NCBI GenBank assembly: GCA_018296165.2
Contig: JACKQL020000059.1
Span: 1 to 64,000 of the forward strand
Reading direction: 5' to 3'
Source: Termitomyces sp. T153
Taxonomy: Eukaryota; Basidiomycota; Agaricomycetes; Agaricales; Lyophyllaceae
Length of the DNA stretch: 64,000 bases
Position 1 is the stretch's first letter, and each line of letters begins with the position of its first letter. The position numbers and the translations under genes are program-made. The notes under the pieces are model-generated. The model ran no database searches. It saw nothing but the letters and a program-made list of their open reading frames with translations, and had not been told where the DNA came from. This document shows positions 1 to 64,000 of the stretch, piece by piece.

Positions 1-97
1 CAATATAATTAAATTTGGCGCACAAATTGGCTTCGTCGGCGAGCAGCGCCATCAAGCATGCAAGAATCTTGAGTCTTCTTTTGAGAACAGCGAGTTT

Positions 98-886
98 GTG
101 GAAACATCCATTTTTTCCCTCATTAAGCACTCCCACGCCATTGGCCCGTTCAATTCACCACCTCTCTCAAACTTTCGCTGCTCACCACTGGGTGCAGTTG
201 GGCGCAAAAGGAACCCAGGAAAGCTACGTCTCATTAACCACCTTTCCTGGCCCAAAGGCTCTTCGATCAATGATGGGATCCCAGACAAGGAGGGCCACAT
301 TATCTACGACATGTTTGCCAAAGCCCTGGAGGATATCCGTTGGCTTGGCCGCGGCACCTGGATGGCTAAACCTGATCTCAAGGATGCCTTCCGCCACATC
401 CCCATATGAGCCGAGGACTGGCACCTTCTCAGATTCAGATGGGGCTCGAGATTTTACTATCTCATTGTCCTGGCTTTTGGACTCAAGTCTGTGCCTTACA
501 TTTTTAACCTCTTTGCAGAGGCTTTGCACTGGATTATTCAGTGCCACATCCTGGCTTCCCTCCGCCACTATCTGGACAATTTCCTCCTCATGTTCTCCCC
601 CTCCACTCTCCTCTCAATGTCAAATGCTGCTGTCAAATGGGTTTCGAGCCTTGGTAAGGAGCTGGGGCTCTCTTTTCAAGGCTCCAAGATGGTTTGGCCA
701 ACAACCAGACTTGAGTTTCTTGGGCTTGAAATTGACTCAGAGGTGATGGAGGCATGGCTTCCCCTGGACAAGATGGCTTTCCTGATGGAGCTGCTTGACA
801 AGTGGTTGTCTAAGTGGAAGTGTTCCCTCCATGAGTTGCAGGAGCTCACAGGTTTCTTACAATTTGTATCCCAGGTCATACCATAA
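98..886 (+). pseudogene. Reverse transcriptase remnant of the Ngaro-like element
   Basis: One reading frame runs from 98 to 886, broken only by a TGA at 407-409. It carries the KPDLKDAFRHIPI block with the first catalytic Asp, a YIFNLFAEALHW stretch typical of the fingers/palm, and RHYLDNFLL in place of the YxDD catalytic box. The in-frame TGA stands where a CGA arginine codon would become a stop by one C-to-T change at a CpG. The second catalytic Asp is Asn, which fits GACGAT becoming GACAAT. Both changes agree with methyl-CpG decay. The frame ends in TAA just before the RNase H section, where a one-base shift is needed to continue. Confidence 0.75.
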
Positions 887-925
887 TCATGGGCTTTCCT
901 TTGATGTCTCTTTGATTTCTCCAGC

Positions 926-1430
926 TTGTTTAGCTCTCAGTTTGCAATGTGCCATATTCCCAAGTTGGTGGCCTCAGACATCTGCTGGTGGAGGACATAC
1001 AGCACTCACTGGAATGGCATTATGCTCCTAGCTCCATCACACCCTTCCTTATCTGTTCACACTGATGCAAGCAGAAGAAAGGGCATTGGCGGTGTTATCT
1101 CAGATCAGTGGTTCTCAGCATGGGTTCCACAGCACTTTTGCAGCTGGGACATCCAGTTCAAGGAGATTCTGGCCATCCTTCATGCCATACTTCGCTGGGG
1201 GGATGCTTGGTGCAGCCATAATATCACCTTCTTTTATGACAACTCTGCAGTGGTCACATGGCTCAACTCAGGGACAGTGGACTCAGTCCATGGCATGCAG
1301 GTCTTAAGGACTATCATCATGCTTGCAGCTTGTCTTGATTTTTCCTTTTCTTCAATTTGGATACCTTCTGAAGAAAATGCACTGGCTGATGCTGCTTCTC
1401 ATTTTCAGTACAGCAGGCTATTTCAACTTG
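926..1430 (+). pseudogene. RNase H domain remnant of the Ngaro-like element
   Basis: The frame reads VHTDASRRKGIGGVIS, then an FKEILAILHA block, then FYDNSAVVTWLNSG, then EENALADAASH. These are the four acidic blocks of a retroelement RNase H (D, E, D, D), all present. The section is in the same frame as the RT remnant upstream but is separated from it by indels near 880-925. The same frame stays open to about 1828 without continuing as recombinase, because the recombinase frame starts near 1459 in another phase. This is a remnant, not a working gene. Confidence 0.7.
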
Positions 1431-1458
1431 TCCCACACCTTCCCCACATGCCCTCATC

Positions 1459-3651
1459 TTGGAAATCCCAGCTCATTGGTATGAAGCACACTCTGGTCTC
1501 TTGCCTCAAGCAGCATTCTACCTGTGGCATGGACTGGCTGCCAGTACCAGGAAGACCTACTCAACTGGTCAAAAGTCCTATGTCAACTTCTGCAGACTTA
1601 ACCCAGGTTTGCTTAGTGAGCCAGGATGCTATCTCCCAGCCACAGACCAAGCCATCATCGAATGGGTCTGCTCCCTCAGGGATTGTGCTCTACAACCCAA
1701 AACTATTAAGGGTTACCTCTCCACTATTTGTTCCCTGCATGTCGATGAGGGGCTCCCTTTTGACACCTGTGAATCCAAGATGGTGCATAGAGTCATTTGA
1801 GGCATCAAATGGTTTCATGGGAGCATGAGCACAACCCAAAGCAACCAATTACTCTGAACATCCTCCAGTGGCTTGCAGCAGTAGCTGGTGATCTCTCCAA
1901 CCCCTTTGAAGCATCCTTCAATGTGGCTTTCAAAATGGCCTGGGCAGAATTCCTACAGTGTGGCAAATTTACACTTGGCCACACTGAGAAGTTCAACCCA
2001 GTGGCCCACCTCACCCGCAGATGCATGACCTTCCTGCTGACTTTCAAGTTGCCCTCTCATGTTTGGCTCAACCTCCCCACATCCAAAACCAACCTGTTTT
2101 GGAGGGGTGTTTCAATCTTGCTGGCAAGAGCACCTCCCAATGTGTCTACCTGCCCCATCTCTGCTCTGCATAGGCTGTTTACTCTTGATCCAAAGCCTCA
2201 TGATGCTCCGCTCTTTACAGGACCACATGGATCCCCTCTCTCCCATGAAATTTTCATCACAATGCTGAGCCCCAGTTATTGCTGAGCACCATTTTTTTGG
2301 CGTTTTGGACTTAGCGGCAGCTGACTACCTTGAATCCAATACAAGTCACAACACTCAGCACACGAGACCTAGCCCAAGAATTGGACTGAAGCATGAGACT
2401 TTAGTGACCACAAGACTTACTGATCATGAGAAACATCACATGGAGTCTGGAACTTGGGCCTAAATCATCAAGGCCTAGACCCTTCCTAGCAACAATTATT
2501 AGTGACCCTAGCGACTCTAGCAACAAAATGGCATTCTCTTACTATATATGGACAAATTATCAGATGCATACCTTTATACTATCATTTCTTTTGCCAAGCT
2601 TACCAACATACTTGAACGGCATCTACACTTCAGGTATTGACATCGGACTTGTTTCTTTTTAGTTCCATTCACAATTAGGTGCTGCCAAGACTTTGCCTAT
2701 GATTTTTCACTTAGTTACAGACTGACACCTTGTATGCACCATAAACACAGTGACAGACACCATTGCCAGTGGTGCCTATTTGTTTACTTTCCCATACTAT
2801 ACTTTGAAACATATAAATACTGACTGTACATAGACACTAAAAGAAGGGAACAATTAGAGAACTGCTATCTTTGAGCTTACCAGCAAGAGATTTCACTTTG
2901 CTTCTTTTGCTCTTCTATCACCTTTGACCCAGGCTTAGCAATAAGCCTTCTTGACTTCAACCTTGACTTAGTGTGGTGCCAACTGCAGGTGCCTATTTTA
3001 GTTAATCCAACTTAGCGATGCTAGCGACTATGGCTAGCAACCAGTTTACGTTTGTCCCTTGATTTTTAGTCTTCCTGTTACTGCCTTTCCTTGTCTCTAC
3101 CCTATTCCCTCACTCTCCACTACCTCTGTTAAGAGGGTGCTTTGTCTTAGTGACATTACTGGTCTTTACCCTTTTTCTTTCCTTATTGTCACTAGCAAAT
3201 TCCGCTAGCAATAGTGACTTCACTCCACAACACAACTTTTGCTCTAGTTCTCTGGGACGGTTACTGACTCGCCCTCAACTATTAACTTCCTACTGCCAGC
3301 TACCCTATCTAGTGACTAGTGTTAGGTCCTCTTTTTAGGTTTTCTGCATGACACTAGGCGGCATAGGGTACATCAACAATGCTCAGGCAGCGTCTCTCAT
3401 GCTGTGACATTGATCCCTTGTGTTTCTCTGGTCACAGCTTTTGGCATGGCACAGCCACAGCCACAGCTGCAGTGGGTTATGCTGACCACGAGATCCAGCT
3501 CTTGGGTTGCTGGCACAGCGATGCCTACAAACTGTACATTGATGTTCCCTGCAAGCGGATCCTAGGCCTCTCTTCATGTCTCCATCTGGCCACTTCTCAC
3601 GCATGCAATTTTGAGCCTCTGTCTCTTCTGTTCGCTCCCTCTATGGCTTGA
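1459..3651 (+). pseudogene. Tyrosine recombinase remnant, interrupted by a 1.1-kb insertion
   Basis: 1459-1800 encodes an N-terminal SAM-like DNA-binding part (GLAASTRKTYSTGQKSYV, then KTIKGYLSTI). 1797-2266 continues in another phase (PFEASFNVAFKMAWAEFLQCG, then HEIFITML). The C-terminal catalytic part resumes at 3376 (FSGHSFWHGTAT, then QLLGCWHSDAYKLYIDV). The HxxR box reads H-S-F-W and the downstream LLGRW-type box reads LLGCW; both Arg losses are single transitions at CpG. The tyrosine is kept. Frame breaks plus the insertion make this a pseudogene. Tyrosine recombinases of this class insert the circular cDNA of Ngaro/DIRS elements. Confidence 0.7.
2267..3375. mobile_element. 1.1-kb noncoding insertion inside the recombinase, possible solo LTR
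   Basis: The octamer acaatgct occurs at 2259-2266 and again at 3376-3383. Removing the stretch between the copies restores a continuous recombinase frame (HEIFITML followed by RQRLSCC). The duplication is therefore best read as a target-site duplication. The insert has no convincing reading frame. It has a TATA-like tataaata near 2815, and if cut one base differently it begins TG and ends CA, which would suit a solo LTR. The 8-bp duplication is longer than the usual 4-6 bp of LTR elements, and I saw no terminal inverted repeats, so the class is uncertain. Confidence 0.6.
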
Positions 3652-3819
3652 GTGCAGTTTCCCTCTCGGGATCCATGCAAGAGAGCAAGGGCGACCAAAT
3701 ATATTTTTATTTGTCCGCAAGTACATGAAATGATCTGATTATGCTTGCACCAAAAGGAACTTCGACTCCATCCACTCCCTTTCACCATATCCCTCACTCC
3801 AGCACGAGCCAACATAGAT
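3645..3819 (+). repeat. 175-bp direct repeat, copy 1 (candidate B1 of the Ngaro element)
   Basis: This 175-bp segment recurs at 4215-4389 with a constant 570-bp offset. Almost all differences are CpG in one copy against TpG or CpA in the other, with copy 1 the more decayed. Ngaro/PAT elements end in split direct repeats (A1..B1-A2-B2), and this pair fits B1 and B2. Confidence 0.8.
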
Positions 3820-4003
3820 GAACTGATCAAAAGCCTTTGATTGACATCTATGTAAGCGGCACGACCCTCCCTCGATCGTGCCTAACGCGTCGCGTACGCC
3901 CTCCTATCATATCACACCATTGTCGCACTGTTGACAATGGTCGCTTTGTCTTTTTCTCTCGACGGACTTTGTATATAATCTCAGCTACAGCTTCCCCTGT
4001 CCT

Positions 4004-4098
4004 CGTCCTGCTTCCTTTTCCCCACTGACATAGAGCTCATCAGGTCTGTTATAACTCACGTCCTGCTTCCTTTTCCCCACTGACATAGAGCTCGTCAG
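4004..4098 (+). repeat. Two 40-bp direct repeats, 55-bp period
   Basis: A 40-bp unit beginning cgtcctgcttcc occurs at 4004-4043 and 4059-4098. The copies differ by one CpG-to-CpA change (ctcatcag against ctcgtcag). They lie between the two 175-bp repeats, in the candidate A2 section. Confidence 0.8.
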
Positions 4099-4214
4099 TC
4101 CTTTTGGACTCGATTCTTTCTCTCTCCCACCCCTCATATCCACTTACCCCTCTCATTGTTTTGTTTTTCTCTTGTCTCACGTAGCACTTGTCTCGTACAT
4201 TACTCGCCTGTGCC

Positions 4215-4389
4215 GGCTTGAGTGCGGTTTCCCTCTCGGGATCCGTGCGAGAGAGCAAGGGCGACCAAATATATTTTTATTTGTCCGCAAGTACACAAAA
4301 CGATCTGATTACGCTTGCACCAAAAGGAACTTCGACTCCATCCACTCCCTTTCACCATATCCCTCACTCCAGCGCGAGCCAACATAGAT
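4215..4389 (+). repeat. 175-bp direct repeat, copy 2 (candidate B2 of the Ngaro element)
   Basis: Second copy of the segment at 3645-3819, keeping more CpG sites. It ends in aacatagat at 4389, taken as the element's right end. After it the sequence becomes AT-rich and unrelated. Confidence 0.8.
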
Positions 4390-4762
4390 TATATTTCAAA
4401 AGCAAGGTCATATTAGCATTTTGTTTATAGTCATTTGAGTCTTTAAGTAATGTTTAAAAATAAGAAATTATTAATATGATATGACCTTATATAGTTCAAA
4501 TCATCCTGGTCATTATGTGATAATCTTATATCTCAGTGGTATTTGAGTTTCCTTCAAACTCTAGATTCTTTTGAAAAACTTGATAACTCTCATTGTGAAA
4601 AGGTATTCTTACTATGGATCAATCTAACATTGTGTTTATGAACAAGTATAAGACCTCAGAATTATCTTTCTTGAAAATAAGAGGTCCCAGGCCATACATG
4701 ACCAGATATGTTAACAGTCTTTTTCGTGATGGCTTCCCTCGTCATCGGCAGCTTGTTTCTGG
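4390..4762. other. AT-rich spacer
   Basis: AT-rich sequence between the retroelement end and the first ICMT-like frame. I see no gene, RNA or repeat in it. A truncated 5' end of the ICMT-like gene may lie here but cannot be recognised. Confidence 0.5.
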
Positions 4763-5371
4763 TTGCTTTTAGCTAGTCTTTTGGGTTCATTGGTGCTTAC
4801 ATTTGGTATGTGCTCAGTGCCTACAGTTTTTGGCATTCCTGGCTTACAGTTTTCAGCCAGTTTTCAGGGTATATTTGAGCACGCCAACTATGTAATATGT
4901 TTGCCTGTTTCATGGTACGAGATAGGTGTATCAACGTTCTGGCTGGCTGCAGCGGCAGAAACGGCCGTGATCCTCTTAGCAGAAGGAAATCTGACATCAG
5001 CATATGTCACAAACTATGCCCTACGAATTCTTATGCCTAGAGGCCAGATCACCAACCTACACCTTACACCCCTTTCCATCACCGCATATAGCTACGTCCG
5101 CCACCCATCATATACCGGATACACGACAGTTTTCATTGGTACATACTTCTGGTATGCCTCCAGTGTTTCGTGGGTACGCGAGTCGGGAATTCTGGGAACG
5201 GCAATTGGGAAGACTTTGATTGGGGCATTTCTGGTTATATATCTCAAAATGGCGATTAGCTTGTTGCAGCATATGCCGGAAGAAGACAGGCTGATGAAAG
5301 CATCGTTTGGGAAGGAATGGGAGGATTGGGCACACAGGGTACCCTATTGGCTCATTCCGGGCATCTATTGA
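4763..5371 (+). pseudogene. ICMT-like methyltransferase with internal deletion (paralog 1)
   Basis: The C-terminal half is clearly an isoprenylcysteine carboxyl methyltransferase (Ste14/ICMT, an ER membrane enzyme that methylates the prenylated cysteine of CAAX proteins). It has YVRHPSYTGY, LLQHMPEEDRLMKASFGKEW and HRVPYWLIPGIY. The part before has WLAAAAETAVILLAEG and LTPLSI. Between LTPLSI and YSYVRHPSY about 40 residues present in the paralog at 6853-7605 are missing, including the KFFTLEF block and the DDHQLATTGP block. The N-terminus before about 4920 is unconvincing and may be truncated or hold an unresolved intron. A functional short enzyme seems unlikely because part of the cofactor-side region is gone. 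Confidence 0.65.
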
Positions 5372-6816
5372 CTATTGTATTTCTCCCCGTCACAAAATCT
5401 GAGCTGTACTCGAGTTTCAATATTCTGGTGTCGAGTCATCAGCGCAACTGAGAGACATAAGTATGTACTGATCATTTAAATCATGACGCCGAGTTATTTT
5501 TGAGGATCGACAAGGCAGATCAGATTCAAGACGCGAGAGATACATCGTACTGAGACGTCAGTAATTACAACGCAATTTAAATTTGTTACACCAGTTTCAA
5601 GTAGGGTGGGCACAGGGAGTGGCGATTCCAGAAGGCAGCATGTGTCAGGCGATTTCTGAGCTACTGTTGTGACGCAAATTTGCAATGTGTAACAGAAGAA
5701 CACGCTAGGAGAAAAAGGTAGTCAAAAAAGCAACAGTCTGAAAATGAGATCGCAAAGCCTGGACATGGAATTGAGTATGCCGGTTGGACGTAATCGACTG
5801 GGTGACCTTGAGAACGGTGACCGATACACACAGAAAGTTGACCCCATACGTGACGGGTGACGGGTGACGGTACTTTTCTCGGCTCCCCATTACACCCCAT
5901 TACAAGGAACGCCACTAGGCATCACCAGTTTTTAGTAGTTCTGTCTTGGATCACTTCGGTCCTACTCCCTTTCACTTTACTTGCCGCATTGTGATGCTGG
6001 TGCCTGTTCATACACTCACTGGGGCAGTCCATTTCTTTGGCTAGCTGGTCTACCAGGGCACATCTTAACCACCCACCATTGCAGGAACACACACACGTCG
6101 CCAGTCTACCATCAGCTCAAAAGTTCTTGGCTTGGTTCGGTCTAACTCCCACTAATCACTATTCACTGCTGCATTGGTTGTCGACTATCTGTTCATACAC
6201 TTACGCAGAATCTGTTCATCCTCCTGGCTAGCTGGCTTGCGATATAGCTCTTATATGCACAAATATGCTGTCATCACATCAGGTTAAACTGACTGGCACC
6301 TTGAAGTGAACCTTTCCGTTGTATCTTTGGGATACCTGCTCAAATGACCTTCCCTGGGTGCAGTCCCAAATTGTTCCTTCGTTCTCCTGACCTTCAATAC
6401 TCACTACCTCACATTCTTTCTTTCCTTCTTTGATGGATATTCAGGGTATTGTATTGTGCGGCTCTTCGTCTCAGCCTGAGTATATCACTTGTTATGATAT
6501 ATATATTCTGACTTGATGGTGGGAACTAACCACGATCCATCATGCGATGCCAACGGATCTCGCAATGCGTAGATTCGAGTGGTCATACAATTGTATTGAT
6601 GACACGGACTCGTCAATGCCACCCATTCACAATGTCAAGACCTCTATCATCTGCGAAGCAAATTTTCATCCGCCCATCCCCATTCGTCCAGTCCCATGCA
6701 ATGTACCTTGATGTAATATATCCTGTATCTGTACTTCAGGGTATTGTGGCTCTATAACATGAACAAACCTTCGGAAGACATTCCGGCTGAAGCGCGGTTT
6801 TCGGGCTTCACGAGCC
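5372..6816. other. Intergenic region with a diverged internal duplication
   Basis: No gene is visible. The region contains a diverged duplication (5937-6052 against 6120-6238, sharing gttcatacact and ggctagctgg) and a short gtgacgg tandem run near 5852-5870. A TATA box for the next gene lies at its right end. Confidence 0.5.
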
Positions 6817-6824
6817 TATATAAA
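6817..6824 (+). promoter_or_regulatory. TATA box of the intact ICMT gene
   Basis: TATATAAA lies 29 bp before the chosen ATG at 6853. The ATG at 6831 is too close to the TATA box to sit downstream of a normal start of transcription and is out of frame, which supports 6853. Confidence 0.5.
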
Positions 6825-6852
6825 CTAAACATGAGCTTGCGCCTAGTCTATC

Positions 6853-7605
6853 ATGCTGCTTCTCTTCAAAATCCCCTGCATTCTTGCTACGACTCTAGCG
6901 GTGGACGTTGCTCATTCGCCTCCGTCGGTAGCTCCTAAGCACGCAGAACAACCAAAGACGACCAATAGCATTAAAATTTTGACAATTATCAAGAACGCCT
7001 ATCCCTTAACTAAGGCGGGCTTTTCCCTTCCCATAGTGAGTTTAAAATAACTTACGCTTACCCAGGCCCTTCTGTGGTTCTTTGCCGCTGCAGAAATCAT
7101 CGTCATATTATCACGTCAATATCTGGCTCAGTATCAACCTGAATTATGGTGCAGGCAGCCTATGTGCTTAAACCTTGACTTCACGCCCATTGCTATGTTC
7201 GGATCGATCATGATAATTGGAGGGAGCCTACTGCGTGTTCGATGCTTTCAGATTATGGGAAAATTCTTTACCCTGGAGTTTGCGGTATTTGATGACCATC
7301 AACTAGCGACGACAGGTCCATACAGCATCGTACGCCATCCATCCTATTCTGGGGCTGTCGTTATGTACGCCGGCTTGGTTTTGTGGCACGCCTTTCCCGG
7401 ATCGTACTTGATGGAGTCGGGCATTCTGGACGCTGTGTTAGGAAAGGTGGTCGTATCAACTCTAGTGTTGCAATCTACTACAATCATAGTGGCGTTGTTT
7501 CTAAGGTCGAGGGATGAGGACGACGCGATGCATAAAAAGTTTGGAAAGACTTGGGAGGAGTGGGCAAAGAAGGTACCATATGCAGTTATCCCCTATTTGC
7601 TCTGA
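6853..7605 (+). CDS. Protein-S-isoprenylcysteine O-methyltransferase (paralog 2, intact)
   Basis: Exons 6853-7035 and 7066-7605 give 240 aa, close to the 239 aa of yeast Ste14. The family methylates the C-terminal prenylcysteine of Ras/Rho-type proteins and lipopeptide pheromones at the ER. Hydrophobic segments are frequent. Family blocks in order are ALLWFFAAAEIIVILS (about 62-77), GSLLRVRCFQIMGKFFTLEF, TTGPYSIVRHPSYSG and DAMHKKFGKTWEEWAKKVPY near the C-terminus. The intron between the exons would be only 30 nt (gtgagt, cttac, cccag). It is in phase and contains a stop if unspliced, and the flanking residues FSLPI and ALLWF join as in the family. It has broken relatives on both sides (4763-5371 and 10524-11007). 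Confidence 0.8.
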
Positions 7606-8519
7606 TACCGTCATTACGAGTTCCCGTCACAAAGGAATGTTACATTTTTGAAGCAGAAGTGGAACCCTCATGATGAGAGGAAGCTTAAATATCCAGTGTA
7701 TAGGCAGTCACAATAGCAAGGATGGACTTCGCTATTGTAGATATATAGATATAGACTGGTAATAACAGGTTTAGTTGACTATCTCTCGTTTAGATGACTC
7801 TCAAGTAGCTGTGCCCATCCTCGTTTTGTCCGGAATTCTCCACTAGCTGTTGTACTCGATTCCGCATGATCTCAACCTGAGCATTTTTTGCAAACCCTTT
7901 CGGGTACCGTACTAAGTATTCGTGTCGAGATACTATTACTTACCCCTTGACAGGATTCTCCAAGACTCAAGCCGTATGAGGACCTCAGAACTACTTCTAA
8001 ACGAGCACTTGAAGAAACATTGTACAACTATTCTTGAAATATCGTCCGCAATGAGTTGCAGCTACTTCACAATGGAATGATGAAGTTCTTACAATGATAC
8101 CTCCGAGTCTTATGCCAACTGCATTCATTCTATAGCCACCAGATACAGATACACAGATACACTTTGTATTGACTTGATACAGTAACTTCCATACCGACAA
8201 CAGTAACGTTAAACAACCCTATCAATAGCTCCACGTCAACCCGCCCGCTCACCTGCCCACCCTCCAAAGATGATGAAACAAAGAAAGCGCGAACGAGAAC
8301 AAGAAAGGAGGTAGGAGGGGGATAAAGGAAATATAAAGGAATACACATAAAACACAGCATACTTATAGCATCTAACACCGCCTTTTTACAGTACGAGTAA
8401 CAGTCTATAAACACATGATTATTTCGTGCTTGTCATTTTTATGTTCGTTTATCCATCATTTGTTCAGTCGGTCCAGCACATCTGGTAGGGTCGGGTCGGC
8501 GGGATCGGGGGGTCGACAA
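7606..8519. other. Intergenic region, no gene seen
   Basis: Convergent spacer between the ICMT gene and the CNOT11 stop. It is AT-rich with short purine-rich runs near 8270-8330, and I see no coding or RNA signal. Confidence 0.5.
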
Positions 8520-10139
8520 TCAGAATTTGCTCATGGCAAGGACGCGATAGAGTGTGTTAGCCTCTTCAAGCCTTGCGTTCCGAAGGCTAAAGTGTGCCAT
8601 CTCCGTGGTGTCAGCGTCTGAGGCCGCATCGACGATGCCCCGTTTGATGAGTGAATGGTAGAATCGACAGAGCTAGGGTGCATCGGCGGAGACTTCGACT
8701 AAGAGACAGACAAAGCAACTCACATTCTGTACACCCTTTGCGAACCGGTCATCGCTAATAAGCCCTTCTCTCTCCTCGGCCTCTGCTCGCTCAAGCCAAT
8801 TGATACACTCATGTATGAACCGTCCCAGTACTTCCGAGCGAACTATACTAGCGACGGTGTAGATTCCATTCATAATGGGGGTCTGATCTCGTAGAAGGCG
8901 GCCAAGGAGATCGAATGTAGAAAGCGACGGAGGAAGATAGGGAAGCACCTCAAGGAACGGTGCAGGAAGGTTGTGATCATGTTTCACACCACTGAGAAGC
9001 CCAACAAAGAGAGGATGTGCAAGCATTGGATTGTTCGCAATGATAGCGGACAGATCAAGGGAGGCGATCATACCAGAGACGGCGAGCTCCGGTATGAGAG
9101 GGTTGAGGATCTGCATGAGAGTGAGCTTGAATCTAGAATTAAATTCTCTGAACGAACTCGTTGTTCAGAGAGAGTGAGAACACGTTCACGGGCAGCCAGG
9201 AGTAGTTTCATAGCCTGTGCAATCATTTCGTTTTGCCTATCTGCAACAGGCGTGATCACCCGCCGGGGGCCATTGTCAGGGGAACGAGCGTTGGAGCCGA
9301 AGTTGGCGGATGGGGTATGATCAGAGGAGGCCGATCTTAACCTTTCGTTATCTTGGGAATTTGAGTAGTTAGCGTCGTCTCTGTCCAAATAGTCATGAGC
9401 GAACTCGCCAAATGGAACGTCGAATCACGACTTACATATCGAAAACAGTATTGTACAATGATTCATCGAGAATTAAATTAGTTGCTCTAAGCTTTGGTGG
9501 CAAAGGCGATTTCGCCAGTGTGTTGGGAGAATAAGGTCCAATCTGAAGATAGTCCAGATCAGATTGGTTTGATCACCTTAGTACGGAGTACACACGTCAT
9601 TCCCATCTCCTTTAAGGATCTTCCACAGCACCCAGACCAGTTGTTCATTCGGGCTAACATCACCCATCTGGGCCACAACGACAGCCTTTTCACGTTCCTT
9701 CATGAACGTCATGAACAAGACGGTTTTGAAAGGATTTATCGCCATAGGATGGGGTGCATAGAGCGAATAAAGTAAAAAAGCTACCAGAATGCGTTGGGCG
9801 AGCTAGATATAGAAAAAGTCATTTTTTCAAGAAAAGGATACTTTTTCGCGGAGATAGATAACTGACTTCGGCGGGGGTACTTGGATCAAGCAACGGCAGC
9901 AACGCGTCAAGTGCCAGCTGAAATCGCGATGTAGGCTGCACGATCTGAGTGTAGGCCTGTGCCGCCGTTGAACAGGGTAGGGTGAAAGCCCTGGTGAGTA
10001 GGCGCTTGACCGATGCGCGTACAGGATCAGCCATTGGCGGCGGGGACGGCAGCATGGGTGATACGGGGGAAAGAAAAGATTGCATGCTGAGCCTGCTGAG
10101 CCCAAGCCCGTGCCCGTCGTCGACGACAGTGACCGTCAA
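8520..10139 (-). CDS. CNOT11: CCR4-NOT complex subunit 11 (CNOT11/DUF2363 family)
   Basis: Six exons: 10139-9867, 9802-9596, 9542-9436, 9380-9158, 9110-8724 and 8672-8520, for 449 aa; a start at 10085 would give 431. CNOT11 is a subunit of the CCR4-NOT deadenylase complex, which with CNOT10 binds the N-terminal part of CNOT1. The family signature spans exons 2-3: LLYSLYAPHPMAINPFK, NEQLVWVLWKILKGDGND, then IGPYSPNTLAKSPLPPKL and LILDESLYNTVFD. The C-terminal half has NPLIPELAVSGMIASLDL, a NNPMLAHPLF block and a helical end (ANTLYRVLAMSKF). Introns are 47-64 nt; the second has tactaag as a branch-point match. It lies between ICMT relatives but is unrelated to them. Budding yeast lacks a clear CNOT11. 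Exon lengths sum exactly in frame. Confidence 0.9.
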
Positions 10140-10523
10140 GCCACAAAGAACTGATTGATTTCGCTTTGTTTGTTACATACACATCACGCTTCGTTCTGAT
10201 TTTGACTCCTCCCGGATCATCTTTGCTTCGTTTGTTCTGCGACTATCTGTACCAACAACACTCGCTCATACTGCTTTGTGGCTTGACAATGGAGTCTTAT
10301 TGTGGAACCATAGGCGACGCTTTTTTTACTTCTTTATCTTGAAGGTCCTTCAATGTCATCGTTGCAGGGTCATATTTGATGAGATTTGATCGGGCCCCAG
10401 ACTTCTAAAGGAAACCAGTACTGACTTGAAAGCGAGATTGGTTCCTCGAGTATAACGCTTCTATTACGCCAGATGGCTAGGCTACATTCAAAAGCAAATT
10501 CCTCACAGAAGCCGGAGCCGGGC
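10140..10523. other. Spacer between CNOT11 start and an ICMT relic
   Basis: Presumed CNOT11 promoter region. I see no gene or obvious regulatory motif. Confidence 0.4.
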
Positions 10524-11007
10524 TCAACCCACTCGGGATTTCAGCACTGAATAAACGCCTGAGACGAGCTGATAAGGTACCATGTTCGCCCCACTTTCCC
10601 CAAAAGTCACCTTCATCAATTGATCCTCTTCTGGCATGTGCTGTAAGAGACCCACCACCACTTTGGCGTACGGCGGTGAAAACTCCAACAAAAAGCCTTT
10701 CCCGATCCCATTAAAAAACCAAAACCCAAACCCGATAAAAACCATCTGACTCTGACGCCATCATGGATCCTGCATACGATGAATGTTGAGTATAACTATG
10801 AGGACCGCTCGTTATAAGTTTACGATCCCAAATGCTGCTTTCGAAAGTGAACAAGTCGTTCAACATATGAAAAAGCACTCCAGCCGCAGCCAGCCTCTTG
10901 ATGGAGAATAGAGTAAAACGAAGGCTGGTCATTACGCCTTGATGTATCCAGTGTCCTAGAATACAGTCTGCGACATCCAACGATGTCACCTGTGATATCC
11001 GGGCCAA
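10524..11007 (-). pseudogene. ICMT-like relic (paralog 3)
   Basis: Two adjacent frames on the minus strand keep ICMT fragments in the right order. 11007-10711 has LFTFESSIWDRKLITSGPHS and then QHSSYAG in place of the RHPSYxG cofactor-binding block. 10745-10524 has LLQHMPEEDQLMKVTFGES and then VPYQLVSGVY in place of VPYWLIPGIY. The lost Arg and Pro of RHPSY, the frame break and the eroded C-terminus mark it as dead. The LLQHMPEED block is nearest to paralog 1 (4763-5371), which suggests the two share a more recent ancestor than either does with paralog 2. Confidence 0.75.
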
Positions 11008-11831
11008 ATCATAGCTGCGATATCCGCCATTGCAGCCAAACAGAAGGTACCCTAACCATCACCTGGCATACCATTCTCTCTGGAAGGTACTTAACAGATG
11101 TCATAACAATAGACCACTGGGCCAGCATATGTAGTCGCCTCTTGGCAAGTTCATATTGATTTGGTAGGTGTTTAACGTTTAACGTTCATCTCACTTACAT
11201 TGAGTAACGAGCCACTTAATCAAGGTGGTTTCAATTTTACTCGACAACAAAGCCTAAGAATTCTACTCGATGTAAGTAACCAATCCTCTTAATTCTCGCT
11301 TATACATTTCCCAGTGGGTACGAATATGCATTCTATACCGAGCTACTCAATGCTAAGTTATCGATAAGACACCTCTTGTGGCTAAGGCCTCATTTATTTT
11401 ATCGACTAAGGCCATACTAATATTTTCATCGATTCGTACATTACCCTTTGAGTATGAAAGACAGAGACAGGTGAGGAAGGGAATCAATCAAGCTTTATGC
11501 TAGAGACCGGGAGACAAAGAGAGAGAAAGCAAACAACAACAGATAAAACGAAGGAAGTTTCCGCATCAAAATGATAATGGTGTCCAGGGACAGAGGGATA
11601 TGGACGAAATGTAGAGTGATACAACGTTGAGCTCATGAGCACAAGCCAAGTAGGAAAAGCGAAGAAAGGAGGATTGAGACGGTGAAAGGAATGACGACGG
11701 TGGTCCGTTTCTATAAACGAACGAGGACAGTCACCAAACACACGCATGCGGCACAAAAAGGGTCCGTCAATCGGGGTGTGGTGACGACGTACGGGATGGA
11801 TACAACAAGTCCCCAGAGTATGTCAAGATGT
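11008..11831. other. Intergenic region, no gene seen
   Basis: Sequence between the ICMT relic and the Cla4 stop, including the presumed Cla4 3' UTR. No convincing coding or RNA feature. Confidence 0.45.
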
Positions 11832-14811
11832 TCACCGTGGCTGCTGGTTTTTGAACCTCAGAAGGGGCGCGAGCCCCGAAAGCGCGCACGCCTTCTTCAA
11901 GAACTCGTGCTGTATATGCACGTCAGCCCTCCCAGCACGACAATCAAGAAGAAAAAACCCACCTCAACCAACTCCTGTGCTGTCGCCCTCGAAGCCACAT
12001 CCACGCACAAACACACGGCCAAAAAGCCCTTCAGCTCCCTACTCAGTAGCTCCGGCTTCTTTAGCGTCGGAGTCCCGTTAGTCGCAATCAGATACAGAGC
12101 CTTGAGCGGCTCTTCATCGAGGTACGGCGGCTCGTTCTCGATCATCTCGATAGCCATGATTCCGAGAGACCATACGTCAACTTTGGCGCCATACTCTTTC
12201 TGCTTGACGACTTCGGGCGCCATCCAGTAGGGAGTACCAACCATAGTGGCACGCTTGGATTTCTGGTCCGTAAGCTTGGCGCAGAAGCCAAAGTCAGCTG
12301 AGAAAAATGTCAGCGCACGAGTCAAGTGGGAGATGGGTTGTGTGAACATACTAATTTTGACGTGGCCTTGTGCGTCAAGGAGGACATTGTCAGATTTAAT
12401 ATCGCGGTGAATGATGCTCTGGCTGTGCAAATGTTGTAGTCCTTTACATGTCTACATCACACGACGCGTCAACAACCATCCGAACTCGCGAGAAAAGCTT
12501 CAACACACCTCCAAACAAATCGACGAAATCTGATCCTCTTCAAGGGTATTGTTCTCAATGATATCCGTCAACGCACCACCCTCCATGTACTCCATGACGA
12601 CCCAGAGCTCGTTCGTCTTGACCAGGTACGATTCGAGGAAGTTGACAATATTGGGATGCTGCGACTCCTTCATGACGAGAATCTCATTCACAATGAGCTC
12701 CTTTCGCGGCTGATGTGAGAGGTCCATCTCCTTAATCGCAACCTTCTTGCCCGTCGTGAGTGTCTTAGCGACATACACATGTCCCGAAGCACTAAAGATA
12801 TGCCATTGGATTAGCACCGATCAGACCGAATATAATGGACCAGAAACACAAAAAGGGCGGAAACGAGCAAAATGTAATGTTGTAACGTCCAAAAAAAGAT
12901 AGGAACAAGACTCACCCCTGCCCAACCTTCTTTATCTTGCTATATATAGACTTCGGGTCTTCATCAGACACGACCGACCTCAATTTCTCCATAATCTGCA
13001 CCTCCGTCATCGTGCTAATCCTTTTCTCTTTTGGCTTCTCTAGGGCGGCTGCTGCCGCAGCTACACTCCCCTTCTCTTTTTCTTCAATCTGCACCTTCTT
13101 AGGTTGCAACGGCTTCACCTGTGCTGTCGCAGGCGGCGCCGTCTTTGTCGCTGCGATCGGCGCGCGCGGGATGTCACCGCGGAGCGAGCTGGCCTGTGCC
13201 GGTTGTTGTTGTTGTTGTTGTTGTTGCTGCCTCTGTTCCCTTTTTTCCCGTTCCTTCTCCTTCTCCTTTTCCCGTTCCCTTTCCCTCTCCCTCTCCCTCT
13301 CCCGTTCCCTCTCCCTCTCCCTTTCTCTCTCCCTCTCTTTCTCCAATTCACGCTCCCTCTCCCTCTGCGGATCCTTCGGCGGCTGGGGCAATTGTGGCCT
13401 CTGCGCCTGCGCTTGCTTATCTTGCCGTCCCGCTGGGTGCAGCGACTCCCATCTCGGCGGCAACCCATTCGGTGTCGTCGCAGGTCCATTCGCCGGTTTC
13501 CGTGATCCGAGGTCGGCCTGGCTCGGCAACATATCATTCTTGGTCGACGTGCCCGCAGATGGCGGAGCGGGCGCAGGCCGCCCAGCGGCGAGTAGAGGTC
13601 GTGAAATTGGCGGGCGCGACGCGGAGATATTCGCGGGTGTACGGGGCCCACCACCAGTCGTCGCGGCAACGTGTGAGCCGTTGACGAGTTCAGCAGCGAT
13701 CGCAGCGGCTGAAGCAAAGTCAGGGTCAGCGTTGAGTCCTGGTGGGGCGCTTTCTTGACGTGTTGTGCGTGGGCCGATGACGCCCGTGCTAGAGACTGTG
13801 GTACTGGATGGGGTCGTGGAGCCACTGCTGTTGCTTTTTGCAATTCCACCAAGGCCTGTACCGGCGAAACGCGCGGGAGCGTCTGTGTAAACATAGTTAG
13901 GAGTGCTTTTGACCTTCTTTGCTTCTTTGGGAAGAGAACATACTAAGGTCGTCTAGTTCGCGGTTTTGATGATCCGTGTAGAATTCGAGGACCTCTAGCA
14001 CGGCTTGTGGGTTTTTGGCGTAGTCCTCGCGCGTGATGGCAGACTGGTTGAGAAGCTTATTCCATTGTTCAGGCATGCCCTAGAGATAGCGGTAGGTCAG
14101 GTGCACTGAAAGTCAGGAAAACATAAGAATCGGGCTTACCGTGAAGCCCCCAGATACAGGATCATAGCCCACATGAACCTTGTGTACAAAATTGGTGGGA
14201 TTGCTGACACCCATCAGAGGACTCCGCGAATATACATCATCTTGCCAGCCGTACAACTCTTCGTCACTTTTGAGCGCAAGGTAATATCGTTTATCCTTAG
14301 CATCAAGAATCAAACAGTAGGGCTTCAGATCTGTCCGCTCGATGTTGGAAATGTCACGCAGGAGGATGACAGTTTGTTGTGGCGAATGCTAAGCGGAGAA
14401 GTCATACACTGTCGATTGCGTTGATGGTGCGCGTATACGTACCTCTGATCTGTGGATAGTAAGCGTTTGTTCTTTGAGAACAAGCCATTTGAGCTTCCAG
14501 ATCCAGCTCACAAAGGTCCCTTCCTCCTTGACACTGACGGGTCCGCACCTGACAACCTGGGAGTTGGAGAGGGTTTCTTGGCTGCGGTTTGGAATAGGAC
14601 TGCCTCCAATTCCTGAGTAGGATGGATTGAGTGATGAGGCAGACGGTGAAGATGGGGAGAAGGAAAAGGAAGGGCCATAGCCCGAATTAGCAAGAGCCGC
14701 GTTAGTGCTGAATGTGGAATTCTGGGACGAATCGGTCCCTTTGCGCTGCGGTGCAGCGGGCGCTGGGCGACTTGGCGTCAACGACGCGGCAGGTACGTTG
14801 TGGTAAGACAT
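11832..14811 (-). CDS. CLA4: Cla4-type p21-activated (PAK/Ste20 family) protein kinase
   Basis: Eight exons: 14811-14443, 14388-14140, 14079-13944, 13882-12916, 12791-12509, 12451-12352, 12297-11963 and 11909-11832, for 838 aa. Domain order is a PH domain (about 75-165, [20 protein letters not shown]), a CRIB/PBD for Cdc42-GTP (about 180-240, [17 protein letters not shown]), a long disordered linker and a C-terminal Ser/Thr kinase (about 570-830). Kinase residues are intact: [35 protein letters not shown] and [11 protein letters not shown] plus CRIB separates Cla4 from Ste20, which lacks the PH domain. Such kinases act at the cell cortex in polarity, septin assembly and cytokinesis. The linker has a glutamine run (near 13203-13230) and an Arg-Glu/Lys-Glu run (near 13250-13365), both simple-repeat DNA. 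The ATG at 14811 is the first in frame. Confidence 0.93.
13203..13365 (-). repeat. Glutamine and Arg/Glu simple-repeat tract in the Cla4 linker
   Basis: On the plus strand this is a tgt/tgc triplet run followed by a ctctcc/cgttcc hexanucleotide-like run. It codes for a poly-Gln stretch and a long alternating Arg/Glu and Lys/Glu segment between the CRIB and kinase domains. Length variation between strains is likely. Confidence 0.8.
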
Positions 14812-14835
14812 GATGAATGTGGTATCCTGCGACAC

Positions 14836-15806
14836 GAGATGTTGCTGCAGCGATCCAGGCTGCCTGCGCTGCTAGACCCAGTGATCGACTGGGCGAAGGG
14901 TATAAAGGTGGTCGTCGTCGGCCGTGGGCGCGGTCTATGGCAGGCTTTCGTCGTCGTCGGCGGTGATGGCGAGAACGGGTCGTTACGCTGAAACTTGGTC
15001 AATGATGGTGGCACCAAACAAGAAAGCCTTGAGTAAGCTGATCGGATCTATCGGTCACCTCGCCAAGGGGACGACTTATTGTCTTCAAATCCCTCCATAA
15101 CATTCACCCGCTCTCGATATTCACCTCCTTATGGGCCACAAGCTTGCTGTTCATCCTCCCATGACTTGATGAAAATTACAAGTGCTTGAGACTCGAATCC
15201 AGTTGATCATCTGCTGACGATGATTAAGGGCCTACCACACAGCCTTGTACAGCCCTCTTCTATCCATATGGGTGTGATAATCAGCCCAGAAGATCATGAT
15301 GCCGCAATTACTGACGGCACTACCGAAGCCGTCGATCATCTCGAAATAAATTCATGATCAATGTAAAAGTAAACGTTAATAAGATATACTGGGTCAGCAG
15401 TCATACACCAGAACATCGAAGTTTATTCACCCCAACGACTTTACAGTTAATTAGCAGAGTGGTCCACTACCAATCTGAGTTCACTGGGTGTCCGAGAAAG
15501 CTTGAAAACGGGTGCAACGGCAAGATCACGGAAGCAAACTTTCGATCGTAGAAACAGTGTCGGGTCTGGGGATGACTGACGGCGACGTTCTGATGATGTC
15601 CCTAATTAGCTTTCTGTCTTCGTTCCTCGATATCTATCGTACATCGTACAGTACATCTATATTCTACATCACGAGATCTAACTCAAGTGAGATCCAGAAC
15701 GTGAACGACAGCGCATGAAAGATCTTATCACAAGTTCCTGATTTGCGACAATCTTGAGAGTCCCAGATATCTATGATATCAAATCTTGAAGCTTGATTCC
15801 TCATTC
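14836..15806. other. Cla4 upstream region, no gene seen
   Basis: Contains the presumed Cla4 promoter on its left side. I see no coding sequence. A relic of an RBR ligase gene begins at its right end. Confidence 0.4.
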
Positions 15807-15950
15807 GAGCTGAGGCCACGTTTGATAGGATTGAGTGCATAACCTGTGGCGACCTTGTTACATATTGTGGATCTTGCATAGCTGAACTTGATCCAAGCTG
15901 CAACTCAATATCCCCTCAATGCTCACAGTCATTTCCGTAATTGGATATTA
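15807..15950 (+). pseudogene. Fragment of an RBR ubiquitin-ligase gene (RING1 region)
   Basis: The segment from gaggccacgtttg onward matches the RING1-coding start of the RBR gene at 25650-27281 (about 26385-26570), including attgagtgca, tgtggcgaccttgtta, catattgtggatc, gatccaagctgcaact and catttccgta. Two internal blocks of the intact gene are missing, so no zinc-binding domain could form. It lies 8 kb from the RBR cluster. Confidence 0.75.
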
Positions 15951-16616
15951 ATTCAATCGAGTAGTTGTGTGAGCCCAATACATTCTACTCAATCACAATT
16001 ATGTAAAAGCTTTACTAGTAATTTGAATCTAGTTTTTCATAAGGTGAAATTTCAAACGCTCCCGTTTGAATTTTGGACACACGCAGCAAGCACAGTATCA
16101 CTGCGCTGACACTACTGATATCATCCGCCAACACTCCTCATCTCATTTCATGCTTTCCTCGGGGCTGTAACGGGGCAGTGTAAGCCACCTGTCTGTCATT
16201 TCTGGCAATATCTACATCGAAAGTAGCGAGTACAATCAGACTGAAAGCAACATCTACCACTAATTACTGCCACTTCCAATTCTCGAAGCATGTATTTGGA
16301 CTGAATAGGAGGGGGATTACATATACATGCAGGCACGGGCCCATGGTCGTACAAGCTATCGTGAGAAACTAACTTTGTCCGTCTCAGTGCAGGGACTTAG
16401 CAGTTAAGACGACGATCTCCTACGATATTCAAAATACTGTTCAATATAAAAGAGTGGAGGGAACTCAGGAATCCTCGCGGTCGCGTATCACGTTACAAAC
16501 AAGTTACAACGAGTGTCTCTTCTCTCTCCTGTCACCTTGTCCCCTCCGCGTGCTCTATGTGAGCTCCTTCACCTAAATCTGATGTCTCTTCCACTTGTCT
16601 GAACAATATTGTATCT
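15951..16616. other. Intergenic region with a segment shared with 28985-29130
   Basis: Noncoding. 16345-16490 resembles 28985-29130, sharing tatcgtgagaaact, a cgacgatc block and aagagtg followed by gaact. The shared piece has no frame. Confidence 0.5.
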
Positions 16617-17936
16617 CTATTCATAGACCCCATAGACAAAGTGCTCATGGTGCCATTTCATGCTCACGCCCTGCTGATGGAGGTGGATCAGCATCCGACA
16701 GCTCAGAAGCGGAAAAATAGCGAGCACAGCGCTGTCATGACAATGAGAATACATAGAAAGGTGAACACTTAACACATAAGACTGACATGTTTTCAAGAGG
16801 CTCCATGTACACAGCAAAAAATGTCTGTGATGCATTAGCCTTTTGTATGAGTGGAGCAAGATTCAATTACCGGAAATGCTGCGGCAACGATAAGGATAAA
16901 CACCGATGTGATGACTGCATATAAAAAATAGAGAGTGCCTTGAGATCAAAATGAACATATCAGAATCAGTTGAGAGCATGGGAGCAGAGGATATACCATC
17001 ATAGTGCATCACTGTCTGAAGGGGCATTCTTTTTCCAAGAAGCCGTTTTGAGCGCGAAAACTGCAGTGCTTTGAAAGATACCAGACATAGCTCCACTATT
17101 CACCAAAAACATTTCATCAATAGACCTCCTCGAAGGGACATAAACAACAAACCTGTGGAATAGACAGCAAATAGTAAACAGCGAGCGAGTTGGACGTGGT
17201 AATTTTCGAACAACACATTAGATACTTTCTTGGATAGTGACAGAAGACCAAGTAACGCGCCCAAGATTGCGAGACCAAAGATAGAAAGAAAGATCAGAAG
17301 CCTTCGGCTCTTGCCCCAGATAACCCAGGTCCTGACAAGAAATATCACTGGTGGCAACTATCAGATAAATCTCCTCAGAGATGAATAAAAAAAAGCTGAC
17401 TGTCGACCAAAAAGAAGATTATATATGAACCCCCTGAACAACCATCAGTGTCTGATGAAATGTGGAAATTGATTGATCTTCTTACACGTTAAGAAACCAC
17501 TACCGAACCCAGGATGAATGGAATTGAAGGATAGCAGCATCATTAGAGTGACTAGGGGGACCACTCGTGTCAATAAGTAGAGAACCTTGGGGAGTTTCCA
17601 TTGGGTCTTCCAGATCATGAGACATTCGAGAGGAAACAAGCATGTATATTCATATACCTAATATCTTGTGATCAAACATGAAGGACTGCAATAGAAGAAC
17701 CACCTACCCATAACGTGAGACAAGCATCTATTCACACTTTGTTAATGAAGAGCTCTCTCTCTTCCAGTGACTTTAGGGAACTTAACAGATGGAACACTAT
17801 TGTAGCACCATCGGTCTCCCCAGTTGTATTGAGATTGGAAAGAGTTTACGTACTTGTCTCATATAGTTTTCCAACGAGATATCCTGTGAGATGGTTACTT
17901 CCAATACTTCGAGTTTCATAGTTGCGAATTCTCCAG
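16617..17936 (-). CDS. DUF6533-type multi-pass membrane protein, start exon unresolved
   Basis: Exons on the minus strand join as ACLTLW, VYEYTCLFPLECLMIWK, a VLYLLTRVVPLVTLMM helix, then FLVRTWVIWGKSRRLLIFLS, a long helical segment, TLYFLYAVITSVFILIVAAAF and a C-terminal VLAVFPLLSCRMLIHL block ending at 16617. The y-E-x-x-x-IWK followed by L-L-T-R and a later TWxIWGK is the pattern of the DUF6533 membrane proteins abundant in mushrooms. Their function is not known. At least five short introns interrupt the gene. The first exon ends near 17850 (gtacgt donor), but I found no convincing ATG for it, so 17936 is a guess. It could be a decaying copy. Confidence 0.6.
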
Positions 17937-20259
17937 ACTTGTCTAGCTGTGATATCAGACAGCAAAGGACTTCGAGAGAGAATATGGATGATAGATGATT
18001 TTTTAAATACCATACACCTGTGCGAAGGCGGGAAAAGCCGTTGCTACCACCGGTAGAAATGAATCATGACAAATCTGTTCCGAGATATGGATCGAGGCTT
18101 TTTGTCTGTTTGATTGGGTTGCGCAAAAAAGTGACTGGCTATTTCGGTAGCACATCTAATTTGCATGTCGCGTAGATAATGCTGTTGAATAGAAAGCATG
18201 CAGATAATGTTGTTGAATGCAAGAGTCTCCTATTACGAGGACGAGCGGCCAAGAGGAATTATATAGGAGCGGCAATGCTCCTATACAGCAACAACAGGAT
18301 GCTAGTGTAGAGTTTAAACGGATAGATTGCCTCCGACCACCATCCCCGAGCAAAGCTTAGCCCCGTAATGAAAGGGAGGAGGAAGGAGATGACCATAATA
18401 AGATACCATAGACCCCTAAGACCAGACAACAAGAAGACAGCCAAAAAAAACTAGCCGGCTCAACAGGAAGGCCTATCCGGCCCACCTACCGTAATCAAAC
18501 CAAAAATAGTAGGAATAGATAAGCAGAACCAATCCCAAGCTCGGAACAAAGAGAAGCACACCAAACTGATGCGTGGATGATATCAAGGAGAGCGTGGACC
18601 CCGGTGAACAAGACGAAGGAATTCGGCGATTTGAACTTAATCAAGGCTTAGGTCCCTTGGTGGTGGTAGCAGATGTGCCGGGCCCTCAGCAGCCATGAAT
18701 GGCAGACCAAGGCACACTCGGCAATTGAAGCAGCACCGTACAAGTAGGACATTATCAAATCGGTGACATCAAGAGGTAGTGAGAATCAGGCCTTTCGACT
18801 GGATGAGATGTAAGGACAGGGTTGCGGTTGATGGGAACCTGAACGCATGCCTAGTTGTTCACGGCCTCATGCATCCACGAATCAATTATCAGATCAAAAG
18901 CACATCTGATTCCGACAGGGAGGTCATAGAACAGTGCGGAAACTTCCGGCGAACTCAGGCGCTCTGTCATACTGGCACATATTCCTTGCAAATCGACGAA
19001 GTTAGCCACGCCAGGGTTGAAAACGAACATTTTTTATATCTTCTTACCATTCCGGCATATCGTAGACATACTGACTTGAAAAAAAAAGCTGGTATGCTTT
19101 TGATTTCCCAACATTTCGACTGATATGAAATCTCGTGGCAATGCAAATGAGCAAACAAGCCCATTGCCTTCTTGCATCAGCCCATTTTTTGGATGACCAC
19201 CAATATTCCGTGTTGGATCACTGTCATACCTGGTTCAACGCAGGTAGCATGACAGTGAGACAAAGTCTCCGCTGCGCTTGGTGACAGACATCTCACCTCA
19301 ATGAAGTTCACGAATTTCATGACTCGGAACTTATTGTATAGTATCAAGAACGTTCATCTGAAGTGGTCGTCAAAAGCTTCGAATGCTGCATTAAATTCAT
19401 CCTGATGTCTGAACTTGCCGTATGTACATCAGCGCGGCTGTGTCTTTATAGTAGCTTGAACCGACAATAGAGTTCATGAAGTTGGGAGAAGTAACGAAGT
19501 ATGGATCGGCATAGATTCAGTGATAATTCAGTAAAAAGCTAATGCAGAGGATGTCCTTCGACGTTCAACGTTAAACATCCAGTCAGACGTCGCACAGTTG
19601 GTGACAGAAAGCTCGTGATTCAGTTCAACTTGGTCGGTATCACTGGCGATTTCTGTTTCTGAGGTTAGTATAATATGCACAACGTATGTTTTGAGATCAG
19701 CCGTCTTGTGGCAGAAGCATTGATTGAACAGACCAGTCCGCTGTAGTCCACTGGACGACATCTCATCACATGTTCATCGATATCTATCCTACGAACAAGG
19801 TCTTTTGATATTTTTGAAGTCGAGGATCTCTTTTTTTTTCAAGTAAGGAACGAACACTTTGCATTGTCCCTTGTAATGGTCACCTTCCGGCCTTGGCTGA
19901 TCGCTCTCAATATTGGAAGGTTCGGAATCATTCCTATCTCACAAGAGAGGAGATTGTTAAAGATGGCTTTGCGGTGCCTGACAGAAATCTTATAACAACC
20001 TCGAGGGAGGTCGAAGTGCCGCGTGTTCACGGAATATCCCGAATCTAGAGATCACGCAAACAACGCGTCTGTTTTCATCGTCATGGAGAACAATACTTCG
20101 AGTCATACGATCCGAATTCAGGTTGACGATACAGTCTTACCCATGGCCGCGGCCACCCATTGTGTGTGGCTCTCGCTTAGGCTTGAAACCACTTAAAAGC
20201 AATGTATTGCAACCAACTTCAGACTATCTGATCACTAGGATTCTGATACCATACGTTGA
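17937..20259. other. Long gene-poor region with a possible membrane-protein scrap
   Basis: No intact gene. On the minus strand 18560-18250 reads VPSLGLVLLIYSYYFWFDYG, then a possible 40-nt intron, then hydrophobic stretches with stops. It may be the remains of another membrane protein but cannot be assigned. The rest shows no coding or RNA signal. Confidence 0.35.
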
Positions 20260-21655
20260 ATGTCTTCCTCTCCCTCCTCTTCCTCTAATCTAGTATCCTC
20301 TGATGGCTCGAAGACGGGTCAAAAGGGAACTTTACCAGAGCCTTGCGCGTCACCCTACGGCGAGTGGACTTCCGTGAGTTTAACATAGCTTTGAGTTATG
20401 CAATCAACAGTCGAACATTTTAGCAGAACGAAATCAAATTGATCTTTCGTGACGTGAAGCCTGACCCTAAACCGTCAATGTTAATGGTACAGATGATCGC
20501 AGACGCCTATGAAGAACGCCGCCGAGTCTGGGAGTTCCACAAGGATCGACCACGTCAAAAGGGCGATAATGTAAATTCATATATTCGACTTAATGGACAA
20601 ATAATCTTTACACGTCAACTCATGTAGCCAGCAATGTATGGGCCAATTAATGAGGCTCAGAAAGTAGGCCATATCTGCCTCTCCACTGATGCACAGTCTA
20701 ATGTTACATCACATATCTTCAGAATGTTGAGGACTTCCTCGTCAAATGGCGATTTTTATCGGGGCCCTCTATTCTACACAAGGAAGCCTCGGTGAAGGCG
20801 GAATTCCTTTTTGAAACTTATTTTTTGCTAATATTCCCAATAGATGGCGGATAAGCCAGTCATGCGAAGTGTGGTCGGCTCTGCCAAGGAGCTAACTATT
20901 TTACCGTCATTTGAGTACCGACGCCACAGAACAAAGAACTCCCTTAAGCCTAGTGTATCAATGAAGGTTCGCTATGTGCTTGACAACCTCCATATCAGAA
21001 AAATGCCCCAAGAACGATCGATTCCGAAGCAGCCAATGAGAAAGGTGGTGTCAGTACTTCCGGCGCGTAGAGTTCGTCCAGTCAGTTTGACTCTGTGCCA
21101 ATGGAGCTTGATAAATTTTGAATGCATGAACAGATTTTTACCGCCCTTCCAAGAATAGATCCGGGATATAAAGTCAAACAGTTCAAGCAGATGTCCCTAC
21201 GCCGTATGACTAGGGCAGACTCATGCGCCTTGCGCGCATGTTCCGTTCGGAAGCGCAAGTTCACTCCCGCAGCAGAGTATGAGCCTACTGCGGAATTCCT
21301 CGCAGAGTTACATCCTCTTCCACGGCGCTTTATTTTGACTCGCGAATCGTGTATCCAACACGATGAATTGAAGACGCTTTCCTGGATACAAGCTCGACGG
21401 CGGGATTTAGAGCCCTCAATCACTTCAATTGGCAAGACGAATGTTACCTCCGTCCACGACAGAAAATCTCACACATCTCCTTTCATATCCCTCGTCATAT
21501 ATCTACTCATCCAGTTCACAATACTCGTATTCTGTGTTATCGGTGCCTTTGTCGTATTTTGGACACTCTCATGTGCTTTCCACAGATGCTTTCAAAAATT
21601 CTTGTCTTTCGTACTTGATCTTCTGCAACCGCTAGAGGAAGATACTGATTCCTAG
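20260..21655 (+). CDS. Unrecognised protein with one C-terminal membrane segment
   Basis: Six exons: 20260-20373, 20424-20570, 20628-20663, 20723-20791, 20844-21080 and 21134-21655, all phase 0, for 374 aa. I do not recognise the family. The N-terminus is serine-rich, followed by PYGEWTSQNEIKLIFRDVK and an acidic/basic helical part (MIADAYEERRRVWEFHKDRP). A basic middle section follows (about 150-290, rich in Arg/Lys) and one strongly hydrophobic segment near the end (PFISLVIYLLIQFTILVFCV onward), then a short tail. This suggests a tail-anchored or single-pass protein. Introns are 50-57 nt with good sites. Consistent phase across five introns supports a real gene. Confidence 0.65.
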
Positions 21656-21923
21656 CCCTTCGCGGCGCTTTCCTATGTTACGTTCGGCAACCTGTACACT
21701 CTTTGAGTCTATCTCTATTTTACACAGATACTACCTATTTATTACTTGTATTTATACTGTAACACATATCATCCCTGCCGTTTTTCCATACTAAAACTGT
21801 TAAATTGAATAATTTAGCCCAAAGCGTTCACGGACATTACCGAAAACTTCCGGTCCGACCTGATCACCTCTCCAAAGCCGATAGGAAGCCATACATCTAT
21901 CCTTTCGTGTTTCGTTTTGTCTT

Positions 21924-22803
21924 ATGTCAGATTCTCCATCCTCAGAAAGCTCTACCGGAGGGCGTGGCCGCGGGAGAGGGCGAAACAATCGTGGTGGGCT
22001 AGGAAAGTATCTTCGAGCAAGAGGCAGAGGACGTGGGCGTGGCCGACCCGCAGAGTTCGTCACTCGACTTGTCTTAGAAGAAGAACAGAAGGAAGAATTA
22101 GACGAAGAAGAGGCCGCAGAAAGAGTGACCAAATATGCTAGGCGTCAACTAGGGACAAACGCTGATCGATACGTAGAACCAGAACCAGAGTTGGGGTCGG
22201 ATGGTCCGTTCCCAAGCGCGATTCAAGTCATATGCGTCACTCTCATTCTTTATAGGCGAACCAATAGTGGAACCCGAAGTGGATATCTCCGCCTTTCTTG
22301 AAAAACAAAGAATTACTGATATTGGTCCATCGATCGCTCCTGCCGATTCCACGGACGATGAGGACGTCGATACCTCGCTTGCACATATCGGATCGAAGTC
22401 TCGTGTCGTTACATCGACAAAGAAAGGGAAGATGGAAAAGATTGAATGGGACGAAGCATTAGATACTATGAGTCGCGAGAAGGCTTCTGCTGAAGCGGCA
22501 TGGGGTACGGTTGTCTTTCTTCCACCTTGATTCCTTAGTAACCCCTTGGAAGATCTCAAGGCACGTTTCCGAGCAAAATCAGAGCGATTGCGCGCAAAGC
22601 CTGTTGTGGGACGCGAGCAGAAAGAAGGTTGGTTTATAGTTTTAGATCATTCAATACTCATTCAACACTTCGCATTCTGACCGTTGTCCCCCGTAGAAAC
22701 TTATACAATGGCGCCTGCTCTACCGCTTCCAGATGGATCGCTACCTCCACCGAAGAAACCCAAGGAGGAAATGGAAGAATTTCTAGACGATCTCCTTGAC
22801 TGA
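21924..22803 (+). CDS. Unrecognised RG-rich acidic protein
   Basis: Four exons: 21924-22203, 22256-22504, 22553-22627 and 22697-22803, for 236 aa. The N-terminus is an Arg-Gly tract (TGGRGRGRGRNNRGGLGKYL, then RARGRGRGRGRPAEF), typical of RNA-binding, arginine-methylated proteins. A highly charged part follows (LEEEQKEELDEEEAAERV), then EVDISAFLEKQR, a KIEWDEALDTMSREKASAEA helix, DLKARFRAKSERLRAKP and an acidic end (EEFLDDLLD). I cannot name the family. Composition suggests a nuclear or RNA-associated role, which is inference. It starts 268 bp after the preceding gene on the same strand. Confidence 0.75.
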
Positions 22804-23720
22804 AGGTACCGAGAAATTCTGACAGAACTCCTCAAAATCACAACGACCTTCGGTTGCACCGGGATACTCAATGGGCGTTTGGCGTTCACCCGGATGACGA
22901 ATGTTTCTCAATTTTTTCTGAGTGTGGTAACCTCGACCCGCTCGTGATCGCCCTGCCATGTATTAGCTGCGAGGACAGCAGGATGTCTCCCGATAATTGT
23001 ATCCAGAAAGCCCTACTCCCTCAACCACGAACGTCATGATCACAGCCAACACTGGATGCCAATATGTGTCTGCAGCACTCCGAATCAATATAGAAAGGCG
23101 GACGATGTAATATGGTCAAGTCATGATAAGCATATGGTGTGCATGCTGACCTCAAAGATAAAGAGGTCAAAATGACGAACAGAGTAGATCCCGATACAAT
23201 CAAGAATAGGCCAGAAGGAGGCTTCAAGGACGTTTTTGCACTGCTGTCCTCGATGGAAAATGATGCAATAGAAGGATTTTGGCTTTGGCACGAATGTCGT
23301 GAAGACGCTTGCTGTTATCTTTCGATGCTCAAAGATCTGCATCCATACATTCAGAAACCGATAATATGTAGAAAGCGGCAGAATATTTTTTGAAAGTTGC
23401 GTCGTGCTGCGTATAATGATACAGCGATCATTAGGTCGGTCCTAGCCGCAGAACCCGGCTTTCTCCGCACCACACATTCAAGTTGGCCCTGTCAAATACA
23501 GCAATTGAGCAGCTATTCATATGTTCTTCCTGCCCAACTCCTGTTTCAGTGCTACGTTATCTCTTCCCTAAAGTGGTGAATTTATGGGCATGAGTCAAGA
23601 CTCAATTTAAAGCCAACAGCAATAGCGCTGAAACTGAAGCTGTTTGCTATTTTGGCTTAAGCTCTAGAAATATGAAACACGGTCCGATTAGACACTTACG
23701 CAGTCTCTTCCACCGTCAAC
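22804..23720. other. Intergenic region, no gene seen
   Basis: Short frames only, none with recognisable features. The right end is the presumed promoter of the first RBR gene. Confidence 0.45.
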
Positions 23721-25331
23721 ATGGTTTCCTCATCGATTATGGTGGGCAGAGTCATCGTCGACCCAGATCATGCTGAAATTGCTAGACATCTGCTCTCTGC
23801 CGAGGATGTCCTAGCACACATGGACCTCGTTCACGATACGAAGAAAGAAGATCATACTTTGAAATATGATGAAGACTATGCTCGCAAACTACAGGATGAG
23901 TATGTTCGGGATGCTCTGCGCACGATAGAGGACTACCGATTTGCGAAAAGCCTCGCGGAAAGGGATGATGATTATGTGTCTAACTTCTTCGTTGATCAGT
24001 CTGCTATGGATTACCTTCATGAACTGCTTACAGAAGCCCAGGAGCCGTTAGTATCTGAGCCCCTTGTTCCTAATAATGGAGTTCCTGAGTATGTCCCTCA
24101 TTCCCATCATCACATATTTCTTTGTTCTCTGTGCCTGACTTAGAGTATGCAGTTGCAGCTTGATAGAATTTGACCCCACGGTTTTTGGATATCAATCCGT
24201 ATCTCCTCGCGAAGCTGTGGTTGCAGCGGCAGAGCATCGCCAAGCATCCCTTGCTGTTGCCATCAGTGCAGGATTGCCTGGCCCATCAGGCCTCATTCCA
24301 GGCTCAGCTTCGTGCGCTATCGAGGTTGATCCAGATTTAATGTTGGTCTGACCTTCGCAGAACAGAACCAACTCTCATAGGAGAGGGAGAACGAGTACCT
24401 TCACCTGCGTAAATTGCTTTTCTCATATTTAGGCTTGAAAATGTTCTAAATTACTTGATAGGTTTAGCAGAAGTTCGACCGATCCAGGCGACCCGAATGA
24501 TATAGATAACAGAGACGAAAGAGACGAAAGAGATGAAAAGGATTGTTTGTACTCCGACGATGAAGAAACGGATGCCCAAAGGGAAACAGATAATATTAGT
24601 GATGGACATGATAGAGATGGCGTAGATAAGATGGACGACTCCAGGCAGGACGTTTCGCCTCCGTCCGTTGCTATGCAGTGGTAGTTGGTGATGCTGCTGA
24701 CACCCCACCCAGATGCGAGCTTGATATGACTCAGGTGCTTGGCGTTCAGTTTGGTTTTCGGACTGTTTTCTGCATGCCGTGCGGAGATCTCGTGGTCGGA
24801 GAGCCAACCTTACAGGCTCCGTGCGGCCACGATATTTGCGTAGATTGCGTGCAGGACCTAGTTGCGACAGCCATTCGTGACGAATCCCTCTTTCCTCCCT
24901 CCTGCTGCCGCCAACCGTTTCCGCTTACAGCTCTGACACCATTCCTCACCGTTAGTCTCCAGGCGATGTATGATGCGAAACGGATTGAATTTGCCACCCC
25001 TGCTGATGAACGCATCCTATGTCCCAATTTCGCTTGTTCTGCGTTCCTCGGATCCTCTAAAGATCATGTGGAAATGGAGACCATCACGTGTGTACGTTGC
25101 ACAACTGTCGTCTGCGCTTCCTGCAGACAGGTTGCCCATCCTGGTGACACTTGTACCGAAATCATTTCAATTCTAGCCGTCAAAAAATTGGCGCAAGAAC
25201 AGCGTTGGCAGACATGTCCAAAATGTCATGCGATCATCGAAAAAACTATCGGGTGTAATCATATGACTTGCCTATGCAGTTCGAATTTTTGCTATGGCTG
25301 CGGCCGCTTGATGAACCAATGCAAATGTTGA
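23721..25331 (+). CDS. RBR-type E3 ubiquitin ligase (copy 1)
   Basis: Four exons: 23721-24088, 24159-24341, 24462-24662 and 24713-25331, for 456 aa. RBR ligases carry ubiquitin on a RING2 cysteine as a thioester before passing it to the substrate. The N-terminal part is a helical charged region (DYARKLQDEYVRDALRTIED) shared with copy 2 and with the RT fusion. A Lys/Asp/Arg-rich linker follows. Then come RING1 (CMPCGDLV, PCGHDICVDC, PSCC), IBR (LCPNFACSAFLG, CVRC, CASCRQVAHPGDTC) and RING2 (WQTCPKCHAIIEKTIGCNHM, TCLC, FCYGC), ending CKC. The likely catalytic Cys is the one after HMT. The last intron (50 nt, gtccgt donor) avoids a stop that the nearer gtagtt donor would create. Copy 2 follows 319 bp downstream in the same direction. 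Confidence 0.85.
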
Positions 25332-25649
25332 ACGCTTTCGTTTGGTCAGTACCCTCTTAAATGAAATTACACCCTTGCTCATGTTTGGGACTAAAGGTGT
25401 GTACGCACAGCTCGTACAATGTGGTCTGATTAACTCATCGCCGTACTTCTGTTTCGTCTGTGTTCTAGTGTTGTAAGCTTGCAATATGTGGCTCCGGTGT
25501 CCCTTGGATATGTTTTTGCCTTCTAATGTACTTTTAATATCCCCCTATTTCTCTGTGTACATGTAGACAGTCGATCCGGAAAAACGCGCCTCGGGCCCTC
25601 AAACAAGCTCCTTGCCGCATATAAGTACAATCAATCTCTTACCACCACC
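25332..25649. other. Spacer between the two RBR genes
   Basis: Terminator of copy 1 and promoter of copy 2 by position. No motif stands out. Confidence 0.4.
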
Positions 25650-27281
25650 ATGGGGTCTTCGTCTACTTTTCCTGCCTTCCCTTCAATGCTAGAGTTGGAT
25701 GACGACGCTGTAACATCTAGACTGATCGCTGAACTGATGCTCCAGGATATCGCTGAGATCAGCATGAAACGCAAAGGAAAGGCTCGGTTTGATGCGCCGT
25801 TGTCCGACGAAGAATTAGCATTCAGAATGCAGCGCGAATTGTGGGAGAACACCGTCAGGGCGGTCAATGACTATGCCATGGCAAAAAGCTTAAACGATGC
25901 GATAGATACCGACCATCGCTACCTTCGTACGCTTTCGATCACAGAACAAGCTGCGGAGGACGATAGGCAGGCAGCACTTGCTTTGTCCAACGGAGGGCAG
26001 CTTCCACCACAATCGGACGCTCAGCGTTTGATGGAAGATCCTTCCTTGTCTGATATTTCTGAGCCGTATGTATTGTTTTCTACTCTCTACCCTGTTTGAC
26101 GCAGTCCATGGCGTTAGAGCGACGGAGGGATCCATGCTCAACAGCAACAGTCAAGCGACTCGACAACATACCGTAGACGGTACTGTCACTAGATCTTCAC
26201 TTGTGTACGTTTGTTGCCTTATACTCTCTACTTCTATGTCTGCTCATCCATGGACCAGTATCATAGACAAGAAATCCACATTTCAGGAAAAGCCTTCTGC
26301 TGTTGAAAGCATCCTGAGTTCTCGCCTGCCGAAGTGAGCGTGATCGATGACTTATCTTTTATGATTTTTTGAACTGAGGCCACGTTTGCAAGGATTGAGT
26401 GCACAAGCTGTGGCGACCTTGTTAAAATAACTGCCTACCTCAAAGCTCCTTGTGGTCATGCATATTGTGGATCCTGCTTAGCTGACTTGATCCAAGCTGC
26501 AACTCGTGACGAGTCCCTATATCCCCCACGATGCTGCTCACAGCCATTTCCGTACTCGGATGTTATTCCCTTCTTTAGTCTCGGCCTTATTCAAACATAC
26601 AACATGAAGCGAATCGAGCTTGACATCCCAGCAGCCGATCGCATATACTGTCCAACCCCGACCTGCTCAGTTTTTCTAGGGTCATCCGCTGGTACTCAAA
26701 AAGACATTCACTGCAAGAAATGCGCCATTTCTGTCTGTTCTAAATGTCGGCAACCAGCGCATCCGGGTAATGACTGCGCCGAAAATCAATTACTCCTCGA
26801 ACTACATCAACTCGCAAAGGCCGAACGATGGCAAACTTGCCCCGGATGTAAGGCCATCGTAGAACTTCATGACGGTTGTTACCATATGACCTGCCGTTGC
26901 CGATTTGAATTCTGCTACATCTGTGCTGTTCCATGGAAAAATTGCAAATGTCCACAATGGGATGAGGATCGACTCATTGAAACTGCACGCCACAGAGTGG
27001 AACAGATAAACGTTGGTAGAGCACCGGTAGCACCACCTTTGTTCCGAGAGCGAGTTCGCCAAATGGCGAATACTCTCCGGGATAACCATGATTGTGTTCG
27101 ACACAACTGGAGGAAGCGGGACGGCGCCGCTCGTTGCGAAGAATGCAGATATCACCTGCCAAATTTCATCCTTGTATGTTCTCATTTTCTCAATTCTTTC
27201 AAAATCTCAAATGTAAAGCAGGTATGTAGGTATTGTCATCTGATGGCATGTGTGCGGTGCGCACGCAACCGATTGCCTTGA
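25650..27281 (+). CDS. RBR-type E3 ubiquitin ligase (copy 2)
   Basis: Exon 1 is 25650-26065. A small exon lies near 26118-26204, another near 26259-26338, and the RING part runs from about 26385 to 27281 with a probable 48-nt in-frame intron near 27174-27221. RING1 reads CTSCGDLV, PCGHAYCGSC, RCC; IBR reads CPTPTCSVFLG, CKKC, CSKCRQPAHPGNDC; RING2 reads WQTCPGCKAIVELHDGCYHM, TCRC, FCYICAVPWKNCKCPQWDED. A C-terminal zinc-binding-like end follows (ARCEECRY, VCRYCHLMACVRC). The N-terminal domain has LSDEELAFRMQREL and EQAAEDDRQAALALS, closely matching the RT fusion at 30712. I could not bring the junction between the third piece and RING1 into phase with strong splice sites, so the middle may be mis-modelled or broken. 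Confidence 0.75.
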
Positions 27282-28054
27282 TGTTGAGGAGTTACGTAAC
27301 TGAAGTAGCTGATCGAGCCAACTCTCTTGATCTGAAGGATTTAAATCATCGTTGAGATGAACACTTACTTTCATGTGCCTTCTGGTAATATCCCAATACT
27401 TGCGACCCTCTGTTACCTTGATACATTCTACTTAGTACATAATCATGTAGATACATTAGTCTTCTTCTTACTCCTAAGTATTCCGCCATATACAGCAAAT
27501 CACCATTTCTCCGGGCCGTGTCTAATGCCGTGCAAGTCCCTGTCTGAAAATTTCAACCGTCAAGGGCGCTCTCTGCGGCCGCAATGCCCACTACTCTTTG
27601 CATATTAATTATTAATCTAAAGTACTAAGGTAAAATAAATGATGATTGATCTTCTCGCATGGTAATACAATGTCTTGGACCTGAACAGTTACGACGGGAA
27701 ACCAATGATCCAACCAAGACCAAGTGTGTTCCATCTGAGCACGCAGTAACCACTGCCTGCCTACACACACGTGAGTGGTGTCTGTTGCATTCAAACGAGC
27801 GACTGACCCATCCTCTCGGGATACACCAGACTGGATAGCAACCTTCAATATAATGACAATGACAAAGACAAGCAACTGCGAAGTATACCACACCATTGGA
27901 TAACGTTTACAGATATAATACAGCAAATGCAGGGAAGCAAGATTGGAGGCCAAACAGCAGGATGAGAAGAGATCGAACTCAACACCCGGGTCGGCAAATC
28001 ATCAATCAAATTGAGAGATAAATTGTAACCAGATAGAGTTGAAGGAAAACAAAC
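27282..28054. other. Intergenic region, no gene seen
   Basis: Convergent spacer between RBR copy 2 and the BTB gene. No coding or RNA feature could be supported. Confidence 0.45.
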
Positions 28055-28497
28055 TCAAACCCGATCAGCAATAGCTGTGTACACTTCAGATATAGCAATT
28101 TTGTCACCCATGTGCAAAAGAGAATCAATAATATCGAATCGCAAGGGCTGACGGCGCAAAAATAATCTAAATAGATCAGTGAATCGACTCAGATAAAACA
28201 CAAAGCGACGTACGAGTCGAGAGTATATATTGTACTCAGGAGGATAGAAAAATCAACAGCATCTTTGCTGATGATATGAATGGTATGTGTATGATTTTCA
28301 TCTTTCAAGGGACGAGAACGCCACATCGCTTTGAATACTGAGGAGAGTCTTGTAAAAACAGAAGCATTGATACAAAAGGTCGAATTCCCTATCAACAATA
28401 CTACGTTGCCATCAAAGAAGGAAACAGATTTGATTGTGGAGTGTATAGGATGGGTGCCGGGGAGGATGTAACATGAAAGTAAAGGGAAAAGAGACAT
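28055..28497 (-). CDS. BTB/POZ-domain protein, short
   Basis: Exons 28497-28214 and 28166-28055 give 131 aa. A start near 28602 is also open and would give a longer N-terminus. The body is a fungal BTB domain: SFFDGNVVLLIGNSTFCINA, VFTRLSSVFKAMW, a variable loop, HIISKDAVDFSILLSTIY, then SLFLRRQPLRFDIIDSLLHM and AISEVYTAIADRV. BTB domains mediate protein-protein contacts, often with Cullin-3, but mushroom genomes hold many of this subtype with no known role. The mushroom proteins I associate with this BTB type usually continue well beyond this point, so the copy may be truncated at its 3' end. Confidence 0.7.
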
Positions 28498-29379
28498 AGT
28501 GTCAAAAGGACGAAGCAGTTTGAAATCTTTGATATTTGAACTGTTTAATGTTGAATCAAAATATGGATGCGGAAGGAAGAATGAAACATCCGTCTTGAAT
28601 AACATGGAACATTCACCTTTGAGGTACAAATGAAAGTAGAACACAGACCCGAGCGAGGGAAAGTAAGGACAGGGAAAATAAACAAATAAAAAAATAGATA
28701 ATTAACGAATAAAATCCCACGGAAACGGACGGACCGCCCGGATCAGCGGTCCGGGATACTTATCTGAATCAACTTTGAACTTTTTTTTCGATCGGACCAC
28801 AAGAACCCACTACTAAAGTAGCGGGAATATCTAAAAATTTAGATAAAAAACTACTAATTTTATATCGAAAGTAGCCATTGCTATCAAATAGCAACATCCA
28901 CTCCTCATCACTAACAATTCCAGCCGTTCCTCGGGGCACGAATTGAAATAAATTGGAGTTATATGTGCAGAGGCGCGCTTGGTACAAGTTATCGTGAGAA
29001 ACTGGCTTCGTCATCCTCTGATCTGACCCAGTATTAGTTTTCGTTATGCGACGATCCTCTTGCGACATTTTTAATACTGGCCAATCAGAAAGAGTGAAGG
29101 ACGGAACTCCAGAACAGGTGGCCAATTCTTGCGGTGAGTATCAATTCGGGAAGAACCTCGCAGAGAGCGCCGATGACGAATACTTATCCGCTCACTAAAA
29201 TATATCCTGTGGGTCCGAGTAACCCAACTTCTTATTACGCCTCACGAATCTTCCAATACTAGATGACTTGTCTCCAAGCGTCTTCTGCGTACGCTTCTCG
29301 CCGTTTTTTTTTTCGTTCTATATTCGAAAGTAACTCTATAGAACTCGACAGAAGACCTTCAGTGATGATCCACCTTTCG
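28498..29379. other. Intergenic region with a segment shared with 16345-16490
   Basis: No gene. The left part is the presumed BTB promoter. 28985-29130 is the diverged partner of 16345-16490. Confidence 0.45.
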
Positions 29380-30240
29380 AGAGATCCTTGTACAATGCAG
29401 TCGAAACAGTGGAAGAGCACCGAGTGAGGAACTATCCTGATCACCATAAACACAGGACCATATGTTCTCCATTCGGGCACAGCTTGGCGAGCGAAGCCGA
29501 GATAGAATATACATCAGATAGGACACATTCAGAAGAACAAAAAAGACGAGCACCCTCGCCCTCGCGAATCGTTTCTGCCGTGTGCAGGTCGAAGATGACT
29601 TCATCTCCTCACAGGTAGCTTGTTCAATCCTGGTGAACCCGAAGACATATACAACATCGATGGACTAAATGACACGGATGTCAGATACGCGAAACTATCT
29701 GGACGCTACGATGAAAGAGATGACAGGGAAGATAGAGATGGTCTAGATAGAGGCAAAAGAGACGAAAAAGAATGAACGAGATGTCTCGTTTCTGTAAGTT
29801 ACTATGCAGTGGTAATTGGTGATTCATCTGTAATTCCTCTGACACTTTCTGTAGATGTGAGTTTTCCATAATCCAATGGCTCTCGGACTGTTTTCTGCAT
29901 GCATCACGGAGATCTCGTGGTAGAAGAGTCGCAATCCTCCACGCTCCAAGCAGCCACGGATATCTACGTAGATTGCATGCAGAACTTAGTCGCGACAGCC
30001 ACCGTCGCCCCTTCTTCCGCCAATCAATCTCGCCCATCGGAGGTTTGTTATTCCTGCAGATAAACGCATCTCCTGTCCGACCTGCGTCGCCTCTACCTTT
30101 CTTGGATTCTCTCTCAAAGTACTGGAGAGTCAACCGCATGCGCACACTGTGCAACCACTGCCGGTATCTTGTCTGTGCGAAGCGGTTAGCATACGTTACG
30201 CATCCTGGGAATACTTTCATGGAAAATATTAGCGGCTGAG
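29380..30240 (+). pseudogene. RBR ligase pseudogene, related to copy 1
   Basis: The order of pieces follows RBR copy 1. There is a charged part, then a Asp/Arg/Lys linker with gatagagatgg and ctatgcagtgg as in copy 1 (24625-24680), then ctgttttctgcatgc, ggagatctcgtggt, gtagattgcatgcagaactt and gttgcgacagcca-like blocks of RING1 and an IBR remnant (catcctgggaatact). The RING1 ligands are lost: C-x-x-C is C-x-x-H and the C-G-H box is gone. Stops interrupt the frame (TGA near 29775, for example). It lies just before the RT fusion, whose N-terminus also comes from this family. Confidence 0.75.
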
Positions 30241-30711
30241 AAGCTCTCAAAAAGTTCGCTGGCGATCTTGCGTAAAAAGCCAATAGACAAGAAAACGAGC
30301 TGGATGCCTTGAGTAGATCTAAGTCATGCTATGGCTTCGGTCTGACGGGTTTACAAGGTGCACGTTGAGTGACTTCGTATACTAAGTAACTCTATATTCG
30401 AACGTTGCAAACTTCACTGAATCTGGACGACTGTAGTCTATATGCATGTTTTTGGGTCAATATTTGCCTCATGGTCACTGTCATACTGTTCCATTTAGAT
30501 TTCAGGGCTCGCGCTTAGTTTCCATTTTTGATATCTTCCCTGCTGCTGTGTCTTTTTCTTGATTTCAGATATACTTTGGCTGTTGCTCCCACGCATCTCT
30601 TCCATATGTAGTCTGAGCGGCAATCTGGCTTCTTTCTTCGACACAACGCTCCCACAGTCACAGTGAGTCAACACATGTTCAAGGTCTCTTGATCTCGAAC
30701 GTTCATCAGCT
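30241..30711. other. Upstream region of the RBR-RT fusion, no gene seen
   Basis: Presumed promoter of the 788-codon frame. No clear TATA box or other motif. Confidence 0.4.
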
Positions 30712-33078
30712 ATGAGGCAGCACTCGTATACTCAAGAGTCGGCGGAGCACGGCGGTAGCGATTCAGCTACATGGAAAGCGATCGCCGAGTTGGCGCTCGA
30801 AGACATTGCCGAAAGCCTAGGCAAGGCGGAACTACAAGGGTCGTTATCTGACGAGGAGCTTGCGTTACTCATGCAGCATGAACTTTCTATGGATACGCTC
30901 CAGACGATTGATGACAATAATACAGCAAAGGGGTTGAGTGATGCCAGCGATCGGAGATTTCAGCGCTTAGAGGGTATTCTCGACCAAGCAGCACAAGACG
31001 ATAGGCGTGCTGCACACGCTTTGTTGGATACAGGAGAACTACCTCCCCTGTCAGAAGCTCACCGTCTTATGGACCATCGACTTTTTCAAGAGCTCATCAT
31101 CCCGTACGCGGTGTCGTCTTTCATCCCTTCTTTAGCCTTGTCTGACAAGTTAAACCAAAGCTTCGAAGATCAGGTTCAATCTCAGAGCGCCTTTAACGAA
31201 GTGTTTCGAGAGGCTATCCGTGGACCTCGGTATATGCGATATAACTACTGGGGCGAGGCTGACGTCTCTATGAAGACATTAGCTGATTGGTCAGAGACCG
31301 CGGCGCCACTTCCAGGTCCTCCTGAAGCTGAACTCAGGAATCCAGTAGTCCTCAGAACAGTGAAAGCAAATCCGTCTCTATTTAAGATCGTAACACCGAT
31401 CGAAGTAGATATCTTTGAAGAACTCCTCATCGATCATCCAAACCCCGCATTTGTCGCCTCGGTTTGTAAAGGCCTTCGAGAAGGATTTTGGCCATTGGCC
31501 AATACACATATAGGCGAGTATCCAGACAAATACGACGGCTCTCTTAAAATGCCGCGTGATACACAGAAGGTCGCATTTCTGCGAGAACAGAGGGACATAG
31601 AGATTGAGAAAGGAAGGTTCTCGCAATCATTTGGCAAGAAGCTGCTTGATGGGATGTATAGCTCCCCCATTCACGCAGTCCCCAAGCGTGGAACTACTGA
31701 TTTTCGTCTCGTCACCGACCATTCAAGGGGAAAATATTCCTTGAATTCTATGATTCGTTATGATGATATATCGGGGATGCCTTTCGATAACATGAAACAT
31801 CTTGGCGAGAAACTCCTTGCGATCCATGCAAGCGGGCGTAAACTCATGTTGTGGAAATCAGATGTTGCCGAAGCTTATAGGCTCTGTCCTATGCACCCAC
31901 ACTGGCAGATCAAACAAGTCGTCACTATAGATGGCTATCGCTACATCGACCGAAATAATACGTTTGGAGGTCGGGCCTCTTTCAAAATATGGGGTTCTGT
32001 CAACAGCCTTGTCATGTGGATCGCTGAGCACGTATTGGAGATTGACCGACCTTTTTGCTACAACGATGACACGTACGGAGTTTGTGATGCTGATGACACT
32101 AAGTTTTATGAGCCCTATGGACGTTTCATGCCGCGGAATCAATGTGAGCTCCTCGAGCTTTGGGACTTACTCGGTATACCCCACAAAGAGAAGAAGCAGC
32201 TATCCGGGAACCCTTTGACCATAATCGGTATCGAGGTCGATGCCAACGAGATGACTATGACACTTCCAGCTCACGCAAAGGAGGCGCTCATCGCAGAACT
32301 AAGGAGGTTCATTGCTGAGCCAAAAGGCAAGGCTCCTTCGTTTAGCTATAAAGAGTTCCAGCAGTTTGCAGGCGGGATGAACGCAGCGTTGAACGTGTTT
32401 CCTTTGCTTCGTCCGGCGCTCACCAACATCTTTGCCAGAATCAGTGAAACATATCGCACCTTTGGCGAATCGAGCGCAGATAAACAGATACAGTGCGATA
32501 GTACGATTAGGAGTGACCTGGACTGGGCACTCAAACACATCAGGAATTCTGAAGGTATCAGAATCTTGCAGGATGCTCGGGCATGGAAACCAGAGGAGGC
32601 CGACATCACCGCGTATACTAGCTCAAACCTCAAATCCATGGTATTCTGGTATCCTGATCTTAGCGTCGCATATTGTTTCGATACCCCCAATGCACCACCG
32701 AATGAGCATTTCCTCGAGGCGCTCTGTGTTACGTCAGCTTTTCTTGATGCAGCATCCCGCCAACGATCTTCTGCTAAGATAGTCATTTATACGGAAAACA
32801 CAGGAATAGTGAAGATGTTTGACTCGTTTCACTGCTCTCCTATATACAACCCCTTGTTCAAAGCTGTAGCCGATTCAATGATTCAGCACAAACACAGGCT
32901 GCGAGTTCTTCACATTTCCGCGAAGAAAAATATCGTTCCAAACCTTCTTTTGCGGGAATCGGTTTCTGAGGCCAGAAAACATGTTTCTGAAATAGCATCC
33001 TTCAAACCCTTGGATAAGCTGCTCGGGCCGTTGAAGGACAATCTTACCGGGGAAAAGATGCATCGTGGCACCGTGTAG
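30712..33078 (+). CDS. Fusion of an RBR-ligase N-terminal region with a retroelement reverse transcriptase/RNase H-like region
   Basis: One uninterrupted frame of 788 aa. Residues 18-131 match the N-terminal domain of RBR copy 2: AIAELALEDIAES, LSDEELALLMQ, QAAQDDRRAAHALL and LPPLSEAHRLM. Residues about 160-620 are a reverse transcriptase of the type common in mushroom genomes: NPVVLRT, SLFKIVTPIEVDIFEELLID, SPIHAVPKR, DFRLVTDHSRGKYSLNSMI, KSDVAEAYRLCPMHP with Asp384, CYNDDTYG with Asp452/Asp453 (YxDD box), and LTIIGIEVD. Residues about 632-745 are RNase H-like, but three of four acidic sites are changed (Ser637, Glu695, Asn744; Glu669 kept). No RING, IBR or recombinase follows. The long open frame argues for recent origin or selection. 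Whether it is expressed is unknown. A strict alternative is a retroelement inserted into an RBR pseudogene in frame by chance. Confidence 0.8.
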   Translation: MRQHSYTQESAEHGGSDSATWKAIAELALEDIAESLGKAELQGSLSDEELALLMQHELSMDTLQTIDDNNTAKGLSDASDRRFQRLEGILDQAAQDDRRAAHALLDTGELPPLSEAHRLMDHRLFQELIIPYAVSSFIPSLALSDKLNQSFEDQVQSQSAFNEVFREAIRGPRYMRYNYWGEADVSMKTLADWSETAAPLPGPPEAELRNPVVLRTVKANPSLFKIVTPIEVDIFEELLIDHPNPAFVASVCKGLREGFWPLANTHIGEYPDKYDGSLKMPRDTQKVAFLREQRDIEIEKGRFSQSFGKKLLDGMYSSPIHAVPKRGTTDFRLVTDHSRGKYSLNSMIRYDDISGMPFDNMKHLGEKLLAIHASGRKLMLWKSDVAEAYRLCPMHPHWQIKQVVTIDGYRYIDRNNTFGGRASFKIWGSVNSLVMWIAEHVLEIDRPFCYNDDTYGVCDADDTKFYEPYGRFMPRNQCELLELWDLLGIPHKEKKQLSGNPLTIIGIEVDANEMTMTLPAHAKEALIAELRRFIAEPKGKAPSFSYKEFQQFAGGMNAALNVFPLLRPALTNIFARISETYRTFGESSADKQIQCDSTIRSDLDWALKHIRNSEGIRILQDARAWKPEEADITAYTSSNLKSMVFWYPDLSVAYCFDTPNAPPNEHFLEALCVTSAFLDAASRQRSSAKIVIYTENTGIVKMFDSFHCSPIYNPLFKAVADSMIQHKHRLRVLHISAKKNIVPNLLLRESVSEARKHVSEIASFKPLDKLLGPLKDNLTGEKMHRGTV

Positions 33079-33474
33079 GTGGTTTGGTTCCACAGCAGCT
33101 GCTCCGGTGTCTTGTCTCGTCTCGTCTGCGATTTACTACACATGTGTCAATCAGTCGAATTTCCTCTTTTCTTTGTCCCCGATCTATCCTCTGATTTCAT
33201 GAACGTCCCAACCTTGATACTACCCCTGAGTATGCATTCCTTGATAGATCAAGTGTACTATGTAATGAATTCATCAAGTTTTGTCTGTTCAGTCTCCAAG
33301 GTCATTTGAAGCGCTAAGCGCCCGATTTGCCTTGGCGAGTTGTAGAGCAAATACATTGCTTCATATACAGAACAGTCTTTCCAATTCTAAAACGACACTA
33401 CTATACATATGGGGGATTCAGGAATATTCATGATCAATGTCTGCAGTCCTTGAAAGTTATATTGTCCGTAAAGT
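33079..33474. other. Intergenic spacer
   Basis: Convergent spacer between the fusion gene and the glycogen phosphorylase stop. No gene seen, and I found no RBR RING-coding remnant here. Confidence 0.45.
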
Positions 33475-36400
33475 CTAGTTCTTCGTCACGGGAGTTTTCT
33501 CAATGTTCCAATAGCCCTCCGCATACTCATTGATAGCGCGATCCGAGCTGAATTTGCCCATCTACCGGAAAAGAAAATAAGGAAAGACTCTACCACAAAA
33601 TAGGTTAAACAGACCTTGGCGGTAGTCCTGATAGATTTCTTAATCCACTCTTCCTTATCGCTGTACGCCTCGTCGACCATAGTCAACGCCGCGATATCTG
33701 AATGAAGAGGTATGAGAAGCGTAGAAGCAGTTTGAAGCGATGCCACTTACAAGAATCGAAATCATCAGTGATCAAATAGTAGTCCCCTTGTCTGATGGTA
33801 TTGAGAAGCCTATATACATATTACAATGTGAGCAGGATCTCAAACGGTTAAAAGTTATGCGAAAGACGGACGGTTCGTATACTTCACCATCACCAAACAA
33901 ACCCGCAGAAACCTGGTTAAGAACGTGTGCTAGCGCGGGGCACTTCTGCTCAATGGGCATAGGGTGGTACAAGTGTTCATGGCGCAAGTCCTCTACAGCG
34001 CTATAAGTAAGCAAAGATTGTAAGGACTGCTCAAAAAGTATTGCGACAGAGACGACATACGGGGTAAGGTGTCCGAAGAAGACTGCAACGAAGAGAGTTT
34101 GTTATCACGAGCTCAAAACATAGGTAATATTCACTCACAAACGTTGCTCTCCCCGACCTCCTCCGCAATCTCGATATTAGCACCATCGACCGTACCCAAC
34201 AACAGTCCTCCATTAAGGCAGAACTTCATGTTCGACGTTCCAGACGCCTCAGTACCTGCAGTAGAAATATGCTGACTGATATCCGATGCGGGGATGAGGA
34301 CCTCTGCGAGGGAGACAGAGTAGTCGGGGAGGAAGTATAGTGTGAGGTAGTCTTTGGTGTCGGGGTCGGCGTTAATGATACGAGCGACGTTGACGATCAA
34401 ACGGATTGTCTATGGATCGCTCACGATTAGAGGACGCAAAAGATGGTCAAGAAAGCCTGCTCACCAACTTCGCGATATAGTCTGCAAGAACATCAACAGA
34501 CGGTCAGGTCTGTCCGGAGAGGCAAGGTAGTGAGTGTGCTTACATGCGGGAGCAGCCTTTCCAGCGAAGAAGACGACACGATTGTTGACTTTTTTCCTCT
34601 GCGCGGGAGTCATGTTCTTGAGAGTGAGGTATCTCTGCGCGAAATGTAAGGATCAATTATTTTGGCATCAAACAAGAACGCACATGTATAACTCCCAAGA
34701 TGTTCAGAGTTTGACGCTGCAGCATTGCCAATTAGCAAGAGAGCACTATGAACATACAACACAAACCTTGTATTCATGTAGACGCTGTACAACCGTCAAC
34801 ATTCAGCTAGAAACTCGGGTCAACGAAAGCGACAACACACCTTAATTTGCACATCAAACATCGCGTTCGTATTGACTGTCAACCCAAGCGTCACCTGCAC
34901 ATGGTGCGCCAAACGCTCCTTATTACGCTGCTTGATCGCGGCCCACTCCTTGCGGAACGCCTTGTCTTCCGCGAATGGAAGGAGACCCTCAAGCTTGGTG
35001 AGGTCTTTGAGCCAGACGTCTTTGTCTAGTTTGAGTGTCTTGGAGATGAGCGCGCTGAGCTCGTGGTTGCACTGGAGTCTAGGTGTGAGCATTCGGCAGT
35101 GGAGAATGACGAAGAGAACAGTACCTGATCGAGCCAACGACGAGGGGTAACTACAGAGAGTTTCGTCAAATTTTGTCTTGCATGTGTGTCGATCACTTAC
35201 TGCCGTTAGTGACATTACCGAACCTGAAAAAGAAACGATCAATATTCTGCATCTCAAGAAATCACGAAATATCAATCCTACTTGCTGATCCCCTCAAACT
35301 CAACAAAGTCCTTGAGAATCGTCGTTTGCACGAGCTCGCTGTGCAACTGTCAAAATACCAAATCAATAATCAACTCAAGGCGATTAGAAGATCAGTCGCA
35401 CCTCAGCTACACCGTTAACCTTACGGCTACCAATACACGCGAGATACGCCATCCTGACTTGCTTGGGATGACCCTCTAATTAAAGATTAATGACACAATT
35501 TCCTGACCCAAATTGACTTGAGATACCCACCTTCAATAAGAGACATGCGGGCCAGCCGATCGCGATCCATTGGGTACTTCTTCTCCACAGCTTGAAGGAA
35601 GAACCTTTCGCATATTTGTTAGCTTATCAGGTCAACACACCATAGATATCAAGCTTTTGACATACAAGTTCTGCCAAGCACAATTACCGTAAGTACGAGA
35701 CAGGGAACGAGAAAAAGAAAGAGCTCACTATATCATAAATGATCTGCATATGCCTCGGCAACACATGCTCAATCAAATCAACAGGCCACTTCTCCAGCGC
35801 TTCCTGTTCATCAGGTTCAGTGAACGAAACTCAAGAGGTAGGTGTGGACGCACGGGAAGCACAGTGTGGTTAGTATAAAAGAACGTATTGGTGACGATGT
35901 TCCATGCCTTGTCCCACGAAAGATCTTCCTCGTCAATCAGGATGCGCATGAGCTCGGGAATCGCGAGTGTGGGGTGAGTCTATTAAACTCATCAGCACTG
36001 AATGGAGAGTCTCGTGGGGCGGAAAGAACAGACGTCGTTGAGCTGAATAGCAACATCTAAATAACGTGAAAGAGCAGTTAGGAGTGCGGCGAAATGCAAG
36101 GGTGGTGAGCTTACACTCAGGAAATTCGCTAATGGCCTTGCCAAGGTTCTTGAAGCGGCGAAGGATATCTGCGAGACTTGCAGCGGTCCAGAAGCTAGTG
36201 AAGAGAGTGAAAAAGACGAGAGTGATGAACCGGAGGAAAACTGACTATTGTTGTTTGAGACGGAGTTCTTTGCCAACTGTGGGATATTAGAGCTCCATCA
36301 TGTCGATGAATACAAGACTTACAAGTCCTGTCACACAAACGTCAGCACAGAGACAGATCAACGAGAGGGTGACAAGAACTCACGTATGATCATTTGGATA

Positions 36401-37886
36401 AAGCACCGACGTAATCGCCTCCGCACTATTTGAGCTCTCAACGGCACCCTCGTAATTCCCCGCTACGTCCCACAAAGATGTTCCATTGACATCACACACT
36501 CAAGGCATCAACAACGCAGCTCACCATTGAACGAATTCAAGTCAAACCCTCTCTTCGGCTTACTCTCCCAAAGCCTCAAATTGTTCGTTGTCGTCGTGCT
36601 GTATCCGGGAATCATAACGTCGTACGCGATCGCAAGTACTTCTTGGCCGCCTGTCCATGAGGCACGGGGTGTGCCGTCGTGAAACCGTTGGGATTGGCCA
36701 TAAAAGCGAACTTCGTATGTGACATCGATGCGCGGGAGCTGAAGGTCGAGCGGAGATGTCAGGGTTGGGTGATGTAATGGATGGTGTGCATGTAGTAGGA
36801 AAGCTTACCTCCCACGGATTTTGGTGGTTGAGCCATGGGTCTGGAGCCTGGAAGTTAACGTTGATATTTTATTAGGTCTATCAAGGGCATTATATAAAGT
36901 ACCTCAAGCTGGTTTCCTTCAGGCGAGATTAGCTGCTGGAAGATACCGTATTTGTATCTTAATCCGTAACCCCAGAGTGGAAGTTCCTGAATAAGTCCGC
37001 GATGACAAAAAGACACCAAGGTGATATGACGAAATGTTACGAACCTGGGATGCCGAGGAGTCCAGGTAACACGCTGCGAGGCGGCCCAAACCACCATTCC
37101 CCAGTCCAGCATCGCGCTCTTGGTCGAGGATGTCCTCCATAGAGAAGCCAAGGCGTTGAATACCTTCCGAAAACTGATCTTTCAATCCCAAGTTGAGCAG
37201 CTAGTGAAGGACCATCGTTAAATGAAGTGGCATCGCAAGGGACTGAATATCGCGCACGGCATTGTCCAGGGTGCGGCCCATCAAGAACTCGAGGGAGAGG
37301 TAGTACGCTCTCTTCGGAGCCTTGCGCATATACTCAATTTGAGTCTTGTTCCAGTTGACCTGGTTCATACATGCGTCATGAGCCCGGAAACGAAATGAAT
37401 GGAGATCAGGAGGTCTTACCAGGAGATTGTCCCGAGCAGATAACGCTGCAGCCTGATACGCACCGAGATCATCTACCGTGATCTCGCAGTCAACTCACCA
37501 TATGCAAAAGAAAGGCGCATATACCCACCTAGATTGTACGCCTGGCGCGCCAACGACGTCTGAACATGGTTCACGAACGATTTAGTGATAGATTCAACAT
37601 CTGATCCCGAGGGAGTGAGTCTGATTCTTCAGACATCGAAGAGGATATGCACGGACCGGTGTCTAATCCCCGCATGCCTGCTTTCCATACTTTCTCATCT
37701 CCTTTGGGCCATTTTTCCTTCCCAGACGCGTCTTTCTCTGGCAGATAACCTAACGACAGCAATTCATGGTCTCCATCAATTGTATCCTGGAGAGATGCTG
37801 AGGTACCCACCGGTCAGCGTACGGACATGGCGGCGGCGAGGATGTACGGGCCTGCCGATGGACTTGGGATCGATGGTGGAGGTCAT
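33475..37886 (-). CDS. GPH1: Glycogen phosphorylase
   Basis: The enzyme releases glucose 1-phosphate from glycogen alpha-1,4 chains using PLP. The frame starts [11 protein letters not shown] at 37886 with [10 protein letters not shown] soon after, and ends [20 protein letters not shown] at 33475. Between them are many short exons. Recognisable parts include [20 protein letters not shown] and [14 protein letters not shown] (about 37350-37250), [20 protein letters not shown] (near 37100) and, around 34260-34180, [16 protein letters not shown], the family's PLP-binding motif with its lysine. The 3' exons give [12 protein letters not shown]. Exon content fits the family's usual 850-900 aa. I did not assign every intron. 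They are mostly 45-70 nt, giving an unusually finely split gene of perhaps twenty or more exons. Expression is probably nutrient-controlled, as in other fungi, but no site was identified. Confidence 0.88.
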
Positions 37887-39048
37887 GGTGAGGGGGGAAG
37901 GAAGGGAAGCTCTTGTTATTTGCGGAGGATGATTGGTTTTATAGGATCCCTGAAGACGTCATTATTTCCTGTAAATCCAAATTCGATTTCAAAACGCGTT
38001 CCGCCACCGCGTCTGCATCGTTGCAAGATTTCCATTCATCGCTAAAGTGTAGAATGTCTCACTTCAATTCATCCAATGTCTTGCTTTCATCTTCACTCGA
38101 TAAAAGAGACGAGAGGCTGGCTATAGAGCTCCAACCAGGTACGGCATTGGGTACCAATGCGGCGATTATGTGCGCAGCTGACCGTGATAACGGTCGAAGT
38201 CTTTCCTCCGAGTGCTCCAAGATGGAACTCAATATCAAAAGTGATTGTGTGCCTGGGTCCACTGTCGCTTAGCGCTTGTTCCTATCTGACCTCGACCCAC
38301 GCACTGCTCGACTGAAGCTTGACGCTCGTGAGAGCGTACACAACTACCGAGGCACCTGTACTCCGAGGTTTTATCAGACGATATTCAAAAGATACTCTTC
38401 ACCTGGTGCTCACGGCATCCGCGGAACCTACGAGTCGGAAAATGGCGGTCCACGGTCAAACATGCATGCCGACATGAATGGTCGTATCATCGACACACGT
38501 TTGTGTGGGGAGTAAGAAATAGCGATGATCATTTCCACAGGTGACTAAACTGAGAGACATGAGAAACAATAGCGTAAGATATAAATCCCTTGCGAACGAA
38601 TGAGAATATTAAGTAAAGAGAGATGGTATGTAAGGGAGTGTGAAGCCAGTATCCATCCGTCCGGTTGAGCAGGAGAATATATATATATATCCTTCCATTG
38701 CATGTCCACGGACAAAGTGTAAGTAAAAGTAGATACGAAAGGTTCCTGTGATAGATGACGCATAAAATGCATGAGAGAGAATTACATAAATTAGTTGAGA
38801 TTACAGGAAAATCGTGAGCGCATAAGGAGTCGTAAATTAACAGAATCAGTCATAAAAGGACAGATGATGAGAACGTGAACTAAGATCTGAAGTGGTATAC
38901 GCGAACGAGACGGTGAGTATCCAAGGTCGCCAATATTGTTGGGTATCCATGTCATGATGAAAATAGATGGCTAGATTCAAGACAGTGAGTTCGTGAGTGT
39001 AAAACCCAGCATATATACGCACAATCGGCAAGGTTACACATCAACCTC
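37887..39048. other. Intergenic region, no gene seen
   Basis: Presumed promoter of glycogen phosphorylase on the left and 3' region of the Msb1/Mug8-like gene on the right. Contains an (at)n run near 38679-38691. No coding feature supported. Confidence 0.45.
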
Positions 39049-42000
39049 TTATTCCTTAGCTGATGCCGTCGCGTTGGCATCAGGAACGTCCGCAGGGACA
39101 GTTGCTTGCGTGGGCTCTTCTTCCTCTTTCACAGCCGCCGAATGACCGTTCCTGCTTTCTATAATCAAACATCAATGCCGCTCTCACACGAAAGAGTAAT
39201 CATTTCTCGTACCTGTGACCACGAGGGCATCACCTTTCGATGTCAGTTCATTAATTGTCTCGTCAGCTGGGCCGGAACTCTCAGTAGCATCTATAACACA
39301 TCGTTTCAGTTCCGGTGCTATGACCACAGAACGACAACTTACCCCCTACGACAGTTGTAACTTTAGGCTTTCCTTCAATGATCGCTTCTGCCGATACCGT
39401 ATCCTCGTCAGCAACCTCTGCAGCCGATGCGTGTTCAACCGTGGGGACAATCTGCTCGACATGTTCTTCTGCAATGGGCGAAGCAGGTTCAATGGGCGCA
39501 TGAATCTCCACTCGATGCGCAGGTTCTGCAGCTGATGGTCCATCATCTTCAGCGATTAGGAGAGAGACTTCTTTGGTCGTAGGCACAGAGATAGGAGCTT
39601 CTGTGGGTTCAATCTCGATGGCAGAAGTTCCCTTCACGGGTTCATCTCCGGTCGGGGTGGGTGCTGGCGCCGCAGTCTCATGTTCTTCGTTTGAAATAGG
39701 TTCTGCGACTGCCTCTGCTGTGGGAGCAAGAGCTTCTTTGATGTTGTCAGTTCGATTGCTACAACCACAAAACAAGAACTTACCCTCTACGGCTTTGATC
39801 TCTGTAGGCTTTCCCTCGACTATCGCCGCTTCTGCCGGTACCGTATCCTTCACAGAAACCTCGTCAGCAACCTCTGCAGCCGATGCGTGTTCAACCGTGG
39901 GGGCAACCTTCTCGACATATTCTTCTGCAATAGCCGAAGCAGGTTGAATGGGCGCATGAATTTTCATTCCAAGCTCAAGTTCTGCAGCTGATGGTTCATC
40001 ATCTTCAGCGATTAGGTCAGGTACTTCTTTGGTCGTAGGCACAGAGATAGGAGCTTCTGTGGATTCAATCTCGACGGCAGAAGTTTCCTTCACGGGTTCA
40101 TGAACTTGGAGTTGAGGCTGTATAGGCTCCTCTACGACGGGTGCCGCTTCTTCTATGGAGACGAGTGGTTGGTCTGAGGAAACGGCAGTGCTCTCTCCAG
40201 ATTGATCAGCAGCAATTGAGGCAGATTTAACCTCGACAGTCGTGGGGACAGGCGCGGATTCGACTACAGCTGAAGGCGCTGGCACCTCAACGATAGGCAC
40301 AATGACTTCTTCCGTCGGAGGAGGATTTGTTGTGGGCTTGATAATGTCAAAAGTCTTCACCGCAAGTTCATCTGCAGTCGGCGTAGGTTCGGCTTCGACA
40401 GGAACGGGCATTTCTGGTCCAGGTTTGGGCTCTTCGACAATGGATACTACTGCGGGGGTCTCCGTCAAATTGCCTACAGCAGTGATCTCTTCCACAGGAT
40501 GATCAGCAGCAGTTGGAGCGGGCGCAGTCTGAACGGGCTTCGATTCTAGGACTACATGTGCAAGTGCAGGATCCTCAGTGTCAGGTGCCTCTAGTACGGG
40601 TCCAGGTGTTTTCCCTTCAGTTGTGACAGTACTCTCCCCGGTAGACGTGCCTATGACAGCCAACGTCGGCTGGATTTCATCGAGAGACTTTGCTACAGTC
40701 GGAAGGGACTCAGTTTGAACAGGCTCAAGATCTGGTTCTACCACAGGTACAGGTGCAAGATCCTCAGCAACAAGTGCCTTAAGCAGGGGCACAGGAATTT
40801 TCTCCATGTGATCAGCTGTGACGGTGCTCTCCCCGGTGGACACGTCTGTAGCGGCCAACGTCGGCTGGACTTCATATACTTCAGACTGAGGTTGCTCAAC
40901 AGCAGAAAGTTCATCTGTCAAAGCGGTGTTGACGACCTCAGTGTTCTCCTCCACAGGATGGCCTGCAGCGACTGGAACGGCTCCGGCTTCGATTGGTGCG
41001 ATGGAAGTTTCGACTTCAGGCCCAGGTTCCTTAACGGCAACTGGAGTTTCCTCTGTTGCAGGAGCGGGAGTATCCTCCACAGCGTCAGCGCTCTTTTTCA
41101 TGGGCTCATCTGCGGTAGATTCTTCATTTGCTGCAGCCCTGACCTCAGGTTCTGTCGCAGAGAGAGTAGACTCCCCGACGATGGGTGCGACTTCTACTTC
41201 TCCCCTAGGTGGTGCAAGAGTCTCCTCCTTGGGCTCAACACTGTCAGTACTCTCTGCAGGTTCATCTACAGCGGATGGAGCAGGTTCGGCTACAGCAGAT
41301 AAGGACTCGTTGTCTCCGGTCTCACTCGCAGTGACTTGGGCAGGTTCGCTTTCACGGGTTTTGACATCGGGCTCAGACTGTTCAGAGACTGATAGGGTAG
41401 GTTCCTTTCCGCCGGCAATAGTTTCTTCTGAGGGTACAGATGTCTCATGTTCTGCGGCAACGACGGGTCGAGTCTCTTCTGTAGGCATCAAAACCTCTTT
41501 GGAGTCAATGTCACTATTTTTCTCCACAATTTGTTCCGCAGGGATTAGGACGGGCTCAGGTTCGACTGAGACGGCGACAGCCTCTGCCTTCGGTTCCACG
41601 GTTGCTGGCGTAGACACACCAGCGGCGGATGCTACCTCTTGTGAAGCATGAACTTTTACGGAACCTTCGTGTCCAGGAACACTGATCTCCTGAGGTACGT
41701 CGGCGGAAACAAGCTCAACCGGTGTGTGCACCTCGACCGGCGCATACTGGGTTTCGGCAACGGGAACGGTGTGCTCCGCGCTGTGGGTGACAGCCTGCTC
41801 TTGTTCTGTGGGTTCAATAACGTTCTCGGTTTCTGTAGTCGATGACGCTAGCTCCTCAATGACGGGCGCAATTTCCTCTTTGGCAGCATTTCCCGTTTCG
41901 ACAACAGCAGGACTTTCCTCTGCCGGCTGGTCTGAAGTGGTTGAGATGGACTTGACCTCCAATCCTTCAGCCGCAGGGGACTGATCCTCAGTTGGGAGTA

Positions 42001-45000
42001 CAACTTCCGCCTTTGCGGGAGCAGGGTTTTCTGTAGCATCCCCAATAACTGGAGTGGACTCTCCTGCAACAGCTTCTTCCGCAGAAGGAGTCTCAACCTG
42101 TTTCAGGCCAACAACAGGAGTGTTCTCAGCGACAACTGTAGCAGGCTCTCCGGGTCTGCGTTCGGTCACGAGTTCCCGAGTCGATCCGACGGTTGACTCT
42201 ACAACAGAAGGAACCGGCTCAGGCTCCGTTGTGACAGTACCAGTAGCGAGTTCCTGTTCCTCTTGGTATATTTGAACAGCTGGTGTATTGGAGAGTATCA
42301 GTCATTGTCCATGAAAAGGGTAGAGAAAGATTCATCACCTTCGACGGCCTCTGGTGAAGTCTCCTTGACAATTTCAGGTTCTATCGGCGCAGATTCTTCT
42401 TTGGCCACAAGATTTCCTGATACAGGCTCAAGAGCCACCTCCTCTATAGCTGGGCCATCAGACTTCCCCGCGATGGATACTTCCTGAAGATTATTTTCAG
42501 GAGCCGGACCTGCTGTAGCGGGCTCTTCTGTGATTTTTTCTGGGGTAGGGGCAGTGACTTCTGTGACAATGGCGGCGACGACTTCTGCAGCTGCAGGAGG
42601 CATTTCTTCCTTGACAACAGCTTTGGCAGGCTCCTCCACAACGGACTCCACAACAGGTGTCGATTTTCCTCCAACATCTGTAAAAACAGCAAGAGGCTCC
42701 TCGATGGACGTCTCTGGTGCCGTCTCAGGCTCTGGGATCTTGGCCTCCTCATTAACAGACGCAACTTCAGGCTCAGAAGTCCTTGACTCCTCGACAATAG
42801 GCGCAGGAAATTTATTCTCCTCGGCGACGGACTGTGGAACCTTTGTATCTTCAAGAGCAGAATTAACTTCAGGCTCAGGACCTTTGGCTTCCTCGATGAC
42901 CGGTGCAATTTCAGGCTCAGGAACTCTAGCCTCTTCAGCGGCAGGGACGACTTCAGGCTCAGAACTTCTGATATCCTCGATGGTGGGTTCAACGGCCTTC
43001 ACCTTTTCGATTGCAGGTACAGCTTCTGTTTCGGAAATTTCGGCATTGTCGACGACAGGCGCAGCTTGGGGCTGGAAAACTTTGGTCTCCTCAACAACGG
43101 GTACGACTTCGGGTTCAGTAAGTTTGACCTCCTCGACGACAGGCGCAGCCTCATGCTCTACAACCTTTGCCTCCTCCACAGCCGATACGACTTCGGGCTC
43201 AAGAACTTTGATCGCCTCTACGGTAGGCTCAGCGTCGTGGTCTGTGGACTTGCATTCCTCTGCCGATACAACCCCCCGGTCAGCAGCCTTAGCTTCCCCC
43301 ACAGCAGATGGGGTGATTTCGGGCTCAGAAACTTCAACAGGTGAATGATCAGCCGTCTCGCTGTGCACAGCATCAACCTCCTTCGGTTCTGCAGCAGCAG
43401 CAACAGTGGTGGAAGCCTCGTCGTCCTGAGCCGCGCCAGAGTCTTTGATTGTTTCCTCGATCAGAATAGCCTCCTTGACAAACTCGGGTACGGGAACTTC
43501 CTCTTGAGGAGGAACGGCAGACGTTGCACTATCAGTGGGAGCACCATTCTTAGACGGTTCTACAGCAGGCGCAGACACAGGTTCTTCGCCCTTCACAACC
43601 TCAGGTTGATCTGATGCTCCAGCAGCAGCAGCAACAGCAGCAACCCCACCAACGACCGCCGCAGCTCCAGCAGCCAAACTGCCCGCTACAACACCATTGG
43701 TCCTATTCCCCTCATCAACGCTCTTCTTCATTACTGCATCAACCGACTGGCGCGAAACCGAAACATCGACCGACCTCTTCGGCTTGGGCGAGGGAACTCT
43801 CACACGGACTATCTGATCTTTTTTCCCCTCCACCTCCTTGCCCTTCTTGCCCTTACCCTCGTTCTCTTGACGCAAAATTTCGCCCATCTCACCAACCTTC
43901 GGACTAGCCACCTCCTTCCCTTTCCCTTTCACATTCGCCCCCTCCTTATCTTGAGACAGGGGAATCGACATCTTCCGCGGGCTTGTAAAGAGACCAAACC
44001 TCTTAAACATCTGACCAAACGTAAAGCTCCCATCGCTCTTGATCGAAGTCGGCGAGCTCGTATTCGTGCGCCGTGACGACTCATGCGAATGAGAAGATGC
44101 CGAAGTCTCATGCGGTGGAGATGGAGGTGTGGGACGTTTGAAGGCTTGCTCGAGAACAAGCCACTCGATGCGCTTACCATCCACCTCGGTTTCGGTGTTC
44201 CTTAGTTTACAAATGATGAATGCAGGCCAGGAAGAGGAAATCGGGTCAAGAAGAGCGTCACTCCAGAAGTCAATGAACGCTTCATCGAGCTGGACTAGAG
44301 ATACATGCGTGGACTTGGCCACAGCCTTTACTGGAGATGGTACGGCTGATAGTGAGGGCTTGGGTTCTTCCGCTTTGGCGGGTGTCCGTGGTCTGTCGGA
44401 CGATTTGCGGCCGTTAAACAGACTGAGACGCGGAGAAGAAGGTCGCGGGATCGTGACTTCCATGTCCCTCTCTTTCTCCATAAGTGTTGAGGCGAGCGGT
44501 GGTCGTTCTGCCAGGTCATCAGAAAATCCGGACGTGGAAAAGGTAATCCAGTCAGGTCCGATGGGGCTGTTCACGCCGGAGGACGTGACGGGGCTCACAA
44601 GAGTCTTCAATTGTCTCAGCACGCTGCTACTGGTGACAACAGCTGTTGCAGTGGCTGTTACATCTTTATCACTCGATGAGGGTTCTGTGTAAAGATTGAA
44701 AGACGGTGATCCTATTGCCCTTGATTCCGTTTCGACCGGAACAAGGGAGAAGAAGCGCAAAGTCTCATCAGCGAAAACGTGACTGAGTCCAGGATACTCG
44801 CCAGGTGAAGAGCTTCCTCCGTCGGCACCAGCCTTCCTGATGGACTCCCAGAGAGCGGCGAGTTCATCAGCGTCAGGGGATGCTTCTGCCTTGAAAGCTT
44901 CCGAAAGAATTCGTAGTGGGTGATGAGACAGCTGATCGGTTGTGACGGAGAGCTCGGTCTCGATGCGAACGAATAACGCATCATACTGGATGGTGGAGAA

Positions 45001-46192
45001 ACGTGGGCGAGCTAGAAGTTCCGCATTAGTGTCTGTTTGATAGGGATAGCGTTGTACAAGCTCCAGTAGACGTGTGGGCATTCTAGACGCAGTCGCATCA
45101 TCCCTACCACGGAGTTAGAAACCCGTTTAAAACAACATTCCTACCTTAACATACCTGATACGCGAAAGAAACAAATGTTCAAGCATGCGACCTGTTCTCT
45201 CCCATCGAGCGTAGAACGTAGACCAATCATCATCTTCCTGAGCACGTTCAACAGCCAAAAGCCAAAGACCAAAGCCTTTGGAAAGCTTGCTTCCGGAGAT
45301 TCCATTTGCCTCGGCATGCGCCGCGAGAGAAGAGAATAATTCCAAAGTTGCCGTCAGCAATTCCAAATGGGACGTTGGAAGGAGAGGAGCTAGGGTTGAG
45401 GTAAATCCGTTAGGTGGCCAGCCTGCTGATCGCTCCGCATCGAAGAAAGTCTTGTACCATTCATCATCCTTGCCGAACGATCTCCCATCTAACTGAAGGT
45501 GACGAAGACCCCAACGAAGAACAGCTGCAACATCATAAGGTGATTGGTTTGATGATATTTCGGAATCAAACGCAGTGGCAATAGCAGAAGGTGTTGGTGA
45601 AAGCGTAGTTATAGCGGTTTTCGCAGGCAAAGATTTCAAGAACAGTGAAATAAGTTTTCTCTGCTCCTCTGGTGAGGCTGAGTACCAATGAGGATGCATC
45701 ACCCCGAGAGTTTCGAGTCCTGGGGAATCCATTAGAGACGCGATAGATTGGCAATAACAACGTACCTCGCGCAATGATAGCCTCCGAGCATGCACGAACA
45801 AGTATGAGAGTCTCAAGTGGATTCAAACGGCGGCTTCCAATCGCCTCCTCGGAAAGCACTTGCGAATCAAGATCCGCTTCGAAGACGAAACCCAATTCGC
45901 GCGAAGCCTCTTCATTCTTGAGGCCCGGTAGGTTCAACGAGAGATGTGGTACCTGTGCACGCTTATCCTTCGGCTCGGGCGAAGACGGACGAGATTTCGA
46001 GCGAAATACATTAAATGGTGAATCCTTCTCCCTGGACCTTGCTTGCCGCTCATTAGCAACCTCTGGAAACTTTGTCGCACTGGGAGACACAGCCTCGAAC
46101 TTTCCATCTAGAAGCTCCGTGTCCACCACGCGACGAGGCGACTCCTTGTCGTCCTTCTTACGTCCGAAAACCTTGGACAAAAACGAGGGCAT
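39049..46192 (-). CDS. Msb1/Mug8-domain protein with very long acidic tail
   Basis: Seven exons: 46192-45766, 45719-45155, 45103-42339, 42279-39784, 39735-39343, 39290-39234 and 39158-39049, for 2,270 aa. The first 600 or so residues resemble fungal Msb1/Mug8-domain proteins, linked to Cdc42/Rho polarity and related to the RhoGAP fold: MPSFLSKVFGRKKDDKESP, LNPLETLILVRACSEAIIAR, GVMHPHWYSASPEEQRKLIS, RWGLRHLQLDG, KGFGLWLLAVERAQ and STIQYDALFVRIETELSV, then a Pro/Ser-rich stretch with SLVQLDEAFIDFWSDAL. After about residue 700 the protein is low-complexity, dominated by Glu, Val, Pro and Ala in irregular VVPVVEE/PEPE repeats. Near the end a block of about 130 codons plus its intron is duplicated (39300-40105). 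The tail is probably disordered. The start ATG at 46192 is the first in frame. Confidence 0.8.
39300..40105 (-). repeat. Intragenic tandem duplication including an intron
   Basis: Two units (about 40105-39740 and 39645-39300) share the coding blocks EAPISVPTTKEV, LIAEDD, PSAAE, HAPI, PTVEHASAAEVADE and EGKP. Each is followed by a similar 47-51 nt intron (gtaagttcttgttttgtgg against gtaagttgtcgttctgtgg). The shared intron shows the duplication happened at DNA level. Confidence 0.85.
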
Positions 46193-47269
46193 GGCGTGGC
46201 CTTAATAAAACGACCTGCTGAGTATATTAAAGCGATCCTGATCGAGTTTTGGCGTGTTACAAGGGACATACAAGTGAAGACAGCCCAGAGGCCAGATCTG
46301 CGTTGGCAGAGGGCACTAGGAGAAAGTCAAGATGCTCGATGTCAAGACTAGAACCCAACAGACCATGCCACGTGCACTCCACGAGGGCAAGCGAGCCTTC
46401 GTTCCTGGTCACGCTATAGCTTGTACAAGCACCCAGCTAGCGTCGGAACTCGAACTCGAAGTCAGGAAAAAGAGGAAACAACATTGATATTCCTTGCGAA
46501 ATACCGAGATTGGTTATGCCGTTTCCAACGCACCTTATCATGATGCGCACATGATGGAGATAAGACGGAAAGCGTCTTTCCAAAACAGAAGGAAGATTAA
46601 GCTGGCGCTAGAGAAGACAAATTTCGTAACGGAATGGCAGTTCCGGCGCCTGAAATGGACCCTAGCCAAGTTTTTGTTTTGTACAGACCTTGGAATGGTA
46701 GTTTGTTTCGTCTAACCTTCCCAAAACTAAATCAGCGAACCCACGTCTTGCATAACGAAAAAGATATATTACAAGGCAGGTCGATCTACCCCAAATTAAT
46801 ACTATTTCAAAGCAAAGTGACGATCCCATTCCACAGAACCGTCACAAAGAAAACAGAACGAAAGATTGAAGAAAATAAATAGAACATGCGAAAGAATAGA
46901 TACATACGGAAGATGAGGGACAAAGCGAGACGAGCACTAGCGATAGGAGGTTTATGGATATACGTATGGACACAGATGAGATAGCACAGTCAAGGGCACG
47001 TTTGCCTATAAAATAGTCCGAACGTGGTTGATATGGAAACATACTAGGAGAGAGGAGAGGGTAAAAACACACATGTCGGGGGATATTAAGGCGAGGGATA
47101 TACAATTGCTTGATATATGTTGTTGTTGCGCCGATTAGATGTCGAGGAATACAGATATGTCGAAAAGATGTTCGAAAAAAAAAGAGCCACGAAAAGATTT
47201 CAAAGCCAGAGCAAAGTTATGCGTTCTTCGTTTGTGGTCGATTGTCGATTGTATCGGGAGAGAGGCCGG
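46193..47269. other. Intergenic region, no gene seen
   Basis: Promoter side of the Msb1/Mug8-like gene and 3' side of Ste12. I see no coding sequence or RNA gene. Confidence 0.45.
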
Positions 47270-50200
47270 TTATAGCGTCGCATGTTGCGAGTGTGAAAAA
47301 TACGACGAATTGTCCTCTATTCCCTGCATAAACCCACTCTGATCTTGCATAGAACCTCCCTCCAACCCAAACACACCCGCACCCGCGCCAAACGGCGTCG
47401 TCACAGGCGGCAACTCGCTCGTAAACGCCGCAGGACTGGCCGTCAAGAACGGCGACTCCTTCCTTTGGAACCCCGTCTGCTGCTGTTGGCCGTTGCCACT
47501 ATTCGGACTAGACGACGACTCCATACTCATATTCATCATCTGCGTCATCATCGTCCCTCCCAGATTCGAGTTCCTGCTCTCGGACCTGCGCATGCCAGGA
47601 TGATTAGGGTATTCGCCGGCCAATGGTATCGGGAACGTCGACGGGCTCGAATGTGTCGATGCGGGTCTCGAGCTAGGACCACCATATGCAGCGTAGGGAT
47701 GATACCCACGGCCACCAATGTTAAGACCAGCTGAAGATCTGGGGGAGTCTCCACTTGTGCTGCTGGCAGTCCCAGGTCGTCGAATAGACTCGGCAGTGCG
47801 CATCGCCGACGGCGTCATGCTGCGATGCCGCCGCGTGGGACCTGGCCCGCTGCCGGCGGCTTCGAGTAAACCTGAAGGGTAGAACGCGGAATGGTCGAAG
47901 GCTTGCTTATGTGATGGGGCCGATAGGGAGGTGGTAACGTAGTCATCACCACCATAGACAGAAGAACCCGAAGCAGATGAGGTGGAAGAGTGTGTGCGGT
48001 GGTAGGGGACTGAGGAACGACTGCTGTTGCTCCGAACGTGGCCAAGAGTACCCGGCGGCGACGATGGAGCACTGACATTGCTGAATGCCGGGCTAGGCTG
48101 TGGACGCAACGCCCAACTCGCATTGAACCCATTTTGCTGGTGTTGTCCATTGGATTCAAGATTATTATGGGCAGGGTAATAGACCTCCTGCCCAAAACCC
48201 ATGATCCCGTCCTCGTCGCTCGACATGTCAGGTAAGTCACCCGGCACCTCCACCTCGCATGAGCGAGGGTCAATGTCCGTGCTGTACAGCCCAGACGACC
48301 CGCCAAACATGCTACCATTGAAATCCGTCAGGCCCATGCCCATGCCCGTCCCAAACATCCCAAGCCCCTCATCATAATCGCTTTCCACACCCGCCTCATG
48401 GTCCTTCCCCACACTCGTACTGCGCCCGTCAGGAGACCCACCACTACTCTCGTCCGCTTCGTCTCCACTAGTCTCGATCCACTGATCAACAAGTCCAGGC
48501 GCCGTAGTAGCCCCAATAGCTCCACTATGTCCTCTTCCATGCGTTCTCAAATGCTGATTCAGATTATCACTCCTCGAAAACTTCTTGTTACACTGGGGAC
48601 ACGCATACGGTCTCTCCATCGTATGTGTCCTAAGATGTCTCTTGAGATGCTCCATGCGCTTGAACATCCGCCCGCACGAGAACAGCGGGCACGCAAACGC
48701 CTTCGTCTTCGTCATCGACGCGCCATCGTGTGCATCCTGCTGCTGAGCAAAGGAGGGCGTGTAGCCGGTGGTAAGGGTCGACGCTGTAGTCGCAGGTGGT
48801 GCTACAAGAGGAACCGTGTGTCTGTGATATCGGTCCTGGCTCCTTGTGCGTTGGTGGCCGGTTCCAGTAGTTGATAAGCGTGTACCTTGCAGCTGTGGCT
48901 GGCCGGCCGGGGCACTATAGTAAGGCCCCACGTTTGGTTTACGAGCACCATCCGCAGCCGGCAGCTCCCCATCCGCTTGCAGATAAAACATATCCGCGGC
49001 AGAAACAGATTGGTCACCAAGGAACGCATTGTCCCGTTCACGACTGTGGCTGAGGTTCTCGTACTTCCTGTGGGCATCACCCAAGATATTCCTCCCGCGT
49101 TTCTCGTCCTTGTGTGCTCCCTTCCTGCGAACCTTGTACGTCGAAGCACCGCCAAGCCACGAACTCCCAAGACCGATCGTTTGGAGTGCAGGAGGATTGC
49201 GCCGCTCAACATCAGCCATCATCTCGTCTGCGTCGCTAACGCTGGTGTCGCTCTCTTCAGCTGTGCTAACATCACCATTACGTTGTTCTTCACCAGGTAC
49301 CGAGGGATTCATACGGGAACTTTCCTCAAAAATGCGAAGCGCGGTTTCAAGCTCACCCTCTCCGTCCCTGACCCCTTGTGCCTTGGAAAATTGTTCATAG
49401 AGACTCTTCTTGGGATCATAAGTGAATGACATGGCAGGCTCGCCGACGATGACGGTAGTTGGTTCCTGACCCATTTTTTCTCGCTTGAGATCTCGTTCAA
49501 GGGCGTCAAGGAAAAGGCGGTCGTGAGGCACGGAGAACCTGTGCGAGGAGGTATTAGGATCTGATAGAAACAAAAAAAAAAATAGAAAAATGACGCACCA
49601 GTAAAAAACCTTTTGCTTCTTCTGGGTCCGAATGCACTGGAATTTGAACAAGAGATCAAGGAACTGGCTCTATAATGACATGAAAGATGTAAGTACTGAT
49701 ACCAACAATAGGAAATGTCGTGTCTTCCAAAAAAGGAAATTAGTATTCACCTTTGGCTCTTCCAAACATGCATCCACACCAGGCTTTAGATTGCGAAGAT
49801 CACTAAAGACGCCTTCTTCGAACTTTTTCATATTGCGAACTGGGCGCCCAAATGCCTGTGTTAAGAAGACGGTCAGCCACACATTTTCGAAGACTCACGA
49901 CGAAAAGCGCCGAATTAGAACAAAAGAACGACGCACCTCGAAACGGAAGACGAGAGCTCTCACAATGTCCGTACCGGTGATGTGGTACAACCCATTCCAT
50001 AGCACGCAGGAGACGTGCTCTCCGGATGGGAGGAGGAATCGATTAAGAGGAGGATGTGACTGGCTCTGTCCGTCCGGGCCGCCGTGATGCATGCCCAGGC
50101 CATTGGAAGAAGGGAGAGACGGGTACGAGTTCGGCAATGACTGGCCATTGAGAGACGTTGCATTATTCGGCTGATCACCGTCACCGGCTGTATCCCAGCT

Positions 50201-50677
50201 AGACGGGGCAGTCGCCAGGAAGAACTTGAGCTTGTCAAGCTGCGCCAGTCGCTCCTGTTCGGAGGACTTGAGCGGCCGTGTGAGACCAGCCGAGAGCCCG
50301 GGAGTTGAGCTGGTGTAGTTGGACTCCAGCAGGAGATTTGTGTTGCGACCCAACGGGTCTTCATGCATAGGTACATTGTTGAGTTGTGGAAGCGGCATTG
50401 TCTGTGCATGGAACAGGTGATGACGATATGCATTCCCTGGACGAGCGGTGCGCTCGTTGGGGTCAGAATCATGAGGCGTATTGGTTGACACATGCAGAGG
50501 CCCACAGGAAGCACTTTTCATGGGTGGTAATCGATGGGCATTTTGATAGATATGAGATTGAGGGTATGGCTGGTAGGAAAGATCAAGCTCGCGGGCATAG
50601 GACCGGGGCGACGAGTGTGTGGACGAGGGGTTGGAGTTGATGTAGGCAGCATGGTACACTTGGGAGTGGGCGTCCAT
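47270..50677 (-). CDS. STE12: Ste12 transcription factor with C-terminal C2H2 zinc fingers
   Basis: Four exons: 50677-49937, 49855-49751, 49669-49599 and 49538-47270, for 1,061 aa. The STE homeodomain-like region (about 130-320) reads [89 protein letters not shown] and [20 protein letters not shown]. Two C2H2 fingers follow later: [20 protein letters not shown] (H..TH) and [20 protein letters not shown] (..TH). This pairing is the filamentous-fungus and basidiomycete form of Ste12; budding yeast Ste12 lacks the fingers. Ste12 is a nuclear target of the pheromone/filamentation MAPK pathway and controls mating and development. The rest is low-complexity Ser/Gly/Pro-rich. The three introns fall inside the STE domain. 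Confidence 0.92.
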
Positions 50678-52429
50678 GGTGTAGCGAGAAAGAGCAGAGA
50701 TCCGTTTAAAAGTCTGTCAAGAAGATCAGTAACCAGCGCCAAAAGACAATATATCGCAGCCTACCGTCAATGATGTCGTCGATGATAAGGTCAAATGGAT
50801 ATATTAATGCCGCACGCGTAGATACGGGGACAGGGGCAGAATGGGGCGGGCACGGTTGTACAATCTCAGGGATATGCCAACAGTTATATCTGCGTCGATA
50901 AAATGAAGCAAAAGCAGGAATACCGGAAGAATCAAGCTGGGCACAGGTTTGATCACACACAAACGAATCTCATCCCACAACCTGATCTCGAACCAAACAA
51001 GCCACAAACCCAAACCAACTCCGCATCACCCGGTCCTTGTCGGTTCCTGCGGCTCCCCATGGTCCACGCCGCCCTCAGAGCGACGAGAGGGGCTGCGCCC
51101 GCTGCCGTATATGTAGTTTTCTTCGAGCACGGCACCAGTCGGCTCCGACTCTCTCAATGTGCTTCTTATTAAACTTCTCTAGTCCTCGCCTTCACCCGCA
51201 ACTCGCTTCGACGTGAGTGGCGGTACCACCGCAAGGCACGACTGAGTCGCTGCCTCTGTCATTGTTGCCAGTCAGCAGGACCTCGTAAAGTTAAGCATCT
51301 TTGCCAGTGAATGAGCACCGAAAATCTCGCGGCAATTCAGCCGTGGTGCCACACATGCTTACCACAGCCATGGGGTTGGTGAACGCGCGTACCCTTCCAC
51401 GATCCGATCATCACTCTTACCGGGAGACCTGACAAAGAATCACAACCTAATGGCTCATTCAACGCACTCACACGATAACTTAGCAACCATATATACTCCC
51501 GAGGTGGTGTAATACCACGTTTTCATTGAACTTCGAGCCTCTTTTTTTTCTGATTACCGGAAGCGCCCAAACCACCAAGGACTCGCGCTTGTTGGCGCTG
51601 ATATTGGCTACGAATGCCATACTCCCGAATCCTAGGAGATACACTTTTTTTTCTGTTTTCCGTTAGCTCAGGATACAGGAAATAGATCTATGGTGCACCT
51701 CATCTCCTTACCTCTGACCACCGACAAAATTCAGCCCGGTGTCATTCACAACCGAATCATCATGATTGTAACATTTTGATTTTTGATTCTCCTTGTCAAC
51801 AACACGGCCGACACGTCCAGCATTGGCGAGTTGATTCAATTGCAACAGCCCACGTCAATTTAGGGCATTATGTCCCTTCAATGGGTGTCTGATTGACTTT
51901 CTGAGTAACCAAAGGATAGCCCTTGTTCTACGCTAGTGATCACGATGCTGTCGGTCAAGCGACAGACATGGTGCTCGCGCCCCGACAACGACAACAAACA
52001 TACCGAAATCATGCATACACACGATGCCTTCACTACTGCGCATGATCTATTTAGCCTTACATGCCTATCTTCTGTCGTTTACCCATGTAGGGGTATCTCG
52101 ATGACCGACTCGGACATAGCACATATTTTTCAAGTGAACTAGCTCCATAACCCTCCCCGAATATCCCCCTGCCGGGACTCGCGTGTAGCATTTCCGGTGA
52201 TGTGCAGATCCCACTTCACTACATACGAGCGGCGTGATCACGTCGTTGATTCCTTCCATGTGGATAACATCGTTTAAATATCATCCCTCTAACTCAATCA
52301 CCGCATCCTCATCTCACCGGTTTTCGTGCGGCGACGATGCGGCTTGATCCCTGCAAGCAATTTACTCACGAATCCAGACCTCCGACCGTCATTGCTCATC
52401 ATTTCGACGAGTCGTTTCCCACAACTCGA
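50678..52429. other. Long Ste12 upstream region, no gene seen
   Basis: Large promoter-side intergenic region, suggesting complex regulation of Ste12 or simply accessory DNA. No coding frame of note. Confidence 0.4.
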
Positions 52430-52506
52430 GTGTACACTAACACCTGATGATAGTCCGTGCACTAAGACCTGGTGACAGTTCGTACACTACCACTTGATGA
52501 CACTCC
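52430..52506. repeat. Three imperfect 25-27 bp tandem repeats
   Basis: Units begin gtgtacactaacacctg (52430), gtgcactaagacctgg (52457) and gtacactaccacttgatg (52482). Each contains an ACTA..CCT/CTTG..TGA block. Confidence 0.65.
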
Positions 52507-53983
52507 ATGTCGGCGCCTTTTTTGGCATGTACAATGAAAAATGGAAGCGCGGATCCACAGCACAGCCTCTCGAGGCGCGATATCTGGGTCCGTACACAAT
52601 CTTTACCCATAAGGGCTCGAACCCAATCTATATGCAGCTGCCGGTCTACAAAGAACACACCTCATCCTCCGCTATCGCATCGCTTCCTTTCCTTACTATT
52701 CGCACCTAACCCACCAAATGCCACAGAAACTTCTTCACGTGGTACCCACGGTCCTTCGTACCCGGCTCTCTCAGTACGTACTGCGCCTCAACTCGCGCGC
52801 TCGCCTCCAATGCCGAGAAGACAACAAGGACAGTTAAAAAAAGCATCCGCGGTGATCGTCTAGAATGATGAAGGGGGAAAGGGGGACTAGTCGTCATCTA
52901 TACGCAGAGCCAAACCATGTGACATGGCGGCATATGGCCATCATGGGCATCTCCCCCCGTCCTGGTATGTAGAATTGTAGAATTGATGGTGCATCATGAT
53001 ATTCGAGACATGATCGAGCAAGGTGTCTAAATGACTGCTCGTTACCATCATGATCAGCCCCCATGCGACTGTCATTTGTCTCGGGCAGCAGGGGCTTCCA
53101 GGGGCTCACTTGGTCGTGGAAGCCCACTTTTTTTTTTTACTAGGCAGTGCTATTTACGTCCGTATCGCGATGGATCATTGTAGTGGTGTTTTGCGAGTCC
53201 TTCCCGCGAATGTTGATACATACGTGTAGGTTGTCGCTCTGGCAGACACCGTATTGAGGTACTAGCTCGGATTGTTATTCGAGGAGACGAGCCCAGGTAG
53301 AGGTCGAACTCACTTGGTACCTTATATGATCGAGAGAGTTTTGTGAATGAGCATCGCGGCAGTCTCGAATTGGTGGCGTCAGCACTATAAAACCTAGGTG
53401 TAGTGATATTGCTACTACTACATAAACATAATATGGCAAAGCATGTAGACGAAGTATGTCAATTTTTCAAAGATATTAATGTTGATATGATATCGAGCGT
53501 CTCTGGCTGGAACTTAGCCTTTGATGCAGGGCGTCTACAGAGGACTCGTACAGCCAAAATTCGAAACGATAAAAATCTCAAGTACTGCTTGGAAGGCCAA
53601 CAAGGGGCATCGCCAAGTAGAAAGACTTCATTATGAGATTATGTCTACCCAATATAGAGCTTTTACTTCTGCAAGTGATTTTTCGGAACTCACCAAGTCA
53701 CTTCTAGTTTCATAGCGCTATCAAATTTACGTACCAGAGGCTATCAATCGTAGCATCGGGGTACCTAAGGCACGGTAGTTAAAGTGTGGTGTCTCTTATA
53801 CTTTCGTTCTTTGATCTGATGGTAGCATTAATGTTAATTCGGAAATGGAGAGGTGACGTGAATGGAAGTCGCTGTTAACGTATCTGCAGAGGCAATAATG
53901 ATATGTCAGTATCTCCTATACTGTATGCTATGTACTTAGTAGTAGTAGTAGTGATCCTGAAGGGCGATTCAAGACCCCCTTGA
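52507..53983. other. Repeat-rich gene-free region
   Basis: Short frames only. One near 52494-52709 reads LEARYLGPYTIFTHKGSNPI, vaguely like the C-terminal segment of a retroelement integrase, but too short to call. A tagtag run lies near 53938-53951. Confidence 0.35.
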
Positions 53984-54342
53984 GTCCTCCTTGCTTGAAC
54001 CTCGCTGACCCATAGATACTTTCAGTTCCTTGAACCTCGCTGACTTGTGCATCTTCCTTGACATGTCTATCCGCAAAGTTCTTGGGTGTCCCTTACACGG
54101 ACCGTACTATCCATCCTGCCGCGAAACAACGAAAAAGCAATACATATGATCATTATTGACCTCCTCGCTTGAACCTCACTGACTCACAGATACTTTTTTG
54201 AACCTCACTGACTCATGCATATCTTCCTTGACATATCTATCCGCAAGTTCTTGAAGCCCTTAGTCCCCGGATAGCACTATCCGTCGTATCCGTCCTACCG
54301 CGAAAAATCACAAAAAGCCACAATTACTTTTGATCATCACCG
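53984..54342. repeat. Two diverged tandem copies of about 175-185 bp
   Basis: Copies at about 53984-54157 and 54158-54342 share cttgaacctc-ctgact, gatactttt, cttccttgacat, tctatccgcaa, gttcttg, ccgcgaaa and gatcat blocks. Several differences are CpG against CpA or TpG (cctcgctgac against cctcactgac). Confidence 0.7.
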
Positions 54343-54916
54343 GAAAACGGACCGTTACGGCGAAATCGATCCGACACTATACACACACCACCGTCGGTCG
54401 GTTTACCACACCGAACTTCTTGCGGTATGCGTATCGAACTTTGCCCAGAGAAGGGCAAGTTCAAATGTAAAAAAATCGGGTATTAGCATATGGCGCGTCC
54501 CTGGAGGCTGTGATCGTGCCCTCCACCAGTTGTTCAGTATGGGGGCGGAAGTTGTGTATGAGCGATGCTCGATAAGTACATAGTCAGACGTAACGAGCGA
54601 TGAATTAGACACGCGTCCCATAGAGCGTGTTCGGTTCCGACCTTCAAGATTCTTTCGAGTCATGCGTAGAGACCTTCTTTCACTAGATTTTTGGCTGTTG
54701 CTACAACAAACCCGATGTCCAAAATTCTTCGAGGCATTGCACGGAGACATTTTTGTTACACCAGGGAACATCTAGACGCGTCGGAACCGTAGTGACAGAT
54801 ACTGGATAAAAATCTGATCCGTCCTGCAGCGATGTTCAAGGGGATCGTTACAATTCTATTGGTCTGCAGGAATCTGGGCTGGTTCGTTGTTGACACGGTG
54901 CAGGTATCTGAGTTTC
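54343..54916. other. Gene-free spacer
   Basis: No gene, RNA or repeat supported between the diverged tandem duplication and the three-copy array. Confidence 0.4.
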
Positions 54917-55908
54917 GCCAGTTCTCAATAATGAAGTCGGATGGATACCCGATTATCCGGTCCGCAGAGCAATGTAATCATGAAATTCAATCAAGACAAC
55001 TGAATAAGCAGCGTCAATAATGATTTCAGAAGAGTCGTCAACTTACACATCGTCCTTTGGAATTTAGTCAAGTGCAGTGCTTATCCCTATGTTTAAAGAG
55101 ACCCCGGTCGATTCGGGAAATTGCTCAGGAAGGATGAGAAGCTGACCAACATACATTGACTTCCCAGTGGAAGTGCGATGCATCCGTATATGCTAGATCT
55201 GGTCTGAACTGTCCACTGATACACGATTCTTTTCTCTTTTTTCACTTTCCAACGCCAGTTCTCAATAATGAGATCGGATGGATACCCGATTATCCGGTCC
55301 GCAGAGCTATGTATCCATGAAATTTGATCAAGACGACGGAATAAGCAGCGTGAATAATGATATCAGAAGAGTCATCAACTTACACATCGTCCTTTGGAAC
55401 TTAGTCAAGTGCAGTGCTTATCCATATGTTTGAAGAGACCCCGGTCGATTCGGGAAGAGAAGCTTACCAACATACATTGACTTCCCGGTGGAAGTGCGAC
55501 GCATCCGTATATGCTAGATCTGGTCTGAACTGTCCACTGATACACGATTCTTTTCTCTTTTTTCATTTTCCAACGCCAGTTCTCAATGATGAGATCGGAT
55601 GGATACCCGATTATCCGGTCCGCAGAGCTATGTATCCATGAAATTTGATCAAGACGACGGAATAAGCAGCGTGAATAATGATATCAGAAGAGTCGTCAAC
55701 TTACACATCGTCCTTTGGAACTTAGTCAAGTGCAGTGCTTACCCATATGTTTGAATAAACCCCGGTCGATTCGGGAAATTGCTCAGGAAGGATGAAAAGC
55801 TTACCAACACACATTGACTTCCCGGTGGAAGTGCGATGCATCCGTATATGTTAGATCTGGTCTAAACTGCCCACTGAAACACAATTCCTTTCTCTCTTTT
55901 TTTCATTT
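54917..55908. repeat. Three-copy tandem array, unit about 321-337 bp
   Basis: Copies start at 54917, 55254 and 55575, each with gccagttctcaat. They share tacccgattatccggtccgc, cttacacatcgtcctttgg, ccccggtcgattcggg, cttcc-gtggaagtgcg and a pyrimidine run at the end. The middle copy lacks about 18 bp (attgctcaggaaggatga). Copies are highly similar, with no conserved frame. Confidence 0.92.
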
Positions 55909-56055
55909 GCCGAAGACGCTGTGGCGCTCTTATCGTAAGTATTGATAAGAAAAGGGTCACGTTTGATAGGGATGATCAGTTGTCACGTTGAGAGTTGAAA
56001 ATCCGCACGTATGTAGTTTGCCCAACCCAACTCCTACTATCATCATCACCTTACA

Positions 56056-56701
56056 ATGAGCAGTCAGTACATGTACTCATTGACAGTACAGACAACCCTG
56101 ACCTAACGAAAACGTTAACATAGACTCACCTATCCAACATCTTGACCTTCCTCTCAATCTTCCTGTTCCTGTCGACGATGGAGCCTGCGACCATCTCGTG
56201 GGTACCTCACTCCCATCGATTATTCTGCCCTCAACTGCGGCCGGAGCGCCGGTTGACGTCTCCTCGCTCAGTGGACTGACAATCGTCTTCTGCTACCCAC
56301 GCACTGGAGAACCGGGAATACCCGTCCCAATAGAGTGGGACCTTATTCCTGGAGCACGAGGGTGCACGCCACAGGCGTGTGCATTCCGTGACACATCAGC
56401 CGAACTCCGCGGTTTGGGAGTACAACATATCTTCGGTCTCTCAACACAAGACACGCCGTACCAGACGGAAGCCAAGGAGAGGCTGCACCTTCCTTTTGAA
56501 ATTTTATCGGATGCAGAGCTGAAGTGGGTTAAGGGGCTGAATTTGCCTACTTTTGAGTGGCAGGGAAAAATGCTTGTCAGGCGAATCACAATGGCCGTGC
56601 AGGATGGATTGATCATCAAGAAGTGGTATCCTATCTTTCCATCTGACAGAAATGCATACGAGGTAGTTGAGTGGTTGAAAGGACGACGGAATTCGAAGTG
56701 A
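56056..56701 (+). CDS. Peroxiredoxin-like protein (AhpC/TSA, thioredoxin fold)
   Basis: Exon 1 is only 7 nt (56056-56062, ATGAGCA). After a 61-nt intron, exon 2 runs 56124-56701, for 194 aa. The second exon opens with LPVPVDDGACDHLVGTSLPS. The thioredoxin-fold core follows: SIILPSTAAGAPVDVSSLSG, LTIVFCYPRTGEPG, then GARGCTPQACAFRD, HIFGLSTQDTPYQTEAKERL, LPFEILSDAEL, FEWQGKMLVRRITMAVQDGL and KWYPIFPSDRNAYEVVEWL. GCTPQACAF matches the peroxidatic C-T-x-x-x-C region of Bcp-like peroxiredoxins, which reduce peroxides. No signal peptide is seen, so it is probably cytosolic. The tiny first exon is inferred from frame and splice sites. A GTG-started second exon alone would lose the conserved DDGACDHL lead. 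Confidence 0.8.
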
Positions 56702-57189
56702 GGCAAGATAGTTGGTCATACGATAGTGAAAAAATCAGATGTTTCCCAGTGATATATCTTCAAGTTGAAAAAGATCGAGGCACGTAGACAAGGCTTGACA
56801 TAGTGCCAAAAGTATATCAGTCTTGTCTTTCTACCTGTAGCTGACCGTATTCCGTCATGCGCGGAGCATATCGACGGGACATTGATGGATATCGATACTT
56901 CTCGATTCATTGTTTTTACCAAAGGATGTCCTATGGCCATGGTACAAAGTTCATGAGATTTTTCCAAGTGCAAAAATGTGTTGTGAGAGTGGATGATAGC
57001 GGCAGTCACGGCAGAGGAGTCACAAGGACAACTGTGACTGATGGGCGCTTTCTGGACATTCAAAGTGTGCCTGACAGAGGCCATGCCAGAGATGCCACCT
57101 CGAGGCTGTTCCCGAACTCCCAGCTGACTAGCGCTGGCTCTTTTCAATTTTCAGTGACAAGCTCCCCGTCCTCACAGGCTAGTCCTATC

Positions 57190-57854
57190 ATGCCTTCAGA
57201 AGCAGGCCAATATGATGAGGCCCTTCTCGCCGCTGCTCCAGCAACAACTAAAGCTCAACTTCAGGTGCCGTCGCTTAGTTTGATTACATCTGGGCGAAAT
57301 CCTGAGCAGTTTTTCTGTTGCACATCCAGGAAGGTTATTCCACAGATCTTCTCAACCCCCCTCAACGCGATTCCGCCCCTCCCATCTCATCGACACAGGT
57401 TGATGCCGAGCACGGGCTCGCTCACAAGGAGTACAACGGTGTCGGCAATAAGCCAACCCCGTTCTTCCGCACCGGAAAGGGAAAAATCACTATCCTAATC
57501 CTGGTGATAGTCGTTCTTGCAGCCATCATCGGTGGTGCAGTGGGCGGTACTCAAAATCACAAGAACAACAGCGACGTTGAGAAGGCTGGACTTGGGGAAT
57601 CTTCAACATCGTCATCCGCATCTGTTCTGTCACAAGGTGCTGGCGAAACTGGCGGAGGACTTGGTGATTCTTCACCACCATCATCAAATACCAGCAACCC
57701 GTCACAACTCACTGTGTCTGCCACGACGTCATTCTCCGTTCCCTTCTTCACCTCCATCGTCCAACAAGTCTCCGTTGCGCCCGATACCTCACCGGGAATT
57801 TCAGTTGTTGCGTCAGCTCTCGCCTCTATCTTCCCAACTGAACCGTCCAGATGA
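57190..57854 (+). CDS. Small single-pass membrane protein, unrecognised
   Basis: Exons 57190-57264 and 57330-57854 give 199 aa. The N-terminus (MPSEAGQYDEALLAAAPATT, then EGYSTDLLNPPQ) is polar. One membrane segment is clear at about 75-100 (KITILILVIVVLAAIIGGAV), followed by a Ser/Thr/Gly-rich tail. There is no signal peptide, so the Ser/Thr-rich C-terminus would face the lumen or outside if inserted N-in. I do not recognise a functional family. It lies convergent to the cupredoxin gene at 58133-59740, whose product also has one membrane segment. Confidence 0.7.
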
Positions 57855-58132
57855 TCTACTTGTTGGATTTGCACCTACTTGATGTAGATCAGCGATGTAT
57901 GGCAGGAACATCATTCGGGTACACGATCTCAAATAAATCTTATGAACTATTGTACTTATACCTTACCGAGGAGAATATGGATGATACGGAGTTTTTATTG
58001 GTAGAGCGATGATCCTGCTTATGTTGTAAAGTCCCAAAAAGCACCATGATAATTTATTTATATCCATAAGACAACATAGCATAATGCAAGATAGTAAGCA
58101 TATACAAGTCCAAGAGCTGTCCAACCAGCACC

Positions 58133-59740
58133 TCACGCTCCAGCCGCCGTACGATATCCAGGAGGCCCCGGACTCTCCCCACGGCCGAACGAATCCCTAT
58201 GTGCATTTCTGGCCCCATTCAACTGTCCCTGCGAAATCATTATAGCGAGCTCCCTGGCGAGCGCATGGATATCTTCAGTACTATTAGTAGTCGTCACCAC
58301 CGGTGGCGGAGGCTTCTGTTCTGTCCTCTGCAGGACGCTGGGTATGGGAGGTAGAGGCGGTCGAGGGGAAGCTATAGTACTTTGCGGGATGCCGGGTATG
58401 GGAGGTAGAGGCGGTCGAGGTGGAGATGACGGCGGGGTGGCTCTTGTTCTCACGGGAGGAGAGGAATCAATATTAACATTAGGGCCTGAGTTTCTAGGGG
58501 TTGCGGTGCTGTATGGATGTGGGACGACGAGAGAAGAAGTTGCAGGAGGGGTAGACACGGGGGTTGATTGGGTCGTGGGAGCTAGGAGATGAGTGTTGTC
58601 CTTTGGGGAGGCAGCGAAAGAGGACGCAATGAGATTATCTGTCGGTCCATCGCTGTATGAGGGTTTTTGTGCTCGGTAGTTGAAGAAATCTTGGGATCCT
58701 CGGCGGGAGCGTTTCCTTTTGCGACGAAGGAGGACCCAGATTATGTATGTTACGATGGCGAGTAATACTACTCCACCGGCAACTGAACCGCCGATGATAC
58801 CACCCAATTTACTATTATTTTTGGTAGTTTCAGTAGTGGTTGGTATGCTTGTTGGAGGCGGAGTAATTGATGAAGAACTTGAGGTCGAAATTGATGTCGC
58901 CGAGCTCGTGGTGATCGAAGCGGGTACGACTGTTGTAGGGATCCCAGGTGGTGCCGTGGCAAACGCAGACGGGCCCGTCAGAGCAAGCGTAATCGTGGAA
59001 GGCTAGGCGCGTCAAACATGGTATCAACAGAAGAGAAAACACATCGGAAAGCACTCACTACGGCGGCTGTCACACGTTTGGCTGAAGCCGAAAATGAATT
59101 AAAAACTTCGACCGAAGGTGGGTTTATCGCTCTAATGCCCATCAATAGTGATAAGTATTGCGCCAATCTTCCATAGGTTATGGCGGACAGCACTCACCCC
59201 ACCATTCCAGATGCACAATGGCTCACAGGCACAGTTAAACCGCAATAGAGCCAGATAGCTTTAACTCAGTCAATGATGCAGCTCATACACGTACAACAAT
59301 TTAGACTATTCACGATCAGTGCTTGTTATTATCAAGTTCCAAGTTTGAGGGACCAGGGATGTCGTATTCGGTCCTGAGACCATCCCACTACTGAAGCCAC
59401 CCTCAAGTGGGAAGCATGGGTTTTCAAACATGCCCTGGATGACACTATGTACACTAAGTGGATAACGGTGAGCATTCGAAAATAATTGTGATAGGTGCAC
59501 GACTCACAGCCCGTCGAACTCGAAAACCACCATATCGTTGATCTCAGCATTAACAGTCTGAGGATCATAGAAGCTGCCTTCCCTTCCGACGTGAATCTGC
59601 GCCAATGGTTCAATTGGGATAACGAGAGGAGGAGGGGGAAGAATATGACGAACAGTTTGTGTTTCTGGGGCTACAGCAGCTCGGAAGAATGTAGCAGCAG
59701 CCAGGACGAAAAGCCCCAGCGTGGCCCTCAAGCGTGGCAT
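58133..59740 (-). CDS. Membrane-anchored cupredoxin-domain protein
   Basis: Five exons: 59740-59508, 59453-59314, 59258-59198, 59131-59059 and 59002-58133, for 458 aa. A signal peptide (RLRATLGLFVLAAATFFRAA) precedes a plastocyanin-like domain (about 45-165): IHVGREGSFYDPQTVNAEIN, DMVVFEFDG, VHSVIQGMFENPCFPLEGGF, and PIWLYCGLTVPVSHCASGMV, with the His, Cys, His and Met of a type-1 copper site in place. Next come a Ser/Thr/Pro-rich stalk, one membrane segment (GGVVLLAIVTYIIWVLL), a basic stop-transfer (RRKRKRSRR) and a cytoplasmic tail with repeated PPRPPLPPIP motifs like SH3-binding sites. Fungal secreted cupredoxins of this kind are known as extracellular serine-rich proteins. The proline-rich tail suggests signalling or cortex binding, which is inference. 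Confidence 0.82.
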
Positions 59741-61633
59741 GACCTCACTAGCCTCGCGCACGAAGAAGGTGACGAGGAAAGCAGAACAAAAAAGCAGAAA
59801 TGGGTACGATAATCAGGCACAAGAAAAAGCGGAGGAGGGAATGCAACGATGGTTGGCTCCGGCTCTATGGGACACTGTCTCTTTGTCTGTTGACAGCGGC
59901 AGATGGAATTCAAGGTCGGACAAGTTTTACCACACAGCAAAAGCTGTTATTTACAGAACACCGATGTGACTTGTTCATCTGCCAAACACTGGACCGGAAC
60001 GTGTGAGCTGAAGTACTAGTAGTAGAAGCGTCAGCAGTCGGACAGTGGCCAATGGAATAATCAGGATTCGAGAAGATCACGACTCCACCTTTGGGCGTCA
60101 AAGGATCAAAGATGGAAATGATGTCAAGGGATCAGTGTAGGTATGATTTAGAAAGGAAGCGGACAAAACATATAGATGTTTCTCTCTCAGGACAAACACT
60201 GAATGTGAGAGCTGTTCAAGTCCCTGTATTGAGGATAAGTTGACAGATTCGTCTCTACTCATTGCATCTCGATAAGTAGCGTGACATTTCTTCATGTGAA
60301 CAGTTTAAACTCGATCTTTGATGGTTCCGGCGGTGAATGCCGCATTAGCTGAATGAGGGACGAGACAGACAGGCTTGTTTGTGCCCTTCCGTAGAGGCAA
60401 AAATGGTGGTTTGATTGAATCGATGCCGGGTTCCACAGTATGACGGACCTGTGAGCCACTGCGCCCAGAATAAGCCAGAATGAAAGATTTGCATCAGGAT
60501 TTCATCAAAGATTGAATGATAGAATGAAGAGCGACTTACATAGACAACATTGTCGTGGAGTCTGCCAAGAGTCCGTGCCAACAATGTCGACTCGAATATC
60601 AAAGTATCCAAATTCACGAAGGATTGCAAGGTTGTTGGTCGTGGTAACGATGACGGTTTGGAAAATTTCAATTACCGAAAAAAATGTACCCGGGCGAGAG
60701 ATTTGAAAACCTCCTGTCTTCATTAGTGAGGGACCGCTACAAAACGTACAGCAACAAACCGCTGGATACAATTGTTAGGCTTCCCACTCCGAACTCGGTA
60801 AACTGGCAGAGCCCAAGGAAGACCCATAAAACCCGTCAGCGCGGGAAAAGGATGTTAATTATGCCACATAACTCCACGGTCACGCCACGCCCTCCACCAA
60901 TAACTTAAGGTTGAGAGAATAGTGACATATAAACTTCCTGCTTTCTCACGTCAAGGTTACGGCTTATGTATCCAAAAGGCCGTATTGTCGTAAACTGAAA
61001 AGGTTTCTTTCGCGAGTTGCGCGTTCATGGACATTTGGGGAGCCAGAATCTATCGATGGCACTTGATGAGTAATAAGGGGTTAGTATTGTTTGACGCTCT
61101 GACGTCAGTTAACATTGTTAATGATCATACTTCGTGTTCGACTACTGCTCAAGGTAGATTCTTCCGTGAGCGTTGTTGGCGCTCGGCTGATAGCGGCCCT
61201 TTACCCAGTGGATACGTTCTTAACCGGGCACAATGGAAATTGAGTCTTCAGGAGATATCAAATGTCTGGCGGTGTTAGGATCATAGGCTGATTTAGCTAG
61301 CATACAACCAAGTCAAAACAATGAAACTGTTTCAGCGATAGGAATACGTACATATCATTCACTGATGGCTCATGCATATTCAATCGAGACAAATTAGCAG
61401 CGAACAGTACAAGTGACAGGAAACGACATAGTTTGATCACTTGACACGGCATTGAGATGAATCGCAGATCTCTCTTTGAATACAAAAACACACTGGATGT
61501 CGCGTGGCTAGCGACCTAGTGCAATAGGATAAGTCGTATTGACATCAAAAGCAAAGACACACATGACAACAAAATCACTATACAGATCCAGTCCCGACTC
61601 GCGACACGTGTCCCGACGCGCTTATGTTAGTGC
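59741..61633. other. Intergenic region, no gene seen
   Basis: About 1.9 kb with only short, uninformative frames. Promoter of the cupredoxin gene on the left, 3' side of SRP9 on the right. Confidence 0.45.
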
Positions 61634-62128
61634 CTACTTCTTTTTCTTGGGCTTCTTCTTTTTCGACACTCCTCCCCCAGCTACGGATGCCGATGGCGTG
61701 ATGGTGGATGGAGCACCTGGTATAGGACTGACACGAGCCTCCTCCGTCGTCGGCGGGGCAAGCAGTGCAACAGACGGCGGAGTATCTGGTCGTTTATTCT
61801 GCATTTTTTGCATCAAGGATAGATTCAAGGCTTCAAATCGATTCAGGAAGATGGATGAATATGTCTTGAATTTGATGCACTAATTTTCAAGAGTTATCAG
61901 TAAGACCTCTAAATGATCTTGACAATGTACACACTGTCGTATTGTCCGTGATTTTCAAAACCAGTTTGCCCTCGGACGATCTCCATTTTACACTGTATCG
62001 AGCCTTAACAGTTGGGTCAACTTCACTGACTCTGAGCCTGCTGTAGATACACGAACCTTTGTAGGCGACTTGAGGTAGAGAGCTTCAGCTGCGTCCTGAT
62101 ATTCTTGCCATGAATGAATGTACACCAT
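61634..62128 (-). CDS. SRP9: Signal recognition particle SRP9 (SRP9-21 family) subunit
   Basis: Three exons: 62128-62057, 62003-61935 and 61879-61634, for 128 aa. SRP9 pairs with SRP14 on the Alu part of the SRP RNA and delays elongation during ER targeting. The start MVYIHSWQEYQDAAEALYLK matches the family's W-x-E-F-x-x-A-x-x-L-Y pattern. KARYSVKWRSSEGKLVLKIT and TTCIKFKTYSSIFLNRFEAL follow. The C-terminus is an Ala/Pro-rich linker ending in a lysine tail (SKKKKPKKKK), longer than in animals and like the fungal SRP21 form. Its ATG lies 189 bp from the divergent carrier gene, so the two share a promoter region. Confidence 0.85.
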
Positions 62129-62317
62129 GGCGCATCGAGGCCCACGGATGAGGGTGGAACCAGCGGTAGGTCACACCTGTCACAAGACAAATGGCGGAAC
62201 GGCGTGACAGGTAGCAATTCCGATAAATCCGCTTCAGACAGAGATTAGGCGGGAAAATATTCGTCTACACATCTCGCTTCACACCAACACGCGGCTTAGC
62301 TCCAATCCTCGTTGGCA
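62129..62317. promoter_or_regulatory. Bidirectional promoter region of SRP9 and the carrier gene
   Basis: 189 bp separate the start codons of two divergent genes. No specific site could be assigned. Confidence 0.5.
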
Positions 62318-63869
62318 ATGTCTACTGAGCAGAAGAAACAAGTAAAGCGTCTGTTGTTTCTTTGCTACATTCGTTATTCAGCCTGAACGTGCTCGTGTGC
62401 ACTGCAGCCCTCCCGTTCGCTGCCAACTTTGTAGCCGGAGCCATTGCTGGTGTCTCGGAGATCCTCACGTTCTATCCTCTCGGTACGATTTGGCTGCTAT
62501 TCTGCTATTCTAGAACAATATAACGTTCTGACCCCGCATTTCTATAGATGTTGTAGGTCTTCTTTTCTTTGGGTCACCAAATCCGATGACATTGTAGTTT
62601 GAAATACCCAGGTCAAGACGCGTATGCAATTGGAGACAGGGAAGTCCAAACATGGTTTAGTCGGGACACTCAGAGCGATTATCAGGGAAGAAGGGTGCGT
62701 ATTTTATTCCCGAATTTGTTACCTGACCATCGAAGTAATTTCTTATTGAATAATGCAGTGTTGGTCGGTTATACAGAGGCCTTGTACCACCACTGCTTCT
62801 TGAGGCGCCTAAGCGTGCCGTCAAATTGTATGTCCCGCATTTTTGAACGTTGGCTAACGGAGCTTATCACTTCTCAGCGCTGCCAATGATTTCTGGGGAA
62901 AGACGTACCTGAACGCGACAGGAGAGTCCAAAATGACGCAAAAGTTGTCAGTCCTGACTGGCTGCAGCGCCGGAGCAACAGTTCGTCCATCCTTCTTCCT
63001 ATCACAATTCCGTCACCTCTCTGATCAGAACTGGAACTACACTTGCAGGAAAGTTTCGTAGTTGTCCCCTTTGAGCTCGTCAAAATCAAGTAAGCCTCAC
63101 CTGACCAACATCACTGCATCATCTGACGTCACCGCGTCCATAGATTGCAGGACAAAACAAGCACGTTCAAGGGTCCTATGGATGTAGTCAAGCAAATTAT
63201 TGCAAAGGAGGGTGTACTAGGTCTTTATGCTGGCATGGAGTCGACTTTTTGGAGGTGAAGATTCGTCCATTCACGCGATCTGTATCCCTGTGCCTTACAA
63301 ATTCCAATTATAGACACGTGTACTGGAACGGAGGATACTTCGGATGCATCTTCCAAGTCAAGGCCATTCTACCGAAGCCAGAAGTAGAATATCTTACTCA
63401 TTTTTGGGGAAATTTTTGCTGATGTAGAAATACTGATCTTCAGACCTCACAAGGACAGCTGATGAACAACTTCATCTCTGGTGCTGTCGGTGGATTCGCT
63501 GGAACTGTCCTTAACACACCGTCAGTATTCTCCTTACTCCCCTCACACCCCTAACTTCACTAAATCCAACTCTGACAGATTCGACGTCGTCAAGTCCCGT
63601 ATTCAAGGAGCCACCAGAGTACCTGGTGTTGCACCCAAATACAACTGGACGTATCCTGCCCTCGCTACCATCATCCGTGAAGAGGGAGTGGGTGCACTCT
63701 ACAAGGGTTTCGTTCCTAAAGTTCTCCGACTTGCACCTGGAGGTGGCGTGTTGCTACTCGTAGTTGAGTTCACATTGGGTATCTTCAGACAGGGTATGTT
63801 ATACGTTATGAGTTCGAGTGTGATCTTTTGCTCACACTGTCTGTAGTTCTTGGGCCTCCATATATCTGA
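62318..63869 (+). CDS. ODC1: Mitochondrial 2-oxodicarboxylate carrier
   Basis: Twelve exons: 62318-62348, 62408-62482, 62548-62552, 62612-62694, 62759-62827, 62878-62980, 63049-63089, 63144-63254, 63314-63383, 63444-63520, 63579-63793 and 63847-63869, for 300 aa, the usual carrier length. Three repeats each carry a PxDxVK/PxExVK signature: YPLD-VVKTRMQ (split by the 5-nt exon), VPFELVKIKLQDK and TPFDVVKSRIQ. Blocks pointing to the 2-oxoadipate/2-oxoglutarate carrier (yeast Odc1/Odc2) are LEAPKRAVKFAANDFWGK, GPMDVVKQIIAKEGVLGLYA, GMESTFWRHVYWNGGYFG, PKYNWTYPALATIIREEG and VLRLAPGGGVLLLVVE, ending LGPPYI. It acts in the inner mitochondrial membrane, linking lysine breakdown/synthesis and the TCA cycle. 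Confidence 0.93.
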
Positions 63870-64000
63870 TGATCTTCTGGTACGAGCATGATATAGGTGG
63901 TTAGCTCTTCTGCATTGGACTAGGGTCATTTCTAGATCATCTCAGTGGAAAACGCCCTCCATACGGTATACTTGATCAACGGAAAGGATTTCAGGAGGAC
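63870..64000. other. Right-edge 3' region
   Basis: Downstream of the carrier stop. No feature seen. Confidence 0.4.

Follow-up and report, generated by a model that had tools for sequence, protein, structure and literature searches.

A candidate host-captured Ngaro-type reverse transcriptase behind an RBR ligase-like exon in Termitomyces

The window, by which we mean the whole 64-kb stretch of DNA analysed here, belongs to a Termitomyces genome of 72.4 Mb in 307 contigs. On its plus strand, positions 30712-33078 form a frame of 788 codons with zero internal stops, whose product is designated P0001. It measures 803 codons from stop to stop. The preliminary description, which had noted a stop-free frame of 788 codons, is borne out. 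Residues 1-131 (30712-31104) are a diverged paralogue of the first exon of an RBR ubiquitin ligase gene, helical and of low model confidence. After a linker, residues 172-520 (31225-32271) are a reverse transcriptase (RT) polymerase of the Ngaro type, and residues 521-772 (32272-33027) are the connection and a degenerate RNase H-like region whose active site is lost. At the end of the front part, the segment 31104-31149, which is open in frame, may once have been intron 1 of the ancestral RBR gene. Two RBR features lie upstream on the same strand: RBR gene 2 (25650-27281), whose splicing is predicted, with a predicted exon 1 at 25650-26065 and an open frame with RING/IBR matches at 26373-27281; and, immediately upstream of the P0001 frame, a pseudogene resembling RBR gene 1 (29785-30341), which contains stops. 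No tRNA or Rfam features were found within the 64-kb window.

In a Pfam scan of P0001, no family reaches its own cut-off and RING1-IBR-RING2 is absent. The RT part likewise gave no family above cut-off in Pfam, NCBIfam and PADLOC scans, and no matches in PDB sequence searches with the RT. Nine members of the RT family scanned against Pfam were themselves barely recognised. Structure prediction used an alignment of 75 of the 121 RT proteins and 8 of the 15 front-part matches. In the AlphaFold model, 505 of the 788 residues have a pLDDT of at least 90, nearly all of them within residues 190-770; the front is helical and averages 27-64 per block, and residues 108-185 lie largely below 50. The best 50 of 1073 Foldseek matches in the PDB are all RTs, with those of foamy virus and HIV at the head. 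The lowest E is 5.5e-15 and the probability is 1.00 across the best 50, while whole-chain TM-scores are low (0.26-0.51).

Relation to Ngaro elements

Of 7998 candidates scored against the RT part, 473 proteins reached an E of 0.001 or better; the best 120 of the 473 were used, 119 of which define the conserved columns discussed below. Residues 172-772 of P0001 match this RT/RNase H family and also Ngaro-type open reading frames (ORFs) of the same genome. The preliminary description of a mushroom-type RT with an RNase H-like region stands as regards homology, although the RNase H active-site residues have been lost. P0001 is 52% identical to P0003 from Lyophyllum shimeji and 33% identical to ORF1 of L015, an element of its own genome. 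Judged by sequence, the RT of P0001 is of the Ngaro (tyrosine-recombinase) type. Among the RT matches listed, the closest is P0002 from another sample (419 of 609 residues identical, 69%), and the named proteins among the best 120 of the 473 include no Termitomyces protein. In an RT tree of 23 of the 121 proteins and four rows from the same genome, P0001 and P0002 group together (support 99/94) and are sister to two relics, L016 and L017 (97/93). L016 consists of gag-like, RT and ORF2-like pieces.

L015 has an unbroken RT-RH ORF1 and an overlapping ORF2 of 340 codons. ORF2 has no Pfam match, and we take it to be the tyrosine recombinase from its position and from an H-x-x-R...Y pattern. The repeats of L015 are arranged A-pol-B-A-B, and its repeat and ORF layout matches the definition published for Ngaro elements (PMC3783388). 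L015, L018 and L022 are near-identical Ngaro-type copies (ORF1 93-97%), far from the putatively captured RT. Only L015 is unbroken in ORF1, where L018 has six stops and L022 has one; the A-pol-B-A-B repeats are present in L015 and L018 and not in L022. The window itself holds a decayed Ngaro-like element at 9-4390, with an RT piece at 164-1480 and an ORF2-like piece at 3424-3561, to which a pair of 95% direct repeats (3645-3819 and 4215-4389) may belong. Another repetitive feature is a direct-repeat array at 54795-55900, with a spacing of 321-337 nt and two copies 97% alike. Many environmental relatives (P0010-P0121) come from contigs roughly 4-5 kb long, and some have as many as 17 member sequences; these sizes and counts are as expected of full-length elements or transcripts.

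The P0001 locus differs from Ngaro retrotransposons in several ways: no gag, recombinase or repeats were found, the RNase H site is lost, one copy was found, and an RBR exon stands in front. With 30600-33400 as a DNA query, the 72.4-Mb genome yielded only the query itself, a result that does not prove rarity. A protein search found at least 59 places, including P0001 itself and the RBR exon, and 46 of the 59 contain stops; the longest of the other RT copies are at most 49% identical, and short pieces reach 60%. Queried with L015 ORF2, the window gave a match only at 3424-3561 and none at the P0001 locus. The front parts of P0003, P0007, P0008 and L015 ORF1, used as gag queries, had no window match at E 0.001. 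No flanking repeats of 25 nt or longer were found within 29000-34500.

These searches bear on the reading that P0001 belongs to a low-copy, non-autonomous Ngaro lineage that is still mobile in trans, with RNase H supplied by other elements. The unbroken L015 and its near-identical relatives in the same genome could offer such help. On the other hand, the genome DNA search yielded no second copy, the locus has no detectable flanking repeats, the P0002 cluster has one member on one contig, and L015 and L018 are distant from P0001 on the tree (branch 1.94). We consider continued mobility very improbable.

Conservation of the polymerase and RNase H regions

Columns at least 97% identical in the 119 relatives were treated as near-invariant. 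P0001 has lost 1 of 69 such columns in residues 172-520 and 12 of 36 in residues 521-775; in P0002 the losses are 2 of 69 in the RT and 11 of 36 in the C-terminal part. When each row was left out of its own consensus and one unnumbered column was included, the C-terminal losses became 13 of 37 and 12 of 37, respectively. The other family members have lost on average 1.13 RT and 0.65 C-terminal columns, with a maximum of eight of either; the RT of P0001 is therefore as well conserved as in the rest of the family, whereas its C-terminal part is not.

The differences between P0001 and P0002 are distributed in the same lopsided manner. With columns of 12 or more gaps left out, and with p-values to be read in the knowledge that conserved columns are not independent observations, the two proteins differ in the RT at 7 of 121 conserved versus 68 of 224 other columns (Fisher p 2e-8), and in the RNase H region at 17 of 41 conserved versus 53 of 105 other columns (p 0.36). 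Under the same caution as to p-values, changes at 90% columns found only in the P0001 lineage number 1 of 121 in the RT versus 7 of 61 in the C-terminal part (p 0.002), and those found only in P0002 number 4 of 121 versus 8 of 61 (p 0.02). The two proteins are 52% identical in RNase H where they are 78% identical in the RT, while in the 511 of 6786 family pairs with an RT identity of 72-80% the RNase H identity averages 71% and is never below 61%.

The residues of the two active sites follow the same pattern. Asp384 (codon 31861-31863) and Asp452 and Asp453 (codons 32065-32070), by their motifs presumably the catalytic aspartates of the RT, are kept in both P0001 and P0002. The RNase H active site is presumably formed by positions 637, 669, 695 and 744. 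Residue 637 is Ser in both proteins and Asp in 115 of the 119 relatives; residue 669 is Glu in P0001 and Ser in P0002; residue 695 is Glu in P0001 and Asp in P0002, as in 118 of 119 relatives; and residue 744 is Asn in P0001 and Asp in P0002, as in 115 of 119. By these residues the RNase H site of P0001 is broken. The two proteins share the loss at 637 and several further ones, and so their common ancestor was probably already devoid of RNase H; this activity would then have been lost before the split from the P0002 lineage.

The intact aspartates also bear on the function of the polymerase region. A captured but non-enzymatic protein, in which the RT fold serves as a binding module, for example in a restriction factor coupling element RNPs to an RBR ligase, would agree with the RBR-derived front and with the decay of both sister Ngaro copies examined (L016 and L017). 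Mere binding would not need Asp384, Asp452 and Asp453, however, and their retention in both P0001 and P0002 makes such a module a rather unlikely reading.

The sister relics show what happened to related copies. L016, with seven stops, has lost 11 of 35 columns in the RT and 9 of 35 in the C-terminal part; in L017, with nine stops, the corresponding losses are 15 of 47 and 8 of 22. Since P0001 and P0002 are lopsided and the relics have lost columns in both halves, the polymerase half appears to have been kept by selection after mobility ended; this is our main evidence, and as a protein-level proxy it suggests purifying selection on the RT part.

The openness of the frame was compared with neutral decay simulated by substitutions only over half of the P0001/P0002 distance. 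Only 0.2% of 2000 whole frames stayed stop-free, and the observed openness thus exceeds chance; the front 165 codons alone remained stop-free in 25% of cases, and their openness by itself is weak evidence of selection. RIP-like decay was considered as a candidate and set aside; the RIP index of the P0001 frame resembles that of the window. A further standard is provided by the adjoining RBR pseudogene (29785-30341), which is 80% identical in nucleotides to RBR gene 1 over 29877-30001 and is an internal control for local decay.

The locus might still be read as an immobile remnant of a transposon whose frame happens to have stayed open. It would then be a lone, truncated Ngaro RT close to RBR genes that does nothing for the host, and the degenerate RNase H part and the other Ngaro relics in the window (about 9-3561) and the genome are in keeping with this. 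Against it stand the simulated frequency of open frames, the conservation of RT columns since the split from P0002, the seven and nine stops of the two sister relics with losses in both halves, and the stops in the adjoining pseudogene. A chance remnant is accordingly judged unlikely.

The RBR-derived front part and the junction

The N-terminal resemblance to the neighbouring RBR ligase, proposed earlier for residues 18-131, was confirmed: in a single comparison, residues 17-121 are identical to the translation of 25650-26066 at 55 of 111 positions (E 1e-28). Searched with the front part, the genome gave the query itself, RBR gene 2 (E 2.7e-22) and a single further piece that was not significant (E 0.64); the reverse search with the RBR exon 1 found two places. 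Residues 1-165 matched none of the proteins sized 0.55-1.75 times 788 amino acids at E 0.01. The predicted exon 1 of RBR gene 2 is identical at 137 of 140 residues to P0122 from Termitomyces sp. Mn162. The front has relatives among the RBR ubiquitin ligases of Lyophyllaceae and their kin, whose exon 1 is related to residues 1-131; those ligases carry RING/IBR, whereas the P0001 frame has no RING/IBR match. With RING/IBR queries from genes 1 and 2, nothing convincing was found from 31100 to 33500. Elsewhere in the window, 15804-15949 is a fragment of an RBR RING region, 89% identical to gene 2 over 57 nt.

In a tree of 11 of the 15 front-part matches and two window rows, P0128 and P0131 cluster with residues 1-131 of P0001, apart from RBR gene 2 (support 98/99). 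P0128, a protein of 152 amino acids from a third sample, is 55% identical to the front and has the start region in common with it. P0131, from Termitomyces sp. T159_Od127, is 47% identical and annotated as a front-only protein. Their contigs are short (552 and 2126 nt, respectively), with no RT visible on either. Because the front forms a clade with proteins of other samples and away from the RBR gene, a recent insertion of the RT into an RBR gene is unlikely.

The surroundings of P0002 seem to be similar. P0125, which is 71% identical to exon 1 of RBR gene 2, and P0002 are single-contig proteins of the same source, each from a contig of 11,318 nt, and so probably lie on one contig. The P0002 RT thus seems to adjoin an orthologue of RBR gene 2 in another species, and vertical inheritance of the putatively captured RT is the best reading. 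Scans of IMG/VR and GTDB contigs revealed no relative.

The junction at 31104 reads CC/GTACGC, in the same place and phase as CC/GTATGT of RBR gene 2. CTGAC lies close to the 3' end of 31104-31149, with a CTGAC/AAG end at 31149. The segment resembles intron 1 of gene 2, an equally good alignment being obtained in 1 of 100 GTAYG control windows; given this likeness and the shared position and phase, the junction may derive from an RBR intron that has come to be read as coding. Removal of 31104-31149 by splicing would lead to an immediate stop. The fusion would be preserved, too, if 57 nt (31104-31160) were spliced out in frame.

Among the samples compared, the fusion in one frame is found only in P0001. 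The P0002 frame begins at the RT, and none of the 15 matches of the front-part search is a front of the P0001 type from a contig of the P0002/P0125 size. Beyond the junction, P0128 stays open for about another 20 codons, whose residues resemble those of P0001, until either a stop codon or the edge of the contig is reached. Of the chimeric RBR-RT gene proposed in the preliminary description, the RBR exon 1 paralogue in frame ahead of the RT is confirmed, and the production of a chimeric protein is less sure; likewise, the search for the same fusion in relatives found the whole of it only here and a front that is open across the junction in P0128. In-frame translation of the front part would follow from the continuous frame.

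It is possible, though we lean against it, that the frame does not encode one protein. The RT would then be selected with its own start, and the RBR-like front would be an adjacent or alternatively spliced product, an arrangement compatible with RT capture. The start of P0002 at the RT, the donor-like site at 31104 with the CTGAC/AAG end at 31149, and the front-only annotation of P0131 favour separate products. The continuity of the frame in P0001, the open stretch of P0128 beyond the junction and the 57-nt splice that would keep the fusion speak for a single one.

Proposed capture and its parallels

We regard P0001 as probably a host-captured (domesticated) RT, a single-copy gene that selection has maintained for the sake of its polymerase. 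The earlier suggestion of a captured host gene is strengthened by the one copy found, the lack of detectable mobility parts, the RT-specific conservation since the split from P0002 and the probable shared synteny. Several points weigh against it: relaxation of one half might mean that the whole protein is slowly decaying, the P0002 frame starts at the RT, the named proteins among the best 120 matches include none from Termitomyces, and a few family members have also lost C-terminal columns (eight each in P0103 and P0114, six in P0118), albeit fewer than P0001.

If capture is accepted, a duplicated RBR-ligase gene of the Termitomyces lineage would have acquired a Ngaro RT/RNase H frame behind its exon 1, with gag, recombinase and repeats not carried along. 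The RT would have been kept as a single-copy gene for the polymerase, and RNase H lost before the P0002 split. In our working model, P0001 would copy an RNA template into cDNA, catalysis being suggested by the intact motifs; lacking RNase H, it would leave the RNA:DNA hybrid or hand it to a host RNase H. The RBR-derived helices might bring the RT to partners common with the neighbouring ligase, which is a guess. Catalysis, partners and template of P0001 are all predictions.

Ngaro retrotransposons of Agaricomycotina (DIRS order) contribute an RT/RNase H homologous to P0001. The rvt genes and telomerase are RT-related cellular genes, as P0001 is proposed to be; they are presumably of a different RT lineage. 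Few captured reverse transcriptases are known. In mammals, LAP2alpha and ZNF451-L2a join part of a DIRS1-like element to host gene parts and have been kept by selection (PMC4495291); a gag ORF was captured there, whereas in P0001 it is the RT polymerase. The RVT protein of N. crassa has terminal transferase activity (PMC3520738). Titles and abstract openings of the open PMC literature, among the matches listed, contain no description of a captured Ngaro RT or of the P0001 gene. As far as these sources extend, capture of a part from the DIRS order (LAP2alpha gag) and cellular RTs (rvt) are already known, and a captured Ngaro polymerase would be new.

With some reserve, P0001 could be the first case in which a host has captured the polymerase of a retrotransposon of the tyrosine-recombinase type. 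It would be selected for template-sparing cDNA synthesis on a ubiquitin-ligase-derived tether in termite-farmed fungi and their kin, and might be an RBR-recruiting enzyme of defence or RNA memory. For comparison, the same genome offers sister copies that have decayed and, at a greater distance, an unbroken Ngaro family. If this is true, a Ngaro RT with a decayed RNase H and an intact polymerase would be a clean case of host-selected cDNA synthesis.
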